Shown in pieces: positions 1-64,000 of a stretch of 64,000 nt of DNA. The notes beneath the pieces were generated by a model. The model did no database searches. It saw only the letters and a list, made by a program, of their open reading frames with translations, and had not been told where the DNA came from. This DNA comes from Alphaproteobacteria bacterium. GTDB taxonomy: Bacteria > Pseudomonadota > Alphaproteobacteria > DSM-16000 > Inquilinaceae. Positions within the stretch are counted from its first letter, which is position 1; each line of letters begins with the position of its first letter. A program made the translations under genes and the position numbers. The DNA lies in contig JANQIX010000026.1 in the NCBI GenBank assembly GCA_028281925.1, positions 62,001 through 126,000 on the forward strand. The letters run 5' to 3'.

Positions 1-552
1 GTAGTCCGCGGGATCGGCGGCGCGGGGCAGTTCCGTGCCATGCGCGTGGCCATGGAACACGGCAAAGATGCCGATCAGCAGCAGCGCGACCCATTCCGGC
101 GCATGCCAGGCAAGCGCGATCGCCACCCCGAGTGCCACGACCGACAGCGCGATGCCGGTCTCGACGCCGGGGATCGGGATGCCCAGGATGCCGAGGAGGC
201 CGCCGCCGACCATGATCAGCGGAAAGGCGACCGGCAGTGTCCACACCTGTCGCCCGCCCATCTGGGCGCCCCACAGGCCGACCGCGAACATCGCGAGGAA
301 ATGATCGGGTCCGGTCAGCGGGTGCGCGAAACCGGTGCGAAAGCCGCTGGTGCTTCCCTGTACGACGTGCGCCTCGGCGATGTGCGGCACCAGCCAGAGC
401 ACGACAGCCGTGCCCACGGCCAGCAGGGCGGACACCGCGATCCGCCTGTCCGGACAGCCGAGCCACAGGGATCGGCTGCACGATGCGCGGCCGGCGGCGC
501 CGTCCGTCCGGCGCGTCGCAACCCCCGGGCCGGCGCGGCGCGGGCCGATCAT
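1..552 (-). CDS. HupE/UreJ family metal permease, 3' end beyond the window
   Basis: 184 codons are visible and the frame runs open through base 1, so the C-terminus is missing. HupE/UreJ proteins are inner-membrane permeases, usually for nickel or cobalt, tied to hydrogenase or urease. Seen: a hydrophobic stretch at about residues 37-58, the family motif HPLTGPDH at 77-84, several further hydrophobic segments, and a second histidine cluster FHGHAHGTE at 166-174. The ATG at 552 is preceded by GGAGG four bases away, which fixes the start, although the first 36 residues are an unusually long polar, Arg-rich leader. No hydrogenase gene is visible; the urease operon lies 24 kb away. The family is clear, the metal is inferred. 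Confidence 0.82.
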   Translation of the reverse strand, partial: MIGPRRAGPGVATRRTDGAAGRASCSRSLWLGCPDRRIAVSALLAVGTAVVLWLVPHIAEAHVVQGSTSGFRTGFAHPLTGPDHFLAMFAVGLWGAQMGGRQVWTLPVAFPLIMVGGGLLGILGIPIPGVETGIALSVVALGVAIALAWHAPEWVALLLIGIFAVFHGHAHGTELPRAADPADY

Positions 553-933
553 GGAACCTCCAGGGCATGTCGACATGGTACGACCTTCGATCTTCGGCGG
601 CCGGTCATCTTGCATGTTCCACCGGGCCGGTCCAGCGCGCCGGCCTCGCCGCGCAAGGCAACTGGCCCCACGTCCCGGAGCTACTGGCCGCCACGCCGCC
701 GCGCCGGCTGCCCCCCGAACCCTTTGCATGGATCGGCGCCAACGCGACCATGCGTTGGCGGGCGGGGCGCGAGCAGTGAGCTGACGACGTCGGTCGAACT
801 GGCGGCACATCGGGCTTTGGGGAAACCGGCGGCCGCGCTACCCTTTACTTCCTAAGCACTCGGAGGGCGGCCAACGACCTCCTTCACTAGGCGAATGCGA
901 CCCATCGCCTGGAATACGAGGGGAGACATTGCC
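553..933. other. Intergenic stretch without a convincing gene
   Basis: This holds the ribosome binding site of the leftward HupE gene (GGAGG just above 552) and, near its right end, that of the 934 gene. A 70-codon open frame at 567-779 on the + strand exists, but it begins 15 bases from the divergent hupE start and resembles nothing known. No hairpin or repeat stands out. Confidence 0.5.
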
Positions 934-1494
934 ATGACGTTTGAAAGCCTCGATCTCGGTGACTTCAGTCAGGCCAACCTTGACCAGAAAGGCGATATGC
1001 TCGCCCAGTACCTCGACGAATTGATTGCAATTACTCTCAATCGGCCAGGCAAAGGCTATCACAATCACACAAAACGGGTCATGCTTCTGAATAACCGATA
1101 TAAGACATTTATGCAGCACATTTCAGATAGACAGAAACGTGTAGAGAAAATGCGGCGCGGCGCGATGTTGCTTGAGCTTTTGCATAAACGAGGCAGCCAG
1201 GCAAACAAGAACAAGCATCTTGTTAAACTCAAGCAGACGCACGCATGGATCGAAATGATGGATCCCACGAGCGTCGACGCAGAGATGGTCAGTGGCGCCG
1301 TCTCCGCCGCCGAGGCAAGAGAAGAGTTTACGATCGAAGAGGAAGTAACAAGGTTTGTGACGGCCGTACAAGAAGCGCTCGACCAGGTGATGATCGACGT
1401 CAATAATCTGAGCTATGAGCTCGGGATCGACAAGAAGACTCTGGATGAGTGGGTTAAAGACCCTGAGATCCAGAATAGCCCCTACAAGAATTAG
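934..1494 (+). CDS. Hypothetical protein of atypical base composition
   Basis: A 186-residue protein that I do not recognise. The ATG at 934 follows GGGGAG by eight bases, so it is preferred over an in-frame ATG at 895. The protein is charged and mostly helical, with no signal peptide or membrane segment. A basic patch (RQKRVEKMRR) lies near residue 70, and the C-terminal stretch LSYELGIDKKTLDEWVKD (about 160-177) resembles a small helix-turn-helix, suggesting but not proving nucleic-acid binding. Its codons use far more A/T than the GC-rich neighbours (for example AAT, ATT, AAA, TTG), a sign of recent transfer. It stands alone, convergent with the methyltransferase-family gene. Confidence 0.6.
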   Translation: MTFESLDLGDFSQANLDQKGDMLAQYLDELIAITLNRPGKGYHNHTKRVMLLNNRYKTFMQHISDRQKRVEKMRRGAMLLELLHKRGSQANKNKHLVKLKQTHAWIEMMDPTSVDAEMVSGAVSAAEAREEFTIEEEVTRFVTAVQEALDQVMIDVNNLSYELGIDKKTLDEWVKDPEIQNSPYKN

Positions 1495-1574
1495 GATAGA
1501 CCTGGCAGAGCCGTCGCGCGGCGGCTCCGCCCCGCTTCTTCGATGCATAGCCGCGCGGTCCAAGACGTCCGCTG

Positions 1575-3134
1575 TCAGTACTCCTGGTTGAGCTCATCGA
1601 CCGCCGGGATCTCGCGTTCGCGTCGGGCGATGTAGGCGCGCAGTTCCTCATCCTTGGCCGGGTCGAGCGCCGGCTCCTCGTACTCCGACAGCAGCTGACG
1701 GGCGCGTTCCAGCGCGCGTTGGACCGTGTCTTTCGATCCGTCGGCCACCCACTGCTCGATCGCGCTGTCGTCGAACAGCTTGGGCATGAAGAAGGCGCGC
1801 TCGAAATTGGCCTGCGTGTGGGGGTGGCCCAAATAGTGGCCGCCGGGGCCGATATCGCGCACGGCCGCAACCGCTTCGTCGAAATCGTCCCAGCGGATGC
1901 CTTCGGCCATGCGATAGCCCATCTCGCACTGCTCGGCATCGACCATGAACTTGGCGACGGAGCAGTGCATGCCGGCTTCGTTCCAGCCCGCCGAATGCCA
2001 GATGTAGTGCGCGCCGGACATCAGGGCCGCCATCAGCGTCGTGGCACTCTCATACCCCGCCTGGGCATCGAAGATCTTCGATCCGCCCAGCGTGTTGGAG
2101 GTGCGCCAGGGCACGCCGTAGTACCGCGCCATCTGCCCGATCATGAAGTTCATCAGGCTGATCTCGGGCGTGCCCGCCATCGGCGCGCCGGAGCGCATCG
2201 ACACCGTGGACAGATAGTGGCCGTAGATCGCCGGGCAGCCCCGCCGGATGACCTGTGTGTAGGCGAGTGCCGACAGCGCCTCGGCGTTCAGCTGGGCAAC
2301 GGCCGGCGCGGTGGAGGCCGGCGTATTGGCACCACCCAGCACGAAGGGGGAGCACAGCACCGGCTGGTTGCGGCGGCAGAAGGCGCGCATGGCGCCCAGC
2401 ATCACGGCATCCCACACCAGCGGCGAGTTGCCGTTGCAATTGCCGGTGACGACAGCGTGCGTCTCGAGGAACTCCGCGCCGAACAGGATGGCGCACATGT
2501 CCAGCACGTCTTCGGCGTTCTTGGCCGAGGTCGTCATGCCCATGAAGGTCTTGTCGGAATACTTCATGGAGGAATAGGTGATGCGCAGGTGCCGGTGCGC
2601 GACCGGATGGTCCATCGGCTCCACGATGTGGTGTGCCGAGGAGTGCAGCGCTGGCGACATATGCGCCAGCTTGTGGAACATCGCCAGATCGTCGAGCGTC
2701 GGATTGCGGCGCACATCCTCCAGGTCGCGCAGGTAGGGGGCCCCGGTCATGGGCACGAAGATCGAGCGTGGCCCGCCGATCGGCAGCGTCTTCTCCGGGT
2801 CGCGCGCGTGCAGCACGATCTCCGCCGGGATCGACGCGATCAGAGCGCGCACCATCCGGCGGTCCAGATGCACCCGCTCGCCGCGGACATCCGCGCCGGC
2901 CCGCTTCCAGTCTTCCAGCGCAACCGGATCGCGGAAGACGACGCCGACCTCTTCCAGGATCGCCATGGACGCAGCGTCGATGCGCTCGATCTGGTCCTGC
3001 GTCATGGGCTCCACCAAGGGCAGCCCGCGGGTGAGCGCCGGCAGCATCGGATCCCGGCGGGAAGTCCGTAGCGCGCGCCGCGCGCCGCGCCCGCCCCTTC
3101 GTGCCGCACCGGCCGCTTCCACACTTTGATCCAT
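1575..3134 (-). CDS. Trimethylamine methyltransferase family protein (MttB-like, non-pyrrolysine)
   Basis: 519 residues of the MttB superfamily barrel, whose members move a methyl group from a methylated amine or betaine to a corrinoid protein. Recognisable stretches include AILEEVGVVFRDP (about 55-67), PMTGAPYLRDL, YSSMKYSDKTFMGMTT and HPHTQANFERAFF. No internal TAG is read through, so it is the non-pyrrolysine type, like glycine-betaine methyltransferases. No corrinoid protein or reactivase is adjacent. Start: ATG at 3134 gives an Arg-rich 30-residue leader; an ATG at 3047 would begin nearer the conserved part. The divergent Rieske oxygenase suggests a shared quaternary-amine substrate. The family is firm, the substrate is inferred. 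Confidence 0.85.
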   Translation of the reverse strand: MDQSVEAAGAARRGGRGARRALRTSRRDPMLPALTRGLPLVEPMTQDQIERIDAASMAILEEVGVVFRDPVALEDWKRAGADVRGERVHLDRRMVRALIASIPAEIVLHARDPEKTLPIGGPRSIFVPMTGAPYLRDLEDVRRNPTLDDLAMFHKLAHMSPALHSSAHHIVEPMDHPVAHRHLRITYSSMKYSDKTFMGMTTSAKNAEDVLDMCAILFGAEFLETHAVVTGNCNGNSPLVWDAVMLGAMRAFCRRNQPVLCSPFVLGGANTPASTAPAVAQLNAEALSALAYTQVIRRGCPAIYGHYLSTVSMRSGAPMAGTPEISLMNFMIGQMARYYGVPWRTSNTLGGSKIFDAQAGYESATTLMAALMSGAHYIWHSAGWNEAGMHCSVAKFMVDAEQCEMGYRMAEGIRWDDFDEAVAAVRDIGPGGHYLGHPHTQANFERAFFMPKLFDDSAIEQWVADGSKDTVQRALERARQLLSEYEEPALDPAKDEELRAYIARREREIPAVDELNQEY

Positions 3135-3150
3135 GGGCCAACCTCGATCG

Positions 3151-3168
3151 TGTACAATATGTGCACAA
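3151..3168. promoter_or_regulatory. Paired palindromic TGTRCA motifs, candidate operator
   Basis: TGTACAATATGTGCACAA lies 17 bases before the leftward methyltransferase-family start. It contains two self-complementary cores, TGTACA and TGTGCACA, spaced about one helix turn apart. The position inside the divergent region with the Rieske gene fits a repressor site of a local or distant regulator. No regulator gene lies beside it. Confidence 0.4.
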
Positions 3169-3376
3169 TTTTCTGAGAGCGTGTCACGCCAATGGATCGG
3201 CTGTCAATCGGCGTTCACGCCGGACCGCTCGGGACGCCCAGCAGCGGCGCTCATGTGACGAAATTCCGACGGTTGGTGTCGCCTGCATCGGCGTGCCCCA
3301 GTGCCGAACATGCTAGGGCCTTCATCTTAGGTTCGGCGCCCGAATTCGACCGAACCCAGCGACGGGAGCCACGGCC

Positions 3377-4558
3377 ATGAACCTCGATCGTCTGATTCAT
3401 GACCAGACGCCGGTTATCCCCACGGCGGAGGATCACGGCCTCGCCAACCGCTGGTACACGGATCCCGATGCTTGGGTGGAAGAGCGCGACGCCCTGTTCG
3501 TCCGCGGCTGGGCCTGTCTTGGGCATGTGTCGGAGGTGGCCCGGCCCGGCGACATCGTGCCCCGGGAGCTGATGGGGCTGCCGCTGTTGATGACCCGGAC
3601 CAAGGCCGGGGCTCTGAACGTCTTTCACAATGTCTGCCGCCATCGCGGCATGCGGCTGGCCGACAAGCCGTGCGAGGGCCGCGGCCGGATCACCTGCCCC
3701 TACCATGCCTGGTCCTACGACCTGGATGGTCGGCTCCGCGCCACGCCCCATATCGGCGGCGAGAAGATCCATGAGATCGCCGGGTTCGACCGCAGCCGCT
3801 GGGGCCTTCTGCCGGTGCGCTCGGCCGAGTGGTTCGGGCTGGTCTTCGTGAACGTCGACGGGGCCGCAGCACCATTCGAAGACGTCGTGGCACCGCTGGC
3901 CAAGCGCTGGTCCGCTTGGTCGCCTGATCGCTTCGCGGTCGGCGGCGCCGATTGCCGGTGGGAGCTGGAGATCCAGGCCAACTGGAAGCTGGCCGTGGAA
4001 AACTATTGCGAGGCCTATCATCTGCCCATGGTCCATCCCGGGCTGAACCAGTACTCGCGTCTGGGCGATCACTACAACATCACCCGCCAGGGCGCGGCGG
4101 ACGGACCGGATGCCTGGTTCGCCGGCCAGGGCACGCGCGTCTATTCCCTGGACCGCGGCCCCAACCGACAGCTTCCGACGGTGCCGGCCGTGCCGCCGTC
4201 GCTGATGAGAGTCGGCGAATACATCGCGCTGTTCCCAAACGTCCTCCTGGGGATCCACGCCGATCAGGCTTTCGCCCTGGTTCTGGAGCCGCGAGCGCCC
4301 GACCGCACGGTGGAGAGGCTGTTCCTCGCCTATGTGGACGACGCGGCCGAGGATCCAGCCTATGCCGCCACTCGGGCGGCCAATCTTGAAGCCTGGCAGC
4401 AGGTGTTCGCCGAGGACATCTTCGCCGTGGAAGGCATGCAGCAGGGCCGCCGGTCACCCGGCTTCGACGGCGGCGCCTTCACCCCGTTAATGGATGCACC
4501 GACCCTGGTCTTCCATCGCTGGGCGCACAGCCGGCTTCAGAACGGAGCAACAGTCTAA
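3377..4558 (+). CDS. Rieske non-heme iron oxygenase alpha subunit, quaternary-amine type
   Basis: 393 residues. The Rieske [2Fe-2S] ligands are C87, H89, C107 and H110 in CRHRG and CPYHAW. The catalytic domain has NWKLAVENYCEAYHLPMVH (202-220), with H215 and H220 as iron ligands. The acid that bridges the two centres is Glu208 rather than the usual Asp, as described for carnitine oxygenase CntA. This points to carnitine, choline, glycine betaine or a similar trimethylammonium substrate. No reductase gene is next to it, so electrons must come from a partner elsewhere. It is divergent from the MttB-like gene across 242 bp. Family certain, substrate inferred. Confidence 0.87.
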   Translation: MNLDRLIHDQTPVIPTAEDHGLANRWYTDPDAWVEERDALFVRGWACLGHVSEVARPGDIVPRELMGLPLLMTRTKAGALNVFHNVCRHRGMRLADKPCEGRGRITCPYHAWSYDLDGRLRATPHIGGEKIHEIAGFDRSRWGLLPVRSAEWFGLVFVNVDGAAAPFEDVVAPLAKRWSAWSPDRFAVGGADCRWELEIQANWKLAVENYCEAYHLPMVHPGLNQYSRLGDHYNITRQGAADGPDAWFAGQGTRVYSLDRGPNRQLPTVPAVPPSLMRVGEYIALFPNVLLGIHADQAFALVLEPRAPDRTVERLFLAYVDDAAEDPAYAATRAANLEAWQQVFAEDIFAVEGMQQGRRSPGFDGGAFTPLMDAPTLVFHRWAHSRLQNGATV

Positions 4559-4796
4559 CCGGCTGAAGATTAGCCTTGAGGCCGGCACCTGGTCTCAGGC
4601 ACCAAGTGCTCGCCGCAAGCCTTGGACTGCCGAGAAATCTCGCAGAGCGAGCTGTTTGACGATGTGAGGCCGGCCGGCGCGCCGATGATCGGCGTGTTCC
4701 CCCTACCCGAAGAGACGCAACACCTAGTCCAGCTTGCCATCACGCGACAGGGACCTGCGGATGGCAACGTGGCGACGGACCGGCGAGAGGGGGCGC

Positions 4797-5984
4797 ATGT
4801 GGCTCAGTAACTTCGAGGTCGTCCTTCGCCACGAGGTCCTGCCATGCGGGTCCGTCCGGGTCGAGGACGGCATGATCGCCGAAATCATCGATCGGCCCAT
4901 GCCCGAAGCGCAGGTGGTCGGCAACGGCATGCTGCTGCTGCCGGGCCTGATCGACCTGCACGGCGACGCCCTCGAACGGGAGATCCAACCCCGGCCGCAC
5001 GCGGTCTTCCCCATCGACATGGGGGTCGTCGAACTGGACAAGCGGCATGCTGCCTGTGGCGTGACCACCGGGTTCGCGGCGATCTCGTTCGCTGAGCACA
5101 GCCACGCCTCGGATAACGTCCGCTCGGAAGACTTCGCGCATCGCATTGTCACAGTGATCGGCGACCTGAAAGCGGCCCTGACGACGGATCTGCACATTCA
5201 CGCGCGCTTCGAGGTCAACCATGACCGGGCGATTCCCATTCTGCGGGAGCTGGTGGCCGAGAATGCCGTCGACCTGGTCTCGCTGAACGATCATACGCCG
5301 GGCCAGGGCCAGTACCGGGACATGGAGTACTTCGTGCGCTATCACGCGCATAAGCGGAACGTCTCGCTGGAGGAGGCCCGCGCCCACGCACGGCAGAGGG
5401 TACTTGATCGGGAGGCGCGGTCTTCCGTGTGGGAAATCGTGTCGGAGGTGACGGCGCTGGCCCGGCAGAAGGGCATCCCGATCGCCTCGCACGATGACGA
5501 TACGCCGGAGAAGGTGGCGCTGATGCAGAGCCTGGGCGCCGTCATCAGCGAGTTTCCCGTGACGATAGAAGCCGCCCATGAGGCTCGCAGGCGCGGCATG
5601 CACACCGTCATGGGCGCGCCGAACGCGTTGCGCGGCCAGTCGAATAGCGGAAACATGAGCGCCCGCAGCGCGTTACGCGATGGCGGCGTCGATATTCTTG
5701 CGTCCGATTATCACCCGGCCGCGCTGCTGCGCGCCGCGCTGTTTCTGGCTGAAGAGGGTCTGGCGTCGCTGCCCGACGCGATTGCTCTGGTGACGGCCAA
5801 TCCGGCGAACGCCGTTGGCCTTGACGACCGCGGCACCGTAGCCGTCGGCTGCAGGGCAGACTTCGCCTTGGTCGATAGAAACCCCGTCCCGCGCGTCCGC
5901 GGCACCATGCGCGGCGGCCGCTTCATCTATTCCAATTTCGCGACGACGCTCCCGTCCGCGCCGTTGGGCGGACAGACTCTATGA
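4797..5984 (+). CDS. phnM: PhnM: alpha-D-ribose 1-methylphosphonate 5-triphosphate diphosphatase
   Basis: 395-residue amidohydrolase-fold enzyme which in the C-P lyase pathway removes pyrophosphate from phosphonylated ribose triphosphate. Seen: LPGLIDLHGDALE (metal-binding HxD near residue 58), DLHIHARFEV, LNDHTPGQGQYRD, IASHDDDTPEKV and LASDYHPAALL, in the order expected for PhnM. The ATG at 4797 has GAGAGGGGG directly upstream; an earlier ATG at 4734 lacks this. None of phnG-L, phnN or a phosphonate transporter is visible on either side, so it is an isolated copy. It may serve C-P lyase genes elsewhere or have drifted in substrate. Followed at once by the convergent giant phosphoesterase. 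Confidence 0.9.
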   Translation: MWLSNFEVVLRHEVLPCGSVRVEDGMIAEIIDRPMPEAQVVGNGMLLLPGLIDLHGDALEREIQPRPHAVFPIDMGVVELDKRHAACGVTTGFAAISFAEHSHASDNVRSEDFAHRIVTVIGDLKAALTTDLHIHARFEVNHDRAIPILRELVAENAVDLVSLNDHTPGQGQYRDMEYFVRYHAHKRNVSLEEARAHARQRVLDREARSSVWEIVSEVTALARQKGIPIASHDDDTPEKVALMQSLGAVISEFPVTIEAAHEARRRGMHTVMGAPNALRGQSNSGNMSARSALRDGGVDILASDYHPAALLRAALFLAEEGLASLPDAIALVTANPANAVGLDDRGTVAVGCRADFALVDRNPVPRVRGTMRGGRFIYSNFATTLPSAPLGGQTL

Positions 5985-5990
5985 CTTTAC

Positions 5991-6013
5991 GGGACCCGCA
6001 GATTGCGGTTCCC
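5991..6013. terminator. Hairpin between convergent phnM and RTX gene
   Basis: GGGACCCGCA and TGCGGTTCCC form a stem of ten with one mismatch around a three-base loop. It sits just after phnM stops and 32 bases from the end of the leftward RTX gene, so it could stop transcription from both sides. There is no T run, so intrinsic function is uncertain. Confidence 0.5.
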
Positions 6014-6044
6014 GACATCCGATTGGGGGCAGTCTGTCGACGCC

Positions 6045-9000
6045 TTACCAGCCGCCGAAGTCGAACAGGATGGCGTCTGTGTCCGTGAAGTTCTGCAACC
6101 GCACCGAGCCCGTATCCCAGGGATGGTCGAACGTGATGACCGTGTCGAACCCGTCCTGTTGGATGGTTAGGTCATCCACGCTGTCGTAGCGCCAGCCCCA
6201 GCGTTTCTCGACGATGATCAGATCGCCGTCTTCCGCAGAATAGTCCGTGATGACATGGTGGCCGTCGACGCCGCCGTCCCGGCTGAAGTCGAACTTGTCG
6301 AGGCCGTCGCCGCCCTCCAGCACATCCTTGCCCCGATCGGCCCGCAGCCAGTCGTTGCCGTCGCCGCCCGACATCAGGTCGTTGCCCCAGCCGCCGACCA
6401 GCAGGTCGCTGCCACCGCCGCCGAACAGCTGATCGTCGCCCCGCTCGCCATAGAGCCGGTCATTGCCGCCCTGGCCGAAGACGACGTCATCACCGCTGTC
6501 GGCCGTGATCACGTCGCTCTTGCCGATGTCGGAGTTGGCCGCGTCGGTCCAGCGCTCCCAGTTGTCGCCGAAGATCACGTCGTCCCCGTTGAACTTGGAG
6601 CCGTCGATCCGGTCTCGGTCCGCCCGGCCTTCGTCCGCATCCGGACCGTCGCCGATGATCAGGTCGAACCCGGACCGGCCGGAGTCGATGTAGGACCGCC
6701 ACCAGCCGTGCGACTCGTACTGGCCCAAGACGACATCGGCCGAATGCGGCCGCCACACACCGAAATCAGCGGCGATGTCTTCGATGGACGCTTCCATCTT
6801 CCTCAGCTGGGTGCCCAGGCCGTCATCGCGCCACGCATCGGCATCCAGCAGATCGTCATCGATCCCGTTGACGGTGACGAACTCCAGGAACCAGTCCGGC
6901 ATCTCCGGCGCGATCGCCGACGGCGGGGGTACGGCATCTTCGAAGGGGGTCGACAGGTCCACGATCGCCACATCGTCGAAGCGGGCGCCGGCCGCGCCCC
7001 AGGCATAGACGCCGGCAGCCCCTTCGCCCAGGTCATGGTCTTCCAGGTCGTAGGCGAAGATCTCGTGGCCGTCGATCCAGGCCTGCATCTTCCCGTCCAC
7101 CCGTTCGGCCTTCAGGTGGAATTCGTCGTCGGGCGTGTAGACGGTGCGTACGCGGGCGAGATAGGTCTCGTACCCCTCAACCACCTTCACCAGCGTGATC
7201 AGGTTGGCCGAGGCATCGATCTCCAGCTTGTAGTAGTTGTCCTCGTCCACCCAATTCATCATGAAGCCGACGCCGCCGGCCGTGGGCACCTGGACGACCG
7301 CTTCGATCGAATAGTCGTCGATCGTCTCGTCACCCTCCCACAGGGCATAGGTGCCCTTGTGCAAGGCCGCGACACCGTCGCCATGGGGCGACCAGCCCCG
7401 CTGCCATGGGTCGCTGTTGGAGGCACCGGCCCAGTTCAGCTCGCGGCTGTAGGCGCCGGACTGTTCGACCAGAGCGCCGTCGACCACCGCCCAGTCGGCG
7501 GGGCCGCCGATCTCCGTCGTGTCGACGATGCGCCAGCCGTCGTAGTTGCCGTCTTCGAACTGGTCGGCCGCGATCAGGCGGTCACCCGACGCAACGGTGA
7601 CAACAACCTCGTCGGTGTCCGAATGGCTGCCGTCATCGAGGCTCAACGCGAACACGTTCCGGCCGGCCCAGGCCATGGTATCGGTGGCTAGGCCGCTGCC
7701 GGCATCCCCGGCAGGCCCTGTCCAGTCGGCCGCGGCGCCGTCGGCTCCGGTGGAGAGGTTGCCGTCGAGGCCCACGGTTTCGACCCCGTCGCCGTCGAAG
7801 TCGATCAACACCCGGTCGAGCCCGGCCTCTGCGTCCAGCTTTGGTGCGCGGACGACGATGTCGTCGAAGATCGCGCTCTTCTGGAAGGAGGAGTAGAGGC
7901 CGATAGTGCCGGCCCCCAGCGGGGCGGGATCCAGGACCCGGCCGCCGAACAGCGGCACACCGTCCAGCGACACGGCGATCTTGCCGCCCTCGATTGAGAG
8001 CTTCAGGTCGATCTCGTCATAGAAACGATAGCCGCCGCCCTCTTCCGCCAGAACGGTCTCCTCTCCGTCTTCCACGCGCACCAGCTTGCGCGTGTTCATC
8101 TGGCTGTCGAGCGTCAGCAGATAGTGGTTATCGGCATCCTGATAGCGGAAGGCCACGCCCATGGTGTCGTCGTCGAGCGACTTCAGGGTCGCTTCCAGAA
8201 CAAGGTCGGCCCAATCCCCCTCTTCCCAGAGGATCAGGTTGCCCTCGCCATTCGACTGGTCGAACAGGGCCCCTTCCGGCGCGTCCAGCCCGTCGCCCGG
8301 TGCGCGCGAGGCGGCGGAGCCTTTCACGAAGAACGGCGTGCCCGTGTCGGAGCCGAGGCGGATTTCCTCCAGCGTCGCCTGCCCGAAATCCAGCGCATCC
8401 GGCGCGCCGTCGAAGCTGAACTGGAAGGCATCCGCCGCCTGCGGCTCGGCCAGCGGCCCGTCCACATCGGCGGCGCCCAAGGCCAGAATGTCGGCATCCG
8501 ACAGCACATCCGACGTGAAGGCGAAGGCGTTGACGAACACTTCGCTGGTTTCGCCATCGTTGTCGGAGAACAACAGGAAGCCCTGGTCCGCATCGATGCG
8601 CCAGCGCGTACCGTCGGTGACGTCGCTGTCCACCGTCTGGGTGCCGACCAGCGCGCCGTTGATGTACTTGTTCAAGACCTGCGCATCGCCGTCGAGCGAG
8701 ACGGTGAACGCCACCCGGTTCCAGGCGTCGTAGGTGAACGGCCCGTCATAGGCGCCGGAGATGCCGATACCGCCGAAACCGCTGCCGCCATTGGCCAGGT
8801 ACAGTTCCCCATCGCCACTGTTGGTGATGTCGGTCTGGAAGAAGCTGGTCCAGGTGCCCTGCACGTCGGCGACATAGATGTCGTAGATCAGCGTGTATTC
8901 GTCGAAGGTGCCGGCCGCCTCCGGCGTCACCAGCAGGCCCTGGTTGGGCGACAGCGCCGGCACGCGCAGAACGCCCGCGGCCTCGCCTCCCGAACCTCCA

Positions 9001-12000
9001 CCGCCCACGGGCACCAGCGATACGGCCGGCGTGGCCAGCGTCGTATCATAGTCGGTGCCGGATTCCGAGCCGCCGTTGAAGTCGTCCCATTCGTCGGGAT
9101 CGGCCACGGCGAACACGCCGTCGGCACGCGTGAACTCGCCGCGGGCCTGGCCATCGGCAGAGGTCCAGAATTCCAGGTTGGTGAACGACCAGCCCCGCCA
9201 TTCCGTGGTTCCAGGCGGCGTGTTGGGATCCGTCTCAATGGTCCAGTCGGTCGGCGGTGTCTGCGTCCAGCCGAGGATGTCGATATTCTCGTCAACGGCC
9301 GGCTGCAGCGAGCCGGCAAGGCTGTTGAAGTCTTCCGCCAACAGCACGCTGCCGCCGGGGCCGGACAGCTCGACATTGTCGATCGCCCAGTACCAGTCGT
9401 TGCCGGCCTCGCTCATCCGCCAGAATACCTCCACGGTCTCGGCCGAAGCCGGCGCCAGGAAGTCGAGATCGATGCGGATGTTGCGGTTGTCGGTGTCGGT
9501 GGTCGTGGTGCCGTCCAGCAGCAGCAGTTCGGCCGGCTCGCCCCCGTCGAAAGACACCAGCACTTGGCCCGTCTGAAAGTCTTCGGGCCGCCAGTGGCTA
9601 TCGAACGACAAGGTCAGCGGGATCTGCGCCGCGCCCGAGATCGCGGGCAACGCGAAGCCGAGATCAGTGCCGATCTGGGTGAAAGAGACCTCTTGCCCTT
9701 CCGGCGGTCCCCAGCCTTCGGCGTCGCCGTCGTTGAAGGTGTCGACCAGCCAGGTGTCGTCCGTTTCCACGATCACGCGGATGTCGTCGCGGCTTTCCAC
9801 ACCCCGCGCCGTCTCCACCGTCAGCGTCAGGTCATGGACCCCGGCGCCGAGCGAGACCTGCACCGTCTCGCCCTCGCCCAGCAGGCGGCCGTCCTCATCG
9901 GTCCAACGATAGGCGGTGATGTCGCCCTGCGGGTCGTTGGTGTCGCCGGCGAACAGCGTGACCTCTGCGGTCTTCTCGCCAGCGTCGGCCTTGACCACCT
10001 GGTCGTCGCCCGCATCGGCGATGGCCTCCGCCGACCGCTCGCCGACCTCGACGTTGAAGTACGCCTCTTCATGGCCGACATACGGGCCGGTCAGGCCGTC
10101 GCGATCCAGCTCCGCCTTGTCGCGGAAGCCAGTGAAGTACTCGTCTAGCTCCGTGAAATAGGTCTCGGTGTAGAAGGCGTCGTTGGCCGGATCGATGGTC
10201 ACCAGCCGGATCGCGCCATTGCCGCCATTGCCGCCGCGCGCCGGATCGCCGGCACCGTTGGCCTCGCTCGACACGCCGTTCTGATAGTTCACCAGGAACT
10301 GGAAGACCGGGTTGCCGAAGTCGTTGTACGAGATGACCGTCTCGGCCCCATCGCCGAAGATGTGGCCACCCGCGGTGAACAGCACGTTGGGGTGCTTGGC
10401 CAGCGCTTCCCGCCACAGGGTCTCGCCGTCCCAGGTGCCCCGGGGGTCGTTCGTCAGCCCGTAGTCGTAGCCGGCCCCTTCGGCGTTCAGCGGTGCACCC
10501 AGGCTGTCGTGGCGGCCGTCGAAATTGCTGTAGGAGTGGGTGAGCACCATGGCCTTGCGGTCGCCATGCTTGGTCAGCACGTCGTCCGCCCAGCGCATCA
10601 CGTCGTCGCGCGGGCCGAATTCCAGGTTCAGGATGATCCAGCCGGTGCCGTCCGGCGCGTCCCAGAGATGGTAGTTGTTGTCGTAGCGGCCGGGTTCCTG
10701 GTCGTAGACGCCAGCGAAGGTCGGGTCCGCCGACATGTAGGTGGGGCTGAAGGCGTCGTTGTAGGGCCCTGTTGTCCGGACATTGGCCGACCCACCGTCG
10801 CCGATATCGTGGTTGCCCGGAAGCACCGAGAACGGGATGCCGGCGTCGCGCAGGATGTTCATGGCATCCAGCGCGATCTGGAACTGGCCCGGGGTCGCGG
10901 TCTGCGTGATGTCGCCGACATGGGTGACGAAGCCGATCTTCTTGTTGTCGGCATTGTCCGCCATCCACTGGGTCATGGCGGCGAAGGTGGGCGTGATGGA
11001 CCCGTTGGACGTGTAGTCCTGCGTGTCCGGCATGATGGCGATGGTATAGGCGCCCTCGCCCGCCACACGCACCCGGACATCGTCGGTCAGTTCGCGGCCC
11101 AGCCCGTCCGTCGCCGTGATCGTCAAGTCCGAGACGCCAAGTTCGCCGAAGCTCAGCGTCAGCACGCCGTTCTCGATCACCGCCGCAACGGCCTCGCCGT
11201 TGCTGCCGGTGACGGCGTAATTGCCCGTGCCCGCGCCGAACACATCCTCAAGGTTGAAGGTCACCGGGTCATCGCCGGTGGCCACCAGCATGTCCTTGAT
11301 CGGCCCCGGGATCTCCGGCTCGATCAGCGAGGACTCGTCGGTCACCCCGACGCCGGCAAAGCCGAATTCCGAAGCCGGTGCATAGCCGTCAAAGCCGAGC
11401 TGCAGCACGTCACCGGTGCCGGCCGGGGGATCGAACGGGCCATTCCCGTCCGCGGTGCCCAGGGCCGCGACTTCGCTCTGCGACAGCGCCCGCGTGGCGA
11501 GGCCGAAATGGGCGAGGTATCCGGTCGAGGTCTCGTTGCTCTCGTCGGCCAGGATCAGGAAGCCGTCGGTGCCGGACAGCGTGAACCGGTCGGCGCTGAC
11601 GGTCTGGGCGTCGAGGAAGACGCCGTCGATGTATTTCGAGAGGGTCGCGGTGCCGTCGCCCTGGTCCGCCACGGTGATGACTATACGGCTCCACGTGTCC
11701 GTCGGCACGGTGCCGTCATAGTCGCCGTTGATGCCCAGGCCACGATCACCGCGGATGAACAGCTCACCGTCGCCCGAATTCGACGAGTCGGTCTGCAAGA
11801 GCGCGTGCCAGCCGAAGGGCACGTCGTCGACCCGGATGTCCCACACGGCCGTGTAGGTCGAAAGATCGCCCTGCCCGCCCGGCAGCGACACCAGAATGCC
11901 TTCGGCAGGGTTGTAGGCGGCATAGTCGAGCACGGGCACGTCCTCACCGCCGGGCCCGGTGATGCCGAACTGCGAGGCAAAGGCGATCCGGCTGTCGCCG

Positions 12001-12722
12001 ATATCGACCGGTGTCCGATAGCCATTGCCTTCCAGGATCACCGCCGCGTCGCCATAGCGGGGTGCGATGTCCTCGCCGGTGAAATCGATCTCCAGCGCAG
12101 AGAACGACGGGGCTGCCGGAAAGAACCCGGCCGCATCCGGCGTCGGCACGGTGGCGAGGATGCCCAACACTTCCGGCGGCGTCGGTACCTCTTGCGTGAA
12201 GAAGACGGACGAAACCAGGCCCGGCGCCGTCTCGCCGTCATTGTCCGTGAACAGCCGCAGGCCCGTATCCGGATCGATCGCCCAGCGCGCGGTCTGGCCC
12301 AGGTTCTGCTCACCCACCAGCGATCCGTCGACGTATTTGCGCAGGACCGTGTCGCCGCTCTCCACCGTCACCGTAACGACCAGGCGGACCCATTGGTCGT
12401 AAGCGATGCTGCCGTCATAGACGCCGGAAATGCCGATGCCGGCGGTGCCGTCGCCATTGTCGCGCAGGAACACCTCGCCGTCACCGTCGCCGGTCTGCAG
12501 CAGCGAGGTGAAACTGCCTGAAGGCTGTGGGATGTAGAAGTCGAGGCCCAGCGCCCAGCTGGAAATCGTCGACCCGGAGACCGACCCGCCCGGCACGATG
12601 GTGACGGACTGGTCCGACCCGAAGGCCGGGAAGCTCAAAACGGAAGGATCGACGCCGCCGATGTCCGGCGCACCGAAATCGCTCGCCTGACCAAGACCCA
12701 CGTTCCCAAGCTGCTTGACCAT
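6045..12722 (-). CDS. Giant secreted RTX protein with LamG-like modules and a calcineurin-type phosphoesterase
   Basis: 2225 residues, the largest gene here. Domains in order: two LamG/concanavalin-like modules (about 50-200 and 270-430); a metallophosphoesterase (about 555-800) with PDTQD, THVGDIT, PGNHDIGDG, LTHSY and GGHIFGDG; a PKD-like module (about 895-985); a third LamG (about 1260-1410); two further carbohydrate-binding-like sandwich modules separated by another PKD-like part; and C-terminal RTX calcium-binding nonapeptides (about 2045-2145, such as GGGGSDLLVGGWGNDLMSGG). There is no N-terminal signal peptide; the RTX tail implies type I secretion, but no TISS genes are in view. Likely an extracellular, polymer-attached phosphodiesterase or phosphatase. 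The ATG at 12722 faces the LysR gene. Architecture is seen; substrate is inferred. Confidence 0.86.
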   Translation of the reverse strand: MVKQLGNVGLGQASDFGAPDIGGVDPSVLSFPAFGSDQSVTIVPGGSVSGSTISSWALGLDFYIPQPSGSFTSLLQTGDGDGEVFLRDNGDGTAGIGISGVYDGSIAYDQWVRLVVTVTVESGDTVLRKYVDGSLVGEQNLGQTARWAIDPDTGLRLFTDNDGETAPGLVSSVFFTQEVPTPPEVLGILATVPTPDAAGFFPAAPSFSALEIDFTGEDIAPRYGDAAVILEGNGYRTPVDIGDSRIAFASQFGITGPGGEDVPVLDYAAYNPAEGILVSLPGGQGDLSTYTAVWDIRVDDVPFGWHALLQTDSSNSGDGELFIRGDRGLGINGDYDGTVPTDTWSRIVITVADQGDGTATLSKYIDGVFLDAQTVSADRFTLSGTDGFLILADESNETSTGYLAHFGLATRALSQSEVAALGTADGNGPFDPPAGTGDVLQLGFDGYAPASEFGFAGVGVTDESSLIEPEIPGPIKDMLVATGDDPVTFNLEDVFGAGTGNYAVTGSNGEAVAAVIENGVLTLSFGELGVSDLTITATDGLGRELTDDVRVRVAGEGAYTIAIMPDTQDYTSNGSITPTFAAMTQWMADNADNKKIGFVTHVGDITQTATPGQFQIALDAMNILRDAGIPFSVLPGNHDIGDGGSANVRTTGPYNDAFSPTYMSADPTFAGVYDQEPGRYDNNYHLWDAPDGTGWIILNLEFGPRDDVMRWADDVLTKHGDRKAMVLTHSYSNFDGRHDSLGAPLNAEGAGYDYGLTNDPRGTWDGETLWREALAKHPNVLFTAGGHIFGDGAETVISYNDFGNPVFQFLVNYQNGVSSEANGAGDPARGGNGGNGAIRLVTIDPANDAFYTETYFTELDEYFTGFRDKAELDRDGLTGPYVGHEEAYFNVEVGERSAEAIADAGDDQVVKADAGEKTAEVTLFAGDTNDPQGDITAYRWTDEDGRLLGEGETVQVSLGAGVHDLTLTVETARGVESRDDIRVIVETDDTWLVDTFNDGDAEGWGPPEGQEVSFTQIGTDLGFALPAISGAAQIPLTLSFDSHWRPEDFQTGQVLVSFDGGEPAELLLLDGTTTTDTDNRNIRIDLDFLAPASAETVEVFWRMSEAGNDWYWAIDNVELSGPGGSVLLAEDFNSLAGSLQPAVDENIDILGWTQTPPTDWTIETDPNTPPGTTEWRGWSFTNLEFWTSADGQARGEFTRADGVFAVADPDEWDDFNGGSESGTDYDTTLATPAVSLVPVGGGGSGGEAAGVLRVPALSPNQGLLVTPEAAGTFDEYTLIYDIYVADVQGTWTSFFQTDITNSGDGELYLANGGSGFGGIGISGAYDGPFTYDAWNRVAFTVSLDGDAQVLNKYINGALVGTQTVDSDVTDGTRWRIDADQGFLLFSDNDGETSEVFVNAFAFTSDVLSDADILALGAADVDGPLAEPQAADAFQFSFDGAPDALDFGQATLEEIRLGSDTGTPFFVKGSAASRAPGDGLDAPEGALFDQSNGEGNLILWEEGDWADLVLEATLKSLDDDTMGVAFRYQDADNHYLLTLDSQMNTRKLVRVEDGEETVLAEEGGGYRFYDEIDLKLSIEGGKIAVSLDGVPLFGGRVLDPAPLGAGTIGLYSSFQKSAIFDDIVVRAPKLDAEAGLDRVLIDFDGDGVETVGLDGNLSTGADGAAADWTGPAGDAGSGLATDTMAWAGRNVFALSLDDGSHSDTDEVVVTVASGDRLIAADQFEDGNYDGWRIVDTTEIGGPADWAVVDGALVEQSGAYSRELNWAGASNSDPWQRGWSPHGDGVAALHKGTYALWEGDETIDDYSIEAVVQVPTAGGVGFMMNWVDEDNYYKLEIDASANLITLVKVVEGYETYLARVRTVYTPDDEFHLKAERVDGKMQAWIDGHEIFAYDLEDHDLGEGAAGVYAWGAAGARFDDVAIVDLSTPFEDAVPPPSAIAPEMPDWFLEFVTVNGIDDDLLDADAWRDDGLGTQLRKMEASIEDIAADFGVWRPHSADVVLGQYESHGWWRSYIDSGRSGFDLIIGDGPDADEGRADRDRIDGSKFNGDDVIFGDNWERWTDAANSDIGKSDVITADSGDDVVFGQGGNDRLYGERGDDQLFGGGGSDLLVGGWGNDLMSGGDGNDWLRADRGKDVLEGGDGLDKFDFSRDGGVDGHHVITDYSAEDGDLIIVEKRWGWRYDSVDDLTIQQDGFDTVITFDHPWDTGSVRLQNFTDTDAILFDFGGW

Positions 12723-12787
12723 CGTTGCCTCCCCGCTGGCATCAAGCCGCCCGATGCGGCGCGGGCAACGGTTGCGTTAATTCGATT

Positions 12788-12809
12788 GATAGTTCAAATA
12801 TGTTCTATC
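12788..12809. promoter_or_regulatory. Palindrome GATAG-N12-CTATC, candidate LysR operator
   Basis: In the 110 bp AT-rich gap between the divergent RTX and LysR genes, GATAG (12788-12792) and CTATC (12805-12809) form an inverted repeat of the size LysR-type regulators bind. It lies 24 bases before the LysR start and 66 before the RTX start. The usual logic would be autorepression plus control of the neighbour. Confidence 0.5.
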
Positions 12810-12832
12810 GTTTTGCACTATAGGCCAGACCT

Positions 12833-13726
12833 ATGAATTACGCGCAGGTTCGGGCGTTCTTCCATGTGGTCGACGAAGGGGGCGTGGGCCGCGCCGCCCG
12901 CCTTATGGGCGTCTCTCAACCCACGGTCTCGCAACATCTGAAGGCACTTGAGCAGCGATATGGAACCCGTCTATTCGTGAAACGGGGCCGGCGGCTGGAG
13001 TTGACGGCCGCCGGTCACGAACTCTTCACGGTGACAGAAAGGTTCATCCGTCTGGCGGATGAGGTGAACGATGCGTTGGAACGTCGCGGCGCTCTTTCCG
13101 GGGGACAGTTAAGACTTGTATCGGATGCGCCCGCCATTTCGGTGGAGCTTCTCGCCCTCTTTCGCCGCCGGCATCCGTTTGTGGAAGTGTCCATCAGGAC
13201 TGCGTCACTGAGGCGGATCGTGACCGAGTTGAGAGAGGGGGCCGCGGATGTGGGCATCACGGTCGAACCGCCCGCCGGCAGCGACCTGTTTGCCGCCCCG
13301 CTGGTGACCGATCCGATCCTGCTGGTGGTCCCCGCCGATCACGCCTTCGCCGGCAGGCGGTCCGTGGCGCTTTCCGACCTGGCGGACGAAGCGGTGATCC
13401 TGCGCGAGCAGGGCTCGCTGACCCGGTCGCTGACGGAACGCGCTCTGGCCGATGCCGCCGTGGTGCCGCGCGAAAGGCTTGAGATCAGCGGCCGTGCGAC
13501 GATACGGGAAGCTGTGGCCCGCGGCATCGGCGTCTCGGTCTTTGCCGAATCCGAATGTCCGCCCGACACGCGCCTGGCGTACGTCCCCATCGATCCGGAA
13601 GGCGTACGGCTGGAGTTCGACGAACACCTGGTGGTCCGCAAGATGCACCGCCGCGTACCGGCCATCGCCGCCTTCTGCGAGGTGGCGATGGACTTTGCGG
13701 CGGCGAGGGGCATCGACCTCAAGTGA
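12833..13726 (+). CDS. LysR-family transcriptional regulator
   Basis: 297 residues. An N-terminal winged helix-turn-helix is clear (ARLMGVSQPTVSQHLKALEQ, about 24-43, then GTRLFVKRGRRLELTAAG), followed by the periplasmic-binding-like effector domain (from about residue 90). It is divergent from the RTX phosphoesterase with a palindrome in the shared gap, and convergent with a phytase-like gene, so it most likely controls the phosphoesterase. Relatives with similar local context in other bacteria regulate phosphonate use, but no effector can be read from sequence. Cytoplasmic DNA-binding protein; family certain, target inferred from the arrangement. Confidence 0.93.
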   Translation: MNYAQVRAFFHVVDEGGVGRAARLMGVSQPTVSQHLKALEQRYGTRLFVKRGRRLELTAAGHELFTVTERFIRLADEVNDALERRGALSGGQLRLVSDAPAISVELLALFRRRHPFVEVSIRTASLRRIVTELREGAADVGITVEPPAGSDLFAAPLVTDPILLVVPADHAFAGRRSVALSDLADEAVILREQGSLTRSLTERALADAAVVPRERLEISGRATIREAVARGIGVSVFAESECPPDTRLAYVPIDPEGVRLEFDEHLVVRKMHRRVPAIAAFCEVAMDFAAARGIDLK

Positions 13727-13733
13727 TCGGGTG

Positions 13734-13764
13734 TGGCCCGGCCGGGGTTCGCCAGACCGGGCCC
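13734..13764. terminator. GC-rich hairpin between convergent LysR and phytase-like genes
   Basis: TGGCCCGG (13734-13741) pairs with CCGGGCCC (13757-13764) across a 15-base loop, directly after the LysR stop and before the end of the leftward gene. No T run follows. Confidence 0.4.
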
Positions 13765-13779
13765 AGAGCCATCCTGCGA

Positions 13780-14922
13780 CTACTTCATCTCGACCGCGAA
13801 GGCGATGATCTGGGTGTCGACGCCGTCGTCGTTGTCTTCCACCATGATCAGCGTGCGACGACCGTCGTCCAGCGTCGGGCCGAAGATCATGGATTCGAAG
13901 CTGCCTACGCGCTCCACGTGACCGGCCTCGCGCAGGGTATCGAGATCCAAGAGCAACCGCTTTTCGACCATCGTCTCAGAGCCGGAGAGCGCTTCGACAT
14001 CGGCGACGTTGTCGGCGCCGGCAAAATCGATCTCATAAAGCGCGATCGGGCGGGTGTTGGTGCGCGGCTCGCCGCCGATCCACTCCCGCTCCAGTGCCAG
14101 CAGCACGGAGTCGGTGACCGGCAGCAGGTCGACCATGCTGCGGTCGCCGCCCTCGTCGGACGTCAGAATGGTGGAGCCTTCCCGGTCCGTCAGCTCATAC
14201 ACATACTCTGCCGCGAGCCTCATATGGGCGCCGTCGCGGCTGTCCCACTGCATGATCCTGAGATGGCTCGGGTCCTCCAGCGTCGGCTTCGGGCCGTCCT
14301 GCTGAAGGGCGGTTTCCGCCGCTATCCACAGCGTCGCATGGTCCGGGCTGTACACCAGGGATTCGAAACCGCCGCTGTTGTAGACGCCATGGCCCGCGGT
14401 CACCGTCTGGTCGTACCGGCCGGGCAGCACAACCTCGCCGACGAACTGGCCGGCGCGGGAGTTGCGATAGACGAACGGCGCATGGGCCTCGTCCGGCCCG
14501 TCGCCGCGGCCCTCGGACGTAATCAGCAGGGTCGCAGCCCCTGCGTCCAGCGCGATGCCCTCAAGATCGAAGGTGCCGGCTTCGATCGGCCCGTTGGGCC
14601 CGTTCAACAGCGTAACCCCGGTGACCTCAACATCGCCCTCGTCCAGGCTGCCGTCGGCGATGTCGATGGTCAGCGTATAATAGCGCGCGGGGCCGTCCAC
14701 GTCGTCGCAGATGGCCAGATAGGTGTCGGTGTCGCCGAGCCTTGCCAGGCCTGACAGACCCAGCAGGCGGGTCCCGGCCACGGGATGGCCATGGGGCAGA
14801 AAGACTTCGCCGATGAATTCCATGCCGGCGATCGTCTGAGTGTCGCCCACGTCCTGGGCAATCCCGGTTGCGGGCATGGCGGCGGCAAGGATGGCGGAAG
14901 TAGCTATGGCGCGGCGGAACAT
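13780..14922 (-). CDS. Secreted esterase-like protein of the phytase family
   Basis: 380 residues with a clear signal peptide (about 1-22, ending ATGIAQ). The mature part matches the 'esterase-like activity of phytase' family, a beta-propeller of periplasmic or secreted phosphoesterases: LLGLSGLARLGD, the DLEGIAL motif (about 118-124), GGFESLVYSPD, and FESMIFGPTLDDGRRTLIMVEDN near the end (quoted in part). The ATG at 14922 follows AGAGG eight bases upstream. Many Asp and Glu suggest calcium binding. With the RTX phosphoesterase, phnM and LysR it forms a phosphorus-scavenging neighbourhood. Activity on phytate itself is not established for this family as a whole. Confidence 0.8.
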   Translation of the reverse strand: MFRRAIATSAILAAAMPATGIAQDVGDTQTIAGMEFIGEVFLPHGHPVAGTRLLGLSGLARLGDTDTYLAICDDVDGPARYYTLTIDIADGSLDEGDVEVTGVTLLNGPNGPIEAGTFDLEGIALDAGAATLLITSEGRGDGPDEAHAPFVYRNSRAGQFVGEVVLPGRYDQTVTAGHGVYNSGGFESLVYSPDHATLWIAAETALQQDGPKPTLEDPSHLRIMQWDSRDGAHMRLAAEYVYELTDREGSTILTSDEGGDRSMVDLLPVTDSVLLALEREWIGGEPRTNTRPIALYEIDFAGADNVADVEALSGSETMVEKRLLLDLDTLREAGHVERVGSFESMIFGPTLDDGRRTLIMVEDNDDGVDTQIIAFAVEMK

Positions 14923-15196
14923 GAGGTACCTCTTCGTTCGATCGCTCTGATGCCCGACCTTTTAGGGGTCGGCGGATAGCGTTCCGATGACGGTCGGAAG
15001 ACAGAACGGTGAAACGTGAGATCAGCCACCGGTGCTCGGCAGTTTTGACGGATTGGCACAAGTGTTTCGCGGGCACCTATCCCTATTTCCGTTTGTGCGC
15101 GGCCACGGGCCCACTTACCTCTAACAGGCTTTGCCCGCCGCAGAGCGCTGCCGCACACCCGCGGCTTGGCTGGTGGGCCGCTATGGGCTGCAGGCC

Positions 15197-16171
15197 ATGA
15201 CATCCCAGTGCGAGACCGCGGCTCAGGGCGCCGCCGCGGCCAATCCTCCCGGCCCCGGCGCTCTGCCGACGGCGGCGGTGCAGCCGGCGCTATGGCTGAC
15301 ATTGCTGATCGGCGTCGTCTTTGCGCTGATCTGGAGCTCGGCCTTCTCCGTCGCCAAGATCCTTGTGGCGCATACGCCGCCCTTCTCAATCTCGGCCGTC
15401 CGGTTCCTGATCGCAGCGATGATTGCCGGGGCCCTGGCGCTCTCGCTGGGCCAGAGGATCCCGCGCGGCTGGGCGGCCTGGCGGCCGATCATCCTCTTGG
15501 GCCTCTGCCAGAACACCTTCTATCTCGGTCTGTTCTTCACCGCGATGACGACCATCCCGGCCGGCTTGGCGGCGATCGTGGCTAGCGCCATGCCGCTGAT
15601 TGTCGCTGCGCTCGCATCCGCGCTGTTCGCCGAGCGGGTCGGCGCTGTGAAGACGGTTGGCCTGCTAATGGGCTTCGGTGGTGTCGTCTGGATCATGGGC
15701 ACGAGGGTGGCCGGCGGCATCGACCCCGTCGGTCTCAGCCTCGCCGTGCTGGGCGTCATGGCCCTGTCGGTCGCGACACTGACCATCAAGCGGGGCGATT
15801 TCGGGACCGGGCTATTGATGGTCGTCGCCTGCCAGATGCTGGTTGGCGGCCTGGGCTGCATTCCCCTGGCGCTCGCCTTCGAAGACGTCACCGCCTTCCA
15901 CATCACCACCGAGGTGGTGTTCGCCTTCACCTATCAGGTGTTCTTTCCAGGGATCCTGGCGACGCTGCTGTGGTTCACCCTGGTCAAGCGGGTGTCGACG
16001 GCCGGCGCCAGCGCCTTCCACTTCCTCAACCCGATCTTCGGCGTCGGCTTCGCCTTCGTGCTGCTGAGCGAGCCACTGTCGGCATGGGACGCCGCCGGTG
16101 TGACGCTCGTTGCCATCGGCATCTTCTTGGTCAACCGAGGCAAGGCATCTCCGCGTTCACCGCGCACCTGA
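15197..16171 (+). CDS. EamA-family (DMT superfamily) inner-membrane transporter
   Basis: 324 residues with about ten transmembrane helices arranged as two EamA repeats. Typical points are the first helix LLIGVVFALIWSSAFSVAK, the family signature around PPFSISAVRFLIA, the AxVxxxPLI stretch IVASAMPLIVAAL, and the C-terminal FLNPIFGVGFAFVLLSEP. Such proteins mostly export metabolites or amino acids. A TTG at 15131 could start 22 residues earlier, but the ATG at 15197 places the start just before the first helix. It stands alone; the substrate is unknown. Confidence 0.85.
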   Translation: MTSQCETAAQGAAAANPPGPGALPTAAVQPALWLTLLIGVVFALIWSSAFSVAKILVAHTPPFSISAVRFLIAAMIAGALALSLGQRIPRGWAAWRPIILLGLCQNTFYLGLFFTAMTTIPAGLAAIVASAMPLIVAALASALFAERVGAVKTVGLLMGFGGVVWIMGTRVAGGIDPVGLSLAVLGVMALSVATLTIKRGDFGTGLLMVVACQMLVGGLGCIPLALAFEDVTAFHITTEVVFAFTYQVFFPGILATLLWFTLVKRVSTAGASAFHFLNPIFGVGFAFVLLSEPLSAWDAAGVTLVAIGIFLVNRGKASPRSPRT

Positions 16172-16307
16172 ACCTGACGGAACCCGTCGGTCAGTGCCCG
16201 CTTGAGTCCGGTCGGCAGGTCGGTCATGGTCGCCGCCGCCTCAGCGCGTGCAGGCGCATCGTGGCGACCCCTTTGAGGAGAGCGAGGCCGGCGCCTCTAC
16301 CATCGCC

Positions 16308-16571
16308 ATGACCTGCCATCCCCGCAGCGTGCTGACTAAATCCGCCGACGAGGTGCTGATGGCCCGCCTGCGCGAGCCGACCTATGACGTGATCCTGGCC
16401 GATGAGGCCGGCATCACGGTTCATCATACCGCGCCGCTGAATCCGCCCGCGATGATCGCCCGGGAATACCCGACGCCGGACGGCAGGCGCCGCATCGAAT
16501 ATGAGCCAGGCAGAGCGGCAAGTGGTTCGGCGGCAGATGTGGCCCAGCCGACCGGAGCCGTGACGCCGTGA
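16308..16571 (+). CDS. Small hypothetical protein coupled to the HAD gene
   Basis: 87 residues, not recognised. The reading frame stops at 16571 in GTGA, which overlaps the GTG start of the HAD hydrolase, so translation may be coupled. Internal sequence LMARLREPTYDVILADEAG and a proline-rich tail are visible; no signal peptide or membrane segment. An upstream ATG at 16248 is also possible. The overlap and the 87 clean codons support it, but the region is GC-rich, so chance openness cannot be excluded. Confidence 0.35.
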   Translation: MTCHPRSVLTKSADEVLMARLREPTYDVILADEAGITVHHTAPLNPPAMIAREYPTPDGRRRIEYEPGRAASGSAADVAQPTGAVTP

Positions 16572-17230
16572 CTCCGGATCTCGTCATCTTCGACTGTGAC
16601 GGCGTCCTGATCGACAGCGAAGTGATCGCATCGAGAGTTGACGCTGAAGAGCTGACCCGGCTCGGCTACCCCATAACGGCGGACGAGTTGATCCGCCGAT
16701 ATGCCGGCGTTCCGGGCGCCGACATGCATGCCGATGTCGAGCGTCGGCTGGGAAGAACCCTGCCCGCCGATATCTATGACCGTGTCGAGGAACGCGTGCT
16801 GGACAGCTACCGCAACGGGCTGGACGCCATCCCCTACGTCCGTGAGACCCTGCAGGTGTTCCCCTGGCGTCGCTGTGTCGCCTCCAGCAGCAAACCGGCG
16901 ACGCTGTGCCTCGGCCTGATCCAGGCAGGGCTCTTTGAAGTCTTCTATCCCCACATCTTCTCCACCGTGCTGGTCGAACGCGGCAAGCCGGCACCGGACC
17001 TGTTCCTGTTCGCAGCACGGCAGCTGAACGCGTCGCCCGACCGTTGTGTCGTTGTTGAAGACAGTGTCGCCGGCGTCCGGGCAGCCAAGGCGGCAGGCAT
17101 GCGGGCCCTCGGGTTCGTCGGCGGCTCCCACTGCCTAACCGAACACGCAGCCTCGCTTCGACAGGCTGGCGCGGAACTTGTGCTCGACAGATTCGATCAG
17201 CTGCCAACGGCCTTCGATCAACTGGCGTGA
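16568..17230 (+). CDS. HAD-superfamily hydrolase, beta-phosphoglucomutase-like
   Basis: 220 residues. HAD motif I is FDCDGVLIDSE (residues 7-17, nucleophile Asp8 and acid Asp10), motif II is the serine-rich VASSSKP, motif III is the Lys in RGKPAPD, and motif IV is VVEDSVAGVRAAKAAGM. A helical cap between motifs I and II makes it subclass IA, phosphatases or mutases acting on small phosphorylated compounds. The GTG start at 16568 overlaps the preceding small frame. Cytoplasmic; substrate unknown. Confidence 0.9.
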   Translation: MTPDLVIFDCDGVLIDSEVIASRVDAEELTRLGYPITADELIRRYAGVPGADMHADVERRLGRTLPADIYDRVEERVLDSYRNGLDAIPYVRETLQVFPWRRCVASSSKPATLCLGLIQAGLFEVFYPHIFSTVLVERGKPAPDLFLFAARQLNASPDRCVVVEDSVAGVRAAKAAGMRALGFVGGSHCLTEHAASLRQAGAELVLDRFDQLPTAFDQLA

Positions 17231-17473
17231 CTGCGGGCGCAGCCTTGCCGACACGACGGCCATCGTCTTGCTGCGACGGTTCCGGGTCTGCCAGACGGGA
17301 AGCCATGACGCAACGAGACCCGCGTGCGCCCAGCCTTCATAGCGCAGCTCCATCCGGACAATAGCATCAACGATTGCAGCGACCTGATTCCCGTCGAGGA
17401 CGGCAAGACTGGGCTTGTTCAGATCCAGCAGCGCATGAACGCCGCGGGATCGGCGCATTTGCAGGCTAGGAGG

Positions 17474-18346
17474 ATGGTGTCGGCGAGTAAGGCGAACACA
17501 GCCATGGGCATCACCGCGATCCGAACGGCCTGGCGTCTACTGCCCAGAGGTCTGGTCGCAATGACCATTCCCTGTGCTCTCTTGCTGTTCTGGTCGTTCC
17601 TCGGGCGCCCGCTGCTCATGGAGGGCGGCCAGCCGCTCCTCTTCCAGTATCCACAGACCGCGGGGCTGACCTGGGCGGCTCTTGAGTCCGCTGTCTATCT
17701 CGCAGCGGAGGCCCTCTTCGTCGGCCATGTATTCTACTGGTTGCTGACCGCAACCGTTCCACCGATGCGCCAAGCGTGGAGGCCACCGCGACCGGCGATC
17801 CTGTTCGCCGTGGCGATGGTACCGGTCGGCTTCATTGTGGCGTTCATGCTGAAGGCTGCAGAGGCCGGGGCGCTGGGGCTGCTGATTGACGCCGTCGAGG
17901 TCGGACCGGACGGCAATCTCAATCCGTGGACCCGCCTCATCTGGACAGTTGCCACGTCAACCTACTGGGTCTGGCCGTTGGCCGGACTCGCAGCGCCGAT
18001 CTTGGCCCATTGGCAGTTTGCCAATGTGGCACCCCTGCGCCCCGTTCCAGCGAGGGCGTATCTTCCACTGTTCGGCTTTCTGGTTGGGCTGACAGTGGTC
18101 ACCACTCTGGTTCAACTTGGCATCGAGACGGCAATGACCAGAATGTTCGATGCGAACGTGGAGATGGGTGGCCCTATCTCGATCCTGACATGGCACATCC
18201 TGGTGGTGGTCGAAGAACTGCTCGCATTCGCATTCGCCGCAATTCTGCTGCTCATGCCACTGGGCGCCGCGATGTGCGTTCTGATGCACAGGGATGGGGC
18301 GTCCGATGAAACCATACGATCTGCAGCGAACGGGCTAGACGGTTGA
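17474..18346 (+). CDS. Polytopic membrane protein of unknown function
   Basis: About 290 residues with roughly six hydrophobic helices (for example LVAMTIPCALLLFWSFL, AILFAVAMVPVGFIVAFML, YLPLFGFLVGLTVVTTLV and LLAFAFAAILLLMPLGAAM). I recognise no family. The start is uncertain: AGGAGG lies immediately before ATG 17474 and GTG 17477, and ATG 17504 is also in frame; an open frame extends further upstream to 17324. It precedes the urea importer on the same strand but is separated by 296 bp holding the predicted urtA promoter, so it is probably not part of that operon. Confidence 0.6.
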   Translation: MVSASKANTAMGITAIRTAWRLLPRGLVAMTIPCALLLFWSFLGRPLLMEGGQPLLFQYPQTAGLTWAALESAVYLAAEALFVGHVFYWLLTATVPPMRQAWRPPRPAILFAVAMVPVGFIVAFMLKAAEAGALGLLIDAVEVGPDGNLNPWTRLIWTVATSTYWVWPLAGLAAPILAHWQFANVAPLRPVPARAYLPLFGFLVGLTVVTTLVQLGIETAMTRMFDANVEMGGPISILTWHILVVVEELLAFAFAAILLLMPLGAAMCVLMHRDGASDETIRSAANGLDG

Positions 18347-18453
18347 CTACCATGGGCCGTCGCTGTGGCGCATTGGAGCTGCCGCCTATTTTGTGAGCAA
18401 CTCCACCGCACCGCACAACAATCGAGCAGAATTGGCCCAAGTTTGAGGCAGAT

Positions 18454-18472
18454 CGTTTCCCAAACGGGAACG
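18454..18472. promoter_or_regulatory. Near-palindrome upstream of urtA
   Basis: CGTTTCCC and GGGAACG flank four bases (AAAC) in the long leader before urtA. It lies about 130 bases before the predicted sigma-54 start point, so it may be an activator site, but it matches no consensus I can name. Confidence 0.25.
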
Positions 18473-18498
18473 CTGATGCGGCTGAGGTGGCTTTCCAG

Positions 18499-18513
18499 TG
18501 CTGCATTGCAGCA
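18499..18513. promoter_or_regulatory. Perfect palindrome, candidate NtrC-type enhancer site
   Basis: TGCTGCATTGCAGCA is a perfect seven-base inverted repeat around one base. Its centre is about 85-90 bases before the transcription start predicted from the -24/-12 element, the usual place for enhancer-binding proteins. It shares the TGC...GCA ends of NtrC sites but is shorter than the classic 17-mer. Confidence 0.4.
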
Positions 18514-18565
18514 AAAGCGGCACGATTCCGGCTGACTCCGCCGTCAGGATCCCGTTCCGGGATTC

Positions 18566-18582
18566 TTGGCACGGCCCTTGCC
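18566..18582 (+). promoter_or_regulatory. Sigma-54 type -24/-12 promoter of the urea operon
   Basis: TTGGCACGGCCCTTGCC matches TGGCAC-N5-TTGC with GG at 18568-18569 and GC at 18580-18581, exactly ten bases apart. The expected start point is near 18593, about 50 bases before the urtA ATG. A perfect palindrome lies upstream. This predicts RpoN- and NtrC-dependent, nitrogen-responsive expression of urt and ure genes. Confidence 0.65.
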
Positions 18583-18642
18583 TTGCCTGTTGGTGCGCAC
18601 GCACCCGCGTGGGCGTCCGCTACGAAAAACAGGAGGCGTTCG

Positions 18643-19935
18643 ATGGATCTGTTCGATCGCATCACCCGGTTGGGGGCCGCCGCGGCCCTTGCAGGCAGTG
18701 TTGCCCTTGGCTCGGCCGCTGCGACCGCGCAGGAAGGCGATCCGATCCGGGTCGGGATCTTGCATTCCCTTTCCGGAACCATGGCGATCAGCGAGACGAC
18801 GTTGAAAGACGTCATGCTGATGCTGATCGAGGAGCAGAATGAAGCCGGCGGTCTGTTGGGCCGTCCGCTGGAAGCCGTTGTAGTCGATCCCGCATCCGAC
18901 TGGCCGCTGTTCGCCGAAAAGGCGCGCGAGCTGATCGAGCAGGAAGAGGTCGACGTGGTATTCGGCTGCTGGACCTCGGTCTCCCGCAAGTCCGTTCTGC
19001 CGGTGTTCGAAGAGCTGAACGGCCTCTTGTTCTATCCGGTGCAGTACGAGGGCGAAGAGTCTTCCCGCAACGTCTTCTACACCGGGGCTGCGCCGAACCA
19101 GCAGGCGATCCCGGCCGTGGAATACCTGATGAGCGACGAAGGCGGCGGCGCGGAGCGCTGGGTGCTGCTGGGCACCGACTATGTCTATCCGCGCACGACT
19201 AACCGCATCCTGCGGGCCTTCCTGAACGCCAATGGCGTCAGCGACGACGACATCATGGAAACCTATACGCCGTTCGGTCATTCCGACTGGCAGACCATCG
19301 TCGCCGAAGTGCAGGAATTCGCCTCGCAGGGCCTGCCGACGGCCGTGGTGTCGACCATCAACGGCGATGCAAACGTGCCGTTCTATAAAGAACTGGCGAA
19401 CCAGGGCATCTCCGCCGAAGACATCCCGGTCGTCGCGTTCTCAGTCGGAGAAGAGGAACTGGCCGGCCTCGATACCGAGCCGCTGGTCGGTCACTTGGCC
19501 GCCTGGAACTACTTCATGTCGGTCGACACGCCGGAGAACGAGGCGTTCATTGCCGGCTGGCACGACTTCATCGGCGACGATGCCCGCGTCACCAACGATC
19601 CCATGGAGGCCCACTATATCGGCTTCAACATGTGGGTTCAGGCGGTCGAGCAGGCCGGTTCCACCGAGGTCGACGCCGTGCGCCAAGCCATGTATGGCCA
19701 GACGGTGCCGAACCTGACGGGCGGCGTCGCGGTGATGAACACCAACCATCACCTGTCCAAGCCGGTGCTGATCGGCGAAATCCTCGAAGATGGGCAGTTC
19801 GACGTGGTCTGGGAAACCGATGACGTCGTCGTCGGCGACGCCTGGAGCGACTTCATCCCCGAAAGCTCCGTGCTGACGGCCGACTGGACCTATCCCTGGG
19901 TCTGCGGCAACTGCGAAACTCCGCGGTTCCAGTAA
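18643..19935 (+). CDS. urtA: Urea ABC transporter substrate-binding protein UrtA
   Basis: 430 residues. Signal peptide at about 1-30 (AAALAGSVALGSAAATAQ), then the type-I periplasmic binding fold of the amide-urea-binding branch. Characteristic stretches: VGILHSLSGTMAISE, VFGCWTSVSRKSVLPVFEE, LLFYPVQYEGEESSRNVFY, GTDYVYPRTTN and the C-terminal WTYPWVCGNC. It binds urea in the periplasm and delivers it to UrtBC. The ATG at 18643 follows AGGAGG by six bases and begins directly before the signal peptide; upstream in-frame ATGs are rejected. First gene of the operon, behind a sigma-54 promoter. Confidence 0.96.
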   Translation: MDLFDRITRLGAAAALAGSVALGSAAATAQEGDPIRVGILHSLSGTMAISETTLKDVMLMLIEEQNEAGGLLGRPLEAVVVDPASDWPLFAEKARELIEQEEVDVVFGCWTSVSRKSVLPVFEELNGLLFYPVQYEGEESSRNVFYTGAAPNQQAIPAVEYLMSDEGGGAERWVLLGTDYVYPRTTNRILRAFLNANGVSDDDIMETYTPFGHSDWQTIVAEVQEFASQGLPTAVVSTINGDANVPFYKELANQGISAEDIPVVAFSVGEEELAGLDTEPLVGHLAAWNYFMSVDTPENEAFIAGWHDFIGDDARVTNDPMEAHYIGFNMWVQAVEQAGSTEVDAVRQAMYGQTVPNLTGGVAVMNTNHHLSKPVLIGEILEDGQFDVVWETDDVVVGDAWSDFIPESSVLTADWTYPWVCGNCETPRFQ

Positions 19936-20016
19936 TCCCCGTTCGGATGCCCGGTGCGCCACCCGTCGGCGCACCGGGCGCCGGCAATCCAGATCGATAC
20001 CGGTAAGGGGTCTTTG

Positions 20017-21675
20017 ATGCCCATTCGGGTGAACCGTGCACTGGTGTTGGCGTTCGCGCTCGCCCTGGTCCTGGGCGTCCTCGCCGCACCGTCACGGAGC
20101 CTTGCCCAGGAGGCGGAGTTCGCTGAGCTGGTGGCCACGCTGGCGACCGGCGATTTCGCTGAGAAGACGGCGGCCATCGCCGCGCTCACGGCCACCGGCG
20201 ACCCCAGGGTCCAACCGATGCTGGAGGCGATGGCGGACCGCAGGCTCTACTTGCGCGAAGAAGACGGGCTGGTGGCCATCGGCGAAGACGACGCCGAGGG
20301 CCTGCGCCTGATCGACGTGCTGACCGGGGAAGAGGCCGGCATCGTCGGATCCCGCGACGTCGACCGCATCCGCGCCAACAACCGCATGCGCGGTATCATC
20401 CGCTCCGCCCTCGGCACCATGACCTTGATGAACCCCGACGCGGCCGTACGGCTTGAGGCCGCCGAGACAGTGTTCCGCAGCCAGGACGAAGGCGCCCTGG
20501 ACGCATTGGAACAGGCGTTGGCGGCAGAAGCCGACGATGCGGTCCGCGCGGCCATGGAAAAAGCCCGCGCGGCGATCCTGCTCGGCAGCGAAGATGCGGT
20601 GCTGCGGCTGGAGGCGGTTGAGGCTCTGAGCAGCTTCACCGACCCTGACATCCGCAGCATGCTGGCCGCCCTGCTGGTGCAGGACCAGGACGGCACCTTC
20701 GCAGAGACCGACGAAGCCGTTCGCGCCGCAGCGACAGAGGCCCTGGACGCCATCGAGCAGCGGCTGGCCCTGTGGCGCACCGCCGGGCACATCTATCAGG
20801 GCATCAGCCTGGGCTCCGTCCTTCTTCTCGCGGCGATCGGGCTCGCCATCACCTTCGGCGTGATGGGCGTGATCAACATGGCCCATGGCGAGATGGTGAT
20901 GCTGGGCGCGTACACGACCTTCGTGGTCCAGCAGCTCTTCCGCGACTACATGCCAGGCCTGTTCGACTTCTCGCTGTTCGTGGCCATCCCGGCCGCGTTT
21001 CTGGTGGCGGGCGCGGCCGGTGTGGCGATCGAACGCGGGATCATTCGCTTCCTCTACGGCCGGCCACTTGAGACGTTGCTGGCGACCTGGGGCCTCAGCC
21101 TGATCCTGCAGCAGCTGGTGCGTACCGTGTTCGGACCGACCAACCGTGAGGTCGGAGCGCCGTCGTGGATGCAGGGCGCGATCGAGACCACGGCCGGCAT
21201 CACGCTGACCTACAATCGCCTCTACATCATCCTCTTCTGCCTGATTGTCTTCGCCGGCCTGATTATGGTGTTGAGGCGCACGCCGCTGGGCCTGCAGATG
21301 CGCGCGGTCACGCAGAACCGGCAGATGGCAAAGGCCATGGGCATCCGCACCGGCCGGGTCGACGCGCTGACCTTCGGCCTCGGCTCCGGCATCGCCGGCA
21401 TGGCCGGCGTGGCGCTCAGCCAAATCGACAATGTCAGTCCCAATCTCGGCCAGTCCTACATCATCGACAGCTTCCTGGTCGTCGTCTTTGGCGGCGTCGG
21501 CAATCTCTGGGGCACGCTGGCAGGCGCCTTCTCGCTCGGCATCGCCAACAAGCTGCTGGAACCTTATGCCGGCGCGGTGCTGGGCAAGATCCTGGTGCTG
21601 GTCGCCATCATCCTATTCATCCAGAAACGGCCGCGGGGGCTGTTTGCCCTGAAGGGCCGGGCGGTGGAGGCATGA
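20017..21675 (+). CDS. urtB: Urea ABC transporter permease UrtB
   Basis: 552 residues. Signal-like helix at 1-30, then a roughly 220-residue helical periplasmic extension with HEAT-like repeats (EDAVLRLEAVEALSSF), then a LivH-type permease domain with eight or so helices: GLAITFGVMGVINMAHGEM, WGLSLILQQLVRTVFGPTN and VVVFGGVGNLWGTLAGAF. This long N-terminal extension is normal for UrtB and separates it from LivH. ATG 20017 follows AAGGGG. Its stop overlaps urtC by ATGA, implying coupled translation. Inner-membrane channel half for urea. Confidence 0.95.
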   Translation: MPIRVNRALVLAFALALVLGVLAAPSRSLAQEAEFAELVATLATGDFAEKTAAIAALTATGDPRVQPMLEAMADRRLYLREEDGLVAIGEDDAEGLRLIDVLTGEEAGIVGSRDVDRIRANNRMRGIIRSALGTMTLMNPDAAVRLEAAETVFRSQDEGALDALEQALAAEADDAVRAAMEKARAAILLGSEDAVLRLEAVEALSSFTDPDIRSMLAALLVQDQDGTFAETDEAVRAAATEALDAIEQRLALWRTAGHIYQGISLGSVLLLAAIGLAITFGVMGVINMAHGEMVMLGAYTTFVVQQLFRDYMPGLFDFSLFVAIPAAFLVAGAAGVAIERGIIRFLYGRPLETLLATWGLSLILQQLVRTVFGPTNREVGAPSWMQGAIETTAGITLTYNRLYIILFCLIVFAGLIMVLRRTPLGLQMRAVTQNRQMAKAMGIRTGRVDALTFGLGSGIAGMAGVALSQIDNVSPNLGQSYIIDSFLVVVFGGVGNLWGTLAGAFSLGIANKLLEPYAGAVLGKILVLVAIILFIQKRPRGLFALKGRAVEA

Positions 21676-22856
21676 GCATGACCGCCGCCAGCCGCCCGTC
21701 AGGCTACGTGCCGCTGCTGATGCGCCTGGACCGCGGCGGCATGGTGCTGCTCTCCGTCCTGGCGGCGGCTGCGATCGCCGTGCCGGCGCTGAACCTGCTG
21801 ATGCCACCAGACTCGCCGTTTCACGTGCCCACCTACCTGGTCAGCCTCTGGGGCAAGTATCTTTGCTTTGCCCTGCTGGCCGTCAGCGTCGACCTGGTGT
21901 GGGGCTATTGCGGCATTCTCAGCCTCGGTCACGGCGCCTTCTTCGCGCTCGGCGGCTATGCCATGGGCATGCACCTGATGCGCCAGATCGGCGATCGCGG
22001 CGTCTATGGCGACCCGATCCTGCCCGACTTCATGGTGTTCCTCGATTGGGACCAGCTGCCCTGGTACTGGCACGGCTTCGACAGCTTCGCGTTTGCCGCG
22101 CTGATGGTGCTGCTGGTGCCAGGCACGCTTGCCTTCGTCTTCGGCTGGCTTGCCTTCCGCAGTCGCGTCACGGGCGTCTATTTCTCCATCATCTCTCAGG
22201 CCATGACCTATGCCCTGTTGCTGGCCTTCTTCCGCAACGACATGGGCTTCGGCGGCAACAACGGTCTGACGGACTTCAAGGACATCCTGGGCTTCGACCT
22301 GCAGGCCGACGGCACCCGCGCCGCCCTGTTCGTGGCCAGCGCAATTGCGCTCGCCGGCGGCTATCTGATCTGCCGGCTGATGGTGACGTCGAAGTTCGGG
22401 CGCGTGTTGATGGCGATCCGTGACGGTGAGAGCCGCACGCGCTTCCTCGGCTATCGCGTGGAGATGTACAAGCTTCTGGTCTGGACCGTCTCTGCCATGA
22501 TGGCGGGCGTCGCAGGCGCGCTCTACGTCCCCCAGGTCGGCATCATCAACCCCGGGGAGTTCTCGCCGGCCAACTCCATCGAAATCATCGTGTGGGTCGC
22601 CGTCGGCGGCCGCGGCACGCTCTATGGTGCGGCCCTGGGCGGCGTTCTGGTGAACTATGGCAAGACCTATTTCACTGGCGCCGCGCCGGAAATCTGGCTC
22701 TTCCTGCTCGGTGGCCTGTTCATCGCCGTGACGCTGCTGCTACCCAAGGGCATCGTCGGCACCCTGTCCCAATGGTGGCAGGGACGACGCGGCTTCGGGC
22801 TGCGAAAGCGCGCTCGCCCTGCGGTTCCCGCATCCGAAGGGGGAGCCGCGGAATGA
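21672..22856 (+). CDS. urtC: Urea ABC transporter permease UrtC
   Basis: 394 residues, LivM-type permease. About ten helices; signature parts are LVWGYCGILSLGHGAFFALG (about 75-94), GVYFSIISQAMTYALLLAFF, NNGLTDFKDILGFDL and WVAVGGRGTLYGAALGGVLV. The ATG overlaps the urtB stop (ATGA), and its own stop overlaps the urtD start the same way. It pairs with UrtB as the membrane part of the high-affinity urea importer. Confidence 0.95.
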   Translation: MSMTAASRPSGYVPLLMRLDRGGMVLLSVLAAAAIAVPALNLLMPPDSPFHVPTYLVSLWGKYLCFALLAVSVDLVWGYCGILSLGHGAFFALGGYAMGMHLMRQIGDRGVYGDPILPDFMVFLDWDQLPWYWHGFDSFAFAALMVLLVPGTLAFVFGWLAFRSRVTGVYFSIISQAMTYALLLAFFRNDMGFGGNNGLTDFKDILGFDLQADGTRAALFVASAIALAGGYLICRLMVTSKFGRVLMAIRDGESRTRFLGYRVEMYKLLVWTVSAMMAGVAGALYVPQVGIINPGEFSPANSIEIIVWVAVGGRGTLYGAALGGVLVNYGKTYFTGAAPEIWLFLLGGLFIAVTLLLPKGIVGTLSQWWQGRRGFGLRKRARPAVPASEGGAAE

Positions 22857-23626
22857 ATGTCGGCCTGCCCGAAGCGATCGCCGCGGAACAGGGCATCGTC
22901 CTATACGTCGACGGCGTAACGGTCAGCTTCGACGGCTTCAAGGCGCTGAACAACCTCAGCTACACGGTCAGGACCGGCGAGATGTATGCCGTGATCGGCC
23001 CAAATGGGGCCGGCAAGACGACGATGATGGACGTCGTCACCGGCAAGACGCGCCCCGATAGCGGTCAAGTCTACTTCAAGCAGGTCCACGACCTGACGCG
23101 CCTGGACGAAGCCGCCATTGCCAATCTTGGCATCGGCCGGAAGTTCCAGAAGCCGACCGTGTTCGAGAACCATACGGTCATGGAGAACCTGGAACTGGCC
23201 TTGAAGTCCAAACGGGGGCCATTCGCCAGCCTGTTCTTCCGCCTCACGCCGGAACGCGCCGACCGCATCGACGAGGTTCTGACGACCATCGGCCTGACCG
23301 GCCAGCGCCAGGCCATGGCCGGCACGCTCTCGCACGGCCAGAAGCAGTGGCTGGAGATCGGCATGCTGCTGATCCAGGAACCGGAGCTGCTGTTCCTGGA
23401 CGAACCCGTTGCCGGCATGACCGACGCTGAGACGGAGCAGACATCGGAGCTCCTGCGCCAGATCGCCGGCAAGCATTCCGTCGTCGTCGTGGAACACGAC
23501 ATGGCCTTCGTGCGCGCACTGGACGTCAAGGTGACGGTGCTGCACGAGGGCTCCGTTCTGGCAGAAGGAAGCCTCGATCATGTGCAGAACGACGAGAAGG
23601 TGATCGAGGTGTATTTGGGCCGCTAA
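22853..23626 (+). CDS. urtD: Urea ABC transporter ATPase UrtD
   Basis: 257 residues, LivG-like ATPase. Walker A GPNGAGKTT (about 47-55), Q-loop region IGRKFQKPTVFENHTVMENL, ABC signature variant LSHGQKQWLEIGMLL (as in UrtD, where SHGQ replaces SGGQ), Walker B LLFLDEPVAGM and H-loop VVEHDMAFVR. The ATGA overlap with urtC and three-base gap to urtE show tight operon packing. Cytoplasmic motor of urea import. Confidence 0.95.
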   Translation: MNVGLPEAIAAEQGIVLYVDGVTVSFDGFKALNNLSYTVRTGEMYAVIGPNGAGKTTMMDVVTGKTRPDSGQVYFKQVHDLTRLDEAAIANLGIGRKFQKPTVFENHTVMENLELALKSKRGPFASLFFRLTPERADRIDEVLTTIGLTGQRQAMAGTLSHGQKQWLEIGMLLIQEPELLFLDEPVAGMTDAETEQTSELLRQIAGKHSVVVVEHDMAFVRALDVKVTVLHEGSVLAEGSLDHVQNDEKVIEVYLGR

Positions 23627-23629
23627 GCA

Positions 23630-24325
23630 ATGCTGCGTGTGGACGACATCCATCTCTACTACGGCGCCAGCCATGCGCTCCGCGGTGTCGGCATCGAGGC
23701 GCGGGCCGGAGCCGTGACCTGCGTTCTGGGCCGCAACGGCGTCGGCAAGACAAGCCTGTTGAAGGCGATCCTGGGTCTGCAGCCGATCCGCGGTGGTGCC
23801 ATCGCGTTGGACGGTACAGACATCACGCACATGCCGACCCATGCTCGGGCCGCGAGGGGCATCGCCTATGTCCCACAAGGGCGGGAGATCTTTCCGCTGC
23901 TGACCGTGGAAGAGAACCTGAAGACGGGCTTTGCCGCCCTGCCCCGTGCGGCCCGATCGCTGCCGGAAGAGATCTTCGAGCTGTTTCCCGTACTGAAGAA
24001 GATGCTTAGACGGCGTGGTGGCGACCTGTCGGGCGGTCAGCAGCAGCAGCTTGCGATCGCCCGGGCACTGGTCACGCGCCCGCGTCTGCTGATCCTGGAC
24101 GAGCCAACGGAGGGCATTCAGCCCTCCATCATCAAGGAGATCGAGCAGGTAATCCGCCATCTGGTCGCAAAGGGCGAAATGGCGATGCTGCTGGTGGAGC
24201 AGTATTTCGAGTTTGCACGCGATCTCGCCGATACCTATGCCGTTATGGACCGCGGCGAGGTTGTCCTGGCCGGCGCGCGCGAGACGATGCAGGAGGCCGA
24301 GGTGCGCCGGCACCTGACCGTGTGA
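23630..24325 (+). CDS. urtE: Urea ABC transporter ATPase UrtE
   Basis: 231 residues, LivF-like ATPase. Walker A LGRNGVGKTS (about 34-43), signature LSGGQQQQLAIARAL, Walker B LLILDEPTEGIQPSII and H-loop LVEQYFEFA. Starts three bases after urtD; its stop overlaps a GTG in frame with ureD, so importer and urease genes form one transcription unit. Confidence 0.95.
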   Translation: MLRVDDIHLYYGASHALRGVGIEARAGAVTCVLGRNGVGKTSLLKAILGLQPIRGGAIALDGTDITHMPTHARAARGIAYVPQGREIFPLLTVEENLKTGFAALPRAARSLPEEIFELFPVLKKMLRRRGGDLSGGQQQQLAIARALVTRPRLLILDEPTEGIQPSIIKEIEQVIRHLVAKGEMAMLLVEQYFEFARDLADTYAVMDRGEVVLAGARETMQEAEVRRHLTV

Positions 24326-24327
24326 CC

Positions 24328-25224
24328 ATGGATGGCACCCTGGCCAATCGATTGCGGAGCGCATCCGCACCGCCCGCTGCGGCCAATGACGGGCCGATCG
24401 GCAGGGCCGAAGGTGCGATTGAACTGATCGTCGACCGCCGGGACGAGCGCGCGCGGGTTCAGCACCTTTACCAGCGCCAGCCATTGCGCGTGCTGCTGCC
24501 AAAGCCGGCCGCCGGCGAACCGCTTACGGCCGTACTGGCCAATCTGTCCGGCGGCATGGTCGGCGGGGACATCCACGAAGTGTCGGTGGTCGTAGAGGGC
24601 GGCGGCGACGCGCTGGTGTGCGGGCAGGCGGCAGAGAAGGTCTATCGATCCACCGGCGCGGAAACCCGTGTTGCCGTCGGCATGGCCGTGGAGGACAGCG
24701 CCACGCTGGAGTGGCTGCCCCAGGGCACGATCCTTTTCGACGGCGCCCGCCTCAATCGGCGAACAACGGTCGACGTCGCTGCCGGCGGGCGTCTGCTGGC
24801 CGGTGAAGTGTTGGTGTTCGGCCGTCTTGGCATGGGCGAGGTCATGCGCTCAGGCCTGCTGCGCGATCATTGGCGCCTCACCGTCGATCGCCGGCTGGTA
24901 TGGGCCGACGCTCTCACGTTGGACGATGACATTGGCGCAGTTCTGGACCACCCGGCCGGTCTGGGTGGTGGCCGTGCGCTGGCGACGGTCGTTCACGCCG
25001 CACCGTCGGCGGACACCTGGCTGGAACCGGCACGCGCGATCTTGACGGAAACGGGCGGCGCCGACCTGCGGTCGGCCGCCACGGCTTGGCCGGGGGTCCT
25101 GCTGATCCGGATGCTTGGGTCCGACCCGGCGGTCGTGCGGCGCGCATTCGGACGCTGCTGGTCATGGCTTCGCGCTGCGACACTGAGACGACCGGCGACT
25201 ATGCCGGTCCTTTGGACAATCTGA
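24328..25224 (+). CDS. ureD: Urease accessory protein UreD (UreH)
   Basis: 298 residues, the scaffold that binds apo-urease with UreF and UreG during nickel insertion. Seen: [58 protein letters not shown] (split here as the usual Q-x-A-E-K-VYRS and EWLPQ elements), and a C-terminal [13 protein letters not shown] as in UreD proteins ending with W-x-I. Start at ATG 24328, two bases after the urtE stop; GTG 24322 overlaps that stop and is an alternative. Confidence 0.93.
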
Positions 25225-25252
25225 TGCGGATGGCGATCGAGGAGAGCGGACG

Positions 25253-25555
25253 GTGAACCTGACACCGCGAGAAAAAGACAAGCTGTTGGTCGCCATGGCA
25301 GCCATGGTGGCACGGCGGCGGCTGGAACGCGGGGTGAAGCTGAACCATCCCGAAGCGGTGGCGCTGATCACCGATTTCGTCCTCGAAGGCGCCCGCGACG
25401 GCCGCAATGTGGCCGACCTGATGGCCGCCGGTGCCCAAGTGCTGACCCGCGACCAGGTGATGGACGGCATCCCCGAGATGGTGGCCGAGGTGCAGGTCGA
25501 GGCAACCTTCCCCGACGGGACCAAGCTGGTCACCGTCCACAACCCGATCCGGTGA
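25253..25555 (+). CDS. ureA: Urease gamma subunit UreA
   Basis: 100 residues, the standard length. The sequence [40 protein letters not shown] and the C-terminal [11 protein letters not shown] is almost textbook. It packs against UreC in the (UreABC)3 enzyme that hydrolyses urea to ammonia and carbamate in the cytoplasm. Separate from ureB, as in most proteobacteria, rather than fused. Confidence 0.97.
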
Positions 25556-25565
25556 GGGCACGCAC

Positions 25566-25889
25566 ATGATCCCTGGCGAAATCCTGCCGGCCGCCGGCGA
25601 CATCGTTCTGAACGAGGGACGGGAGGCCACCACGCTCACCGTCACCAATACCGGCGACCGGCCGATCCAGGTTGGTTCCCACTACCACTTCGCAGAGACC
25701 AACGTTGGTCTCGCCTTCGACCGCAAGGCCGCTCGCGGCCACCGTCTGGACATCCCCGCGGGCACAGCCATCCGGTTCGAGCCGGGACAGACGCGCGAAG
25801 TCTCGCTGGTGGCCTACGCTGGCGCGTGCCGCGTCTACGGCTTTAATGGCGCCGTAATGGGCGCCCTCGACGCCGACGGGAAGGAGTAA
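25566..25889 (+). CDS. ureB: Urease beta subunit UreB
   Basis: 107 residues. [20 protein letters not shown], the strongly conserved [17 protein letters not shown] (about 37-53), [19 protein letters not shown] and [13 protein letters not shown] identify it. Structural subunit that helps open the active-site flap region to UreD/F/G during maturation. Ten bases downstream of ureA and six before ureC. Confidence 0.97.
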
Positions 25890-25895
25890 CGCCAC

Positions 25896-27608
<1,713 letters not shown>

Positions 27609-27620
27609 ACGGCCAAGTCC

Positions 27621-28115
27621 ATGGATGACTCCGCCCTTCTCGATCGCGCGGTTGCCGTCGCCCGGCATGGCGACTGGCCGCCGGATCAGGCGTTGGACAG
27701 CGTCACTCTTCCCTTCGACTTGCGCCACCGCCGGCGGATCCGGCTGACGACCGATCGCGGCGCCGCCGTCCTGCTCGATCTGGAGAAGGCGGCGGCACTG
27801 TCCGAGGGCGATGGGCTCAGGCTCCAGGCTGGCGGGTGGGTCGCCGTGAAGGCAGCGCCTGAGCGGGTGCTGGATGTGCGTGGCCGCGACACACGCCATC
27901 TCATGCGCCTTGCCTGGCATCTCGGCAACCGTCATCTGGCTTGCGATATCGGGAACGACCGGCTGCTGATCCGTCCCGATCCGGTCATCGCCGACATGCT
28001 GCGTGGCCTTGGCGCCGTCGTTACAGAGATCGAGGCGCCGTTTCAGCCGGAAGGTGGTGCCTATGGGGCCAGCCACGGCCATCACGCAGAGGCAGGGCAT
28101 GCTGACCAACACTGA
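27621..28115 (+). CDS. ureE: Urease nickel metallochaperone UreE
   Basis: 164 residues. N-terminal domain (LPFDLRHRRRIRLTTDRG), the middle metal-binding domain with HLMRLAWHLGNRHLACDI carrying the conserved interface histidine, and a short His-rich tail ([14 protein letters not shown]) that binds extra nickel. Delivers nickel to UreG. Its last 17 bases overlap ureF. Confidence 0.94.
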   Translation: MDDSALLDRAVAVARHGDWPPDQALDSVTLPFDLRHRRRIRLTTDRGAAVLLDLEKAAALSEGDGLRLQAGGWVAVKAAPERVLDVRGRDTRHLMRLAWHLGNRHLACDIGNDRLLIRPDPVIADMLRGLGAVVTEIEAPFQPEGGAYGASHGHHAEAGHADQH

Positions 28116-28794
28116 AGCCCTGCTGCGGCTGCAGTCCTGGCTCTCGCCGGCCTTTCCGACCGGGGCGTTCAGCTATTCCCATGGGCTGGAGACGGCGGTT
28201 GCGGACAGCCTGGTGACGGATGCCGACGGCCTGGAGGCCTGGCTTGCCGGCATCCTGCGTTATGGTGCCGGACGCTCGGACGCCTGGCTCTTGATCGACG
28301 CGTTCGAGTCCGCGCGGAACCGAAACTCGGAGCGCCTGATGGAGGCGGCGGAACTGGGGATGGCTCTTGCGGGCGCCGCGGAGCTGTCGCTGGAGGCCCG
28401 CTCGCAGGGGATGGCTTTCTTCGCGACAGTGCGGGCCGTATGGCCAGCGCCAGGGCTAGACTGGGCGGCCGACACGCTCACACGGGCCGAGCTTCCCGCC
28501 ACGCTGCCGGTCGCGACCGGGATCGCGGGTGCAGCGCATGGCATCCCGATGGAAGCGCTTGTGGCGCTCTACCTGAATGCGTTTGCCGCCAACCTGGTTT
28601 CTGCTGGCGTCCGGTTGATCCCGCTGGGGCAGACGGACGGGCAGCGCGTCACGGCTGCCCTGGAACCGGTGGTCGCGGAGGCCGCAACCCGCAGCCTGGA
28701 GCGGGAAGAGCCGGAACCGGCGAACGCCACGGTCATGGTGGACATCTGTGCCATGCTTCACGAAACCCAGTACACGCGCCTGTTCCGCTCATGA
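28099..28794 (+). CDS. ureF: Urease accessory protein UreF
   Basis: 231 residues, all-helical GTPase-regulating partner of UreG and UreD. Conserved parts: [20 protein letters not shown] (about 8-27), [20 protein letters not shown] and [16 protein letters not shown] 28099 follows AGAGGCAGGG and overlaps the ureE end; ATG 28063 is an earlier alternative. The stop overlaps the ureG start (ATGA). Confidence 0.94.
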
Positions 28795-29423
28795 CGGTGC
28801 GACCCGAGACCTCCCATGGCCCGCTCAGGGTCGGCATTGGTGGCCCGGTCGGTTCCGGCAAGACGGCGCTGGCGGAAGCGCTGTGCAAGCGCCTGCGCGA
28901 CCGTATCGACATGTTCGTCGTCACCAACGACATCTACACGAAGGAAGACCAGCAGATCCTGACGCGCGCCGGCGCGCTGCCGGCGGACCGCATCATGGGG
29001 GTGGAAACCGGCGGCTGCCCGCACACCGCGATCCGGGAAGACGCGTCGATCAATCTGGCGGCGCTGGACGAGATGCGCACGCGCTTTCCAAGCGCCGCGA
29101 TCGCCCTGATCGAAAGCGGCGGCGACAACTTGGCCGCCACGTTCAGTCCCGAGCTTGCGGATCTGACGGTCTATGTGATCGACGTGGCGGCGGGTGAGAA
29201 GATCCCCCGCAAGGGTGGCCCCGGCATCACGCGCTCGGACCTATTGGTGATCAACAAGATCGACCTGGCGCCGGCCGTCGGCGCCGACTTGGCCGTCATG
29301 GACGCGGACACGCGTCGCATGCGCGGCGACCGCCCTTACGTCTTCACCAACCTGAAAACGGGCGAGGGTCTGGACCGGGTGATCGACTTCATCGTGACAA
29401 GTGGGGGCGTTGCGCTTCGGTAA
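28791..29423 (+). CDS. ureG: Urease accessory GTPase UreG
   Basis: 210 residues, SIMIBI-class GTPase that drives nickel insertion. P-loop [11 protein letters not shown] (about 17-27), [14 protein letters not shown], the nickel-binding CPH in [30 protein letters not shown] and the guanine-binding NKIDLAP. Last gene of the operon; convergent with ispG across 103 bp that contain a hairpin. Confidence 0.97.
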
Positions 29424-29465
29424 GCGCTGTGCGCTCCCGTAAGTCGGCATTGAGGCTAAGCCGAA

Positions 29466-29492
29466 ACCCGACGCAGCCACCGCCTGTCGGGT
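29466..29492. terminator. Hairpin between convergent ureG and ispG
   Basis: ACCCGAC (29466-29472) pairs perfectly with GTCGGGT (29486-29492) across 13 bases. A weaker outer pairing of GTAAGTCGGC with GCCGACCTAC encloses it. Position between convergent genes supports a two-way terminator; no T run. Confidence 0.45.
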
Positions 29493-29526
29493 CGCGCTTC
29501 GCTTGACGCCGACCTACCGGCAGCCG

Positions 29527-30663
29527 TTACTCCGCCGCGTCGGCGTGCTGGGCCTCTTCGGCCGCCTTTGCCGCTTCGATCGCCGCAGCCTTCTCTTCCA
29601 CCAGCCCGACCAGATGGTCGACGATGCTCTGGTCCTGCAGGCGGTGGTGGGGCTGGCCGGCGATGTAGATCTGATGCGTGCCCTTGCCGCCGCCGGTCAG
29701 GCCGATATCGGTCATCAGGGCCTCGCCCGGGCCGTTGACGACACAGCCGATCACCGAGACGGTCAGCGGCGTGGTGATATGGGCTAGCCGTTCCTCGAGC
29801 ACCTTCACGGTCTCGATCACCTCGAACTGCTGGCGCGCGCAGGAGGGGCAAGAGATCACGTTGACGCCGCGGTGCCGCAGGCCCAGCGTCTTCAGCATGT
29901 CGAAGCCGACCTTGATTTCCTCCACCGGGTCGGCCGACAGCGACACGCGGATGGTGTCGCCGATGCCGGACCACAGCAGCATGCCGAGGCCGATGGAGCT
30001 CTTCACCGTACCGGTGCGCAGGCCGCCCGCCTCGGTGATGCCGATGTGCAGCGGATAGTCGCAGGCCTCGGCCAGCGCCTGATAGGCCGCAACGGCCAGG
30101 AACACGTCGGACGCCTTGACCGAGATCTTGAACTCGAAGAAGTCCTGGTCTTCCAGGATACGCGCGTGGTTCAGCGCGCTTTCGACCATGGCCTCGGGAC
30201 AGGGCTCGCCGTAGCGCTCCAAGAGCTCGCGTTCCAGGCTGCCGGCATTGACGCCGATGCGCATGGAGCAGCCATGGTCGCGCGCGGCCTTCACCACCTC
30301 GGCCACGCGCGCTGCTGAGCCGATATTGCCCGGATTGATGCGCAGGCACGCGGCCCCGGCCTCAGCCGCCTCTATGGCGCGTTTGTAGTGGAAGTGGATG
30401 TCGGCGACGATCGGCACCGTCACCTCGGGCACGATCTCTTTCAGGGCCGCAGTCGACTCCTCATCCGGGCACGAAACGCGAACGATATCGGCGCCCGCAA
30501 TCTCCAGCCCGCGGATCTGGGCGATCGTGGCTTCCACATCGGTGGTCAGCGTGTTGGTCATGGACTGCACGCTGATGGGCGCATCGCCACCGACAGGCAC
30601 TTTGCCCACATGGATCTGGCGGCACGCGCGGCGGTGGATTTCGCGATAGGGTCGTACGCTCAT
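29527..30663 (-). CDS. ispG: (E)-4-hydroxy-3-methylbut-2-enyl-diphosphate synthase IspG (GcpE)
   Basis: 378 residues. Penultimate MEP-pathway enzyme, reducing MEcPP to HMBPP with a [4Fe-4S] cluster. Seen: [19 protein letters not shown] near the N-terminus, [27 protein letters not shown], and cluster ligands in ISCPSCARQ (two cysteines) and [12 protein letters not shown] (third cysteine and the glutamate). Length fits the two-domain bacterial form. Downstream of the RodZ-like gene on the same strand, as in many alphaproteobacteria. Confidence 0.97.
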
Positions 30664-30788
30664 GGGGGGCCGTTGCGCCTCAGGCGGTGGAGTGGATGTC
30701 GCTGACGTTCAAGGTGGGGTTATAGCGGAGTATCGACAACCGAGAAAGCGATGCAGGCCGCGGCGGACTGCCCCGCCACGCAGGCGGA

Positions 30789-30808
30789 GACGCGCCATGC
30801 GGCGCGTC
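30789..30808. terminator. Strong hairpin at the end of the RodZ-like gene
   Basis: GACGCGCC and GGCGCGTC form a perfect eight-base stem around ATGC, starting at the stop codon of the leftward RodZ-like gene. It may attenuate read-through to ispG or stabilise the upstream mRNA. Confidence 0.45.
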
Positions 30809-32030
30809 ACTGAACCTGTCGCATCAGCGCTCCGGCGTCCAGCGAGACGTCGCGCACGACTTCGCCGTCCCGTCCGAGCGATGGAACGCGATTCCCGTCG
30901 ACCTCGATCGAGAGGGCTCCGGCATTGCCGGTGTCGAGCCTCAGGCCGTTGCCGTCGGGCACCTCGTAGGCGTCCCCCGGCTGCAACACCCGGGTCATTA
31001 CCAGCCGGCCATTTTGGTCGCGCACTTGCACCCAGCTCATATCCGTTGCGCGAATAATCACCCGGCCGTCGCCTTCCGCTGCCTCCGCGCGTAGGCCGGC
31101 CTCCGGCGGACGTGGCGGCTGCTCCGCCTCTGCGTCCACCGCGGGCGGCGCAGAGGCGACTGTCATCGGCTCTCTGCCGTCCAGCGCCTCAGCAACCTCC
31201 GGATCGGCGGTCTCAGGCTCGGTGGCTGCAGGCTCGGTGGCTGCAGGATCCAAGTCAGGCGACATGGGCTCCGCCGCGCTTGCCTCCGACACCGTTGCCC
31301 CAGGCTCGGCCCGATGAACGACGGCTGCCGGAACTTCCACCGCACCTGCGGTCGGTTCGGCAGATGCCGGCGACGATTCCGGCTCCACCTCCACGGGATC
31401 AACAGGTGCCGACTCCGCCCTTGCCACGCTCGGCTGACGCCGCGGTTCCGTCGGCGCGTCTTCCGGCAGCGCCGCATCTGCGGGATCGTCGCTGAGCCAC
31501 GCCGTCCAGCGATCCGGGAGGTCGGGCAACAGGTCGACCAACTGGCGATCCGTGGAACTGGCATAATACCAGCTGCCATAGGCAAGCCCGAAAAGGATGA
31601 CCGCAATCAACAGGAAGGCTGCCCCAGGCATCCGTCCCTCGGGCGGCGGTGTGGGAAAAACGAGCTGGGTCGCCTTGTTGAAGCCGCTCATCTCGTCCTT
31701 GAAGCGCCGGACAAGATCCTCAGCATCGAGTTCGAGCAGCTCGGCATAACTGCGCACGAAACCGTGGGCATAGGTGGCCCCCGGCAGGTCGCCGAAGCGG
31801 CCATCCTCCATCGCTTCGATGAAGATGCGGCGGATACGCAGAGTCTCGGCAACGTCCGGCACCGAATAGCCGGCGGCCAGCCGCGATTCGCGGAGGATAT
31901 GGCCGACCGTCGCATCGTCGGGAATGAACGGCGTACCCGAATACCTGCCAGAGCCGGTCGACCCGGCCGGATGGGGCGGCTGATCGTCCTCTGGTGTCAT
32001 CTCAAACAAATGGTGCCTGCCTTGCGCCAT
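30807..32030 (-). CDS. RodZ-like protein: N-terminal HTH, one membrane helix, C-terminal DUF4115
   Basis: 407 residues. A Cro/C1-type helix-turn-helix (about 40-105, LRESRLAAGYSVPDVAETLR and YAHGFVRSYAELLELD), a single transmembrane helix (about 150-170, AFLLIAVILFGLAYGSWYY), a long Pro/Ala/Glu linker, then a beta-rich DUF4115 domain (from about 320: IIRATDMSWVQVRDQNGRLV). This is the RodZ layout, an MreB-anchoring cell-shape factor. ATG 32000 is an alternative start. A good -35/-10 lies upstream. Confidence 0.82.
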   Translation of the reverse strand: MAQGRHHLFEMTPEDDQPPHPAGSTGSGRYSGTPFIPDDATVGHILRESRLAAGYSVPDVAETLRIRRIFIEAMEDGRFGDLPGATYAHGFVRSYAELLELDAEDLVRRFKDEMSGFNKATQLVFPTPPPEGRMPGAAFLLIAVILFGLAYGSWYYASSTDRQLVDLLPDLPDRWTAWLSDDPADAALPEDAPTEPRRQPSVARAESAPVDPVEVEPESSPASAEPTAGAVEVPAAVVHRAEPGATVSEASAAEPMSPDLDPAATEPAATEPETADPEVAEALDGREPMTVASAPPAVDAEAEQPPRPPEAGLRAEAAEGDGRVIIRATDMSWVQVRDQNGRLVMTRVLQPGDAYEVPDGNGLRLDTGNAGALSIEVDGNRVPSLGRDGEVVRDVSLDAGALMRQVQ

Positions 32031-32154
32031 TGTGCCCGCCGTAGCTGGATAGTGTCGATCGCAAGACCTTGGATGCCATTTCCCGTCCCGGCCCGCCCGG
32101 CTGTCTCTCCAATGGACGGCGCCTTACCGCAGACCAGCAACACCTGTCTTCTGA

Positions 32155-32183
32155 TTTGTAAACAATTTTGCCGTCAGTATCAA
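32155..32183 (-). promoter_or_regulatory. Sigma-70 type promoter of the RodZ-like gene
   Basis: On the minus strand TTGATA (32183-32178) and TACAAA (32160-32155) are separated by 17 bases inside an AT-rich gap. It reads toward the RodZ-like start at 32030 or 32000, leaving a leader of about 120 bases. Confidence 0.5.
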
Positions 32184-32206
32184 ACGCCGAAATGCTAAAC
32201 CATTTT

Positions 32207-34519
32207 CTAAATCTCGATGTTACGATCCATTGCGAATCCACGAAGTTTTTCCCTGAGACTATGATCGGGGGAGGAGATCAGGCGATCCAGGTACCTTTCG
32301 AGTTGGCTGACCGTCAGCGAGCGGATCATCGCGCGCACCTCACCAATCGCCGCGGGGACCATCGAAAGTTGCCGGAACCCTATGCCAACCAGGGCCATGG
32401 CTTCAAGGGGGCGAGCCGCCATTTCGCCGCATAAACTGACGGACACCCCCTGCTCGGAACAGCGCGCAACCAGCTCGCGCAGCATCGTCAGTACGGCAGG
32501 CGAAAGCGCGTCGTATCGCTGGGCCAGCGGCGGGCTCGCCCGGTCGCAGGCGAACAAATACTGCAACAAGTCGTTTGAGCCGACGGCAATGAAGTCGACC
32601 CGGGCCAAGAGCGCCGTCAACTGCCAGAACAGGGCTGGCACCTCCAGCATCACGCCGATCCTGAGCCGCTCGGGCAACGGCTCGTTCAGCAGCCTTGCGC
32701 GCTCCAGTTCCTTGTCTAGCAGGGCCCTGGCGGCGTCCACCTCGGCCACTTCGGCGACGAGCGGAAACATGATGCCGATGGACCGGCCGGCAGCCGCACG
32801 GATCAGGGCGCGGAGCTGGCGGCGCATCAGCGCCGGGCGGTCAAGGCCGATGCGGATGGCGCGCCAGCCAAGCGCCGGGTTCTCCGTCGGCTCGTCCTTC
32901 AGATAGGGCAGGAACTTGTCGCCGCCGATGTCGAGCGTGCGGAACATGACCGGCCTGCCGTCGGCCTGATCGAGAACGGTTCGGTAGAGCCGCGTCTGCT
33001 CGGTGACATCCGGGAAATCGGATCGAACCATGAACGGAATCTCGGTCCGATAGAGCCCGATCCCGTCCGCACCCGTCGTCGCAAGATGCGGTATGTCCGC
33101 CAGCAGGCCGGCGTTCATCCACAGGCCGACGCGGACGCCGTCCTTCGATTCCGCCGGCAGATGGGCCCCGGCTTCCCGCGCCCGCCGCCGCGCCATCCGC
33201 AGGCTCATGGTACCGGCGAACATGTCCTGAACATCGTCGGCCGGGCGGACGAACACGTTGCTGTTGTCCGCGTCCACGATCACCGGGTCCCACGGCTCGA
33301 TCGTGCTCATGGCGTCGAGGCAGCGGCCAACCACCGGGATCCCCATCGCCCGCGCCAATATCGCCACATGGCTGGTGGACGATCCGTCTTCCAGAACCAG
33401 TGCGCGCAGCCGCGACTGCTCGTAGTCGAGCAGCTCGGCCGGCCCGATTGCACGCGCGATCAACACGGCATCATCGGGCAACGTCCCGAAGGCGGCCGAT
33501 GCCCGCCCCGAAAGATGCATCAACAGGCGGTTCGCGAGATCGTCGAGGTCCAGCAGCCGTTCCCGCAGATAGTGGTCCGCAAGATGGCCGAGGCGGGCGT
33601 GCGTATCGTTCTGCACCCGCTGTACGGCAGCCTCGGCGGTCAAGCCCGTACGGATCACCTCTGCGATGCGGCCAAGCCAGCCGCGATCGCGCGAGAACAT
33701 CCGGTAGGTCTCCAGGATGTCGCGGCTTTCCTCCTTCTCCGCCAGCACCGGGTTGGACAACAGTTCGTCCAGCGCGTCCTGCATGCTCGCAACGGCGGCA
33801 CGGAAGCGCGCGAGCTCTGCCGTCGGGTCGTCCGCCACCATCTCGCGGATCGTCAGGATCGGGCGATGCAGAACGGCGCGCCCCATGGCCAGACCGCCAT
33901 TCAGCCGCAGGCCGACCAGGCGGGCCGGAAGGATCTGGGACGGGGCGTCGGCCCGCGCCGCGCTGCCCGGCTCCGCCGGCACGCCCACCGCCACCAGTTC
34001 GGCGACGACCATGGCGACCGTCTGCAGCGTTTCGATCTCTTCCTCGTGGTAGACGCGACGATGCTGGTTCTGCACCACCAGCACGCCGCGCACCTGGCTG
34101 CCCCGCAGCACTGGAACGCCCATCAGCGACTGATAGGGGTCTTCGCCGGTCTCAGGCCGGTAGGCGAAATTGGGATGCTCGGGGGCATTGGCGATCGCCG
34201 TCGGCCGGCCCGTCGCTGCGATCTGACCGACCAGCCCCTCTCCGATCCTGAGACGGGTGCGGTGCACCGCGCTGGCATTGAGGCCGTGCGTCGCAAACAG
34301 CTCAAGTACGTCGCCGGGACGGACGACATAGCACGAACACACTTCGGCAACGGTTTCAGACGCGACCAGACGGACGATCTTGTCGAGGCGCGCCTGTAGC
34401 GCGTCGCTGCCCGCCATAATGTCGCGCAGCCGCGCCATCATGCGCCGGGCAGAGATGATCACGCCGCGATCCGGCGCTGAGGGGTGGCCGGCGCCGCCGC
34501 CCCCCGCTGCCGGCGGCAT
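32207..34519 (-). CDS. ptsP: PtsP: GAF-domain phosphoenolpyruvate-protein phosphotransferase (EI-Ntr)
   Basis: 770 residues. An N-terminal GAF domain (about 45-190) is followed by the enzyme-I part: phosphohistidine DGSSTSHVAILARAMGIPVV (about 390-409), PEP-binding barrel with RTLDIGGDKFLPYLKDEP, GIMFPLVAEVAEVD, VGSNDLLQYLFACDR and the catalytic cysteine in VSLCGEMAARP. It starts the nitrogen phosphotransfer chain to NPr and EIIA-Ntr, which links nitrogen and potassium state to gene control; apt beside a large nitrogen operon, though this order lysC-ptsP is common in the class. Its ATG overlaps the lysC stop (TAATG). Confidence 0.96.
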   Translation of the reverse strand: MPPAAGGGGAGHPSAPDRGVIISARRMMARLRDIMAGSDALQARLDKIVRLVASETVAEVCSCYVVRPGDVLELFATHGLNASAVHRTRLRIGEGLVGQIAATGRPTAIANAPEHPNFAYRPETGEDPYQSLMGVPVLRGSQVRGVLVVQNQHRRVYHEEEIETLQTVAMVVAELVAVGVPAEPGSAARADAPSQILPARLVGLRLNGGLAMGRAVLHRPILTIREMVADDPTAELARFRAAVASMQDALDELLSNPVLAEKEESRDILETYRMFSRDRGWLGRIAEVIRTGLTAEAAVQRVQNDTHARLGHLADHYLRERLLDLDDLANRLLMHLSGRASAAFGTLPDDAVLIARAIGPAELLDYEQSRLRALVLEDGSSTSHVAILARAMGIPVVGRCLDAMSTIEPWDPVIVDADNSNVFVRPADDVQDMFAGTMSLRMARRRAREAGAHLPAESKDGVRVGLWMNAGLLADIPHLATTGADGIGLYRTEIPFMVRSDFPDVTEQTRLYRTVLDQADGRPVMFRTLDIGGDKFLPYLKDEPTENPALGWRAIRIGLDRPALMRRQLRALIRAAAGRSIGIMFPLVAEVAEVDAARALLDKELERARLLNEPLPERLRIGVMLEVPALFWQLTALLARVDFIAVGSNDLLQYLFACDRASPPLAQRYDALSPAVLTMLRELVARCSEQGVSVSLCGEMAARPLEAMALVGIGFRQLSMVPAAIGEVRAMIRSLTVSQLERYLDRLISSPDHSLREKLRGFAMDRNIEI

Positions 34520-35739
34520 TACTCCGCGTCCAGCCCGTATGCGGCGTGCAGCGCGCGCACCGCCAGTTCGAGATACTGCTCGGCCACAAGAACGCTGATC
34601 TTGATCTCGGAGGTGGAGATCACCTGGATGTTGATGCCGTTCTCGGCAAGCGCGGAGAACATGCGCTTGGCCACGCCGGCATGGCTGCGCATACCCATGC
34701 CGATCACCGACAGCTTGACGACGTTCTCGTCGGGCCGGAGGTGGCGGTATCCAAGCGCCCCGCGCTGCGCTTCCAGAAGCGCGACCGTCGGCGCCAGCTC
34801 CGCCTTCGAAACGGTGAAGGTGACATCGGTGGCCTGGCCGTCTTCCGACACGTTCTGCACGATCATGTCGACATTGATGCCGGCATCGGCGAGCGGGCCG
34901 AACACGGATGCGGCCACGCCCGGCCGGTCGGGCACGCCCACCACGGTCACCTTCGCCTCATCCCTGCTGTAGGCGATACCGCTGACGATCTCCTGCTCCA
35001 CGATCTCGTCCTCATCCACAACCAATGTGCCGGGCCCGTCGGCGAAGCTGGAGAGCACGCGCAAGGGCACGCCGTGCTTCATCGCCATCTCCACCGACCG
35101 GGTCTGGAGAACCTTCGCACCGAGCGAGGCCATCTCCAGCATCTCTTCGTATGTGATCTTAGTGAGTTTGCGGGCGCGGCGCACGATCCGCGGATCGGCG
35201 GTATAGACGCCGTCGACATCGGTGTAGATATCGCACCGGTCCGCCCTCAGAGCTGCCGCGAGCGCAACGGCGGACGTATCGGAGCCGCCGCGGCCGAGCG
35301 TGCCTATCCGCCGGCGCGGCGACACGCCCTGGAAGCCGGCGACCACGGCCACCTCGCCCTCCTCCAGCCGCCGCGCCAGTTCCGTCGCTTCCACGCCGGT
35401 GATTCGCGCCTTGCCGTGCACTTCGTCCGTCGCGATCGGGATCTGCCAGCCGAGCCAGGATCGTGCGGGCACGCCAAGCGTCTGCAGCGCCATCGCCAAC
35501 AGACCAGACGTCACCTGCTCACCGGCCGACACAACAGTGTCGTACTCACGCGCGTCGTGCAGCGGCGTGACGCCGCGGCAGAGACCGACCAGCCTGTCGG
35601 TCTCTCCCGCCATAGCCGACACCACCGTGGCCACCTGATTGCCACGGTCGACCTCTGCCTTCACCTTTTCCGCGACCACACGTATGCGGTCGAGATCGGC
35701 CACCGAAGTGCCGCCGAATTTCTGTACGATCCGGGCCAT
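34519..35739 (-). CDS. lysC: Aspartate kinase LysC
   Basis: 406 residues. Phosphorylates aspartate, the first step to lysine, threonine and methionine. Starts MARIVQKFGGTSVADLDRI, with the kinase domain (GFQGVSPRRRIGTLGRGGSD, TDVDGVYTADPRIV) and two C-terminal ACT domains (about 265-400) that bind feedback amino acids (DRPGVAASVFGPLADAGINV). ATG 35739 with GGGAG upstream is chosen; the open frame continues to 35931 but that part is not conserved. Divergent from ubiG; coupled to ptsP. Confidence 0.97.
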   Translation of the reverse strand: MARIVQKFGGTSVADLDRIRVVAEKVKAEVDRGNQVATVVSAMAGETDRLVGLCRGVTPLHDAREYDTVVSAGEQVTSGLLAMALQTLGVPARSWLGWQIPIATDEVHGKARITGVEATELARRLEEGEVAVVAGFQGVSPRRRIGTLGRGGSDTSAVALAAALRADRCDIYTDVDGVYTADPRIVRRARKLTKITYEEMLEMASLGAKVLQTRSVEMAMKHGVPLRVLSSFADGPGTLVVDEDEIVEQEIVSGIAYSRDEAKVTVVGVPDRPGVAASVFGPLADAGINVDMIVQNVSEDGQATDVTFTVSKAELAPTVALLEAQRGALGYRHLRPDENVVKLSVIGMGMRSHAGVAKRMFSALAENGINIQVISTSEIKISVLVAEQYLELAVRALHAAYGLDAE

Positions 35740-35916
35740 GAATGAACGCTCCCGGCGCTGACGCCGTCGATCCCCAAAACCTCCGGCCGCTGATGCCGCG
35801 CCGGAGACGTCATACCGCGGGAAGGAACTCGCCCTGACGCCACAGGTTGTCGCGGCAGGTGCCGGTATCCATACTCTGAACCTCAAGACCCAAGCAAGCC
35901 GCCGGATCTCATCACG

Positions 35917-36720
35917 ATGACACCGCGCCAATCCACACGCACCGCCTCCCGATCCGCCGCCCCGGACGCAGGGCGCCTCGCTGGAGCCAGCGTCGACCCT
36001 GCAGACATCGCGCGGTTCGAAGCGCTAGCACACAGCTGGTGGGATCCGAACGGCAAGATGAAAGAGCTGCACCGGATGAACCCGCTGCGCATCGGCTTCA
36101 TCCGCGACCGCTTCGCCGCCGCTCATGGCCGCGACCCGTTGGCACACCGGCCCCTGGCGGGATTGCGGATCGTCGATGTGGGCTGCGGTGGCGGCCTGTC
36201 CAGCGAGCCGCTGGCCCGCCTCGGGGCGGAGGTGACCGGCATCGACGCCAGCCAGGAAGGCATCGGCGTGGCGCGCCTGCACGCGGCCGAGCGCGACCTC
36301 GACATCGACTACCGGCAGACGACAGCAGAGGCGCTGGCCGAAAGCGGCGAGACATTCGATGCCGTTGTCGCCCTGGAGATCGTGGAGCATGTGGCCGATG
36401 TGGCCAGCTTCCTGGGGGCCCTTTCGCGGCTGGCCCGGCCGGGCGCACCGCTGGTGATGAGCACGCTCAACCGCACGCCCAAGAGCTTCGCGCTCGGCAT
36501 CGTCGCCGCCGAATACGTGCTCGGGATCGTGCCGAGGGGCACGCACAACTGGCGCCAGTTCCTGAAGCCCAGCGAACTGGCGCGCGGCCTGCGCGACCAG
36601 GGATTCGCTGTCGAGGAGATCAGGGGCATGGTCTACAGCCCGCTGAAGGGGGACTGGAGCCTGTCCGACCGCGACCTTGACGTGAACTACCTTTTGGCCG
36701 CGGCCAAGCCGGACGCCTGA
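35917..36720 (+). CDS. ubiG: Ubiquinone biosynthesis O-methyltransferase UbiG
   Basis: 267 residues. Class I SAM methyltransferase that does both O-methylations in ubiquinone synthesis. Seen: family N-terminus FEALAHSWWDPNGKMKELHR, motif I VDVGCGGGLSSEPLARLGA (about 86-104) with GIDASQEGI, and the UbiG tail RGTHNWRQFLKPSELARGL with NYLLAA at the end. Membrane-associated in the Coq complex. Divergent from lysC, a common alphaproteobacterial arrangement. Confidence 0.95.
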   Translation: MTPRQSTRTASRSAAPDAGRLAGASVDPADIARFEALAHSWWDPNGKMKELHRMNPLRIGFIRDRFAAAHGRDPLAHRPLAGLRIVDVGCGGGLSSEPLARLGAEVTGIDASQEGIGVARLHAAERDLDIDYRQTTAEALAESGETFDAVVALEIVEHVADVASFLGALSRLARPGAPLVMSTLNRTPKSFALGIVAAEYVLGIVPRGTHNWRQFLKPSELARGLRDQGFAVEEIRGMVYSPLKGDWSLSDRDLDVNYLLAAAKPDA

Positions 36721-36851
36721 GACTGCCGACGCCCGGCCTGGGCCGCGACGTCAAACCGGTTGAGGGTCTTCATCCCGCTGGGTTAGTGTCCCGGGCCGAA
36801 AGCGATACGGCCAGTGGATGGCCGGGCGCGTCAATATCGAGGAGGTGGAGC

Positions 36852-37220
36852 ATGTCGGCAGGGAAGTCCCTTTGGCTTGTGGCATTGGCGTTGTTGGTCG
36901 CCTTGCCGGTCTCGGGCGCCCACGCCCAGTTGGGCTTCGACCTCTATCGCGCCGGTGTCCAGCTCACGACCGAAGATGTGGACCTGACCCGCGCGGCGGT
37001 CCGCGAAGCCTTGGAAAGCCAGGAAGTGGGCTTTTCCAACACCTGGTCGAACCCCGAGACGGGATTGAACGGCGAGGCCCGACTGCTGGAGGTATTCGAG
37101 CGCAACGATGCGCCCTGCGGCACGGTCTATTTCACCGTCACCAAGCAGGGCCGTGGGATCCCCTACACCTTGAGCTTCTGCAAGATGGAGGAAGAGGACC
37201 GCTGGGGCATGCTGCCATAG
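36852..37220 (+). CDS. Small secreted protein, 17-kDa surface-antigen-like C-terminus
   Basis: 122 residues with a signal peptide (about 1-25, LVALALLVALPVSGAHAQ). The ATG at 36852 follows GAGGAGGTGGAG. The stretch SNTWSNPETGLNGEARLLEV recalls the W-x-NPxTGxxG element found in RT0821/Lpp0805-type surface proteins, and two cysteines (CGTVYF and SFCKM) could form a disulphide. Likely periplasmic or outer-membrane associated. Function unknown; the family link rests on a short motif. Confidence 0.65.
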   Translation: MSAGKSLWLVALALLVALPVSGAHAQLGFDLYRAGVQLTTEDVDLTRAAVREALESQEVGFSNTWSNPETGLNGEARLLEVFERNDAPCGTVYFTVTKQGRGIPYTLSFCKMEEEDRWGMLP

Positions 37221-37357
37221 CGCTTTGCCCAAGAGACGCTGTCTGGGCCTGCCGACAAAATCCGGTTGTCACGCAACACCTCCAAGACATGTGTCGAGGC
37301 GGACGGTGCCTTGGCGTGCAGTCAGCTCCCGGCTTTACCTAGGCGGGTCGCGGGATC

Positions 37358-39079
37358 ATGTGGGAAAGCGTGCGGGCTATCCAGGCAAGAACACCTGCGG
37401 TGTGGGCCCTGGCGCTAGCACTGCTGATCGGTGCGGTAACCTGGCAAGCTCCTGCGAACTCCCTGATCAGCGCAGCACGCGCTCAAGCGGACTTCGCGCC
37501 AGATCCGAATGTGGCGGCGAATACCCTCTTCGTCGAAGCGATCGAGCATATCCTTGCGGCCGATGACGCCGCCGCAGCAGCAGCGCGCCTCGACCGGCTA
37601 AGGCGGGCTGAGGCCAACATCGACCGCATTATCGCGGATCATCCGGGCTCCGAACTGGCCGTGCAGCTTATCACCGGTCAGAGGATCGGCTGGTTCGACC
37701 CGGCAGCGTTTGACCGTGCTGTTGCCAGAACGGAGGAGGAAGTCCCGGCGGCGGCCGAGCGGGACCAGCGGTGTGGGGCGATGCCCGTTGCTTGCCTGCT
37801 GCTCGCCGATGCGTCAGCTACCGCCGCGGAGATCTCGCACGACCACTATCGTTCTCGGGCGATCGGCCTGATCGCTGAAGGTCAGGCAAAGGTGGGTCTG
37901 ACAGAGACGGCGCGATTCACATTGGCTCATGGTCTGGCCGGAGCCAATGGCGCTCCGCACAGCTATGTTCAGCTGGAGGCCGTGCGAGAGGTCGTCAACG
38001 CGCTGGCGGCACTGGGGCTTTTCGCGGAAGCCCTGGCCACGGCCGCTGACATCGCCGACGACGAGGAACGCGATGAAGCTCTGCACGACATCACCGTGGC
38101 CCAGGCAGTGGCAGCATTGTTTGCAGATGCACTAGCAACGGCCGACCGCATCCGCGATGAGGGCCTACAGTCGGAGGCCCTGCGTGATATCGCCGCCGCA
38201 CAGGGTGCTGCGGGGAACATTGCGGAGGCGCTCGTCATGGCTCGCGGGATCGCCGACGATCTCCACCGCTCAGAGGCCCTGCGCCTAATTGCCGTAACCC
38301 AGGCTGACGAAGGCCATTTCGACGATGCCTTGCAGACAGCCCGAGACATCCCCGGCCACACCTTCTGGTACCGTCAAAGCGGCTCTATTCGATCCAAGAC
38401 CTTCCGCTACATCGCCGTAGCGCAAGCAGAGGCCGGGCATCTCGCAGAGGCTCTCATCACGGCCCGCGGCGTCGAGAGCCGTTCTGCACGCGCTGAGGCC
38501 CTCGGCCTCATTGCTGCCTTCCAGGCTGCGGCCGGGTCAACACAAGAGGCGCAGCAGGTGCTGGCCGAAGCGCTGACAACCGCCGGGGAGGTTGCCGAAC
38601 CAGTCAACCGCCTGGACCGTCTCGTGATCGTCGCTTCCGCTCTGGGCCAGGCGGGGCTTGTGGAAGACGCTCAGCGCATATTCGCCGACACATTCTCCAT
38701 CATCGGCGAGATCGAGGATGTCGAATTCCGCCCCCAGCTCTTAAGCATGATCGCATCATACCAGACGGAGGCGGGGTTCGTAGACCAAGGTCGGCGTACG
38801 TTTGCCGAAGCGCTTTCCGCCACCGACGAGCTGGTACCTCGCCTCAGGAACCGCATGATCGGGATGAGTGCCATTGCCTATACGCAAGCGGAGGCAGGGT
38901 TGGTGGAGGACGCTCGCCAGACATTCGCCCAAGTGGCAGCTCTGTCACATGGGGTCGAGGATGAATTCGATTCCGATTACCTGTTGAACTACATCGTCTT
39001 CAATCAGGCCGATGCGGCCGCAGCCAGCCTCTGGCCCGGCTGGGTTAACCGGACGCCGCGTTCCGACGGCGGGGGCTGA
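37358..39079 (+). CDS. Membrane-anchored helical-repeat (TPR-like) protein
   Basis: 573 residues. An N-terminal hydrophobic segment (about 14-30) acts as signal or anchor; the rest is a solenoid of about nine 34-36-residue repeats of the form EAL-x2-IA-x-AQA-x-AG-x4-EAL-x-TA, for example SEALRDIAAAQGAAGNIAEA and RSEALRLIAVTQADEGHFDD. Such repeats mediate protein contacts, probably in the periplasm. It contains no catalytic motif. Convergent with rocD. I do not know a named family member. Confidence 0.7.
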   Translation: MWESVRAIQARTPAVWALALALLIGAVTWQAPANSLISAARAQADFAPDPNVAANTLFVEAIEHILAADDAAAAAARLDRLRRAEANIDRIIADHPGSELAVQLITGQRIGWFDPAAFDRAVARTEEEVPAAAERDQRCGAMPVACLLLADASATAAEISHDHYRSRAIGLIAEGQAKVGLTETARFTLAHGLAGANGAPHSYVQLEAVREVVNALAALGLFAEALATAADIADDEERDEALHDITVAQAVAALFADALATADRIRDEGLQSEALRDIAAAQGAAGNIAEALVMARGIADDLHRSEALRLIAVTQADEGHFDDALQTARDIPGHTFWYRQSGSIRSKTFRYIAVAQAEAGHLAEALITARGVESRSARAEALGLIAAFQAAAGSTQEAQQVLAEALTTAGEVAEPVNRLDRLVIVASALGQAGLVEDAQRIFADTFSIIGEIEDVEFRPQLLSMIASYQTEAGFVDQGRRTFAEALSATDELVPRLRNRMIGMSAIAYTQAEAGLVEDARQTFAQVAALSHGVEDEFDSDYLLNYIVFNQADAAAASLWPGWVNRTPRSDGGG

Positions 39080-39109
39080 CACAAGCAACACCTGGTCACA
39101 GCGTGTCAC

Positions 39110-39143
39110 GGGCGCGGTTGATGCTCCGACTGCCCCCGCGCCC
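39110..39143. terminator. Hairpin between convergent repeat-protein gene and rocD
   Basis: GGGCGCGG (39110-39117) and CCGCGCCC (39136-39143) are perfectly complementary across 18 bases. It falls in the 69 bp gap between two converging genes. Confidence 0.45.
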
Positions 39144-39148
39144 CCCGA

Positions 39149-40360
39149 CTACAGAACCGCGCGGAACTGCGCGACCATCCAGTCGATCTCTTCCGTCGTG
39201 ATCACCAGCGGCGGTGCGATGCGGATGACCTGCTCGCGCGTCTCCTTTACCAGCACGCCAAGATCCATCAGCCGCTCGCAATAGTGCCGGGCCGGACCGG
39301 CCTCCGGACGGATCTCCACGCCGACGAACAGGCCTCGGCCGCGGATTTCCGCCACGCGCGTGGAGTTGATGGCGCGAAGCTGGCGCATCAAGTGATCGCC
39401 CAGCATGCGCGACCGGTCGGCCAGCGCCTCGTCGAGGATCACGTCCAGCGCCGCCTCGCCGACGGCGGCCGCCAGCGGGTTGCCGCCGAAGGTGCTGCCG
39501 TGGTCGCCCGGCTGGAAGAGACCGAGCAGGTCGCGCGCGGCCAGTACCGCAGACACGGGATAGACGCCACCACCGAGCGCTTTGCCGACGATCAGCACGT
39601 CGGGCTCGGCATCCGATTCATAATGCTGATAGCAGAACAGGCGACCGGTGCGACCAAGGCCCGTCTGGATTTCGTCCAGCGCCAGCAGCACCTGCGCCTC
39701 ATCGCAAATGCGCCGGACCTCGGCCAAATACCCATCGGGCGGGATTACGATGCCCCCTTCGCCCTGGATCGGCTCGATCAGCACGGCGACGGTATCCGGC
39801 GTCACTGCGGCTCGGATGGCATCCGCATCGCCGAACGGCACCTTCACGAAGCCCGGCGTGAAGGGGCCGAAGCCGTCGCGATAGGCGGGCTCTGACGACG
39901 CGCTGATGGCCGTGGTGGTCCGCCCGTGGAAGTTGTTGCTGCAGACGATGATCTCCGCCTGACCGTCGCGCACGCCTTTGGTCGTATAGCCCCATTTACG
40001 CACCAGCTTGACCGCGGTCTCGACCGCCTCGACCCCGGTGTTCATGGGCAGGGCCATGTCCATCCCGGCGACATGGCAGAGCTTCTCAAGAAACGGCCCC
40101 ATACGATCGTTGTGGAAGGCCCGCGACGTCAGCGTCACGCGCCCGGCTTGCTCGACGAGCGCGCCGATGATGCGCGGATGGCGGTGTCCCTGGTTCAGAG
40201 CGGAATAGGCGCTCAGGCAGTCGAGATACCGCCGGCCGTCGGTGTCCCACACCCATACGCCCTCGCCTTCGGCAATTACGATGGGCAGCGGATGGTAGTT
40301 GCGCGCGCTGTAGTTGTCGCACTGCGCGATAATGCGGGACTGGATTGCGGACATCGTCAC
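39149..40360 (-). CDS. rocD: Ornithine aminotransferase RocD
   Basis: 403 residues, class III PLP aminotransferase that turns ornithine into glutamate semialdehyde. Seen: LDCLSAYSALNQGHRHPRII, MNTGVEAVETAVKLVRKWGY (ornithine-type signature), IEPIQGEGGI, LDEIQTGLGRTG and the PLP-binding lysine in VGKALGGGVYPVSAV. A GGGAGGTG ribosome site precedes ATG 40360. It lies 23 bases after arginase on the same strand, forming an arginine-degrading pair. Confidence 0.95.
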   Translation of the reverse strand: MTMSAIQSRIIAQCDNYSARNYHPLPIVIAEGEGVWVWDTDGRRYLDCLSAYSALNQGHRHPRIIGALVEQAGRVTLTSRAFHNDRMGPFLEKLCHVAGMDMALPMNTGVEAVETAVKLVRKWGYTTKGVRDGQAEIIVCSNNFHGRTTTAISASSEPAYRDGFGPFTPGFVKVPFGDADAIRAAVTPDTVAVLIEPIQGEGGIVIPPDGYLAEVRRICDEAQVLLALDEIQTGLGRTGRLFCYQHYESDAEPDVLIVGKALGGGVYPVSAVLAARDLLGLFQPGDHGSTFGGNPLAAAVGEAALDVILDEALADRSRMLGDHLMRQLRAINSTRVAEIRGRGLFVGVEIRPEAGPARHYCERLMDLGVLVKETREQVIRIAPPLVITTEEIDWMVAQFRAVL

Positions 40361-40383
40361 CTCCCTTCATCCATCGCCATGGG

Positions 40384-41316
40384 CTACAGATCCACCTTGT
40401 GGCGGCTCAGGATCTGTTCGCCGAACAGGCTTTCCACCAGCTCCACCACCAGCTGGGCCGTGGCGTTGCGGATGTCGTAGGCCGGGTTCAGCTCGACGAT
40501 GTCGAGCGACGCCATGCGGCCGCTGTCGTAGATCATCTCCATGCAGAGCTGGGCCTCACGGTAGGTGGGCCCGCCGGAGACCGTCGTGCCCACGCCAGGC
40601 GCAATCGACGGGTCCAGAAAGTCGACATCGAAGCTGACGTGCAGATGTCCGCCGATCGCTTCGACCTCGCGGAGCACGGTCTCCACGGTCGCGCGCATGC
40701 CGTTCTCATCGATCTTGCGCATGTCATGCACGATCAGATGGCTGTCGACGACTTCGGCCTTTTCGACCGCGTCGACCGAGCGGACACCGAGCTGAACCAT
40801 CCGCGAGGCATCCAGGATGGGGGCCGTGTCGCCCAGCCCCGTCAGCTCAGCCGGCCCACGTCCTGAGATGACGGCCACCGGCATGCCGTGCAGGTTGCCC
40901 GAGGGCGAGGTGGCCGCGGTGTTGAAGTCCGCATGGGCATCGAGCCACAGCACCGACAAGGGTACACCCTCCGCCGCGCAGTGCTGCGCCACGGCAGCGA
41001 CGGACCCGATGGCGAGCGTGTGGTCACCGCCCAGCAGAACCGGCAGATGGCCGGACTTAAGCGCGTCGCGCACCGCATCACGCACCGTCCGGCACCATTC
41101 GGCCGCCTCGGGCAGGTGGCGGTAGCCGTCGACCGGCGGTTCGTCGGGATTGACGGGCCCCGCCAGATTGCCCCAATCGACGATCTCGTGTCCCAGGCCG
41201 CGAAGCGCCGCCTCAAGGCCGGCGACGCGCAATGCTTCGGGCCCCATGGACCCGCCGCGATGGCCGGCACCGATATCGGTGGGGGCGCCGATCAGGGCGA
41301 TGGGTTTGTTCGCCAT
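40384..41316 (-). CDS. rocF: Arginase RocF
   Basis: 310 residues. Hydrolyses arginine to ornithine and urea with two manganese ions. Metal and substrate motifs: GGDHTLAIGSV (about 97-107), DAHADFNTAATSPSGNLHGM, SFDVDFLDPSIAPGVGTTV. ATG 41316 is preceded by GGGGAG; an upstream in-frame ATG at 41379 adds an unconserved leader. The urea formed can feed the urease encoded 13 kb away. Divergent from an Lrp regulator, the usual arrangement for arginine catabolism. Confidence 0.96.
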   Translation of the reverse strand: MANKPIALIGAPTDIGAGHRGGSMGPEALRVAGLEAALRGLGHEIVDWGNLAGPVNPDEPPVDGYRHLPEAAEWCRTVRDAVRDALKSGHLPVLLGGDHTLAIGSVAAVAQHCAAEGVPLSVLWLDAHADFNTAATSPSGNLHGMPVAVISGRGPAELTGLGDTAPILDASRMVQLGVRSVDAVEKAEVVDSHLIVHDMRKIDENGMRATVETVLREVEAIGGHLHVSFDVDFLDPSIAPGVGTTVSGGPTYREAQLCMEMIYDSGRMASLDIVELNPAYDIRNATAQLVVELVESLFGEQILSRHKVDL

Positions 41317-41494
41317 TCCGGTAGACTGCTCCCCAGAGCCGAATACGCCTGTCTCGGCGGCTGCCTCGCCGCCCTTCACAGTGGCATCCGCCGAGGCAAA
41401 TGAAATGCCGAACTGGGCCCGTCACGCAGCAGGAAATGCTGTCGCTGCCGCCGCCGGACGGGGCCGATCAGGAGGTATGGGGGATTGCGGGACC

Positions 41495-41983
41495 ATGAGC
41501 GGTGACGCAAAGCTGGACCGTATCGACATCAAGATCATCAAGACGCTGCACGCCGACGCCCGCATCACCAACCAAGCTCTGGCAGAGCAGGTCGGGCTGT
41601 CGCCCAGCCCCTGCCTGCAGCGGGTTCGGCGGCTGGAGCGTCTGGGCGTCATCGGCCCGTATCTCGGCCGCGTCGATCTCGACAAGTTGTGCCACAGCGT
41701 CATGGTGTTCGGCACGGCCAGCCTGCGCAGCCACGAGCACGACGATTTCCAACTGTTCGAGCGGCTGGTGCGCGAAATCCCCGAAGTCGTGGCCTGCTAT
41801 AAGGTCAGTGGAGCGTTCGACTATCTGGTGCAGTTCCGCTGCCCCAGCATCGCGCGCTATCATGCGCTGAGCGACGATCTGCTGCGGGCCAGCTCGGGCC
41901 TAGTCAAGCTCAGCAGCCATGTCGTTCTGGACGAAACGAAGGAATTCAAAGGATGGCCGCTTGACGCTCTGCTCGGAGCGTGA
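41495..41983 (+). CDS. Lrp/AsnC-family regulator of arginine catabolism
   Basis: 162 residues. N-terminal winged HTH (NQALAEQVGLSPSPCLQRVR, about 24-43) and the C-terminal RAM ligand-binding domain (HSVMVFGTASL, VACYKVSGAFDYLVQF). It is divergent from rocF-rocD across about 180 bp and so probably activates them in response to arginine or ornithine. ATG 41477 is an in-frame alternative, closer to AGGAGG at 41470. Family certain, effector inferred. Confidence 0.93.
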   Translation: MSGDAKLDRIDIKIIKTLHADARITNQALAEQVGLSPSPCLQRVRRLERLGVIGPYLGRVDLDKLCHSVMVFGTASLRSHEHDDFQLFERLVREIPEVVACYKVSGAFDYLVQFRCPSIARYHALSDDLLRASSGLVKLSSHVVLDETKEFKGWPLDALLGA

Positions 41984-42092
41984 CCGTCGACGCATACCAA
42001 CGGATAATTCACACACTTACCAAAATATGCTCCTATATGCCCGTGTTTACACATATTCGGCATAAACGACATTACTAGAGTCACAAGACGCC

Positions 42093-42722
42093 ATGGGAAA
42101 TATATATTTATCCGAGAAACTCTCAAGGCTCGTTGATCTTTGGGTGCAGAAGCGTGGCCCGCGCAATTTCCCGAGAAAGGCAGACTTTGACGCTTTTGCC
42201 GTGCGGCAATGGATCGGCCATATCGGCATTCTGGAAAGACGAAAGGACGATAAGAGCCTGTTCGTCCGTCTGTCGGGAAGCATGATCGTCGAATACGACG
42301 GTGCCGATTTCACGGGCAGATATCTGGCCGACTGCGTTCCAGACCATGCGGTAGACGAAATTCTTCATCCGTATCGCATCTGCATAGACCACCGTGCGCC
42401 CGTCTTCATTCGGCTACCGCCGGGACATCTGGGCGGATCCTTTCGATACTACGACCGACTGATCCTTCCTTGCTCTGACAACGACACGTTCATCGACCAT
42501 TTCATCGTGGCGATCTACGTCTCCGATTTCCAAAGGTACCTGAACGAGCACGGCGTCTACGGTGACCAGACTCTGTCACACATGCCGCCATCCCGACCCA
42601 ATGCGGCCCTTCTCGATGCCGCTGCCGTGTCCGACACGCCGGAATCGATGCCGGCCTGCACTCATCCCGGTGTCGAAAACGCAGCCACCCAGGGCCAATT
42701 CGTCGAGGTGATCCACGTCTAG
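42093..42722 (+). CDS. PAS_5-family protein (alphaproteobacterial PAS domain)
   Basis: 209 residues. Matches the stand-alone PAS family common in alphaproteobacteria: WVQKRGPRNFPRKADFDAFA, IGHIGILERRKDD, FVRLSGSMIVEYDGADFTGR and RYYDRLILPCSDNDTFIDH. No output domain is attached; the last 50 residues are low in structure. The leader upstream is AT-rich and could hold its promoter. Possible sensory or polar-localisation role; no function can be assigned. Confidence 0.8.
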   Translation: MGNIYLSEKLSRLVDLWVQKRGPRNFPRKADFDAFAVRQWIGHIGILERRKDDKSLFVRLSGSMIVEYDGADFTGRYLADCVPDHAVDEILHPYRICIDHRAPVFIRLPPGHLGGSFRYYDRLILPCSDNDTFIDHFIVAIYVSDFQRYLNEHGVYGDQTLSHMPPSRPNAALLDAAAVSDTPESMPACTHPGVENAATQGQFVEVIHV

Positions 42723-42797
42723 GCGGGCACCAGAGCGTCCTATCCCAACAACCGGCGGATCGCGATCAATGGCCGCCGACGGCGCGCCGGTCGTCGG

Positions 42798-43226
42798 CTA
42801 GGTATCTCCGCGCGGCACCCAAGGAATGCGGGCGAATTCCACACCCTCGTCCTTCAGCTGTGTCGCCTCGGAGTCCGTCGCCTCGCCGTGGATGTTGCGG
42901 GCGTCTGCCTCGCCGTAATGAATGCGGCGCGCCTCTTCGGCAAATCGTCCGCCGACATAGTCGCTGTTGGCCTCCACATGGTCGCGCAGCTTGGAAAGCT
43001 TGCGATAGAGGTCAGCGGCCTGCGCCTCCTCTTTCGAGGGCCCGTCAGTGCGGGATCGGCCGATGCGCGGTGCCATCGGGGCCTTTGAAATCTTTGCGTC
43101 GCCGCAGAGCGGGCAGGCAATATCTCCAGCATCGGCCTGTGCGTCATACGCCGCGCTGTTGCGGAACCAGGCTTCGAACGAATGGCCGGCCTGGCATCTG
43201 AGATCGAACAGTATCATCCCGCTCAC
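42798..43226 (-). CDS. DUF1178 family protein
   Basis: 142 residues. FDLRCQAGHSFEAWFRNSAA followed by CPLCGD gives a small zinc-ribbon-like N-terminus; the C-terminus has RRIHYGEADARNIHGEATD and EGVEFARIPWVP, as in other DUF1178 proteins. Start at ATG 43226 or 43217. End of the run comF-(small protein)-grxC-nitrilase-DUF1178, conserved in the class. Function unknown. Confidence 0.9.
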   Translation of the reverse strand: MSGMILFDLRCQAGHSFEAWFRNSAAYDAQADAGDIACPLCGDAKISKAPMAPRIGRSRTDGPSKEEAQAADLYRKLSKLRDHVEANSDYVGGRFAEEARRIHYGEADARNIHGEATDSEATQLKDEGVEFARIPWVPRGDT

Positions 43227-43326
43227 TCAACTGACTCTGGCACATTCTTGCCGATCATGGGCATCGATGTCCAACACCCGTGCAGCTTTGCCATCCAGGC
43301 ACGTCCGGGCCCGGCGTCAGAGACAG

Positions 43327-44193
43327 CTATTCGCCCGCCGCGCGGTCGGCCACCACGACCGCCGGCTTGGCAGGCATGAAGTCCCGATCATGGCGCAGGG
43401 CCGGAATGGCCTGGCGCGCCTTATCGACGACCGACAGATCCAGCGTGGCCTGGGTGATGCCGACCGACTCGCCACCGTCTGCGAGAATGTCGCCCCAGGG
43501 CGATATGATCAGCGAATGGCCAAAGGTCTGGCGCCCTCTGTCATGGGTTCCGGTCTGCGCCGGCGCCACCACGAAAGACCCGGTCTCGATCGCACGGGCG
43601 CGCAGCAGAACATGCCAATGGGCCTGCCCGGTCTGGCGCGTGAAGGCGGCCGGCACCGTCAGGATAGCCGCTCCCTTCTTCGCCAGATCTCGGTAGAGAT
43701 GAGCGAACCGCACGTCATAGCAGACCGTCATGCCGATCGGGCCCCAGGGGCTAGGGGCAAGCACCGCCTGCGCGCCCGGCTGAAACGTCGCGCTCTCGCG
43801 ATAGCTCTCCCCACCCGGAAGATCGACGTCGAACATGTGGATCTTGTCGTATCGTGCGACGATCTCCCCCTCGCCATCGACCAGGAAACTGCGGTTCGCC
43901 AGCCGGTCGTCCGCCACCCGGACAGCCAAAGACCCGATCAGCAGGGACACACCGCAATCGGCCGCCACGTCGCGGAACGCAGAGAGCGCGGGGTGCTCCT
44001 TCTCCGTCCGTGCTTCGGCCATCTGCTGTTCGCGCCCATGCACAATCAGGCTGACATTTTCCGGCATGGCCACGAAGTCGGCGCCCGCATCGCAGGCCTG
44101 CCGGACCAGTCCGACCGCCGTTTCGATATTGCGGGCCATGTCGGTGCCCGCATTGACCTGCACGCAGGCGACGGACACGCTTTCCGCGCTCAT
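43327..44193 (-). CDS. Carbon-nitrogen hydrolase (nitrilase/omega-amidase-like)
   Basis: 288 residues with the full catalytic triad: Glu in FVAMPENVSL (about 43), Lys in YDKIHMFDVDLP (about 115) and Cys in IGMTVCYDVRFAHLYRDL (about 150). The branch resembles Nit1/Nit2 and YbeM, which clean up deaminated glutathione or hydrolyse omega-amides. Its ATG overlaps the glutaredoxin stop (ATGA), consistent with a glutathione-related role. Cytoplasmic. Confidence 0.92.
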   Translation of the reverse strand: MSAESVSVACVQVNAGTDMARNIETAVGLVRQACDAGADFVAMPENVSLIVHGREQQMAEARTEKEHPALSAFRDVAADCGVSLLIGSLAVRVADDRLANRSFLVDGEGEIVARYDKIHMFDVDLPGGESYRESATFQPGAQAVLAPSPWGPIGMTVCYDVRFAHLYRDLAKKGAAILTVPAAFTRQTGQAHWHVLLRARAIETGSFVVAPAQTGTHDRGRQTFGHSLIISPWGDILADGGESVGITQATLDLSVVDKARQAIPALRHDRDFMPAKPAVVVADRAAGE

Positions 44194-44453
44194 CGCACGG
44201 CCTCCAGCAACTGATCCAAGCGCCCGTCGCGGTCGAGGGCCTGCAGATCGTCGTTACCACCCACATGCGTCTCGCCGATGAACACCTGCGGCACCGTCCG
44301 GCGGCCACCGGCACGTTCCATCATCTCCTCCCGGCGCCTGGGGTGCATCGCCACGTCGATTTCGACGTACTCCACGCCCTTCTTCTGCAACAGCTTCTTG
44401 GCCATGTAGCAGTAAGGGCAGAATGCGCTGGAATAGATCGTCACGTCGTTCAT
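44190..44453 (-). CDS. grxC: Glutaredoxin 3 (GrxC)
   Basis: 87 residues, the normal length. Dithiol active site CPYC at about residues 12-15, cis-Pro region RTVPQVFIGETHVGGNDDLQ (GSH-binding TVP and GG). Reduces disulphides with glutathione in the cytoplasm. Coupled to the downstream nitrilase by a four-base overlap. Confidence 0.96.
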   Translation of the reverse strand: MNDVTIYSSAFCPYCYMAKKLLQKKGVEYVEIDVAMHPRRREEMMERAGGRRTVPQVFIGETHVGGNDDLQALDRDGRLDQLLEAVR

Positions 44454-44565
44454 TCGGTGGGCACCTCAGGATGCTCGCCATCGGCGGTCGTCTTGCGATA
44501 TGGCCCTTGGTGCTCCGGTTTGCCAGCCAGACCGCAACAACCTGAGCGCATAGCGGGTCTTCGGA

Positions 44566-44919
44566 TCACTCGGGAAAGATCGTCTCGTTCTCGTCCAACT
44601 CCAGCATCGGCATGTGGCTGAGCAACGTGGCGCGCAAAGCAGACCGGTTCAGCACCTTCTGCCGCGCTTCCGCTGGCAAGTCGTTGAGCGAAATGACGCT
44701 CTTTTCCATCAAGGCGCCGATCAGGTCTTCCAACACACGAATGAATTCGAGATCGGCCCGTGTGAAGGCGGAGAGCTGCGCCATGCGCTCGCTGGACAGC
44801 TTGTCCAGAAAGGCGAGCAGCTCAACATCGTCGGACGCGACCTCTTCGGTCTGTCCGACACTGGCCCGGTCAAAAACGGCCATGATCTGGCCGTCCTGGT
44901 CGCGCAGCACATATGGCAT
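44566..44919 (-). CDS. Small conserved protein of the MPYVxRD type
   Basis: 117 residues. MPYVLRDQDGQIMAVFDRAS at the start and ADLEFIRVLEDLIGALMEKS in the middle match a small proteobacterial family that databases often label 'tryptophan synthase beta-like'. It has no PLP lysine or any catalytic motif, so that label should not be taken as a function. ATG 44919 is chosen over 44928. Sits between comF and grxC on the same strand. Confidence 0.75.
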   Translation of the reverse strand: MPYVLRDQDGQIMAVFDRASVGQTEEVASDDVELLAFLDKLSSERMAQLSAFTRADLEFIRVLEDLIGALMEKSVISLNDLPAEARQKVLNRSALRATLLSHMPMLELDENETIFPE

Positions 44920-45031
44920 GGGGATCACCAGTCCAGATTGGCCTGCGTGGCACGGACCCCGCCGCCGACCCGTCCGGTCGGCCGACGACAGCGGCCCCCA
45001 CCTCTCCGCAAGCAGTGGCTCTGCGGCCCGG

Positions 45032-45793
45032 TCAGGCTGCCTGAGGTAGGTTTACCCGTGCGAGGGTCAAGACGTCCACTGCCTTGGCCCCGGCACCTTT
45101 CAGCGTGGCCGCGCATTCCCCGGCCGTCGCTCCGGTCGTCAGCACATCATCCACCAGCACCACATGCCGACCGGCGAGCATTCCGGCGCACCCGACGCGG
45201 ACGGCGAACGCCCGGCGGACGTTGCGCTGCCGCTCATCGCGGCTCAGCGTACCCTGGCTCGGCGTGCGGCGACGGCGAATAAGCAGGTCGGGCACAACAG
45301 CGATGCCGGTCAACCGCCCCAGCGCCAGGGCCAGCAGCGCCGCCTGATTGTACCGGCGCCTGAACAGCCTGGCCCTGTGCAGGGGCACCGGCACCAAGAG
45401 ACTGTCCGGGGCCAGCAACGATGCGCCCGTGCGCGCCATCCAGCCGGCAAAGGCCGGGGTTGCATGGGTTTGGTCGCCGTGTTTGAAGCCCAGCACCATG
45501 GCGCGGCTGATATCGTCGTAGATCAGCGGCGCCCGCGCCCGATCGAACCGTGGCGGCAACTGGGCACAGGCTCCGCAGATGGCCCCATCGGGCATCTCGT
45601 GCTCGAACGGCCGGCCGCAACAGCCGCACCATGGCGGTTCCAGAAAACTGGTCGACTGCCAGCACGAAGGGCACAGCGCACCCGACCTCTCGATCGTCAC
45701 ACCGCAGGCGAGGCACCTCGGCGGCAGCACTAGATCCAGTGCCGCGCGGCCAAGCCCCCGTAAGTCGTGCCTAGAACTCCGCGAACCTACCAT
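45032..45793 (-). CDS. comF: ComF-family phosphoribosyltransferase-like protein
   Basis: 253 residues. N-terminal zinc-finger-like cysteines (CLACG, CPSC, CGCCGRPF, CGAC), then a phosphoribosyltransferase fold ending in the PRPP loop VVLVDDVLTTGATAGE. ComF proteins support DNA uptake or an unknown nucleotide-salvage step. First gene of the leftward group leading to grxC; divergent from ettA. Confidence 0.92.
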   Translation of the reverse strand: MVGSRSSRHDLRGLGRAALDLVLPPRCLACGVTIERSGALCPSCWQSTSFLEPPWCGCCGRPFEHEMPDGAICGACAQLPPRFDRARAPLIYDDISRAMVLGFKHGDQTHATPAFAGWMARTGASLLAPDSLLVPVPLHRARLFRRRYNQAALLALALGRLTGIAVVPDLLIRRRRTPSQGTLSRDERQRNVRRAFAVRVGCAGMLAGRHVVLVDDVLTTGATAGECAATLKGAGAKAVDVLTLARVNLPQAA

Positions 45794-45945
45794 GGCGCGA
45801 GATTGGTGACCGAGGACGACGCAGGGTCAACAACATTCTCCACGGCGCTGATCGCCTGGTGCCCGGCTTGCCCTGGCGCGAGGGCCGACGGTTGCGCTAC
45901 ATACCGCCTACCGCAGCGCTGCAGAAGTGAAGAGGGACCGGACCA

Positions 45946-47625
<1,680 letters not shown>

Positions 47626-47640
47626 AGGTTGCTCGGACGG

Positions 47641-47654
47641 ACGGGAAACCGTCT
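47641..47654. terminator. Short hairpin between convergent ettA and mlaC
   Basis: GACGG-GAAA-CCGTC: a five-base stem closed by a GAAA tetraloop, 15 bases after the ettA stop. Small but placed as expected for a terminator or 3' end stabiliser. Confidence 0.35.
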
Positions 47655-47710
47655 ACCGCAAACCGATAACCGTGAGTGTCGCCAACACGGCCTCTAGGAA
47701 ACCGGAAGCC

Positions 47711-48328
47711 TCAACCGCCCGCGCGCAGCGTCGCGATCTGATCGCGCAGCGCCTGCAGAAGCGCATCGATGTTGCCGCCGTTGCGCTGGATGATCGAGCT
47801 GAACTCGTTGCGCTGGGTGACCGCCATGCTCACGCCTTCGACCATCACGTCGATGATCTGAAGATTACCGGCTCCGCGGTCGCGCACCCGCCACATCACC
47901 TGCACCGGCGGACCGTCGGGCGCAGTGATGCGGGAGCTCACCATGACGTCACGGTCGCCCTCAGGGCGCGACCCGTCCACGATGAAGCCCTGGTTGTCGT
48001 ACTCGTTGAAACGCCGCGCATAGGTTTCAACAACCATGTCTTCGAACAGTGAGAGGTACTCCTCCCGCTGCGGCTCCGTCGCCGTGCGCCAATGTCGGCC
48101 AAGCACGAACTGGCCGATCGTCGGCACATCAAAGCTGTCGCGAAACAGCATCCGCACGCCTTCCACCGTGCCGGCGGATGACTGTGCGCTATCGCGCAGG
48201 AGCTCGATCGCCTCATCGCCGAGCTGGCGTATGAACGCCTGCGCCCCGGCTTGGTCCTGAACCGCAGCCGCCTTGCCCGCCGGCAGGACGACTGCCAATG
48301 CCAGTATCAGAAGTGACGCCAATCGCAT
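47711..48328 (-). CDS. mlaC: MlaC-family periplasmic phospholipid carrier
   Basis: 205 residues. Signal peptide (LASLLILALAVVLPAGKAAA), then the MlaC/Ttg2D fold: FRDSFDVPTIGQFVLGRHWR, REEYLSLFEDMVVETYARRF, and QVMWRVRDRGAGNLQIIDVM. Carries phospholipids between MlaA at the outer membrane and the MlaFEDB complex. An ATG at 48364 overlaps the mlaA stop (ATGA) and could be used, but 48328 sits directly before the signal peptide. mlaFEDB genes are not in view. Confidence 0.9.
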   Translation of the reverse strand: MRLASLLILALAVVLPAGKAAAVQDQAGAQAFIRQLGDEAIELLRDSAQSSAGTVEGVRMLFRDSFDVPTIGQFVLGRHWRTATEPQREEYLSLFEDMVVETYARRFNEYDNQGFIVDGSRPEGDRDVMVSSRITAPDGPPVQVMWRVRDRGAGNLQIIDVMVEGVSMAVTQRNEFSSIIQRNGGNIDALLQALRDQIATLRAGG

Positions 48329-48360
48329 CGCCGAACCCGCCCCGTTTTCAGTGTGCCCTA

Positions 48361-49269
48361 TCATCTGACGTCCGGAGCCAGGTCCAAACGCGGCACCGGC
48401 GGCAGCTCCGAAACCTCCTCCTCCTCGGCCGGAGTCGGAATTGCCGGCGGCTCGTCGGACTCCGTCTCCGAGAAATCCGTATAATCCGGGATGTCGGGAA
48501 TGTCCTGTTCAATCTCACCGTCCCGGATCTCCGCCTCGCGGAACTGCGTGTAAAGGCTGCGGATCGTTGCGTAGAAATCGACGGATGTGGCCCTCAGCTC
48601 GTCCGTCGCGTCGATCGTCCGGGCGCGCGCATCGATGATCGACAGCCCCAGCCGGCCATACCCGATGGCGTCCAACGCGGTGCTGTCGATGACGCGGGAC
48701 GTGATCGAGATCGGATCGGCCAGAGTCTCAACCACGAAACCCACCGTGTCGCGCACATTGGAGGGGCCGATGATCGGCAGCACCAGATACGGGCCGCTGT
48801 CGACCCCCCAGACGGCAAGCGTCTGGCCGAAATCTTCCGATTCGAAGGGAATGCCCTGATTGTTGTGGTTGGCCACGTCGACAAAGCCGCCTAAGCCGGC
48901 CACGGAGTTGATGAAGAACCGGGCCATCACATTGCCCGCACCTTCGAAATCGCCCTGCATCAACTCGTTGGCGAGGATCAGCGGGGACCGCAGATGGCGC
49001 AGCATATCCCGGGCGCGATCTTGCAGCGGTTCCGGGAAATAGTCCCGATATGTCTCCGCAACAGGCCGAATCAGGATCGTGTCGACGACCTCGTTCCCGG
49101 CGAAGATTGCCCGGTTGACCGGCTCGATCGGATCATAGACCGCGCCGGGCCCTTCATCGACCGAGTCCGTCGCCGCGCAGCCGGCTGCGCCCATGAGCAT
49201 CATGCCGACGACGACGCGGCGAGCCGCACTCGCCGGTTTCCAAGCCCGTCCGAAAATTCGCCCGTTCAC
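48361..49269 (-). CDS. mlaA: MlaA (VacJ) outer-membrane lipoprotein
   Basis: 302 residues. Lipobox LMGAAGC with lipidation at Cys31; core PIEPVNRAIFAGNEVVDTIL, RARDMLRHLRSPLILANELM, FFINSVAGLGGFVDVA, GPYLVLPIIGPSNVRDTVGF. It forms the outer-membrane donut that removes misplaced phospholipids and hands them to MlaC, whose gene follows. An acidic Glu/Pro-rich tail of about 50 residues is added at the C-terminus. Confidence 0.95.
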   Translation of the reverse strand: MNGRIFGRAWKPASAARRVVVGMMLMGAAGCAATDSVDEGPGAVYDPIEPVNRAIFAGNEVVDTILIRPVAETYRDYFPEPLQDRARDMLRHLRSPLILANELMQGDFEGAGNVMARFFINSVAGLGGFVDVANHNNQGIPFESEDFGQTLAVWGVDSGPYLVLPIIGPSNVRDTVGFVVETLADPISITSRVIDSTALDAIGYGRLGLSIIDARARTIDATDELRATSVDFYATIRSLYTQFREAEIRDGEIEQDIPDIPDYTDFSETESDEPPAIPTPAEEEEVSELPPVPRLDLAPDVR

Positions 49270-49926
49270 GTTCAGCCCCCAAGCGGAAAGGATCCGTCAG
49301 CAGTAACCGTCGCCCGCCGCCGCAACAGAGAATGCCGATGGTCCTCCGCGCGACAGTGCCCCCGTCGTATTATCGTTCTGGCGGGACGATCACCAGTATC
49401 TGACAAGAAATCCTCTGTCGTCAGCGGATTCAAGGACAGATGAGTTAGCATACAGTTACCCTCTTGGCCAGAACGCAACGGCACTCCTGTGGTCCATGCC
49501 ACGTCCCCCGTGGGCTCGCCTTTCGTTACACCAACGGTCGCGCCGCCAGCCCGCCGCTCGGTTCGATCTCTCGCCAAGTCGACAGGCCTCCATTGCTGGA
49601 TGCGCCAATCCGACGCCCGGTTACACCAGCTGCGAGCCGAAGCCCGATCGCGAGGTATGGGCAAGACTCTGAAACGTTGTGATCGCACTGGTATACCGAC
49701 CACCTTTACGTATCATTGGCGGGATCGGATCGAAGGGTGCGACGCTGAAGCCCTCCGCATTGCCTTTGGACGGCATCTGGCACCACAGAGCCGATCACGC
49801 TAGAAGCCTGTCGAAGGCGGACTGTTCGCGATAGTGAAGGTAACCTGACGATTGTCCCGCGCGCCGGAGGCCGTCGCCACCCTTCACCGCTGGGAACCGG
49901 ATGGCGATCCCAGGGGTGACGGGACG
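49270..49926. other. Intergenic stretch upstream of mlaA and the ArsR gene
   Basis: 657 bases between divergent genes. It is less GC-biased than the coding DNA and has stops in all frames, apart from short open stretches (for example 49489-49803) that resemble no protein. It should contain both promoters. A T-loop-like GGTTCGAT near 49559 has no tRNA around it. Confidence 0.5.
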
Positions 49927-50856
49927 ATGGAACAACTTCTCACCGCCCTGAAGGCCGCATCGGAGCCGACGCGCCTGCGCATTCTGACCCTCTGCCGCCG
50001 CAGCGAGCTGACCGTGACGGACCTCACCCAGATCCTCGGCCAGAGCCAGCCGCGGGTGTCACGGCACCTGAAGCTGCTGTGCGATGCGCGCCTGTTGGAC
50101 CGGTTCCGCGAGGGCACGTTTGCCTATTTCCGCCTTGCCGACCGCGGGCCAGCGGCCCAGTTGGCCCAGACGCTCGTCACCCAGATCCCCCTCGACGACC
50201 CAGTCCTGAAGCGGGACGTCGAACGGCTGGAGACCATCAAACGGGAACGCGCGACTGCGGCATCGGCCTATTTCCGGAACAACGCGGTCCGTTGGGACGA
50301 GATCCGCAGCCTGCACATTCCGGACAGCGAGGTGGAACGCGAGATCATGGGTCTCGTGCCGGCTGCCGGTGTCGGGGATCTGCTGGACCTCGGCACCGGT
50401 ACGGGGCGCATGCTGATCGTGCTCGGCCCGCTGGCCCGGCGGGGTATCGGCATCGATATGTCGCGTGAGATGCTGGCGGTCGCACGCGCCAATCTGGACC
50501 GCGCCGGTCTGCCGCAATGCCAGGTACGCCAGGGCGACCTCTATCAACTGCCGCTGGCGCCGGCTGCGGCCGACTTCGCCGTGATGCACCAGGTGCTGCA
50601 CTTTCTGGAGGACCCGGCCGACGCCGTTGTCGAGGCCGCACGTGTGATCCGCCCCGGCGGCCTGCTGGCGATCGCCGATTTCGCAGCGCATGAGGTGGAA
50701 GCGCTGCAGCGCGAGCACGCGCATCGCTGGCTCGGTTTCCCGGACGAAACGGTCGCCCGCTGGCTGGCCGACGCCGGCTTCCAGCCCGAGCACATCCGCC
50801 ACCTGCCCGGCGATCCGCTGACCGTGACGATCTGGGCGGGCCGGCGGGTGTCGTAG
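49927..50856 (+). CDS. ArsR-type regulator fused to a SAM-dependent methyltransferase domain
   Basis: 309 residues. N-terminal winged HTH (about 1-95: ASEPTRLRILTLCRRSELTV, LGQSQPRVSRHLKLLCDARL) followed by a class I methyltransferase-like domain (about 140-300: LLDLGTGTGRMLIVLGPLAR, GIDMSREMLAVAR, HQVLHFLEDPADAVVEAARV). The HTH lacks the cysteine pairs of metal sensors. The layout matches SahR-type regulators that sense S-adenosylhomocysteine and control methionine-cycle genes, but no met gene is next to it here. ATG 49927 chosen; 49852 is upstream in frame. Confidence 0.88.
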   Translation: MEQLLTALKAASEPTRLRILTLCRRSELTVTDLTQILGQSQPRVSRHLKLLCDARLLDRFREGTFAYFRLADRGPAAQLAQTLVTQIPLDDPVLKRDVERLETIKRERATAASAYFRNNAVRWDEIRSLHIPDSEVEREIMGLVPAAGVGDLLDLGTGTGRMLIVLGPLARRGIGIDMSREMLAVARANLDRAGLPQCQVRQGDLYQLPLAPAAADFAVMHQVLHFLEDPADAVVEAARVIRPGGLLAIADFAAHEVEALQREHAHRWLGFPDETVARWLADAGFQPEHIRHLPGDPLTVTIWAGRRVS

Positions 50857-50890
50857 CGGGTACGGCCAATCCGCATTCGCTTCCCAGCGC

Positions 50891-52498
50891 TCACGCGGAG
50901 CAGACGATATCCGCGCCCTTTTCTGCCACCATCAGCGAAGGTGCGTTCGTGTTGGCTGACGTTATGTTGGGAAAGACGGACGCATCGATAACGCGCAACG
51001 CATCGACGCCGTAGACTTTGAGCGATGGGTCGACGACGCCAGTGTCGGTTTCGGGCGCCATTCTGCACGTCCCGCACGGATGATAGACGGACGCCGCCCG
51101 TCTCCGGAAGTCGCCGAGGATATCATCCTCGGTCGCCTGCGAGGGATCGAAGGGCGGCGCGACCGCGATGAGCGAACGCATCGCTGACGTCTCTTGCAGG
51201 CGGCCGATCAAGCGCGCACCTGCGATGACGTCCGCGACATCCTTCTCCGTGCTTAGGTAATTCGGTCGGATGACCGGGGCGGCCGAGGCATCCGATGAAG
51301 CGATATCGACCCGGCCTGTGCTCGACGGGCGGGTCGAATTGAATCCAAGGATGAAGCCTGGAAATGGATCGGGCTTGAATAACTCGCGCCGTTCAACGAG
51401 CTCGGCAGAATAGCTAATCGGATTGAAATACAACTGCATATCGGGTCGAGGCAGCTCCGGCGTGCTGCGCACCATTCCACCGAACTGGTTCACGCCGATG
51501 CTGAGCGGCCCGCTTCGGCTCATGAGGAACCGGAGAGCAACGGAGATGCGCCCGGGCCAGTTGCCAAGCACATTGTTCAATGTCGGCTTCGCGGCCCGAT
51601 AGTAGTAGTTAACACCGAGATGATCCTGCAATCCGCCGCCGACCGCGTCGTTCGCGTACACAACGTCGACCCCGAGGGACGAGAGCAATGCCCCTGGTCC
51701 GACGCCCGATCTCTGCAGAAGGCCCGGCGACCCAATGGCGCCGGCGGCGAGAATAACCTCTGCGCGAGCGGTGGCCTGCTCGGTACTCGAATTCCGCTCG
51801 TACTCGACGCCGACGGCGCGTCGATCCTGGAAGATGACGCGTTTCACGACGGCTTCGCTTCGAACGACGAGATTGGTTCGACGTAGCGCCGGGCGCAGGA
51901 AGGCGATCGAAGCCGAACAGCGCCAGCCCCGCCGGGTTGTCACATTGTAGCCGCCGACGCCTTCGGGATCGGCGCTGTTGACGTCGGTTGCGCGACGCAG
52001 TCCAACTTCCGACGCTGCTTCGAGAAAGTGTCTCTTGACCGGATGGTAGTCAGCGTCACGGTTGCAGACCCAGAGCGGTCCGTCGCCAAAACTCGAGCCA
52101 TCTTCGAGAACTCTGCGCTCAAATCGACTGTAGAACTGAGCGACTTCGGCCCAGCCCCAACCTGGATTGCCAGCCTCGCGCCAGTCTTCATAGTCGCTGG
52201 GCATACCGTGCGAGTAAACCATCGCATTGATGGAACTAGATCCACCAAGAACCTTACCTCGAGGAAAATAGATCTGGCGATCGCCCAGAAGTGGCTCAGG
52301 TTCCGAATAGAACTTCCAGTTAAATCTAGGATTAAAAAACGTCTTCCCATACCCAATCGGGAGATGAATCCAGAGCGAGCGATCGGGCCCTCCAGCCTCA
52401 AGCAGCAGGACGGAGCGCTTGCCGTCGGCGGTCAAACGGTCCGCCAGGACGCATCCGGCCGAGCCGCCACCGACGATGATGAAATCGAACTGCTCCAA
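50891..52498 (-). CDS. GMC-family FAD oxidoreductase, choline-dehydrogenase-like
   Basis: 535 residues. FAD-binding FIIVGGGSAGCVLADRL (about 5-21) and LLLEAGG; GMC signatures RGKVLGGSSSINAMVYSHG (about 80-98) and ILAAGAIGSPGLLQRSGVGP; C-terminal catalytic SVYHPCGTCRMAPE with the active His, and NTNAPSLMVAEKGADIV. It oxidises an alcohol; which one is unknown, and no betaine-aldehyde dehydrogenase or betI is near. Start is a TTG at 52498 with GGGGA upstream. Codon use is visibly less GC-rich than the neighbours (many AAT, TCG, TAC, GAA), suggesting transfer. Confidence 0.88.
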   Translation of the reverse strand: MEQFDFIIVGGGSAGCVLADRLTADGKRSVLLLEAGGPDRSLWIHLPIGYGKTFFNPRFNWKFYSEPEPLLGDRQIYFPRGKVLGGSSSINAMVYSHGMPSDYEDWREAGNPGWGWAEVAQFYSRFERRVLEDGSSFGDGPLWVCNRDADYHPVKRHFLEAASEVGLRRATDVNSADPEGVGGYNVTTRRGWRCSASIAFLRPALRRTNLVVRSEAVVKRVIFQDRRAVGVEYERNSSTEQATARAEVILAAGAIGSPGLLQRSGVGPGALLSSLGVDVVYANDAVGGGLQDHLGVNYYYRAAKPTLNNVLGNWPGRISVALRFLMSRSGPLSIGVNQFGGMVRSTPELPRPDMQLYFNPISYSAELVERRELFKPDPFPGFILGFNSTRPSSTGRVDIASSDASAAPVIRPNYLSTEKDVADVIAGARLIGRLQETSAMRSLIAVAPPFDPSQATEDDILGDFRRRAASVYHPCGTCRMAPETDTGVVDPSLKVYGVDALRVIDASVFPNITSANTNAPSLMVAEKGADIVCSA

Positions 52499-53286
52499 CA
52501 GATTATCCCCATCATGCCTTCGAAGTCTGAAGAAGACTTCACCGAGGTTTCGTACAGCACCTTCGCGCCGACGACGAGCCGCTCTCTGAACCGGAACCCA
52601 TGCAGATGCGCCATGTCGGATTAGAGCTCAAGTGCCGCCAATGCCCTTGAGGGGGCCTCAGGTTCAGGAACTGCCGCACTTCGATCCCGCGTGGTTCATG
52701 ACCGGAGGCTGGGGCGCTCCGGACGCATCTCGCCACTCGCAGCAGGCGACGTCGTGCCAACACCGGTCGTCCCAGGCATCCGACGTTCAAGTCCGGAACC
52801 GTCCCTGAGCGGTCGGCTGGGCAACGTCCTCGGAGACTGACAGCCTTACCCACAGCTGCGGCCAGTCGGTGTTCTGCCACTCGTGATCCGAGACCGTCAT
52901 CCCCAGCCCGTCAAGCTCAACGACGTCGACCGGCAGGCTTGGCTTGCTCTCCCCTCGGATCGATGATCTCTACGCCCCGTACCCGGCCGCGACTGACGCT
53001 GACGTTCCCCGGGATCGCGGGTGACCTTGAACGTCGGGCACCTTATTGATGCCCGGTTTGGACCTTAAGACTGTCTGCCGCAGCCCGTACCAATTGCCAA
53101 TTCGAACTCTTGCTTCGACTATAGCCGCCGATGTTCGGCCCTCCGGGAGTTGCAGAGTGAATCAGCCCGACGCCTGATCAACCCACCGCGCATGCCCCGT
53201 TGAAGCGGCCGTTCCCTCCGACCTCGCCCATGGCCCCTCCTGATGGCGGCCCACCCGTGTCCGAAGTTCTTGAAGGAAGATCTGCC
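52499..53286. other. Gene-poor stretch with possible decayed coding remnants
   Basis: 788 bases beside the GMC gene. On the minus strand, 52787 to about 53035 can be read as a protein-like sequence only by changing frame once near 52950: SVSRGRVRGVEIIDPRG in one frame and LPVDVVELDGLGMTVSDHEW in the other, stopping at 52787. A short frame MAHLHGFRFRERLVVGAK starts at 52614 and overlaps the GMC start out of frame. No repeat or transposase is recognised. Confidence 0.35.
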
Positions 53287-54192
53287 ATGTCCCGCGATCA
53301 CAGTGACCGTCGCCCGACCCTCCCCTCCGCTTCGTCCGATGGCGTTCCGCCGGATGTCCTTCAGCGCCTGGCGTCCGGCGGTCCCAGCGTTGGGCGCCGG
53401 CCTTTGGGGGCGGCGGCGTTGCGCGCGCTGGCGACCATCTTTGTGTTCGCCACACCGATCCAGCCAGGCGTCGCCCAATCCCCAACGCTGCGCGGCTGCA
53501 CCCTGACGGAGGAAGAGTTCCGGGAACTCATTGGCGATGACGAAGCGACGTTCCGCAGCAGCATGGTGTTCGTCATGGACGACGGCACGCTGGTCAGCGA
53601 CACCTCCGGCGATCCTCGGCTGGACGCCGCCTTTGGACAGTTGCTGGCGGATCTTGCTACGAGAGTCCAGGTCCGTCCTGGCTTCGGCTTCTTCGACGAC
53701 AGGGGCAGCCCGAATGCGTTTGCGACGACCTACACGCTCATGCCCAACACCCAGGGCACGGTGGTCATCGGGACCACATTGATGAATGACTATTTGCGCA
53801 ACCCGGAATTCCGGCAGCATGGCGACCTACTGCTCATGGCCGTCTGCGCGCACGAGTTCGGCCACATCAAGCAGTATTTCCACCAGCCCAACCTGGGACT
53901 GTACGATCGCCTGGTCAGCATGCACCCAACGGTGAAATTCCTGGAGCTGCACGCCGACTTTCTGTCCGGCTACTATATGGGCACGCGCGGGTCCCAGTTC
54001 TCGGACGAGCAGCTGGTGGTCATCGGCCGGGGCTATGAGGCTATGGGCGACATCTACTACAACGACCCCAACCACCACGGCACCAATGCCGAGCGGATCG
54101 CCGCGATCGAGAACGGCTACCTCATGGGCTCACTGACGGGTGGGGGCATCGACGACGCTATCGAGGCCGGCCTTTACTATCTTCGCGCCTAA
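53287..54192 (+). CDS. Secreted or membrane-anchored HExxH metalloprotease-like protein
   Basis: 301 residues. ATG 53287 follows GAAGGAAGA; a hydrophobic segment (about 43-60, LGAAALRALATIFVFATP) acts as signal after an unusually long polar leader. The zinc site is HEFGH (189-193) and a likely third ligand is in ELHAD (220-224); the preceding GTVVIGTTLMNDYLR is typical of M48-like peptidases. It is far from the standard HtpX/LoiP families in the rest. Stands alone. Peptidase activity is inferred from the motif only. Confidence 0.75.
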   Translation: MSRDHSDRRPTLPSASSDGVPPDVLQRLASGGPSVGRRPLGAAALRALATIFVFATPIQPGVAQSPTLRGCTLTEEEFRELIGDDEATFRSSMVFVMDDGTLVSDTSGDPRLDAAFGQLLADLATRVQVRPGFGFFDDRGSPNAFATTYTLMPNTQGTVVIGTTLMNDYLRNPEFRQHGDLLLMAVCAHEFGHIKQYFHQPNLGLYDRLVSMHPTVKFLELHADFLSGYYMGTRGSQFSDEQLVVIGRGYEAMGDIYYNDPNHHGTNAERIAAIENGYLMGSLTGGGIDDAIEAGLYYLRA

Positions 54193-54340
54193 GCAGCCGC
54201 ATCGCCTGAGGGCGCCGGCGCACGAATCCGTGTTTTGGTTGCCGCCTCGCGGACAATCTCCTCACCTTCCGCCGCTGGGTTGAGGCGCGGTTGGTCGCTC
54301 GATCAGAACGAGACCACGCCGCCGCGGGCAGGTGCCGCCG

Positions 54341-54874
54341 CTACCGCCGGTACCAGAACCGCGCCGGGCCGGTGTCCAGGTGCACGAAGCGGCCGCGCCA
54401 ATAGATGCCCCAGCCGCCCTGGCCAATGCCGCGGCTGAGGTTGGCGAGGATGTGGATGCCGTAGCCTTCGACGGAGATGTCCGCGGCCTGGCCGCGCAGG
54501 TGATAGCTGTTCAGCGCCGCCCCTTCAGAGACCAGGCGCGCGTTGGTCTCCGGCGTGCGGTAGCCGGAATGGATGTTCAGCATGGGCACATGGCCGCGGG
54601 CGCGGAGATAGCGCTGCTGCAGGCGCCACAGGATGTCGAACAGGCGCACATCCATATAGACCGCGGCATCGGCATGGTGGTCGCGCAGCAAGAGGTTCAG
54701 CCGCTCGCCCATCTCCGCCACATAGCCCGCGCCGTCGTGATAGACATCGTCGAAGGTCTCGCCGGTGTGGACGTTGCGCAGACGCAGGCTGCGCGGCGCC
54801 TCCGCGGCGGCGGGCGTCGCAATGCCGCACGCGACGGCAGCCGACAGGCCGGCCAGACAGGCACGGCGGCCCAT
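54341..54874 (-). CDS. YcbK/DUF882 family (M15-like) protein
   Basis: 177 residues. A twin-arginine-like leader (MGRRACLAGLSAAVACG) and export signal to about residue 25, then the DUF882 domain related to peptidase M15: LNIHSGYRTPETNARLVSEG, SYHLRGQAADISVEG and FVHLDTGPARFWYR, giving the H-x6-D and H zinc ligands. Members probably trim or bind peptidoglycan in the periplasm. The open frame extends to 55048, but the Tat-like leader favours the ATG at 54874. Confidence 0.88.
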   Translation of the reverse strand: MGRRACLAGLSAAVACGIATPAAAEAPRSLRLRNVHTGETFDDVYHDGAGYVAEMGERLNLLLRDHHADAAVYMDVRLFDILWRLQQRYLRARGHVPMLNIHSGYRTPETNARLVSEGAALNSYHLRGQAADISVEGYGIHILANLSRGIGQGGWGIYWRGRFVHLDTGPARFWYRR

Positions 54875-55032
54875 GGCGCCGGCAGCGGTTGCCGGGGGGC
54901 AATGCAGCCCCTGGTCTGCTGAGCCGCGCACGATGGTCGCCCCCTTACGCAAGTCTTGATCTCGATATGCGCCGGGCGCTACCAACGCGTGCAACCTGAC
55001 TGCGCCTGCGGTTACCGACCCGGACCAATGAC

Positions 55033-55209
55033 ATGACGATCGCCTCACCCTGCGTCAAGATATGCCTCCTGGATGCCGAACGGCGCTATTGCACCGGCTG
55101 TTACCGGACCGTCCAGGAGATCGCCGGGTGGGCGCGGATGAGCGATGCGGAACGCGAGCAGGTGCTGACCCTTCTGCCGGAAAGGCAGAACCGCCTCACC
55201 GCCGCCTGA
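55033..55209 (+). CDS. DUF1289 family small cysteine-rich protein
   Basis: 58 residues: SPCVKICLLDAERRYCTGCY holds the four conserved cysteines (CVKIC, CTGC), followed by RTVQEIAGWARMSDAEREQV, the standard DUF1289 pattern. Likely a small zinc-binding cytoplasmic protein of unknown role. Easy to miss because of its length. Divergent from the YcbK-like gene. Confidence 0.9.
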   Translation: MTIASPCVKICLLDAERRYCTGCYRTVQEIAGWARMSDAEREQVLTLLPERQNRLTAA

Positions 55210-55275
55210 CCAACCCGTTCATCGGGCCAAGCCGCCGGCCGGGGCGTCAGTGCAGCCCCGGTCTGTGCTTTCCAA

Positions 55276-56205
55276 TCACTCCACCCGCATCACATAGACG
55301 ACGGTGACATGCGGCGGCAGCACGCTGGCGTCATGTGTGTCGTCGCCGGCCGGCTCGGTCGCGACGGTCTCGGTTTCGGCGGCCTCATCCCCCGCTGCCG
55401 GTACGGTGACGTCATGTGCATGACCGCCGGTCTCCAGTGTGGTCGCCTCCACCTCGGCACCGGCTTCGTCGCCGCCCACCAGGAACAGCCCTCGCAGATC
55501 CGGTGTGGCCTGGCCCGCAAGCGGGCCGCTTTCGATGGTCCGGCCGTCGCAGATCACGAAGCCTTCCGGCACCGTTCCGCCATCAGAATAATCCGGATGC
55601 CAGGGCACGATCGCACCGACGGGCACCAGGCCGCTGGCCACCATGTCACGGACACCGGCTGACATCTCATCCAGCGCCTCCGCCGTAGCGGCCGCCGCCA
55701 GCCCTGCGGACAGCGCCTCAAGCTGCCCGTCGCGCGCGCCTGCGGCTTCGGCCAAAGCCGCCTGATCCGCGCTCAGCTGGTCCACCGCGGCGCCCACGGC
55801 CTCTGCGGTCTCGCCCAGGCTCGTGACATCGGCCACGACAGCCTCCAGACCGGCTTCCGTCGCAGCGAGGCCGTCGCCCAGTTCGCCGACCGTCTGCTCC
55901 AGCGCTGCCATCGCCTCGTCCTGCACGGCCGACCCGTCGGAGACAAGCGCGGCGAGCTCCGCAACGCTATCCGTGAGGCCGCCAAATTCCTCGGCAGGAA
56001 CGGTCGTCACGACGGACTCTTCCATGGCTGCGACACGATCCGCGATGTCGGCCACGCCGGCGTCCGTCAGGTCCGATACGGTATCCTCCAATGTGTCGAC
56101 CCGGCCTGCGACATCCTTTGGCACCGCCGTGGCCGCCACATAACCGGACAGCGCCAACGCCGCCACGCCAGCCACGAGCGCAAATTTGCTCAGCCCATCC
56201 GCCAT
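55276..56205 (-). CDS. Membrane-anchored coiled-coil protein with a C-terminal phage tail-collar-like domain
   Basis: 309 residues. One N-terminal membrane helix (about 7-27), a long Ala/Glu/Val-rich coiled coil (about 30-190, repeats such as VDTLEDTVSDLTDAGV), then a domain like the phage tail-fibre collar (about 194-309): VPVGAIVPWHPDY, PEGFVICDGRTI, TPDLRGLFLVGG, GGHAHDV and the closing PPHVTVVYVMRVE. Tail-collar domains trimerise. The ATG at 56205 lies before the helix. No other phage gene is nearby. Probably a trimeric cell-envelope stalk; function unknown. Confidence 0.75.
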   Translation of the reverse strand: MADGLSKFALVAGVAALALSGYVAATAVPKDVAGRVDTLEDTVSDLTDAGVADIADRVAAMEESVVTTVPAEEFGGLTDSVAELAALVSDGSAVQDEAMAALEQTVGELGDGLAATEAGLEAVVADVTSLGETAEAVGAAVDQLSADQAALAEAAGARDGQLEALSAGLAAAATAEALDEMSAGVRDMVASGLVPVGAIVPWHPDYSDGGTVPEGFVICDGRTIESGPLAGQATPDLRGLFLVGGDEAGAEVEATTLETGGHAHDVTVPAAGDEAAETETVATEPAGDDTHDASVLPPHVTVVYVMRVE

Positions 56206-56509
56206 CGATTCGTCCTTCTTTCGTGAAAAGCCCAGATGCCGGGCCGGGATGATACCGTCGGCCGAGAGGTCCGCAACGGCGGCGGCATAATCGTTCGCAG
56301 GGTGCCGCCCATCAACCTTGCATTCCGTTAACGGCCACCGCAGCATTCACCGGCGACCGGCCGCGGCCTGCCGCAATATCCGACGATGACAGCCGACCGG
56401 GGCGGACGCGATCCGCGGCGACCGGGATCGGCAGTCGCTCCGCGGCGACGGTGGCCAAGAGCTGCGAGACCGCCCCTATGCCCGTTTCCGTTAGCGCGAT
56501 CGCCTGACC
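56206..56509. other. Divergent intergenic stretch before the ClC gene
   Basis: 304 bases between the tail-collar gene (leftward) and the ClC gene (rightward). No convincing small gene, hairpin or palindrome was seen; it should carry both promoters. Confidence 0.4.
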
Positions 56510-58315
56510 TTGCACAGCCACCACGCCAGACCCGTCACTCTGTTGCGCCTGTTCGGTCGCCGCATCCTGCGCAGCGACCACTGGGTTCTGGCACTCTTGG
56601 CCGTTGTCATCGGCATAGCCACGGCGGGCGGCGTCATCGGGTTCCGCACGGTGTTGGACCAGATCCAGCTGGTGTTCCACGGCTTCTCGTCCGAAGCCGT
56701 GGTGACGTTGATCGCGGAGCAGCCGTGGTGGCGGGTCGTGCTGGCACCGGCCGCCGGCGGCCTGCTGGTCGGTCTCATGGTGCGCTATCTGCTGCCTGCC
56801 GGGCCGGAAGGCGTGCCCCATGTGATGGAGGCGAGCGCGCTTAAGGGGGCGCGCATGCCGCTGAAGAACGGCGTGATGGCGGCACTCGTCAGCGCCACCT
56901 CGCTGGGCGTCGGTGCGTCCAACGGACGCGAGGGCCCTGCCGTGCATCTCGGCGCCACCATCGGCGCGCAGATCGCCCAGCGGCTCAGGCTGTCGGAGAA
57001 CCTCTCGCGCACGCTGCTCGGCTGCGGCGTTGCCGCGGCCGTGGCCGGCAGCTTCAACGCCCCGTTCGCCGGTGTCTTCTTCGCGCTGGAGGTGGTGGTG
57101 GGGCACTACGCGCTCAGCGCGTTTGCGCCGATCGTCATCGCGTCTGTCGCGGCGACGGTGCTCACGCGCGCCCACTACGGGGACTTCCCCGCGTTCATTC
57201 TGCCGGAGAGCACGGGCATCGTCTCGATCCTGGAGTTCCCCGCCTTCGTGTTGCTGGGCGTGACCAGTGCCGCCGTGGCGGCCCTGTTCATGTGGACGGT
57301 GATGGCAGCACAGGACGCCATGACCCGGCTCGACCCGCCGCGCGTTCTGCGCCCGGCCTTCGCGGGCCTGGCAATCGGCTTGGTGGCGCTGCAGTTCCCG
57401 CACATCCTGGGCGTCGGCTACGAAGCCACGGACATGGCACTGAAGGAGACGCTGTCGCTGCACCTGATGCTGGCGCTGATCCTCCTGAAGATCGCCGCCA
57501 CCGCCCTGTGCCTGGCCAGCGGGTTCGGCGGCGGGGTGTTCAGCCCGTCGATCTTCCTCGGCGCCATGACCGGCGGCGCGTTCGGCCTGTTGGCGACCAT
57601 GGTGTTTCCGGAACTGTCGTCCGGACAAGGCGCCTACACGCTGGTCGGCATGGGTGCGGTCGCCGGCGCGGTTCTAGGCGCGCCGATTTCCACCATCCTC
57701 GTCATCTTCGAGATGTCCGGCGACTACAAGCTGACCATCGCGGTGATGATCGGCGTCGTGGTTGCCAGCGCGATCATCGAGCAGACGCTGAACCGCAGCC
57801 TGTTCACCTGGCAGTTGCATCGCAAGGGCATCAGCCTGCGCGGCGGCCGGGATATGGAGTTCCTCGGCCGCATCCGCATCGCCGATGTCATGAAGGACGA
57901 CTACCTGACCGTCACCGCTGATACGGGGTTGGAGCCGTTGACGGACTGTCTGCGCCGCGCCCGCTACGGCGAGGTGTTCGTCGTCGACGACGACCGCCGT
58001 CTGATCGGCGTGATCACCACCGTCGATCTGATGCACGCCGATGCGGGACCCGATGGCGAGGTGCCGACGGCCGCCACCCTGCTGCACCGAGACCCACCCG
58101 CACTGCAGACGGGCGACGACCTGCACCGCGCCATCAACCTGATGGAAGGCGCCGGAGAGAGCCATCTTCCGGTGGTGGAAACCCTGGAAAGCCGCAAGCT
58201 GGTCGGCTTCGTGCATGAGCATGACGTGATGCTGGCCTATCATCGCGCAATCGTCGAAGCGCGGGCCGAGGAGCGGGGCCAGAGCCACGGCACCATCAAT
58301 CTCAGGCGGCGCTGA
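56510..58315 (+). CDS. ClC-family chloride channel or transporter with two CBS domains
   Basis: 601 residues. Ten or more membrane helices (1-430). Filter elements: GPEGVPHVMEA (about 103-113) where E. coli ClcA has GSGIP, NGREGPAVHLG (gating Glu kept), and FGGGVFSPSIFLGAMTGG. The internal proton glutamate region reads GVFFALEVVVG, lacking the second Glu of ClcA. A C-terminal pair of CBS domains (about 455-585) may bind nucleotides. Start is a TTG at 56510; no better start is seen. Inner membrane; ion selectivity inferred. Confidence 0.9.
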   Translation: MHSHHARPVTLLRLFGRRILRSDHWVLALLAVVIGIATAGGVIGFRTVLDQIQLVFHGFSSEAVVTLIAEQPWWRVVLAPAAGGLLVGLMVRYLLPAGPEGVPHVMEASALKGARMPLKNGVMAALVSATSLGVGASNGREGPAVHLGATIGAQIAQRLRLSENLSRTLLGCGVAAAVAGSFNAPFAGVFFALEVVVGHYALSAFAPIVIASVAATVLTRAHYGDFPAFILPESTGIVSILEFPAFVLLGVTSAAVAALFMWTVMAAQDAMTRLDPPRVLRPAFAGLAIGLVALQFPHILGVGYEATDMALKETLSLHLMLALILLKIAATALCLASGFGGGVFSPSIFLGAMTGGAFGLLATMVFPELSSGQGAYTLVGMGAVAGAVLGAPISTILVIFEMSGDYKLTIAVMIGVVVASAIIEQTLNRSLFTWQLHRKGISLRGGRDMEFLGRIRIADVMKDDYLTVTADTGLEPLTDCLRRARYGEVFVVDDDRRLIGVITTVDLMHADAGPDGEVPTAATLLHRDPPALQTGDDLHRAINLMEGAGESHLPVVETLESRKLVGFVHEHDVMLAYHRAIVEARAEERGQSHGTINLRRR

Positions 58316-58369
58316 CGGTCGCACCTGCTCGGCCGTTCCGGTGTGTCGCGGGCATGCTATATCAGGGTC

Positions 58370-60667
58370 ATGACCGATACAGAGAATGCCCGCGCCGACT
58401 TCACGCCGGAGCCGGCCCTTGGCCGAACTCCCTACCTGGCGACGCTCAACCCGGCGCAGCGCGAAGCCGTGGAAACGCTGGACGGCCCCGTGCTGGTGCT
58501 GGCGGGCGCCGGTACCGGCAAGACGCGCGTGTTGACCACGCGTCTCGGCCATCTGCTGACGACCGGCCGGGCGCGGCCGTGGCAGGTGCTGGCGGTCACC
58601 TTCACCAACAAGGCGGCCCGCGAGATGCGCGACCGCGTGAGCCAGCTGACCGGCGCGCCGACCGAAGGCTGGTGGCTGGGCACCTTCCATTCGCTCGCGG
58701 CCCGCATACTGAGGCGCCATGCGGAGTTGGTGGGGCTGACCGGCAGCTTCACGATTCTCGACACCGACGACCAGCTGCGCCTGATCAAGCAGCTGTTGGA
58801 GGCGGAGAATGTCGACCACAAGCGGTGGCCGGCGCGTCTGATCCTCAGCGCCATCGAGCGCTGGAAGGACCGGGCGCTGACGCCGGACAAGCTGAAGCCG
58901 GAAGATGCCGGCGATCTGGCGGGCGGGCGCATGCTGGCCCTCTACAGCGCCTATCAGGATCGCCTGCGTACGCTGAACGCCTGCGATTTCGGCGACCTGC
59001 TGCAGCACTGCCTGACCCTGTTCGCCATCACGGAAACCGTGGACGGGCAGACGCGCTTTCCGGTGCTGGAGCAGTATCAGGACCGGTTCCGCTATATCCT
59101 GGTCGACGAGTATCAGGACACCAACCAGGCCCAATACTTCTGGCTGCGCCTGTTGGCGCAGCGCCACCGCAACCTCTGCTGTGTGGGCGACGACGACCAG
59201 TCGATCTACAGCTGGCGGGGGGCGGAGATCGGCAACATCCTGCGCTTCGAGAGCGATTTCCCCGGCGCCAAAGTGATTCGGCTTGAGCAGAACTATCGCT
59301 CAACAGCGCGAATCCTCGGCGCCGCTTCCGCCCTGATCGCCCACAATCAGGGGCGGCTGGGCAAGACGCTGTTCTGCGAGGGTGCGGCGGGCGACCCCAT
59401 CGTCGCCCGTACCGTCTGGGATGGCGAGGAAGAGGCGCGCTGGGTGGTCGACGAGATCGAAGCGCTGGAACGCCAGAAGGTGCGCCTGGCCGACGTCGCC
59501 ATCCTGGTGCGCGCCGGCTATCAGATGCGCGAGCTGGAAGACCGCCTGATCACCGTCGGCGTCCGCTACCGCGTGGTGGGCGGCCCACGCTTCTATGAAC
59601 GGCGCGAGATCCGCGATGCGCTGGCGTATCTGAGGGTTGTCGCGCAGCCAGCCGACGATCTGGCGTTCGAGCGCATCATCAATGTCCCGCGCCGCGGTAT
59701 CGGCGCGACGACAATCCGGACCCTCAGTTCCTTCGCCCGTCGGGAACGGATTCCCATGACGGAGGCTGTGCTGCGCCTGCTGCCTACGGACGAACTGACC
59801 GGCAAGGCCCGCCGGTCGCTGGGCCAGCTGATGCAGGACTTCGACCGCTGGCGCGCCATCGCCGGGAGCCGCCCGCACACCGATCTCGCCCGCATCGTGC
59901 TGGACGAGAGTGGCTATACCGCCATGTGGCAGGCGGAAAAGACCGTGGAGGCCCAAGGCCGGCTGGAAAACCTGAAGGAACTGGTCGCCGGCATGGAGGA
60001 GTTCGAGACCCTGGCCGGTTTCCTGGAGCATGTCAGCCTGGTCATGGAGGCAACGGAAGCCGGTGACGCGAATGCCGCCGCGGAAATGGTGACGTTGATG
60101 ACGCTGCACGCCGCCAAGGGATTGGAGTTCGGCCATGTCTTCCTGCCCGGCTGGGAGGAAGGCGTGTTCCCCAGTCAGCGGTCCATGGACGAAACCGGTG
60201 TTGCCGGGCTGGAGGAGGAAAGGCGGCTGGCCTATGTCGGGCTGACCCGGGCCAAGACCCGCGCCTACATCTCCAGCGCCGCACGTCGGCGCATCTACGG
60301 CATGTGGCAGGACACGCTGCCGTCCCGGTTCCTGTCCGAAATTCCCGCCGACCATCTCGACCGGCAAAGCGACATCGCCCCGGCTTCCGGATTCGACGGC
60401 TCGGGCTACCGCGGGCAGTTCGAAGCCTCGCGCCAGGCGGCCGTCAACCGCCGGGGGCCGCCGCTGCTGGACGATGTTGCCTATACGGTCACACCGCGGA
60501 CGCGGCCGGAGCGGCCATACGACACCGGGCACCGTGTGTTCCATGAGAAGTTCGGGCCCGGAACCGTGCGGCTGGTCGACGCCGACAAGCTGACCATCCA
60601 GTTCGACCACGCCGGTGAGAAGAAGGTGATGGACAGCTTCGTCGTGCCGCTCGACCAGGCGACCTGA
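58370..60667 (+). CDS. uvrD: UvrD/PcrA-type ATP-dependent 3'-5' DNA helicase
   Basis: 765 residues, SF1A helicase. Q motif and Walker A LNPAQREAV then AGAGTGKTR (about 47-55), VTFTNKAAREM, Walker B VDEYQDTNQAQY, GDDDQSIYSWRGAEIGN, EQNYRS, and late motifs LMTLHAAKGLEF and EERRLAYVGLTRAK. The C-terminus (HEKFGPGTV) carries the RNA-polymerase/UvrB-binding Tudor-like fold of PcrA/UvrD. Acts in repair and replication-fork upkeep. Confidence 0.95.
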   Translation: MTDTENARADFTPEPALGRTPYLATLNPAQREAVETLDGPVLVLAGAGTGKTRVLTTRLGHLLTTGRARPWQVLAVTFTNKAAREMRDRVSQLTGAPTEGWWLGTFHSLAARILRRHAELVGLTGSFTILDTDDQLRLIKQLLEAENVDHKRWPARLILSAIERWKDRALTPDKLKPEDAGDLAGGRMLALYSAYQDRLRTLNACDFGDLLQHCLTLFAITETVDGQTRFPVLEQYQDRFRYILVDEYQDTNQAQYFWLRLLAQRHRNLCCVGDDDQSIYSWRGAEIGNILRFESDFPGAKVIRLEQNYRSTARILGAASALIAHNQGRLGKTLFCEGAAGDPIVARTVWDGEEEARWVVDEIEALERQKVRLADVAILVRAGYQMRELEDRLITVGVRYRVVGGPRFYERREIRDALAYLRVVAQPADDLAFERIINVPRRGIGATTIRTLSSFARRERIPMTEAVLRLLPTDELTGKARRSLGQLMQDFDRWRAIAGSRPHTDLARIVLDESGYTAMWQAEKTVEAQGRLENLKELVAGMEEFETLAGFLEHVSLVMEATEAGDANAAAEMVTLMTLHAAKGLEFGHVFLPGWEEGVFPSQRSMDETGVAGLEEERRLAYVGLTRAKTRAYISSAARRRIYGMWQDTLPSRFLSEIPADHLDRQSDIAPASGFDGSGYRGQFEASRQAAVNRRGPPLLDDVAYTVTPRTRPERPYDTGHRVFHEKFGPGTVRLVDADKLTIQFDHAGEKKVMDSFVVPLDQAT

Positions 60668-60672
60668 CGGGT

Positions 60673-61581
60673 ATGGCACAGTTCGCCGGAGCCTGGCGCA
60701 TCGGGCTCAGCGCACCCGCATCCATTGCCGGCGCGGCGCAGGACCTCCTGGAAGCCATGTGCGGCAATGTCAGCGCGTTCGAGACCGAGCCCGACGGACC
60801 CTGGACCGTCGAAGCCTACAGCGCCGGGAAGCCAGACCGGACGGCGGTCGAAACGCGGCTGGCGCTAATTGCCGCAGCAGCGCACCTGACCGAGGCCCCG
60901 AACTGCGACATCACCTGGATCGCCCCCACCGATTGGGTGGCGGAGACCAAGGCCGCGTTCCCGCCGGTGCGCTGGGGGCGCTTCTGGATCCATGGGTCCC
61001 ACCATCGCGCGCCCGCGCCCGCCGCAACGATCCCGCTCGCGATCGACGCGACCGTGGCTTTCGGCACCGGCGAACACCCGACCACTCAGGGATGCCTGAG
61101 GGCCATCGAATGGCTGCATCGTCGACGCCAGGTCCGGCATGTGCTCGATCTTGGCTGTGGCAGCGGCATCCTTGCCGTTGCCGCCGCCCAGATATGGCGC
61201 CCGCAGGGCGGGGTCATGGCAGCGGACCTCGACCCGGACGCGGTTCGCGTCACCCGCGCCCATTGTGTGGCAAATGGTGTGGCGGGGCGCATTCGGGCCG
61301 TATGCAGCGATGGGCTCCAGGCACGCGGGGTGGGGCGGCACCGGCACTATGACCTGGTCCTGGCCAATATCCTGGCGCGCCCCCTGATCGGCCTGGCGAG
61401 GCCACTGGCACGGTCGCTGGCACCCGGCGGCATGGCCGTGTTGTCCGGAATCCTCAAGCATCAGGCGGCATCGGTGACGGCGGCTTACCGGCTGCAGGGG
61501 CTGGTCCTGACACGTCGTTTCCAGTTCGGTTCCTGGCCGACACTTATCTTTCGCCGGCCGTCGCATTTTCAACAGAAGTGA
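60673..61581 (+). CDS. prmA: Ribosomal protein L11 methyltransferase PrmA
   Basis: 302 residues. SAM-binding LDLGCGSGILAVAAAQIW (about 157-174), the PrmA-specific AFGTGEHPTTQGCL before it and LANILARPLIGLARPLAR after it (the NxLAxPL element). Trimethylates ribosomal protein L11. Begins five bases after the uvrD stop, so probably cotranscribed. Confidence 0.94.
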   Translation: MAQFAGAWRIGLSAPASIAGAAQDLLEAMCGNVSAFETEPDGPWTVEAYSAGKPDRTAVETRLALIAAAAHLTEAPNCDITWIAPTDWVAETKAAFPPVRWGRFWIHGSHHRAPAPAATIPLAIDATVAFGTGEHPTTQGCLRAIEWLHRRRQVRHVLDLGCGSGILAVAAAQIWRPQGGVMAADLDPDAVRVTRAHCVANGVAGRIRAVCSDGLQARGVGRHRHYDLVLANILARPLIGLARPLARSLAPGGMAVLSGILKHQAASVTAAYRLQGLVLTRRFQFGSWPTLIFRRPSHFQQK

Positions 61582-61759
61582 GATCCCCTTCACAGTCGGC
61601 CGGCCATCAATGCGCCAGCATGTTGCCGTGAAGGTGAGGCAGCGGTCGGTTCGAGAATAGGGCGGGGGTCATCCTGCCCAGGGATCCCAAGCCCAACAGG
61701 GCTGCGCCGAAACGGGAACCCGACGGCGAACCGGACCGCACGAAGAGGGGACCGGAGAG

Positions 61760-62296
61760 ATGCGACACACCGTGATCCCGATGCGCCGGAAACGACCGGC
61801 TTCCGCTGAGAATGCCATCCGGCCGACATGGTCCGGCGCAACGACGACATTGGGCATCGATGGAACCCCGGCCGAAGCCTACTGCTCGCCGCTTGCAGGG
61901 CAGGCGGCCGGCGGTGCGTTGTCCGCTGTACAAGGTCGCATTGGCGACGCAGAGGATACCACCGAGCCTCGGCGCCGGCCCGACGACTGGATTCTTGATT
62001 TGGTCGATGCCCTGCCACTGCCGGTGAAATCGGTGCTGCCGCTGCTCGGCGCACTCGCAGGCATTCTGATGCTGTTCCATGCCTCGGCCGTGTCGACGGA
62101 CGCTCAAGGCCTTGTGCGGATGGGCATGGTTACGATTGCCGGACTGTTGGCCGGTCACATCATCCAGTGCTGCTGTGTCGGCGCATTGCTGCTGGCATCC
62201 CGCGTCTTTGCAGCGGGCCCGGCCATTCTGAAGGGTTTGCTGATGGTCGGCGCAGCCGCCTGCCTGATTCACGCACTGGGGACACCGGCACCCTAG
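61760..62296 (+). CDS. Small membrane protein of unknown function
   Basis: 178 residues. The ATG follows GGACCGGAGAG directly, a good ribosome site. The first 95 residues are polar; two or three hydrophobic segments follow (VLPLLGALAGILMLFHA, MVTIAGLLAGHIIQCCCVGA, AILKGLLMVGAAACLIHAL). A CCC triplet inside a helix is notable. No family recognised. Confidence 0.55.
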   Translation: MRHTVIPMRRKRPASAENAIRPTWSGATTTLGIDGTPAEAYCSPLAGQAAGGALSAVQGRIGDAEDTTEPRRRPDDWILDLVDALPLPVKSVLPLLGALAGILMLFHASAVSTDAQGLVRMGMVTIAGLLAGHIIQCCCVGALLLASRVFAAGPAILKGLLMVGAAACLIHALGTPAP

Positions 62297-62497
62297 AGCA
62301 GATCGCTCGCCTGACGCCCAACGCGCACTATAATCGGCATACTTGGTGCACATACGCACAATAGGGCATCAGACGGCGCGCGCGATGACACTTCGAGCGA
62401 GCATATCTAAACTCATTACTGTCATATAATCTGCCGCCGCTTCCAAATAGTGGACTGCCCAGTATTGGCAACCGAGCAGTGAATAGCGCTCACTTTC

Positions 62498-62515
62498 AAG
62501 GAGTTTTAACTCCTT
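62498..62515. terminator. Perfect hairpin AAGGAGTT-TT-AACTCCTT
   Basis: Eight-base perfect inverted repeat with a two-base centre in the AT-rich leader of the chemoreceptor. It embeds a GGAGT Shine-Dalgarno-like core on both strands, so it might be an operator, a terminator or a site that hides a ribosome binding sequence. Confidence 0.35.
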
Positions 62516-62551
62516 TGTAACAATTCCCCATAATACTCGAGAATTCAGGCA

Positions 62552-62568
62552 AGGGTGGCAAGCACCCT
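62552..62568. other. Second hairpin AGGGTG-GCAAG-CACCCT
   Basis: Six-base perfect stem with a five-base loop, 36 bases after the first hairpin and about 70 before the chemoreceptor start. Possible 5' leader structure. Confidence 0.35.
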
Positions 62569-62635
62569 CCCGACAGCCCAAGGGTCAATCAACTACGCCG
62601 CATTCATGACGGCGAAGAAGTCAGAGGGTATGGCG

Positions 62636-64000
62636 ATGTTCTGGCATTCCAGGAACGAAGGCCGTTCGACGACCGCAGAGGTATCCCCTACCGCGGTCGA
62701 TACAGCAAAATCACCGTTTGAAGCAGAGCTTGCAGCTTTCATCCACACCGTTGCCACAGGCGGCAATGCAGCCCTGCCGCAGTGTGAAGGGGCGCTTCAT
62801 GACAGCCTGGTGACGCTGGCGGAGACAATGAACCGTCAAGCGGCCGACGAACTGGAACGGATGGTCACACTGGCCATGCAGTCTAGCGAGGTGATGGCGT
62901 CTGTTTCGTTCGTCACCGGCGACGCCCGTGAGATATCGAGCAACACGCATACCATAGCCTCTGCGGTGGAGGAGCTGAGCGCTGCCATCAGCGCGATCGC
63001 CGAAACCAGCAACTCCGTCACGACTGCAGCCGACGCCACGTCGGACTCCGCCTCAGTGGGACTTGAGGCGGTCCAGCGCGCGGCCGGCAGCATGGACAAC
63101 ATCGAACGCGCGGCCAACGACGCCAGCGAAAAGGTTGACCGTCTGACCATCGCATTCGAGGACATCCGCAAGGTGCTGCGCGTGATCGACGAGATTGCGC
63201 AGCAGACCAATCTGCTTGCCCTCAACGCCACGATCGAAGCGGCGCGCGCGGGCGATGCAGGACGGGGCTTCGCGGTGGTCGCAGGCGAGGTCAAGGCCCT
63301 GGCCAATCAGACCACCAAAGCAACGGAGGACATCCAGTCCCGGCTGGCCGCCCTTTCCAGCGAGATGGAGGAGATGCGGGCGTCCATGACGGAGACCGCG
63401 AAGGCCGTGGGCAGCGGGCGGGCGGATATCGACGAGGTCGGCGCGCAGATCAGCCAGGTGGTCGACGGTATTCGCGACGTGACCGGCCGCATTGCCGGAA
63501 CCGCGTCCAGCGTGACCGAGCAGACCGAAGCCACGCAAGAGGTTGCCCGCAGCGTCGATGTCATCCAGGAGAAGGCCGAATTCAGCCGCAGCAATGCCGA
63601 GCGCGCGGTGGCATCGGTGACGGCGTCAGAAGAGGTCATCAACGGCAGGATAGAGCACCTGCATGCCAACAGCACCGGCGCTTCCATCATCGATGTGGCC
63701 AAGGCCGACCACTTCAAGTGGAAAGAGCGTCTGGCAGGCATGATGGTGGGGGCCAACAAGCTGTCGGCAGGTGAGCTGGCAAGCCATCGCGAATGCCGCC
63801 TCGGCAAGTGGTACCAGAGCGTGACCGACTCGTCGGTGAAGGCTCATCGGGCCTTCCAATCCCTGGACACACCGCATCGCCTTGTGCACGAACACGGCAA
63901 GCGCATGGCCGAGCTGTTCGCCAATGGCGACCGGGTCGCCGCACTGGCCGAATTCGAAGCGCTGGAGAAGGCATCAACCGAAGTTGTCGGCCTGTTGGGC
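62636..64000 (+). CDS. Soluble methyl-accepting chemoreceptor with C-terminal CZB zinc-binding domain, 3' end beyond the window
   Basis: 455 codons are visible; the frame runs open through base 64000. There is no membrane helix. A signalling hairpin is unmistakable: [31 protein letters not shown] and [10 protein letters not shown]. After the coiled coil comes a chemoreceptor zinc-binding (CZB) domain: [41 protein letters not shown], with the His and Cys ligands present. CZB receptors sense zinc, pH or hypochlorous acid. ATG 62636 has AGAGGG seven bases upstream; ATG 62606 is in frame earlier. Cytoplasmic partner of CheA/CheW, which are not in view. Confidence 0.92.

What the first reader, a model, noticed from the sequence alone, without database searches (positions are those of the whole stretch)
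18454..18642. Sigma-54 promoter with upstream palindrome controls the urea superoperon
GG-N10-GC in TTGGCACGGCCCTTGCC matches the -24/-12 consensus closely and a perfect TGCTGCA/TGCAGCA palindrome lies at enhancer distance. This predicts that all twelve urt and ure genes answer to nitrogen starvation as one unit.
Basis: partly seen in the sequence, partly recalled or inferred. Interest (0 to 1): 0.5.

Follow-up and report, generated by a model that had tools for sequence, protein, structure and literature searches.

The report
Nitrogen promoter with plastic-store control site
The switch in front of this bacterium's urea-uptake and urea-splitting genes looks like a genuine nitrogen-starvation promoter, but the palindrome noticed beside it looks like a docking site for the sensor of the cell's carbon-storage granules, so urea use is probably tied to carbon reserves as well as to nitrogen hunger.

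Summary
The -24/-12 element is real: TGGCACGGCCCTTGC, 18567-18581, 11 of 11 consensus positions. Boxes of at least 10/11 precede urtA in 37 of 80 relatives; controls 1/80 and 1/80. Twelve urt/ure genes follow with gaps of 28 bp or less.

The palindrome is real but probably misread. It does not score as an NtrC site. The same motif, in pairs, precedes ntrBC, glnBA, glnK-amtB and nifA of this genome, which points to NtrC.

A second motif, learned from relatives' phasin promoters, has its best window hit at the palindrome: 19.2 bits, next 7.8. The palindrome fits the published consensus of PhaR, the PHB-sensing regulator. In 386 genomes, 10 of 16 sigma-54 boxes followed by a PhaR core lie directly before urtA.

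Best reading: a dual-input promoter, NtrC/sigma-54 (nitrogen) plus PhaR (carbon store). Binding, start site and direction of PhaR action are untested.

The parts
18567..18581 (+). sigma-54 -24/-12 box TGGCACGGCCCTTGC
   Evidence: 11 of 11 specified positions; boxes of >=10/11 upstream of urtA in 37 of 80 relatives
18593..18593 (+). predicted transcription start (12 nt after the GC)
   Evidence: inference from the usual sigma-54 geometry (recalled); not mapped
18383..18399 (.). NtrC-type site 1, CGCCTATTTTGTGAGCA, 13.2 bits, best in the 64-kb window
   Evidence: PWM trained without the window; 14/17 identical in the sister genome
18412..18428 (.). NtrC-type site 2, CGCACAACAATCGAGCA, 7.4 bits (6th best in window), 29 bp from site 1
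   Evidence: 17/17 identical in the sister genome
18434..18450 (.). NtrC-type site 3, GGCCCAAGTTTGAGGCA, 10.9 bits (2nd best in window)
   Evidence: 15/17 identical in the sister genome
18498..18514 (.).
   Evidence: best hit of the phasin-promoter PWM in the window, next 7.8; fits the published consensus TGCRNYGCASMA (PMC6201568 passages)
18592..18605 (.). inverted repeat GGTGCGCACGCACC in the leader; possible weak second PhaR site (TGC-N4-GCA type)
   Evidence: read by eye; speculative; not among the PWM hits
18582..18642 (+). 5' leader, 60 of 61 bases identical in the sister genome
   Evidence: no special RNA fold for 18593-18660, z 0.08
18643..24325 (+). urtA-urtB-urtC-urtD-urtE, urea ABC transporter
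   Evidence: TIGR03407/03409/03408/03411/03410 over their cut-offs; urtC start 21678 or 21672
24322..29423 (+). ureD-ureA-ureB-ureC-ureE-ureF-ureG, urease and accessory proteins
   Evidence: ureF start probably 28099, ureG 28791

Best explanation
The 296-bp region 18347-18642 is a two-input promoter for the twelve-gene urt-ure operon. When nitrogen is short, phosphorylated NtrC binds a cluster of 17-bp sites at 18383-18450 and, by DNA looping, activates RNA polymerase with sigma-54 at 18567-18581, which starts near 18593. Between enhancer and promoter lies an operator (18498-18514) for PhaR, the regulator that is drawn off DNA when polyhydroxybutyrate (PHB) granules build up. Most likely PhaR represses, for instance by hindering the loop, so the operon is fully on only when nitrogen is short and carbon is in store. 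Shown here: the elements, their conservation, the presence of rpoN, ntrBC and phaR genes, and the same motifs at known-type targets. Inferred: protein binding, looping, direction of PhaR action, start site.
For: Sigma-54: 11/11 box; 37 of 80 relatives >=10/11, against 1/80 on the other strand and 1/80 in the gene; rpoN. NtrC: EM motif from 38 relatives without the window and its sister, log-likelihood 201 against 26-31 in five shuffled sets; top two of 63,984 window positions fall here; same motif in pairs before nifR3-ntrB-ntrC (28 bp apart), glnB-glnA (19 apart, with a 10/11 box), glnK-amtB (29 apart) and nifA (18 apart) (gene names); NtrC by TIGR01818 at 724 bits. PhaR: EM motif from 28 phasin upstreams without own or sister loci, log-likelihood 197 against 27-28 in three shuffled sets; best window hit is the palindrome at 19.2 bits; both own phasin promoters carry pairs of it; phaR gene. 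The sister species differs by one base in the site and still fits TGCRNYGCASMA. In 80 relatives' urtA upstreams 18 score >=8 bits (dinucleotide-shuffle expectation 4.2) and 6 score >=16 (expectation 0.2); with the sigma-54 box masked, 16 of 80 still reach 8. In 4 of the 12 that also have a box of >=9/11 the site lies upstream of the box, as in the window. Composite sigma-54 plus PhaR-core pattern in 386 genomes: 16 places, reversed control 4; 10 of the 16 directly before urtA, in 6 genera of 5 families. In Sinorhizobium meliloti UreA and UreB are higher in phbC phaR than in phbC (log2 0.54-0.93; PMC12542648 passages).
Against: Where relatives have both a box and a site, the commonest place is over the expected start, 5-6 nt after the box (6 of 12), not upstream (4 of 12); 2 of 12 overlap the box itself. 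The window does not match the composite pattern (G000 zero). Of the 12 other-genome urtA loci taken, 11 score below 5 bits for PhaR within 330 bp, all but the sister, including G004 with a 92% identical UrtA; so in this family the site is seen in one genus only. 62 of 80 named relatives have no site of 8 bits. Not all 13 palindromes of the genome sit before sensible targets. PhaR can also activate (PMC6201568 passages; PMC12849132, search listing only). The main text of the S. meliloti paper names no PhaR site at ure; its supplement was not seen. No binding or expression data exist for this organism in what I saw.
Confidence: 0.68

Rival explanations
1. Plain NtrC/sigma-54 promoter; the palindrome is a chance or decayed site without function.
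For: The nitrogen part alone explains the box and the 18383-18450 sites. 11 of 12 other-genome loci scored lack the PhaR site. Some of the 13 genome palindromes are in odd places, such as near an integrase or a Wzy_C gene.
Against: 19.2-bit best window hit of a motif trained elsewhere; 16/17 bases kept in the sister against 63/85 in the two unassigned stretches 18451-18497 and 18528-18565; recurrence of PhaR-type sites at urtA in other families.
Confidence: 0.2
2. PhaR binds the palindrome but acts as an activator or helper of NtrC rather than a repressor.
For: Placement about 87 bp upstream of the predicted start is unusual for a repressor. Activation by PhaR is reported for other genes (PMC6201568 passages).
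Against: S. meliloti UreA/UreB are higher without PhaR (PMC12542648); start-overlapping operators in six relatives fit repression.
Confidence: 0.12
3. One reading: the palindrome is the NtrC enhancer.
For: Palindrome at enhancer distance; nitrogen-type promoter.
Against: 15 bp instead of 17 bp; -23.6 bits with the NtrC-type PWM; better NtrC-type sites nearby; matches phasin promoters instead.
Confidence: 0.04
4. Activation by NifA, since a nif cluster with nifA lies on the same contig.
For: NifA gene at 682 bits on the same contig; nifH and nifB boxes there have NifA-type TGT-N10-ACA pairs (genes).
Against: No TGT-N10-ACA before urtA or anywhere in the window, where 5.9 are expected by chance; NtrC-type sites present.
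Confidence: 0.01

Closest known systems
NtrC-controlled urease and urt genes of Proteobacteria (PMC5343134, passages read; R. capsulatus urea genes, Masepohl 2001, known to me only as cited in PMC8443478; one search found it not held)
   Same: NtrC control of urease and urea transporters, predicted for Alteromonadales, Oceanospirillales, Rhizobiales and Rhodobacterales
   Different: The passages read mention no PhaR input and name no Rhodospirillales for urea
PhaR/AniA regulons of S. meliloti (PMC12542648) and Bradyrhizobium diazoefficiens (PMC6201568, PMC10888616), passages read
   Same: Same operator type (YGCRNYGCR; TGCRNYGCASMA), paired at phasin promoters; PHB releases PhaR; UreA/UreB levels respond in S. 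meliloti
   Different: No urt target is named: 'urt' as a word start has no occurrence in the three main texts; no sigma-54 promoter with a PhaR operator in the passages read
E. coli glnA promoter (recalled)
   Same: sigma-54 box with a pair of NtrC sites about three helical turns apart at 100-140 bp
   Different: No carbon-store operator; consensus TGCACC-N5-GGTGCA differs from the more A+T-rich dyad here

Membership tests
sigma-54 promoter | GG and GC ten bases apart within TGGCACG-N4-TTGC | tested here: met
sigma-54 promoter | rpoN gene in the genome | tested here: met
   224.9 bits
sigma-54 promoter | same element before the same gene in relatives | tested here: met
   37 of 80 at >=10/11; controls 1/80 and 1/80
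sigma-54 promoter | start site 12 nt downstream and RpoN dependence | not testable with these tools
   needs 5' RACE and a mutant
NtrC-activated promoter | 17-bp dyad sites upstream, shared with glnBA, glnK-amtB and ntrBC of the same genome | tested here: met
   -23.6 bits
NtrC-activated promoter | NtrC binding | not testable with these tools
   needs footprinting
NifA-activated promoter | TGT-N10-ACA upstream | tested here: not met
   none before urtA or in the window
PhaR operator | palindrome with core YGCRNYGCR / TGCRNYGCASMA | tested here: met
   window TGCATTGCAGCA; consensus
PhaR operator | same motif at phasin promoters of the same genome, and phaR present | tested here: met
PhaR operator | conserved at the orthologous promoter | tested here: inconclusive
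   sister genome yes; 11 of 12 other-genome loci no; 18 of 80 named relatives yes, at varied places; 10 composite promoters
PhaR operator | PhaR binding released by PHB | not testable with these tools
   needs gel shift with PhaR and PHB
single twelve-gene operon | co-oriented genes, short gaps, no internal promoter or terminator | tested here: met
   gaps at most 28 bp; 0 sigma-70-like sites (1.1 expected); 2 plus-strand terminator-like sites inside genes, 4 on both strands against 5.1 expected. Co-transcription itself not tested

The most novel reading that the evidence does not exclude
In many Alphaproteobacteria the urea operon is a direct PhaR target: a PhaR operator sits on or beside a sigma-54/NtrC promoter, so the state of the PHB store gates urea uptake and urease together with nitrogen starvation. 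In several families the operator overlaps the sigma-54 start; in this genus it lies between enhancer and promoter. A formamide operon of the same genome carries the operator too, suggesting a wider link between carbon store and amide nitrogen.
Probability: 0.6. Interest if true: 0.62.

Novelty: new variant of a known kind. Interest (0 to 1): 0.52.

Why it matters
Bacteria lay down PHB when carbon is plentiful and nitrogen short, and to my knowledge (recalled) direct regulatory links from the store back to nitrogen uptake are few. A PhaR operator on the urea promoter would be such a link, could explain the urease change seen in S. meliloti phaR mutants, and is easy to test in laboratory strains. 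It also corrects which DNA sites a mutagenesis of this promoter should target.

Tried and rejected
Classical NtrC consensus TGCACC-N5-GGTGCA on relatives: a few good hits, distribution close to shuffles; replaced by an unsupervised motif. NifA sites before urtA: none. RNA structure in the leader: no signal (z 0.08). A mixture-model EM on the phasin upstreams collapsed to A+T-rich sequence and was discarded; the one-site-per-sequence version gave the motif used. Reading the palindrome as a terminator: no run of T on either side by eye. Internal sigma-70 promoters of the operon: none found. PhaR site at nifR3-ntrBC, as listed for B. diazoefficiens nifR in PMC6201568: none of 8 bits or more here.

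Limits of the counts. The NtrC-type motif was trained on 38 of 45 sequences: five near-duplicates, the window and L104 were dropped; L030 and L107 are the same sequence and both stayed in; L109 entered with a 9/11 box. The shuffled sets keep base composition only; those keep dinucleotides. Spacing counts include training sequences. Phasin training used 28 of 31 upstreams; only loci that the tool fetched were available. The composite pattern was framed after seeing six urtA examples, so it is blind to gene identity but not to their layout. Of its 10 urtA places four are from one genus and two from another.

Full report
WHAT WAS CHECKED. The window lies at C80:62001-126000 of a 6.33-Mb, 122-contig genome; the closest named urtA relatives are mostly Rhodospirillales and other Alphaproteobacteria. 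At 18567-18581 it reads TGGCACGGCCCTTGC, with GG and GC ten bases apart, and at 18499-18513 the perfect palindrome TGCTGCA-T-TGCAGCA. The box is the only exact consensus match in the window and one of 7 in the genome, against 2 for the reversed pattern. Allowing two mismatches the pattern is not above chance in the window (25 found, 30.8 expected). The sigma-54 consensus and the 12-nt rule for the start are recalled.

THE OPERON. urtA-E and ureB, C, E are identified by NCBIfam, ureD, ureA, ureF and the UreG-type nucleotide-binding domain by Pfam. The twelve genes run on one strand. With the starts used the gaps run from -14 to +28 bp; two of those starts were set by hand and are better placed at 21678 or 21672 (urtC) and 28099 (ureF), which changes gaps by a few bases only. 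No sigma-70-like site was found inside (1.1 expected), and terminator-like sites were 4 against 5.1 expected. Seven neighbour stretches were examined: in five (G001, G004, G006, G003, G012) all twelve genes keep this order, in G002 and G011 the contig ends inside the cluster. A convergent gcpE gene follows.

SIGMA-54 BOX IN RELATIVES. In up to 450 bp before urtA of 80 named loci, 37 have a box of at least 10 of 11 positions, against 1 on the opposite strand and 1 inside the gene; 34 of the 37 lie 32-72 nt before the start codon. The other 43, many gammaproteobacterial and a number alphaproteobacterial, lack it at that threshold. The genome has one rpoN.

NITROGEN SITES. The classical enterobacterial NtrC consensus did not stand out. 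An unsupervised palindromic motif search on 38 upstream sequences, without the window and its sister genome G001, gave TGCnnAAAnTTTnnGCA with log-likelihood 201 against 26-31 in five shuffled sets. Among the 63,984 positions of the window the two best hits are 18383 (13.2 bits) and 18434 (10.9 bits), and 18412 ranks sixth (7.4 bits). In 2,000 shuffles of 18347-18567 the best hit was reached in 0.2%. Among site pairs in 40 sequences 17 of 59 are 28-30 bp apart, 29 being the commonest; sites 18383 and 18412 are 29 apart. In the same genome the motif occurs in pairs before nifR3-ntrB-ntrC (18.6 and 20.3 bits, 28 apart), glnB-glnA (11.0 and 15.9, 19 apart, with a 10/11 sigma-54 box), glnK-amtB (16.2 and 16.0, 29 apart) and nifA (9.9 and 7.9, 18 apart). 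The genes were named by family searches: P-II, NtrC, NifA, DusB/NifR3, glutamine synthetase and ammonium transporter. nifH and nifB have NifA-type TGT-N10-ACA pairs instead. This distribution identifies the motif as the NtrC site with good confidence. NtrC, NtrX and NifA pass their NCBIfam cut-offs; the NtrB match, 228 bits, is just under its cut-off of 240. PMC5343134 (passages read) already predicts NtrC control of urease and urt genes in several orders, so this part is a new member of a known kind.

THE PALINDROME. It scores -23.6 bits with the NtrC-type motif. A one-mismatch copy precedes a second urtABCDE-like operon that ends in a formamidase gene, and another precedes a phasin gene. That pointed to PhaR, whose site is CTGCNNNGCAG in R. 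sphaeroides and YGCRNYGCR-centred in S. meliloti (PMC12542648, passages), and TGCRNYGCASMA, deduced with footprinting, in B. diazoefficiens (PMC6201568, passages). The genome has phaR and two phasins, each phasin promoter with two such palindromes. A motif from 28 phasin upstreams of relatives, without own and sister loci, is nTGnTGCAnTGCAnCAn (log-likelihood 197 against 27-28 in three shuffled sets). Its best hit in the 64-kb window is 18498-18514 with 19.2 bits; the next is 7.8. The sister genome has one change there (16.5 bits) that still fits the published consensus. Conservation between the two genomes is 16/17 in this site and 60/61 in the leader, against 35/47 and 28/38 in the two unassigned stretches; third codon positions of urtA are 86% identical.

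GENERALITY. In the 80 urtA upstreams 18 score at least 8 bits for PhaR (shuffle expectation 4.2) and 6 at least 16 bits (0.2); with the sigma-54 box masked 16 of 80 still reach 8. In 541 coding segments of the same length 10 reach 8, one reaches 12 and none 16. Of the 18, twelve also have a box of at least 9/11: six sites start 5-6 nt after the box, over the expected start (L027, L034, L042, and the three Mesorhizobium loci L077, L096, L100); four lie upstream of it (L035, L065, L074, L102), comparable to the window; two overlap it (L039, L044). The other six lack such a box; by eye L051 and L099 have TGGCACGGCGCTTGT and L037/L038 a TTGACA-like promoter. A scan of 386 genomes of the class for a sigma-54 box followed after 6-14 nt by a PhaR core found 16 places in 15 genomes (reversed control 4); 10 lie directly before urtA, one before an NMT1-like substrate-binding protein gene, five elsewhere. 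The window's own promoter is not among them because its operator lies upstream of the box.

MECHANISM. NtrC and sigma-54 drive the operon in nitrogen starvation. PhaR bound at 18498-18514 probably interferes until PHB granules draw it off. Which step it blocks, and whether it represses at all, is inference. In S. meliloti UreA and UreB belong to a module of proteins that rise without PhaR (log2 0.54-0.93 in phbC phaR over phbC), an independent hint; no site at ure appears in the passages and tables of the main text that I saw, and the supplement was not seen.

RESULTS AGAINST. Of 12 other-genome urtA loci, 11 lack the PhaR site, even G004 with a 92% identical UrtA. The commonest place of the operator in other families differs from that in the window. 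Several of the 13 palindromes of the genome lie near unrelated genes. glnB-glnA and ntrBC have no PhaR site of 8 bits or more; glnK-amtB has a weak one of 10.0.

LITERATURE. Searches for PhaR with urtA (one genome paper, not read), PhaR with urea and NtrC, PhaR with regulon, phasin and urea terms, AniA with urea, PhaR with polyhydroxybutyrate and urease, and PhaR with sigma54 and NtrC showed no title or abstract start that reports a PhaR operator at a urea promoter. Only open-licence papers are held, most listings were cut at 8-15 entries, and I read passages, not whole texts, so this is not proof of absence.

Noticed in passing
outside the window, G000 C61:222000-231500 (L157): A second urtABCDE-like operon ending in an FmdA-type formamidase gene; a 22.4-bit PhaR-type site lies before it, and before the same urtA-like gene in the sister genome (L130).
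   Followed up: partly
outside the window, C80 about 22.7-34 kb (L006, L143, L144, L009): nifH, nifB and nifA with sigma-54 boxes; nifH and nifB have NifA-type sites, nifA has NtrC-type sites, i.e. the classical NtrC to NifA cascade, roughly 50 kb from the urea operon.
   Followed up: partly
18582-18642: Leader of urtA almost unchanged between two species (60/61) though nearby unassigned stretches differ by about 25%; contains the inverted repeat GGTGCGCACGCACC; no unusual RNA fold.
   Followed up: partly
53967-53983: Third-best NtrC-type hit of the window (9.5 bits); its context was not examined.
   Followed up: no
17324-18346: Open frame of 340 aa upstream of the promoter, no NCBIfam or Pfam match at E 0.001; 80% identical in the sister genome.
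   Followed up: no
window, whole: TGT-N10-ACA does not occur at all in 64 kb although about 6 are expected.
   Followed up: no
L037, L038: Two urtA relatives seem to have a TTGACA-type promoter instead of the sigma-54 box but carry a 23-bit PhaR-type site just before the gene.
   Followed up: no
L209 (G315): Composite sigma-54 box plus PhaR core before an NMT1-like substrate-binding protein (nitrate-transporter type by eye), hinting that another nitrogen uptake system may share the carbon-store input.
   Followed up: partly
L221 (G000 C17, about 40.66 kb): Two PhaR-type sites 32 bp apart near a phage-type integrase gene.
   Followed up: no

Follow-up and report, generated by a model that had tools for sequence, protein, structure and literature searches.

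The gene at the centre of this analysis, in a window of 64,000 nucleotides (the whole stretch of DNA that was analysed), encodes a membrane-directed protein with a long helical stalk and a C-terminal tip that is related to the receptor-binding (collar) domain of phage short tail fibres, as profile, BLAST and fold comparisons agree. With moderate confidence, the product is interpreted as a stand-alone trimeric stalk of the cell envelope, which is most likely anchored in the inner membrane, extends across the periplasm and presents a repurposed tail-fibre tip. A preliminary description of this DNA had suggested that a tail-fibre tip was moved to the cell envelope, and this suggestion was well supported by the architecture of the protein, its chromosomal context, conserved synteny and purifying selection.

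Architecture of the protein and its collar-type tip

The coordinates and reading frame in the preliminary description were right, with the ATG at 56205 and the stop at 55276, and the features of the gene are listed in Table 1. The encoded protein is very acidic (56 D/E versus 9 K/R) and contains a single cysteine, at aa 219.

Table 1. Features of the collar-type gene in the window.
Feature	Positions	Strand	Remarks
Whole gene	55276..56205	-	309 aa, ATG start
Shine-Dalgarno sequence AGAAGGA	56213..56219	-	7 nt upstream of the ATG; read from the sequence
N-terminal hydrophobic segment, aa 8-27	56125..56184	-	Hydropathy; uncleaved anchor or signal peptide
Stalk, aa 28-191	55633..56124	-	Alpha-helical, heptad periodicity
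Helix break in the stalk, near aa 67-70	55996-56007	-	AlphaFold2
Collar-type (short-tail-fibre receptor-binding) domain, aa 192-309	55279..55632	-	Sequence, profile and fold comparisons
HxH motif (HAH, aa 262-264)	55414..55422	-	Aligned with HKH of T4 gp12 and HxH of most relatives

A coiled coil of about 160 residues had been proposed for the stalk, and both a heptad period and a confidently predicted helix bore this out. The periodicity of large hydrophobic residues over aa 28-188 peaked at 3.5 residues; shuffled versions of the whole stalk equalled the observed periodicity in 0.3% of trials, and for aa 72-188 none of 1502 shuffles did so. AlphaFold2 placed helices at aa 30-66 and aa 71-172, with pLDDT values of 80-96 over most of residues ~80-170. 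At 1.5 Å per residue, 160 helical residues give ~24 nm, and we infer that the predicted helix assembles into a coiled coil of about that length, with parallel and probably three strands.

The C-terminal collar-type domain named in the preliminary description was recovered by matches to PHROG, phage and PDB sequences, and the HxH motif as well as the last strand of the domain are present, with the Pfam cut-off being missed. When the window protein alone was searched, it matched phrog_1800, 'tail collar fiber' (E 2.3e-9), and the short tail fibre 9cuy in the PDB (E 8.4e-5), and tblastn against phages matched its last 125 residues to a tail fibre of Synechococcus phage B23 (E 3e-9). The Pfam family PF07484 (Collar) matched aa 197-225 only, with 16.2 bits (E 0.01), and since this score is below the curated gathering cut-off of 24 bits, the protein does not formally qualify for the Pfam name. 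Alignment A3 comprises 10 relatives with the window protein as the first row, and nine of its ten rows matched PF07484 at E<=1 (best 7.7e-5). The A3 profile matched 9cuy (E 6.4e-12) from within the helical stalk of that fibre through the tip, T4 gp12 (1ocy, E 4e-6) to the end of the domain, and gp37 (E 2e-4), and it placed the HAH in the same column as the HKH of gp12. The relatives largely share a pattern of VPxGxIxPW, CDG, TPDL, F..G, HxH and LPP, followed by a final strand of the type Y(V/I)M(R/K)V.

Fold comparison of the AlphaFold2 model of aa 194-309 with T4 gp12 (1ocy) gave a VIA Z of 6.0 and an rmsd of 3.2 over 58 residues (34% identical), and comparison of the model with the gp37 tip (2xgf) gave a Z of 5.2 and an rmsd of 4.2 over 61 residues (33-34% identical). 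The monomer model is weak at aa 241-297 (pLDDT < 50), the Foldseek E-values were not significant, and a single-sequence model of the collar domain reached a pLDDT of 37. With Z values in the middle range and a poorly modelled stretch at aa 241-297, the fold comparison is regarded as supporting evidence, not as decisive. Two sets of matches were set aside. Helical entries in the VIA list, such as 6dlc, reflect long helices only, and the similarity to GhpA, the grappling-hook protein of Aureispira (E 1.5e-5), adds up from repeated motifs of ~20 residues, none of which is significant alone.

Genomic context and relatives carrying the same tip

The collar gene stands alone, with the DUF882 gene on one side and ClcA, from which it is divergent, on the other; the neighbours encode a GMC oxidoreductase, a DUF882 peptidase-like protein, a ClC channel, a UvrD helicase and a PrmA-like protein. 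The preliminary description had seen no other phage genes around it, and none were found among roughly 30 tested window proteins (neighbours and ORFs), where phage structural, packaging and integration genes were all missing. The PHROG matches of the neighbours were those of the DUF882 gene (peptidase/endolysin-type), a methyltransferase and a helicase, which are common cellular families, with no structural family among them. Pfam scans of larger ORFs predicted in the rest of the window gave housekeeping, transport or metabolic genes or no match, and the one Baseplate_J match in the genome is on another contig. Two other window genes were recorded in passing: one at 53200-54192 (+) encodes a 330-residue protein that has no Pfam match and carries an HEFGH motif resembling that of zinc proteases (AHEFGHIKQYFHQ), and one at 6045-12722 (-) encodes a large protein of 2225 residues, probably secreted or located at the surface, with a laminin-G-like domain and RTX calcium-binding repeats.

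An orthologue with 90% identity and the same flanks was found in G001 (contig JANQQD010000228), the only other genome of the genus among those examined, and no orthologue was found in the other examined genomes of the family or order. A match in G023 was rejected, as it covers the coiled coil only. The dN/dS ratio between the window gene and its orthologue was 0.14 overall, 0.16 for the stalk and 0.11 for the tip; from this one pair, the gene is under purifying selection. In G007 a pentapeptide-repeat gene and a GGDEF gene occupy the slot between DUF882 and ClcA, so the collar gene was apparently either gained here as a single gene or lost elsewhere. The record that carries the orthologue (L033, JANQQD010000228.1) is titled 'Anaerolineae bacterium' (IP29b_bin.19), yet it belongs to the same genus, with flanking proteins 97% identical, and is probably a mislabelled bin.

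These results bear on whether the gene is a stray phage gene or a functionless prophage remnant, as its kinship with phage fibres and its patchy distribution would allow. This explanation is highly improbable in view of the purifying selection, the intact frame and the good ribosome site, the synteny conserved in a second genome, the absence of phage genes among the tested window proteins, and the phage tblastn search, in which no record matched even 80% of the tip domain.

The architecture also recurs in several bacterial lineages, where bacterial proteins that reuse this tip form a scattered and sparsely described group. The genome scan identified proteins with an anchor or signal peptide, a variable stalk and a collar tip in another alphaproteobacterium, Silicimonas, Bacteroidota, Auribacterota and others. 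The alphaproteobacterial protein (L037, the same protein as in G376; 181 aa, with an anchor, a short stalk and the tip) and the Silicimonas protein (L041, with a strong anchor, a linker and the tip) have clear uncleaved-type anchors, and L034, L036, L038 and L042 have a signal-peptide-like N-terminus and longer stalks. L037 and L041 share with the window protein the N-terminal anchor, an HxH-bearing collar tip and much the same C-terminal strand, but their stalk or linker is only ~30-45 residues long, with no long coiled coil. In G376 a RelE-like / HTH toxin-antitoxin-like pair immediately precedes the anchored collar gene (L032 2487-3840).

Scanning IMG/VR with the window domain alone yielded no relatives, and scanning with alignment A2 yielded 24. 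Two of the IMG/VR loci (L044 and L049) end in the same collar-type domain, and a short contig (L043 4-744), possibly from a eukaryotic giant virus, encodes a strong membrane segment upstream of such a domain, so that the plan of anchor and collar probably occurs in a virus too. Weak class matches L024, L025 and L027 were discarded for lack of a collar-like open frame. The tree of collar domains was mostly unresolved: the window protein and L033 had no supported sister, bacterial and viral rows were mixed, and the only supported group was that of contractile-injection-system fibres (92/91). For this reason neither the donor nor the direction of transfer can be named.

Other collar-type genes were also observed. 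G066 contains a contractile-injection-system-like locus (L011 7247-12729, -) with three consecutive paralogous fibre genes, each with a collar-type tip, and G626 has three matches of the collar type with spacing similar to the G066 fibres. The genome of the window itself has a second collar gene (L013 8779-9288, -; G000:C75:41985-42152), whose product of ~169 aa scores 91.8 bits to PF07484, has a signal-peptide-like start and is encoded beside ABC-transporter-like genes with no obvious phage genes.

Location in the envelope and possible function

The N-terminal helix was described beforehand as an anchor, and the single hydrophobic segment (best 19-mer Kyte-Doolittle mean 1.96), which is identical in sequence in the orthologue, is anchor-like, a signal peptide also being possible. 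The helix would be directed to the inner membrane via the Sec route, and in a diderm bacterium such a helix leaves the protein attached to the inner membrane on its periplasmic side, or free in the periplasm if it is cleaved. The bacterium was assigned to the Alphaproteobacteria, which are diderm, on the basis of record titles of relatives in the same class (L037/G376). The case of cleavage corresponds to a soluble periplasmic or released trimer without an anchor. The short n-region with one Lys, the h-region of ~14 residues and the possible signal-peptidase sites VAA↓T and ATA↓V are consistent with such a cleaved Sec signal peptide, but the relatives of the same plan, L037 and L041, have long, uncleavable-looking anchors, and we consider a soluble trimer an appreciable though minority possibility.

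With the anchor in the inner membrane, the tip is most likely periplasmic, near the outer membrane or peptidoglycan. The inner-membrane anchor and the 24 nm rod would keep the tip inside the cell, near the outer membrane, which weighs against reading the protein as a phage-receptor decoy or surface adhesin; either role would need an export route through the outer membrane, or cleavage. A surface-exposed trimeric adhesin, exported or cleaved and secreted so that its phage-like tip binds cells or surfaces, has parallels in Bdellovibrio, which uses phage-fibre-like trimers with varied tips, the mosaic adhesive trimer (MAT) fibres, on prey (PMC10769870), and in the relatives L034, L036 and L042, with their signal peptide and long MAT- or S74-like stalks. 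However, inspection of the 309-residue sequence found no lipobox, the Pfam scan of the protein found no domain beyond the weak Collar match and therefore no autotransporter barrel, and no export genes were seen among the immediate neighbours, which makes surface exposure unlikely.

Even less probable is an anti-phage function, in which the tip would mimic that of a phage and occupy or mask phage receptors, or the protein would block DNA entry from the inner membrane like superinfection-exclusion proteins. The phage type of the tip agrees with this explanation, and the genus-restricted occurrence as a single gene would fit an accessory defence gene, but the receptors of short tail fibres sit on the outer face of the cell, and no known defence family is found among the immediate neighbours.

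The preferred reading remains that of a bacterial envelope fibre that is encoded on its own and has its anchor in the inner membrane. Its C-terminus would be a domesticated receptor-binding domain of a phage short tail fibre, which may close the trimer and present the binding tip; the HxH motif would probably hold a metal, as in T4 gp12/gp37, and the tip may bind a carbohydrate or an envelope component in the periplasm. The domain appears to have been drawn from a pool common to phages, contractile injection systems and bacterial proteins. A more speculative version, doubtful as it stands, is that the anchored trimeric rod spans the periplasm and its phage-type tip grips the outer membrane or cell wall from inside, as an inward-turned tail fibre serving as an envelope tether.

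The gene suggests that the tips with which phage tail fibres bind their receptors are reused by bacteria in free-standing envelope proteins, mounted on stalks of quite different kinds. With tip, stalk and anchor encoded by one compact gene, each of them can be tested separately. If the tip does work from the periplasm, a phage adhesion fold would have been put to a new use.

Comparison with known systems

The phage short tail fibre (T4 gp12; 1ocy, 1pdi, 9cuy) shares with the window protein a helical stalk directly before the series VP(I/V)GA(V/I)(V/I)PW...C(D/S)G...PD.RGLF...C-terminal strand. In the window protein, however, an N-terminal membrane segment replaces the baseplate-attachment part, the collar domain is shorter (118 aa) and there are no phage genes nearby. 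Fibres of contractile injection systems (G066, G626; Photorhabdus 8on5) have the same collar-type tip, the G066 tips being 22-30% identical to that of the window protein and 8on5 being among the fold-comparison matches of the AlphaFold2 model; they differ in having no membrane anchor and, in G066, in lying beside baseplate-like genes. Proteins of the COG4675 'microcystin-dependent' type, such as the product of the second collar gene of this genome, are likewise exported bacterial collar proteins outside prophages, but the latter reaches 91.8 bits to Pfam Collar and has ~170 aa and no stalk.

The MAT fibres of Bdellovibrio are, like the window protein, bacterial and chromosome-encoded, with a phage-fibre-like build and exchangeable C-terminal tips, whereas the described MATs are far longer, most have beta-helical stalks, and they end in tips of S74, TNF-like and other folds (PMC10769870). 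The window protein has an alpha-helical stalk with heptads, and the Pfam scan found no S74 or other strong domain in it; by analogy, it may nevertheless work on a similar idea.

According to the preliminary description, no account of this arrangement was known. This stands for the anchored collar protein, of which literature searches found no description, and the words 'collar' and 'coiled' are absent from the MAT paper (PMC10769870). It does not hold for the general plan, which recurs in bacteria and has a precedent in the MAT fibres, and collar-domain genes outside phage particles were noted earlier, for example as a paralogous group in Solibacter (PMC3174227). In conclusion, bacterial reuse of phage-fibre-like proteins is already known, and what is new here is the specific combination.
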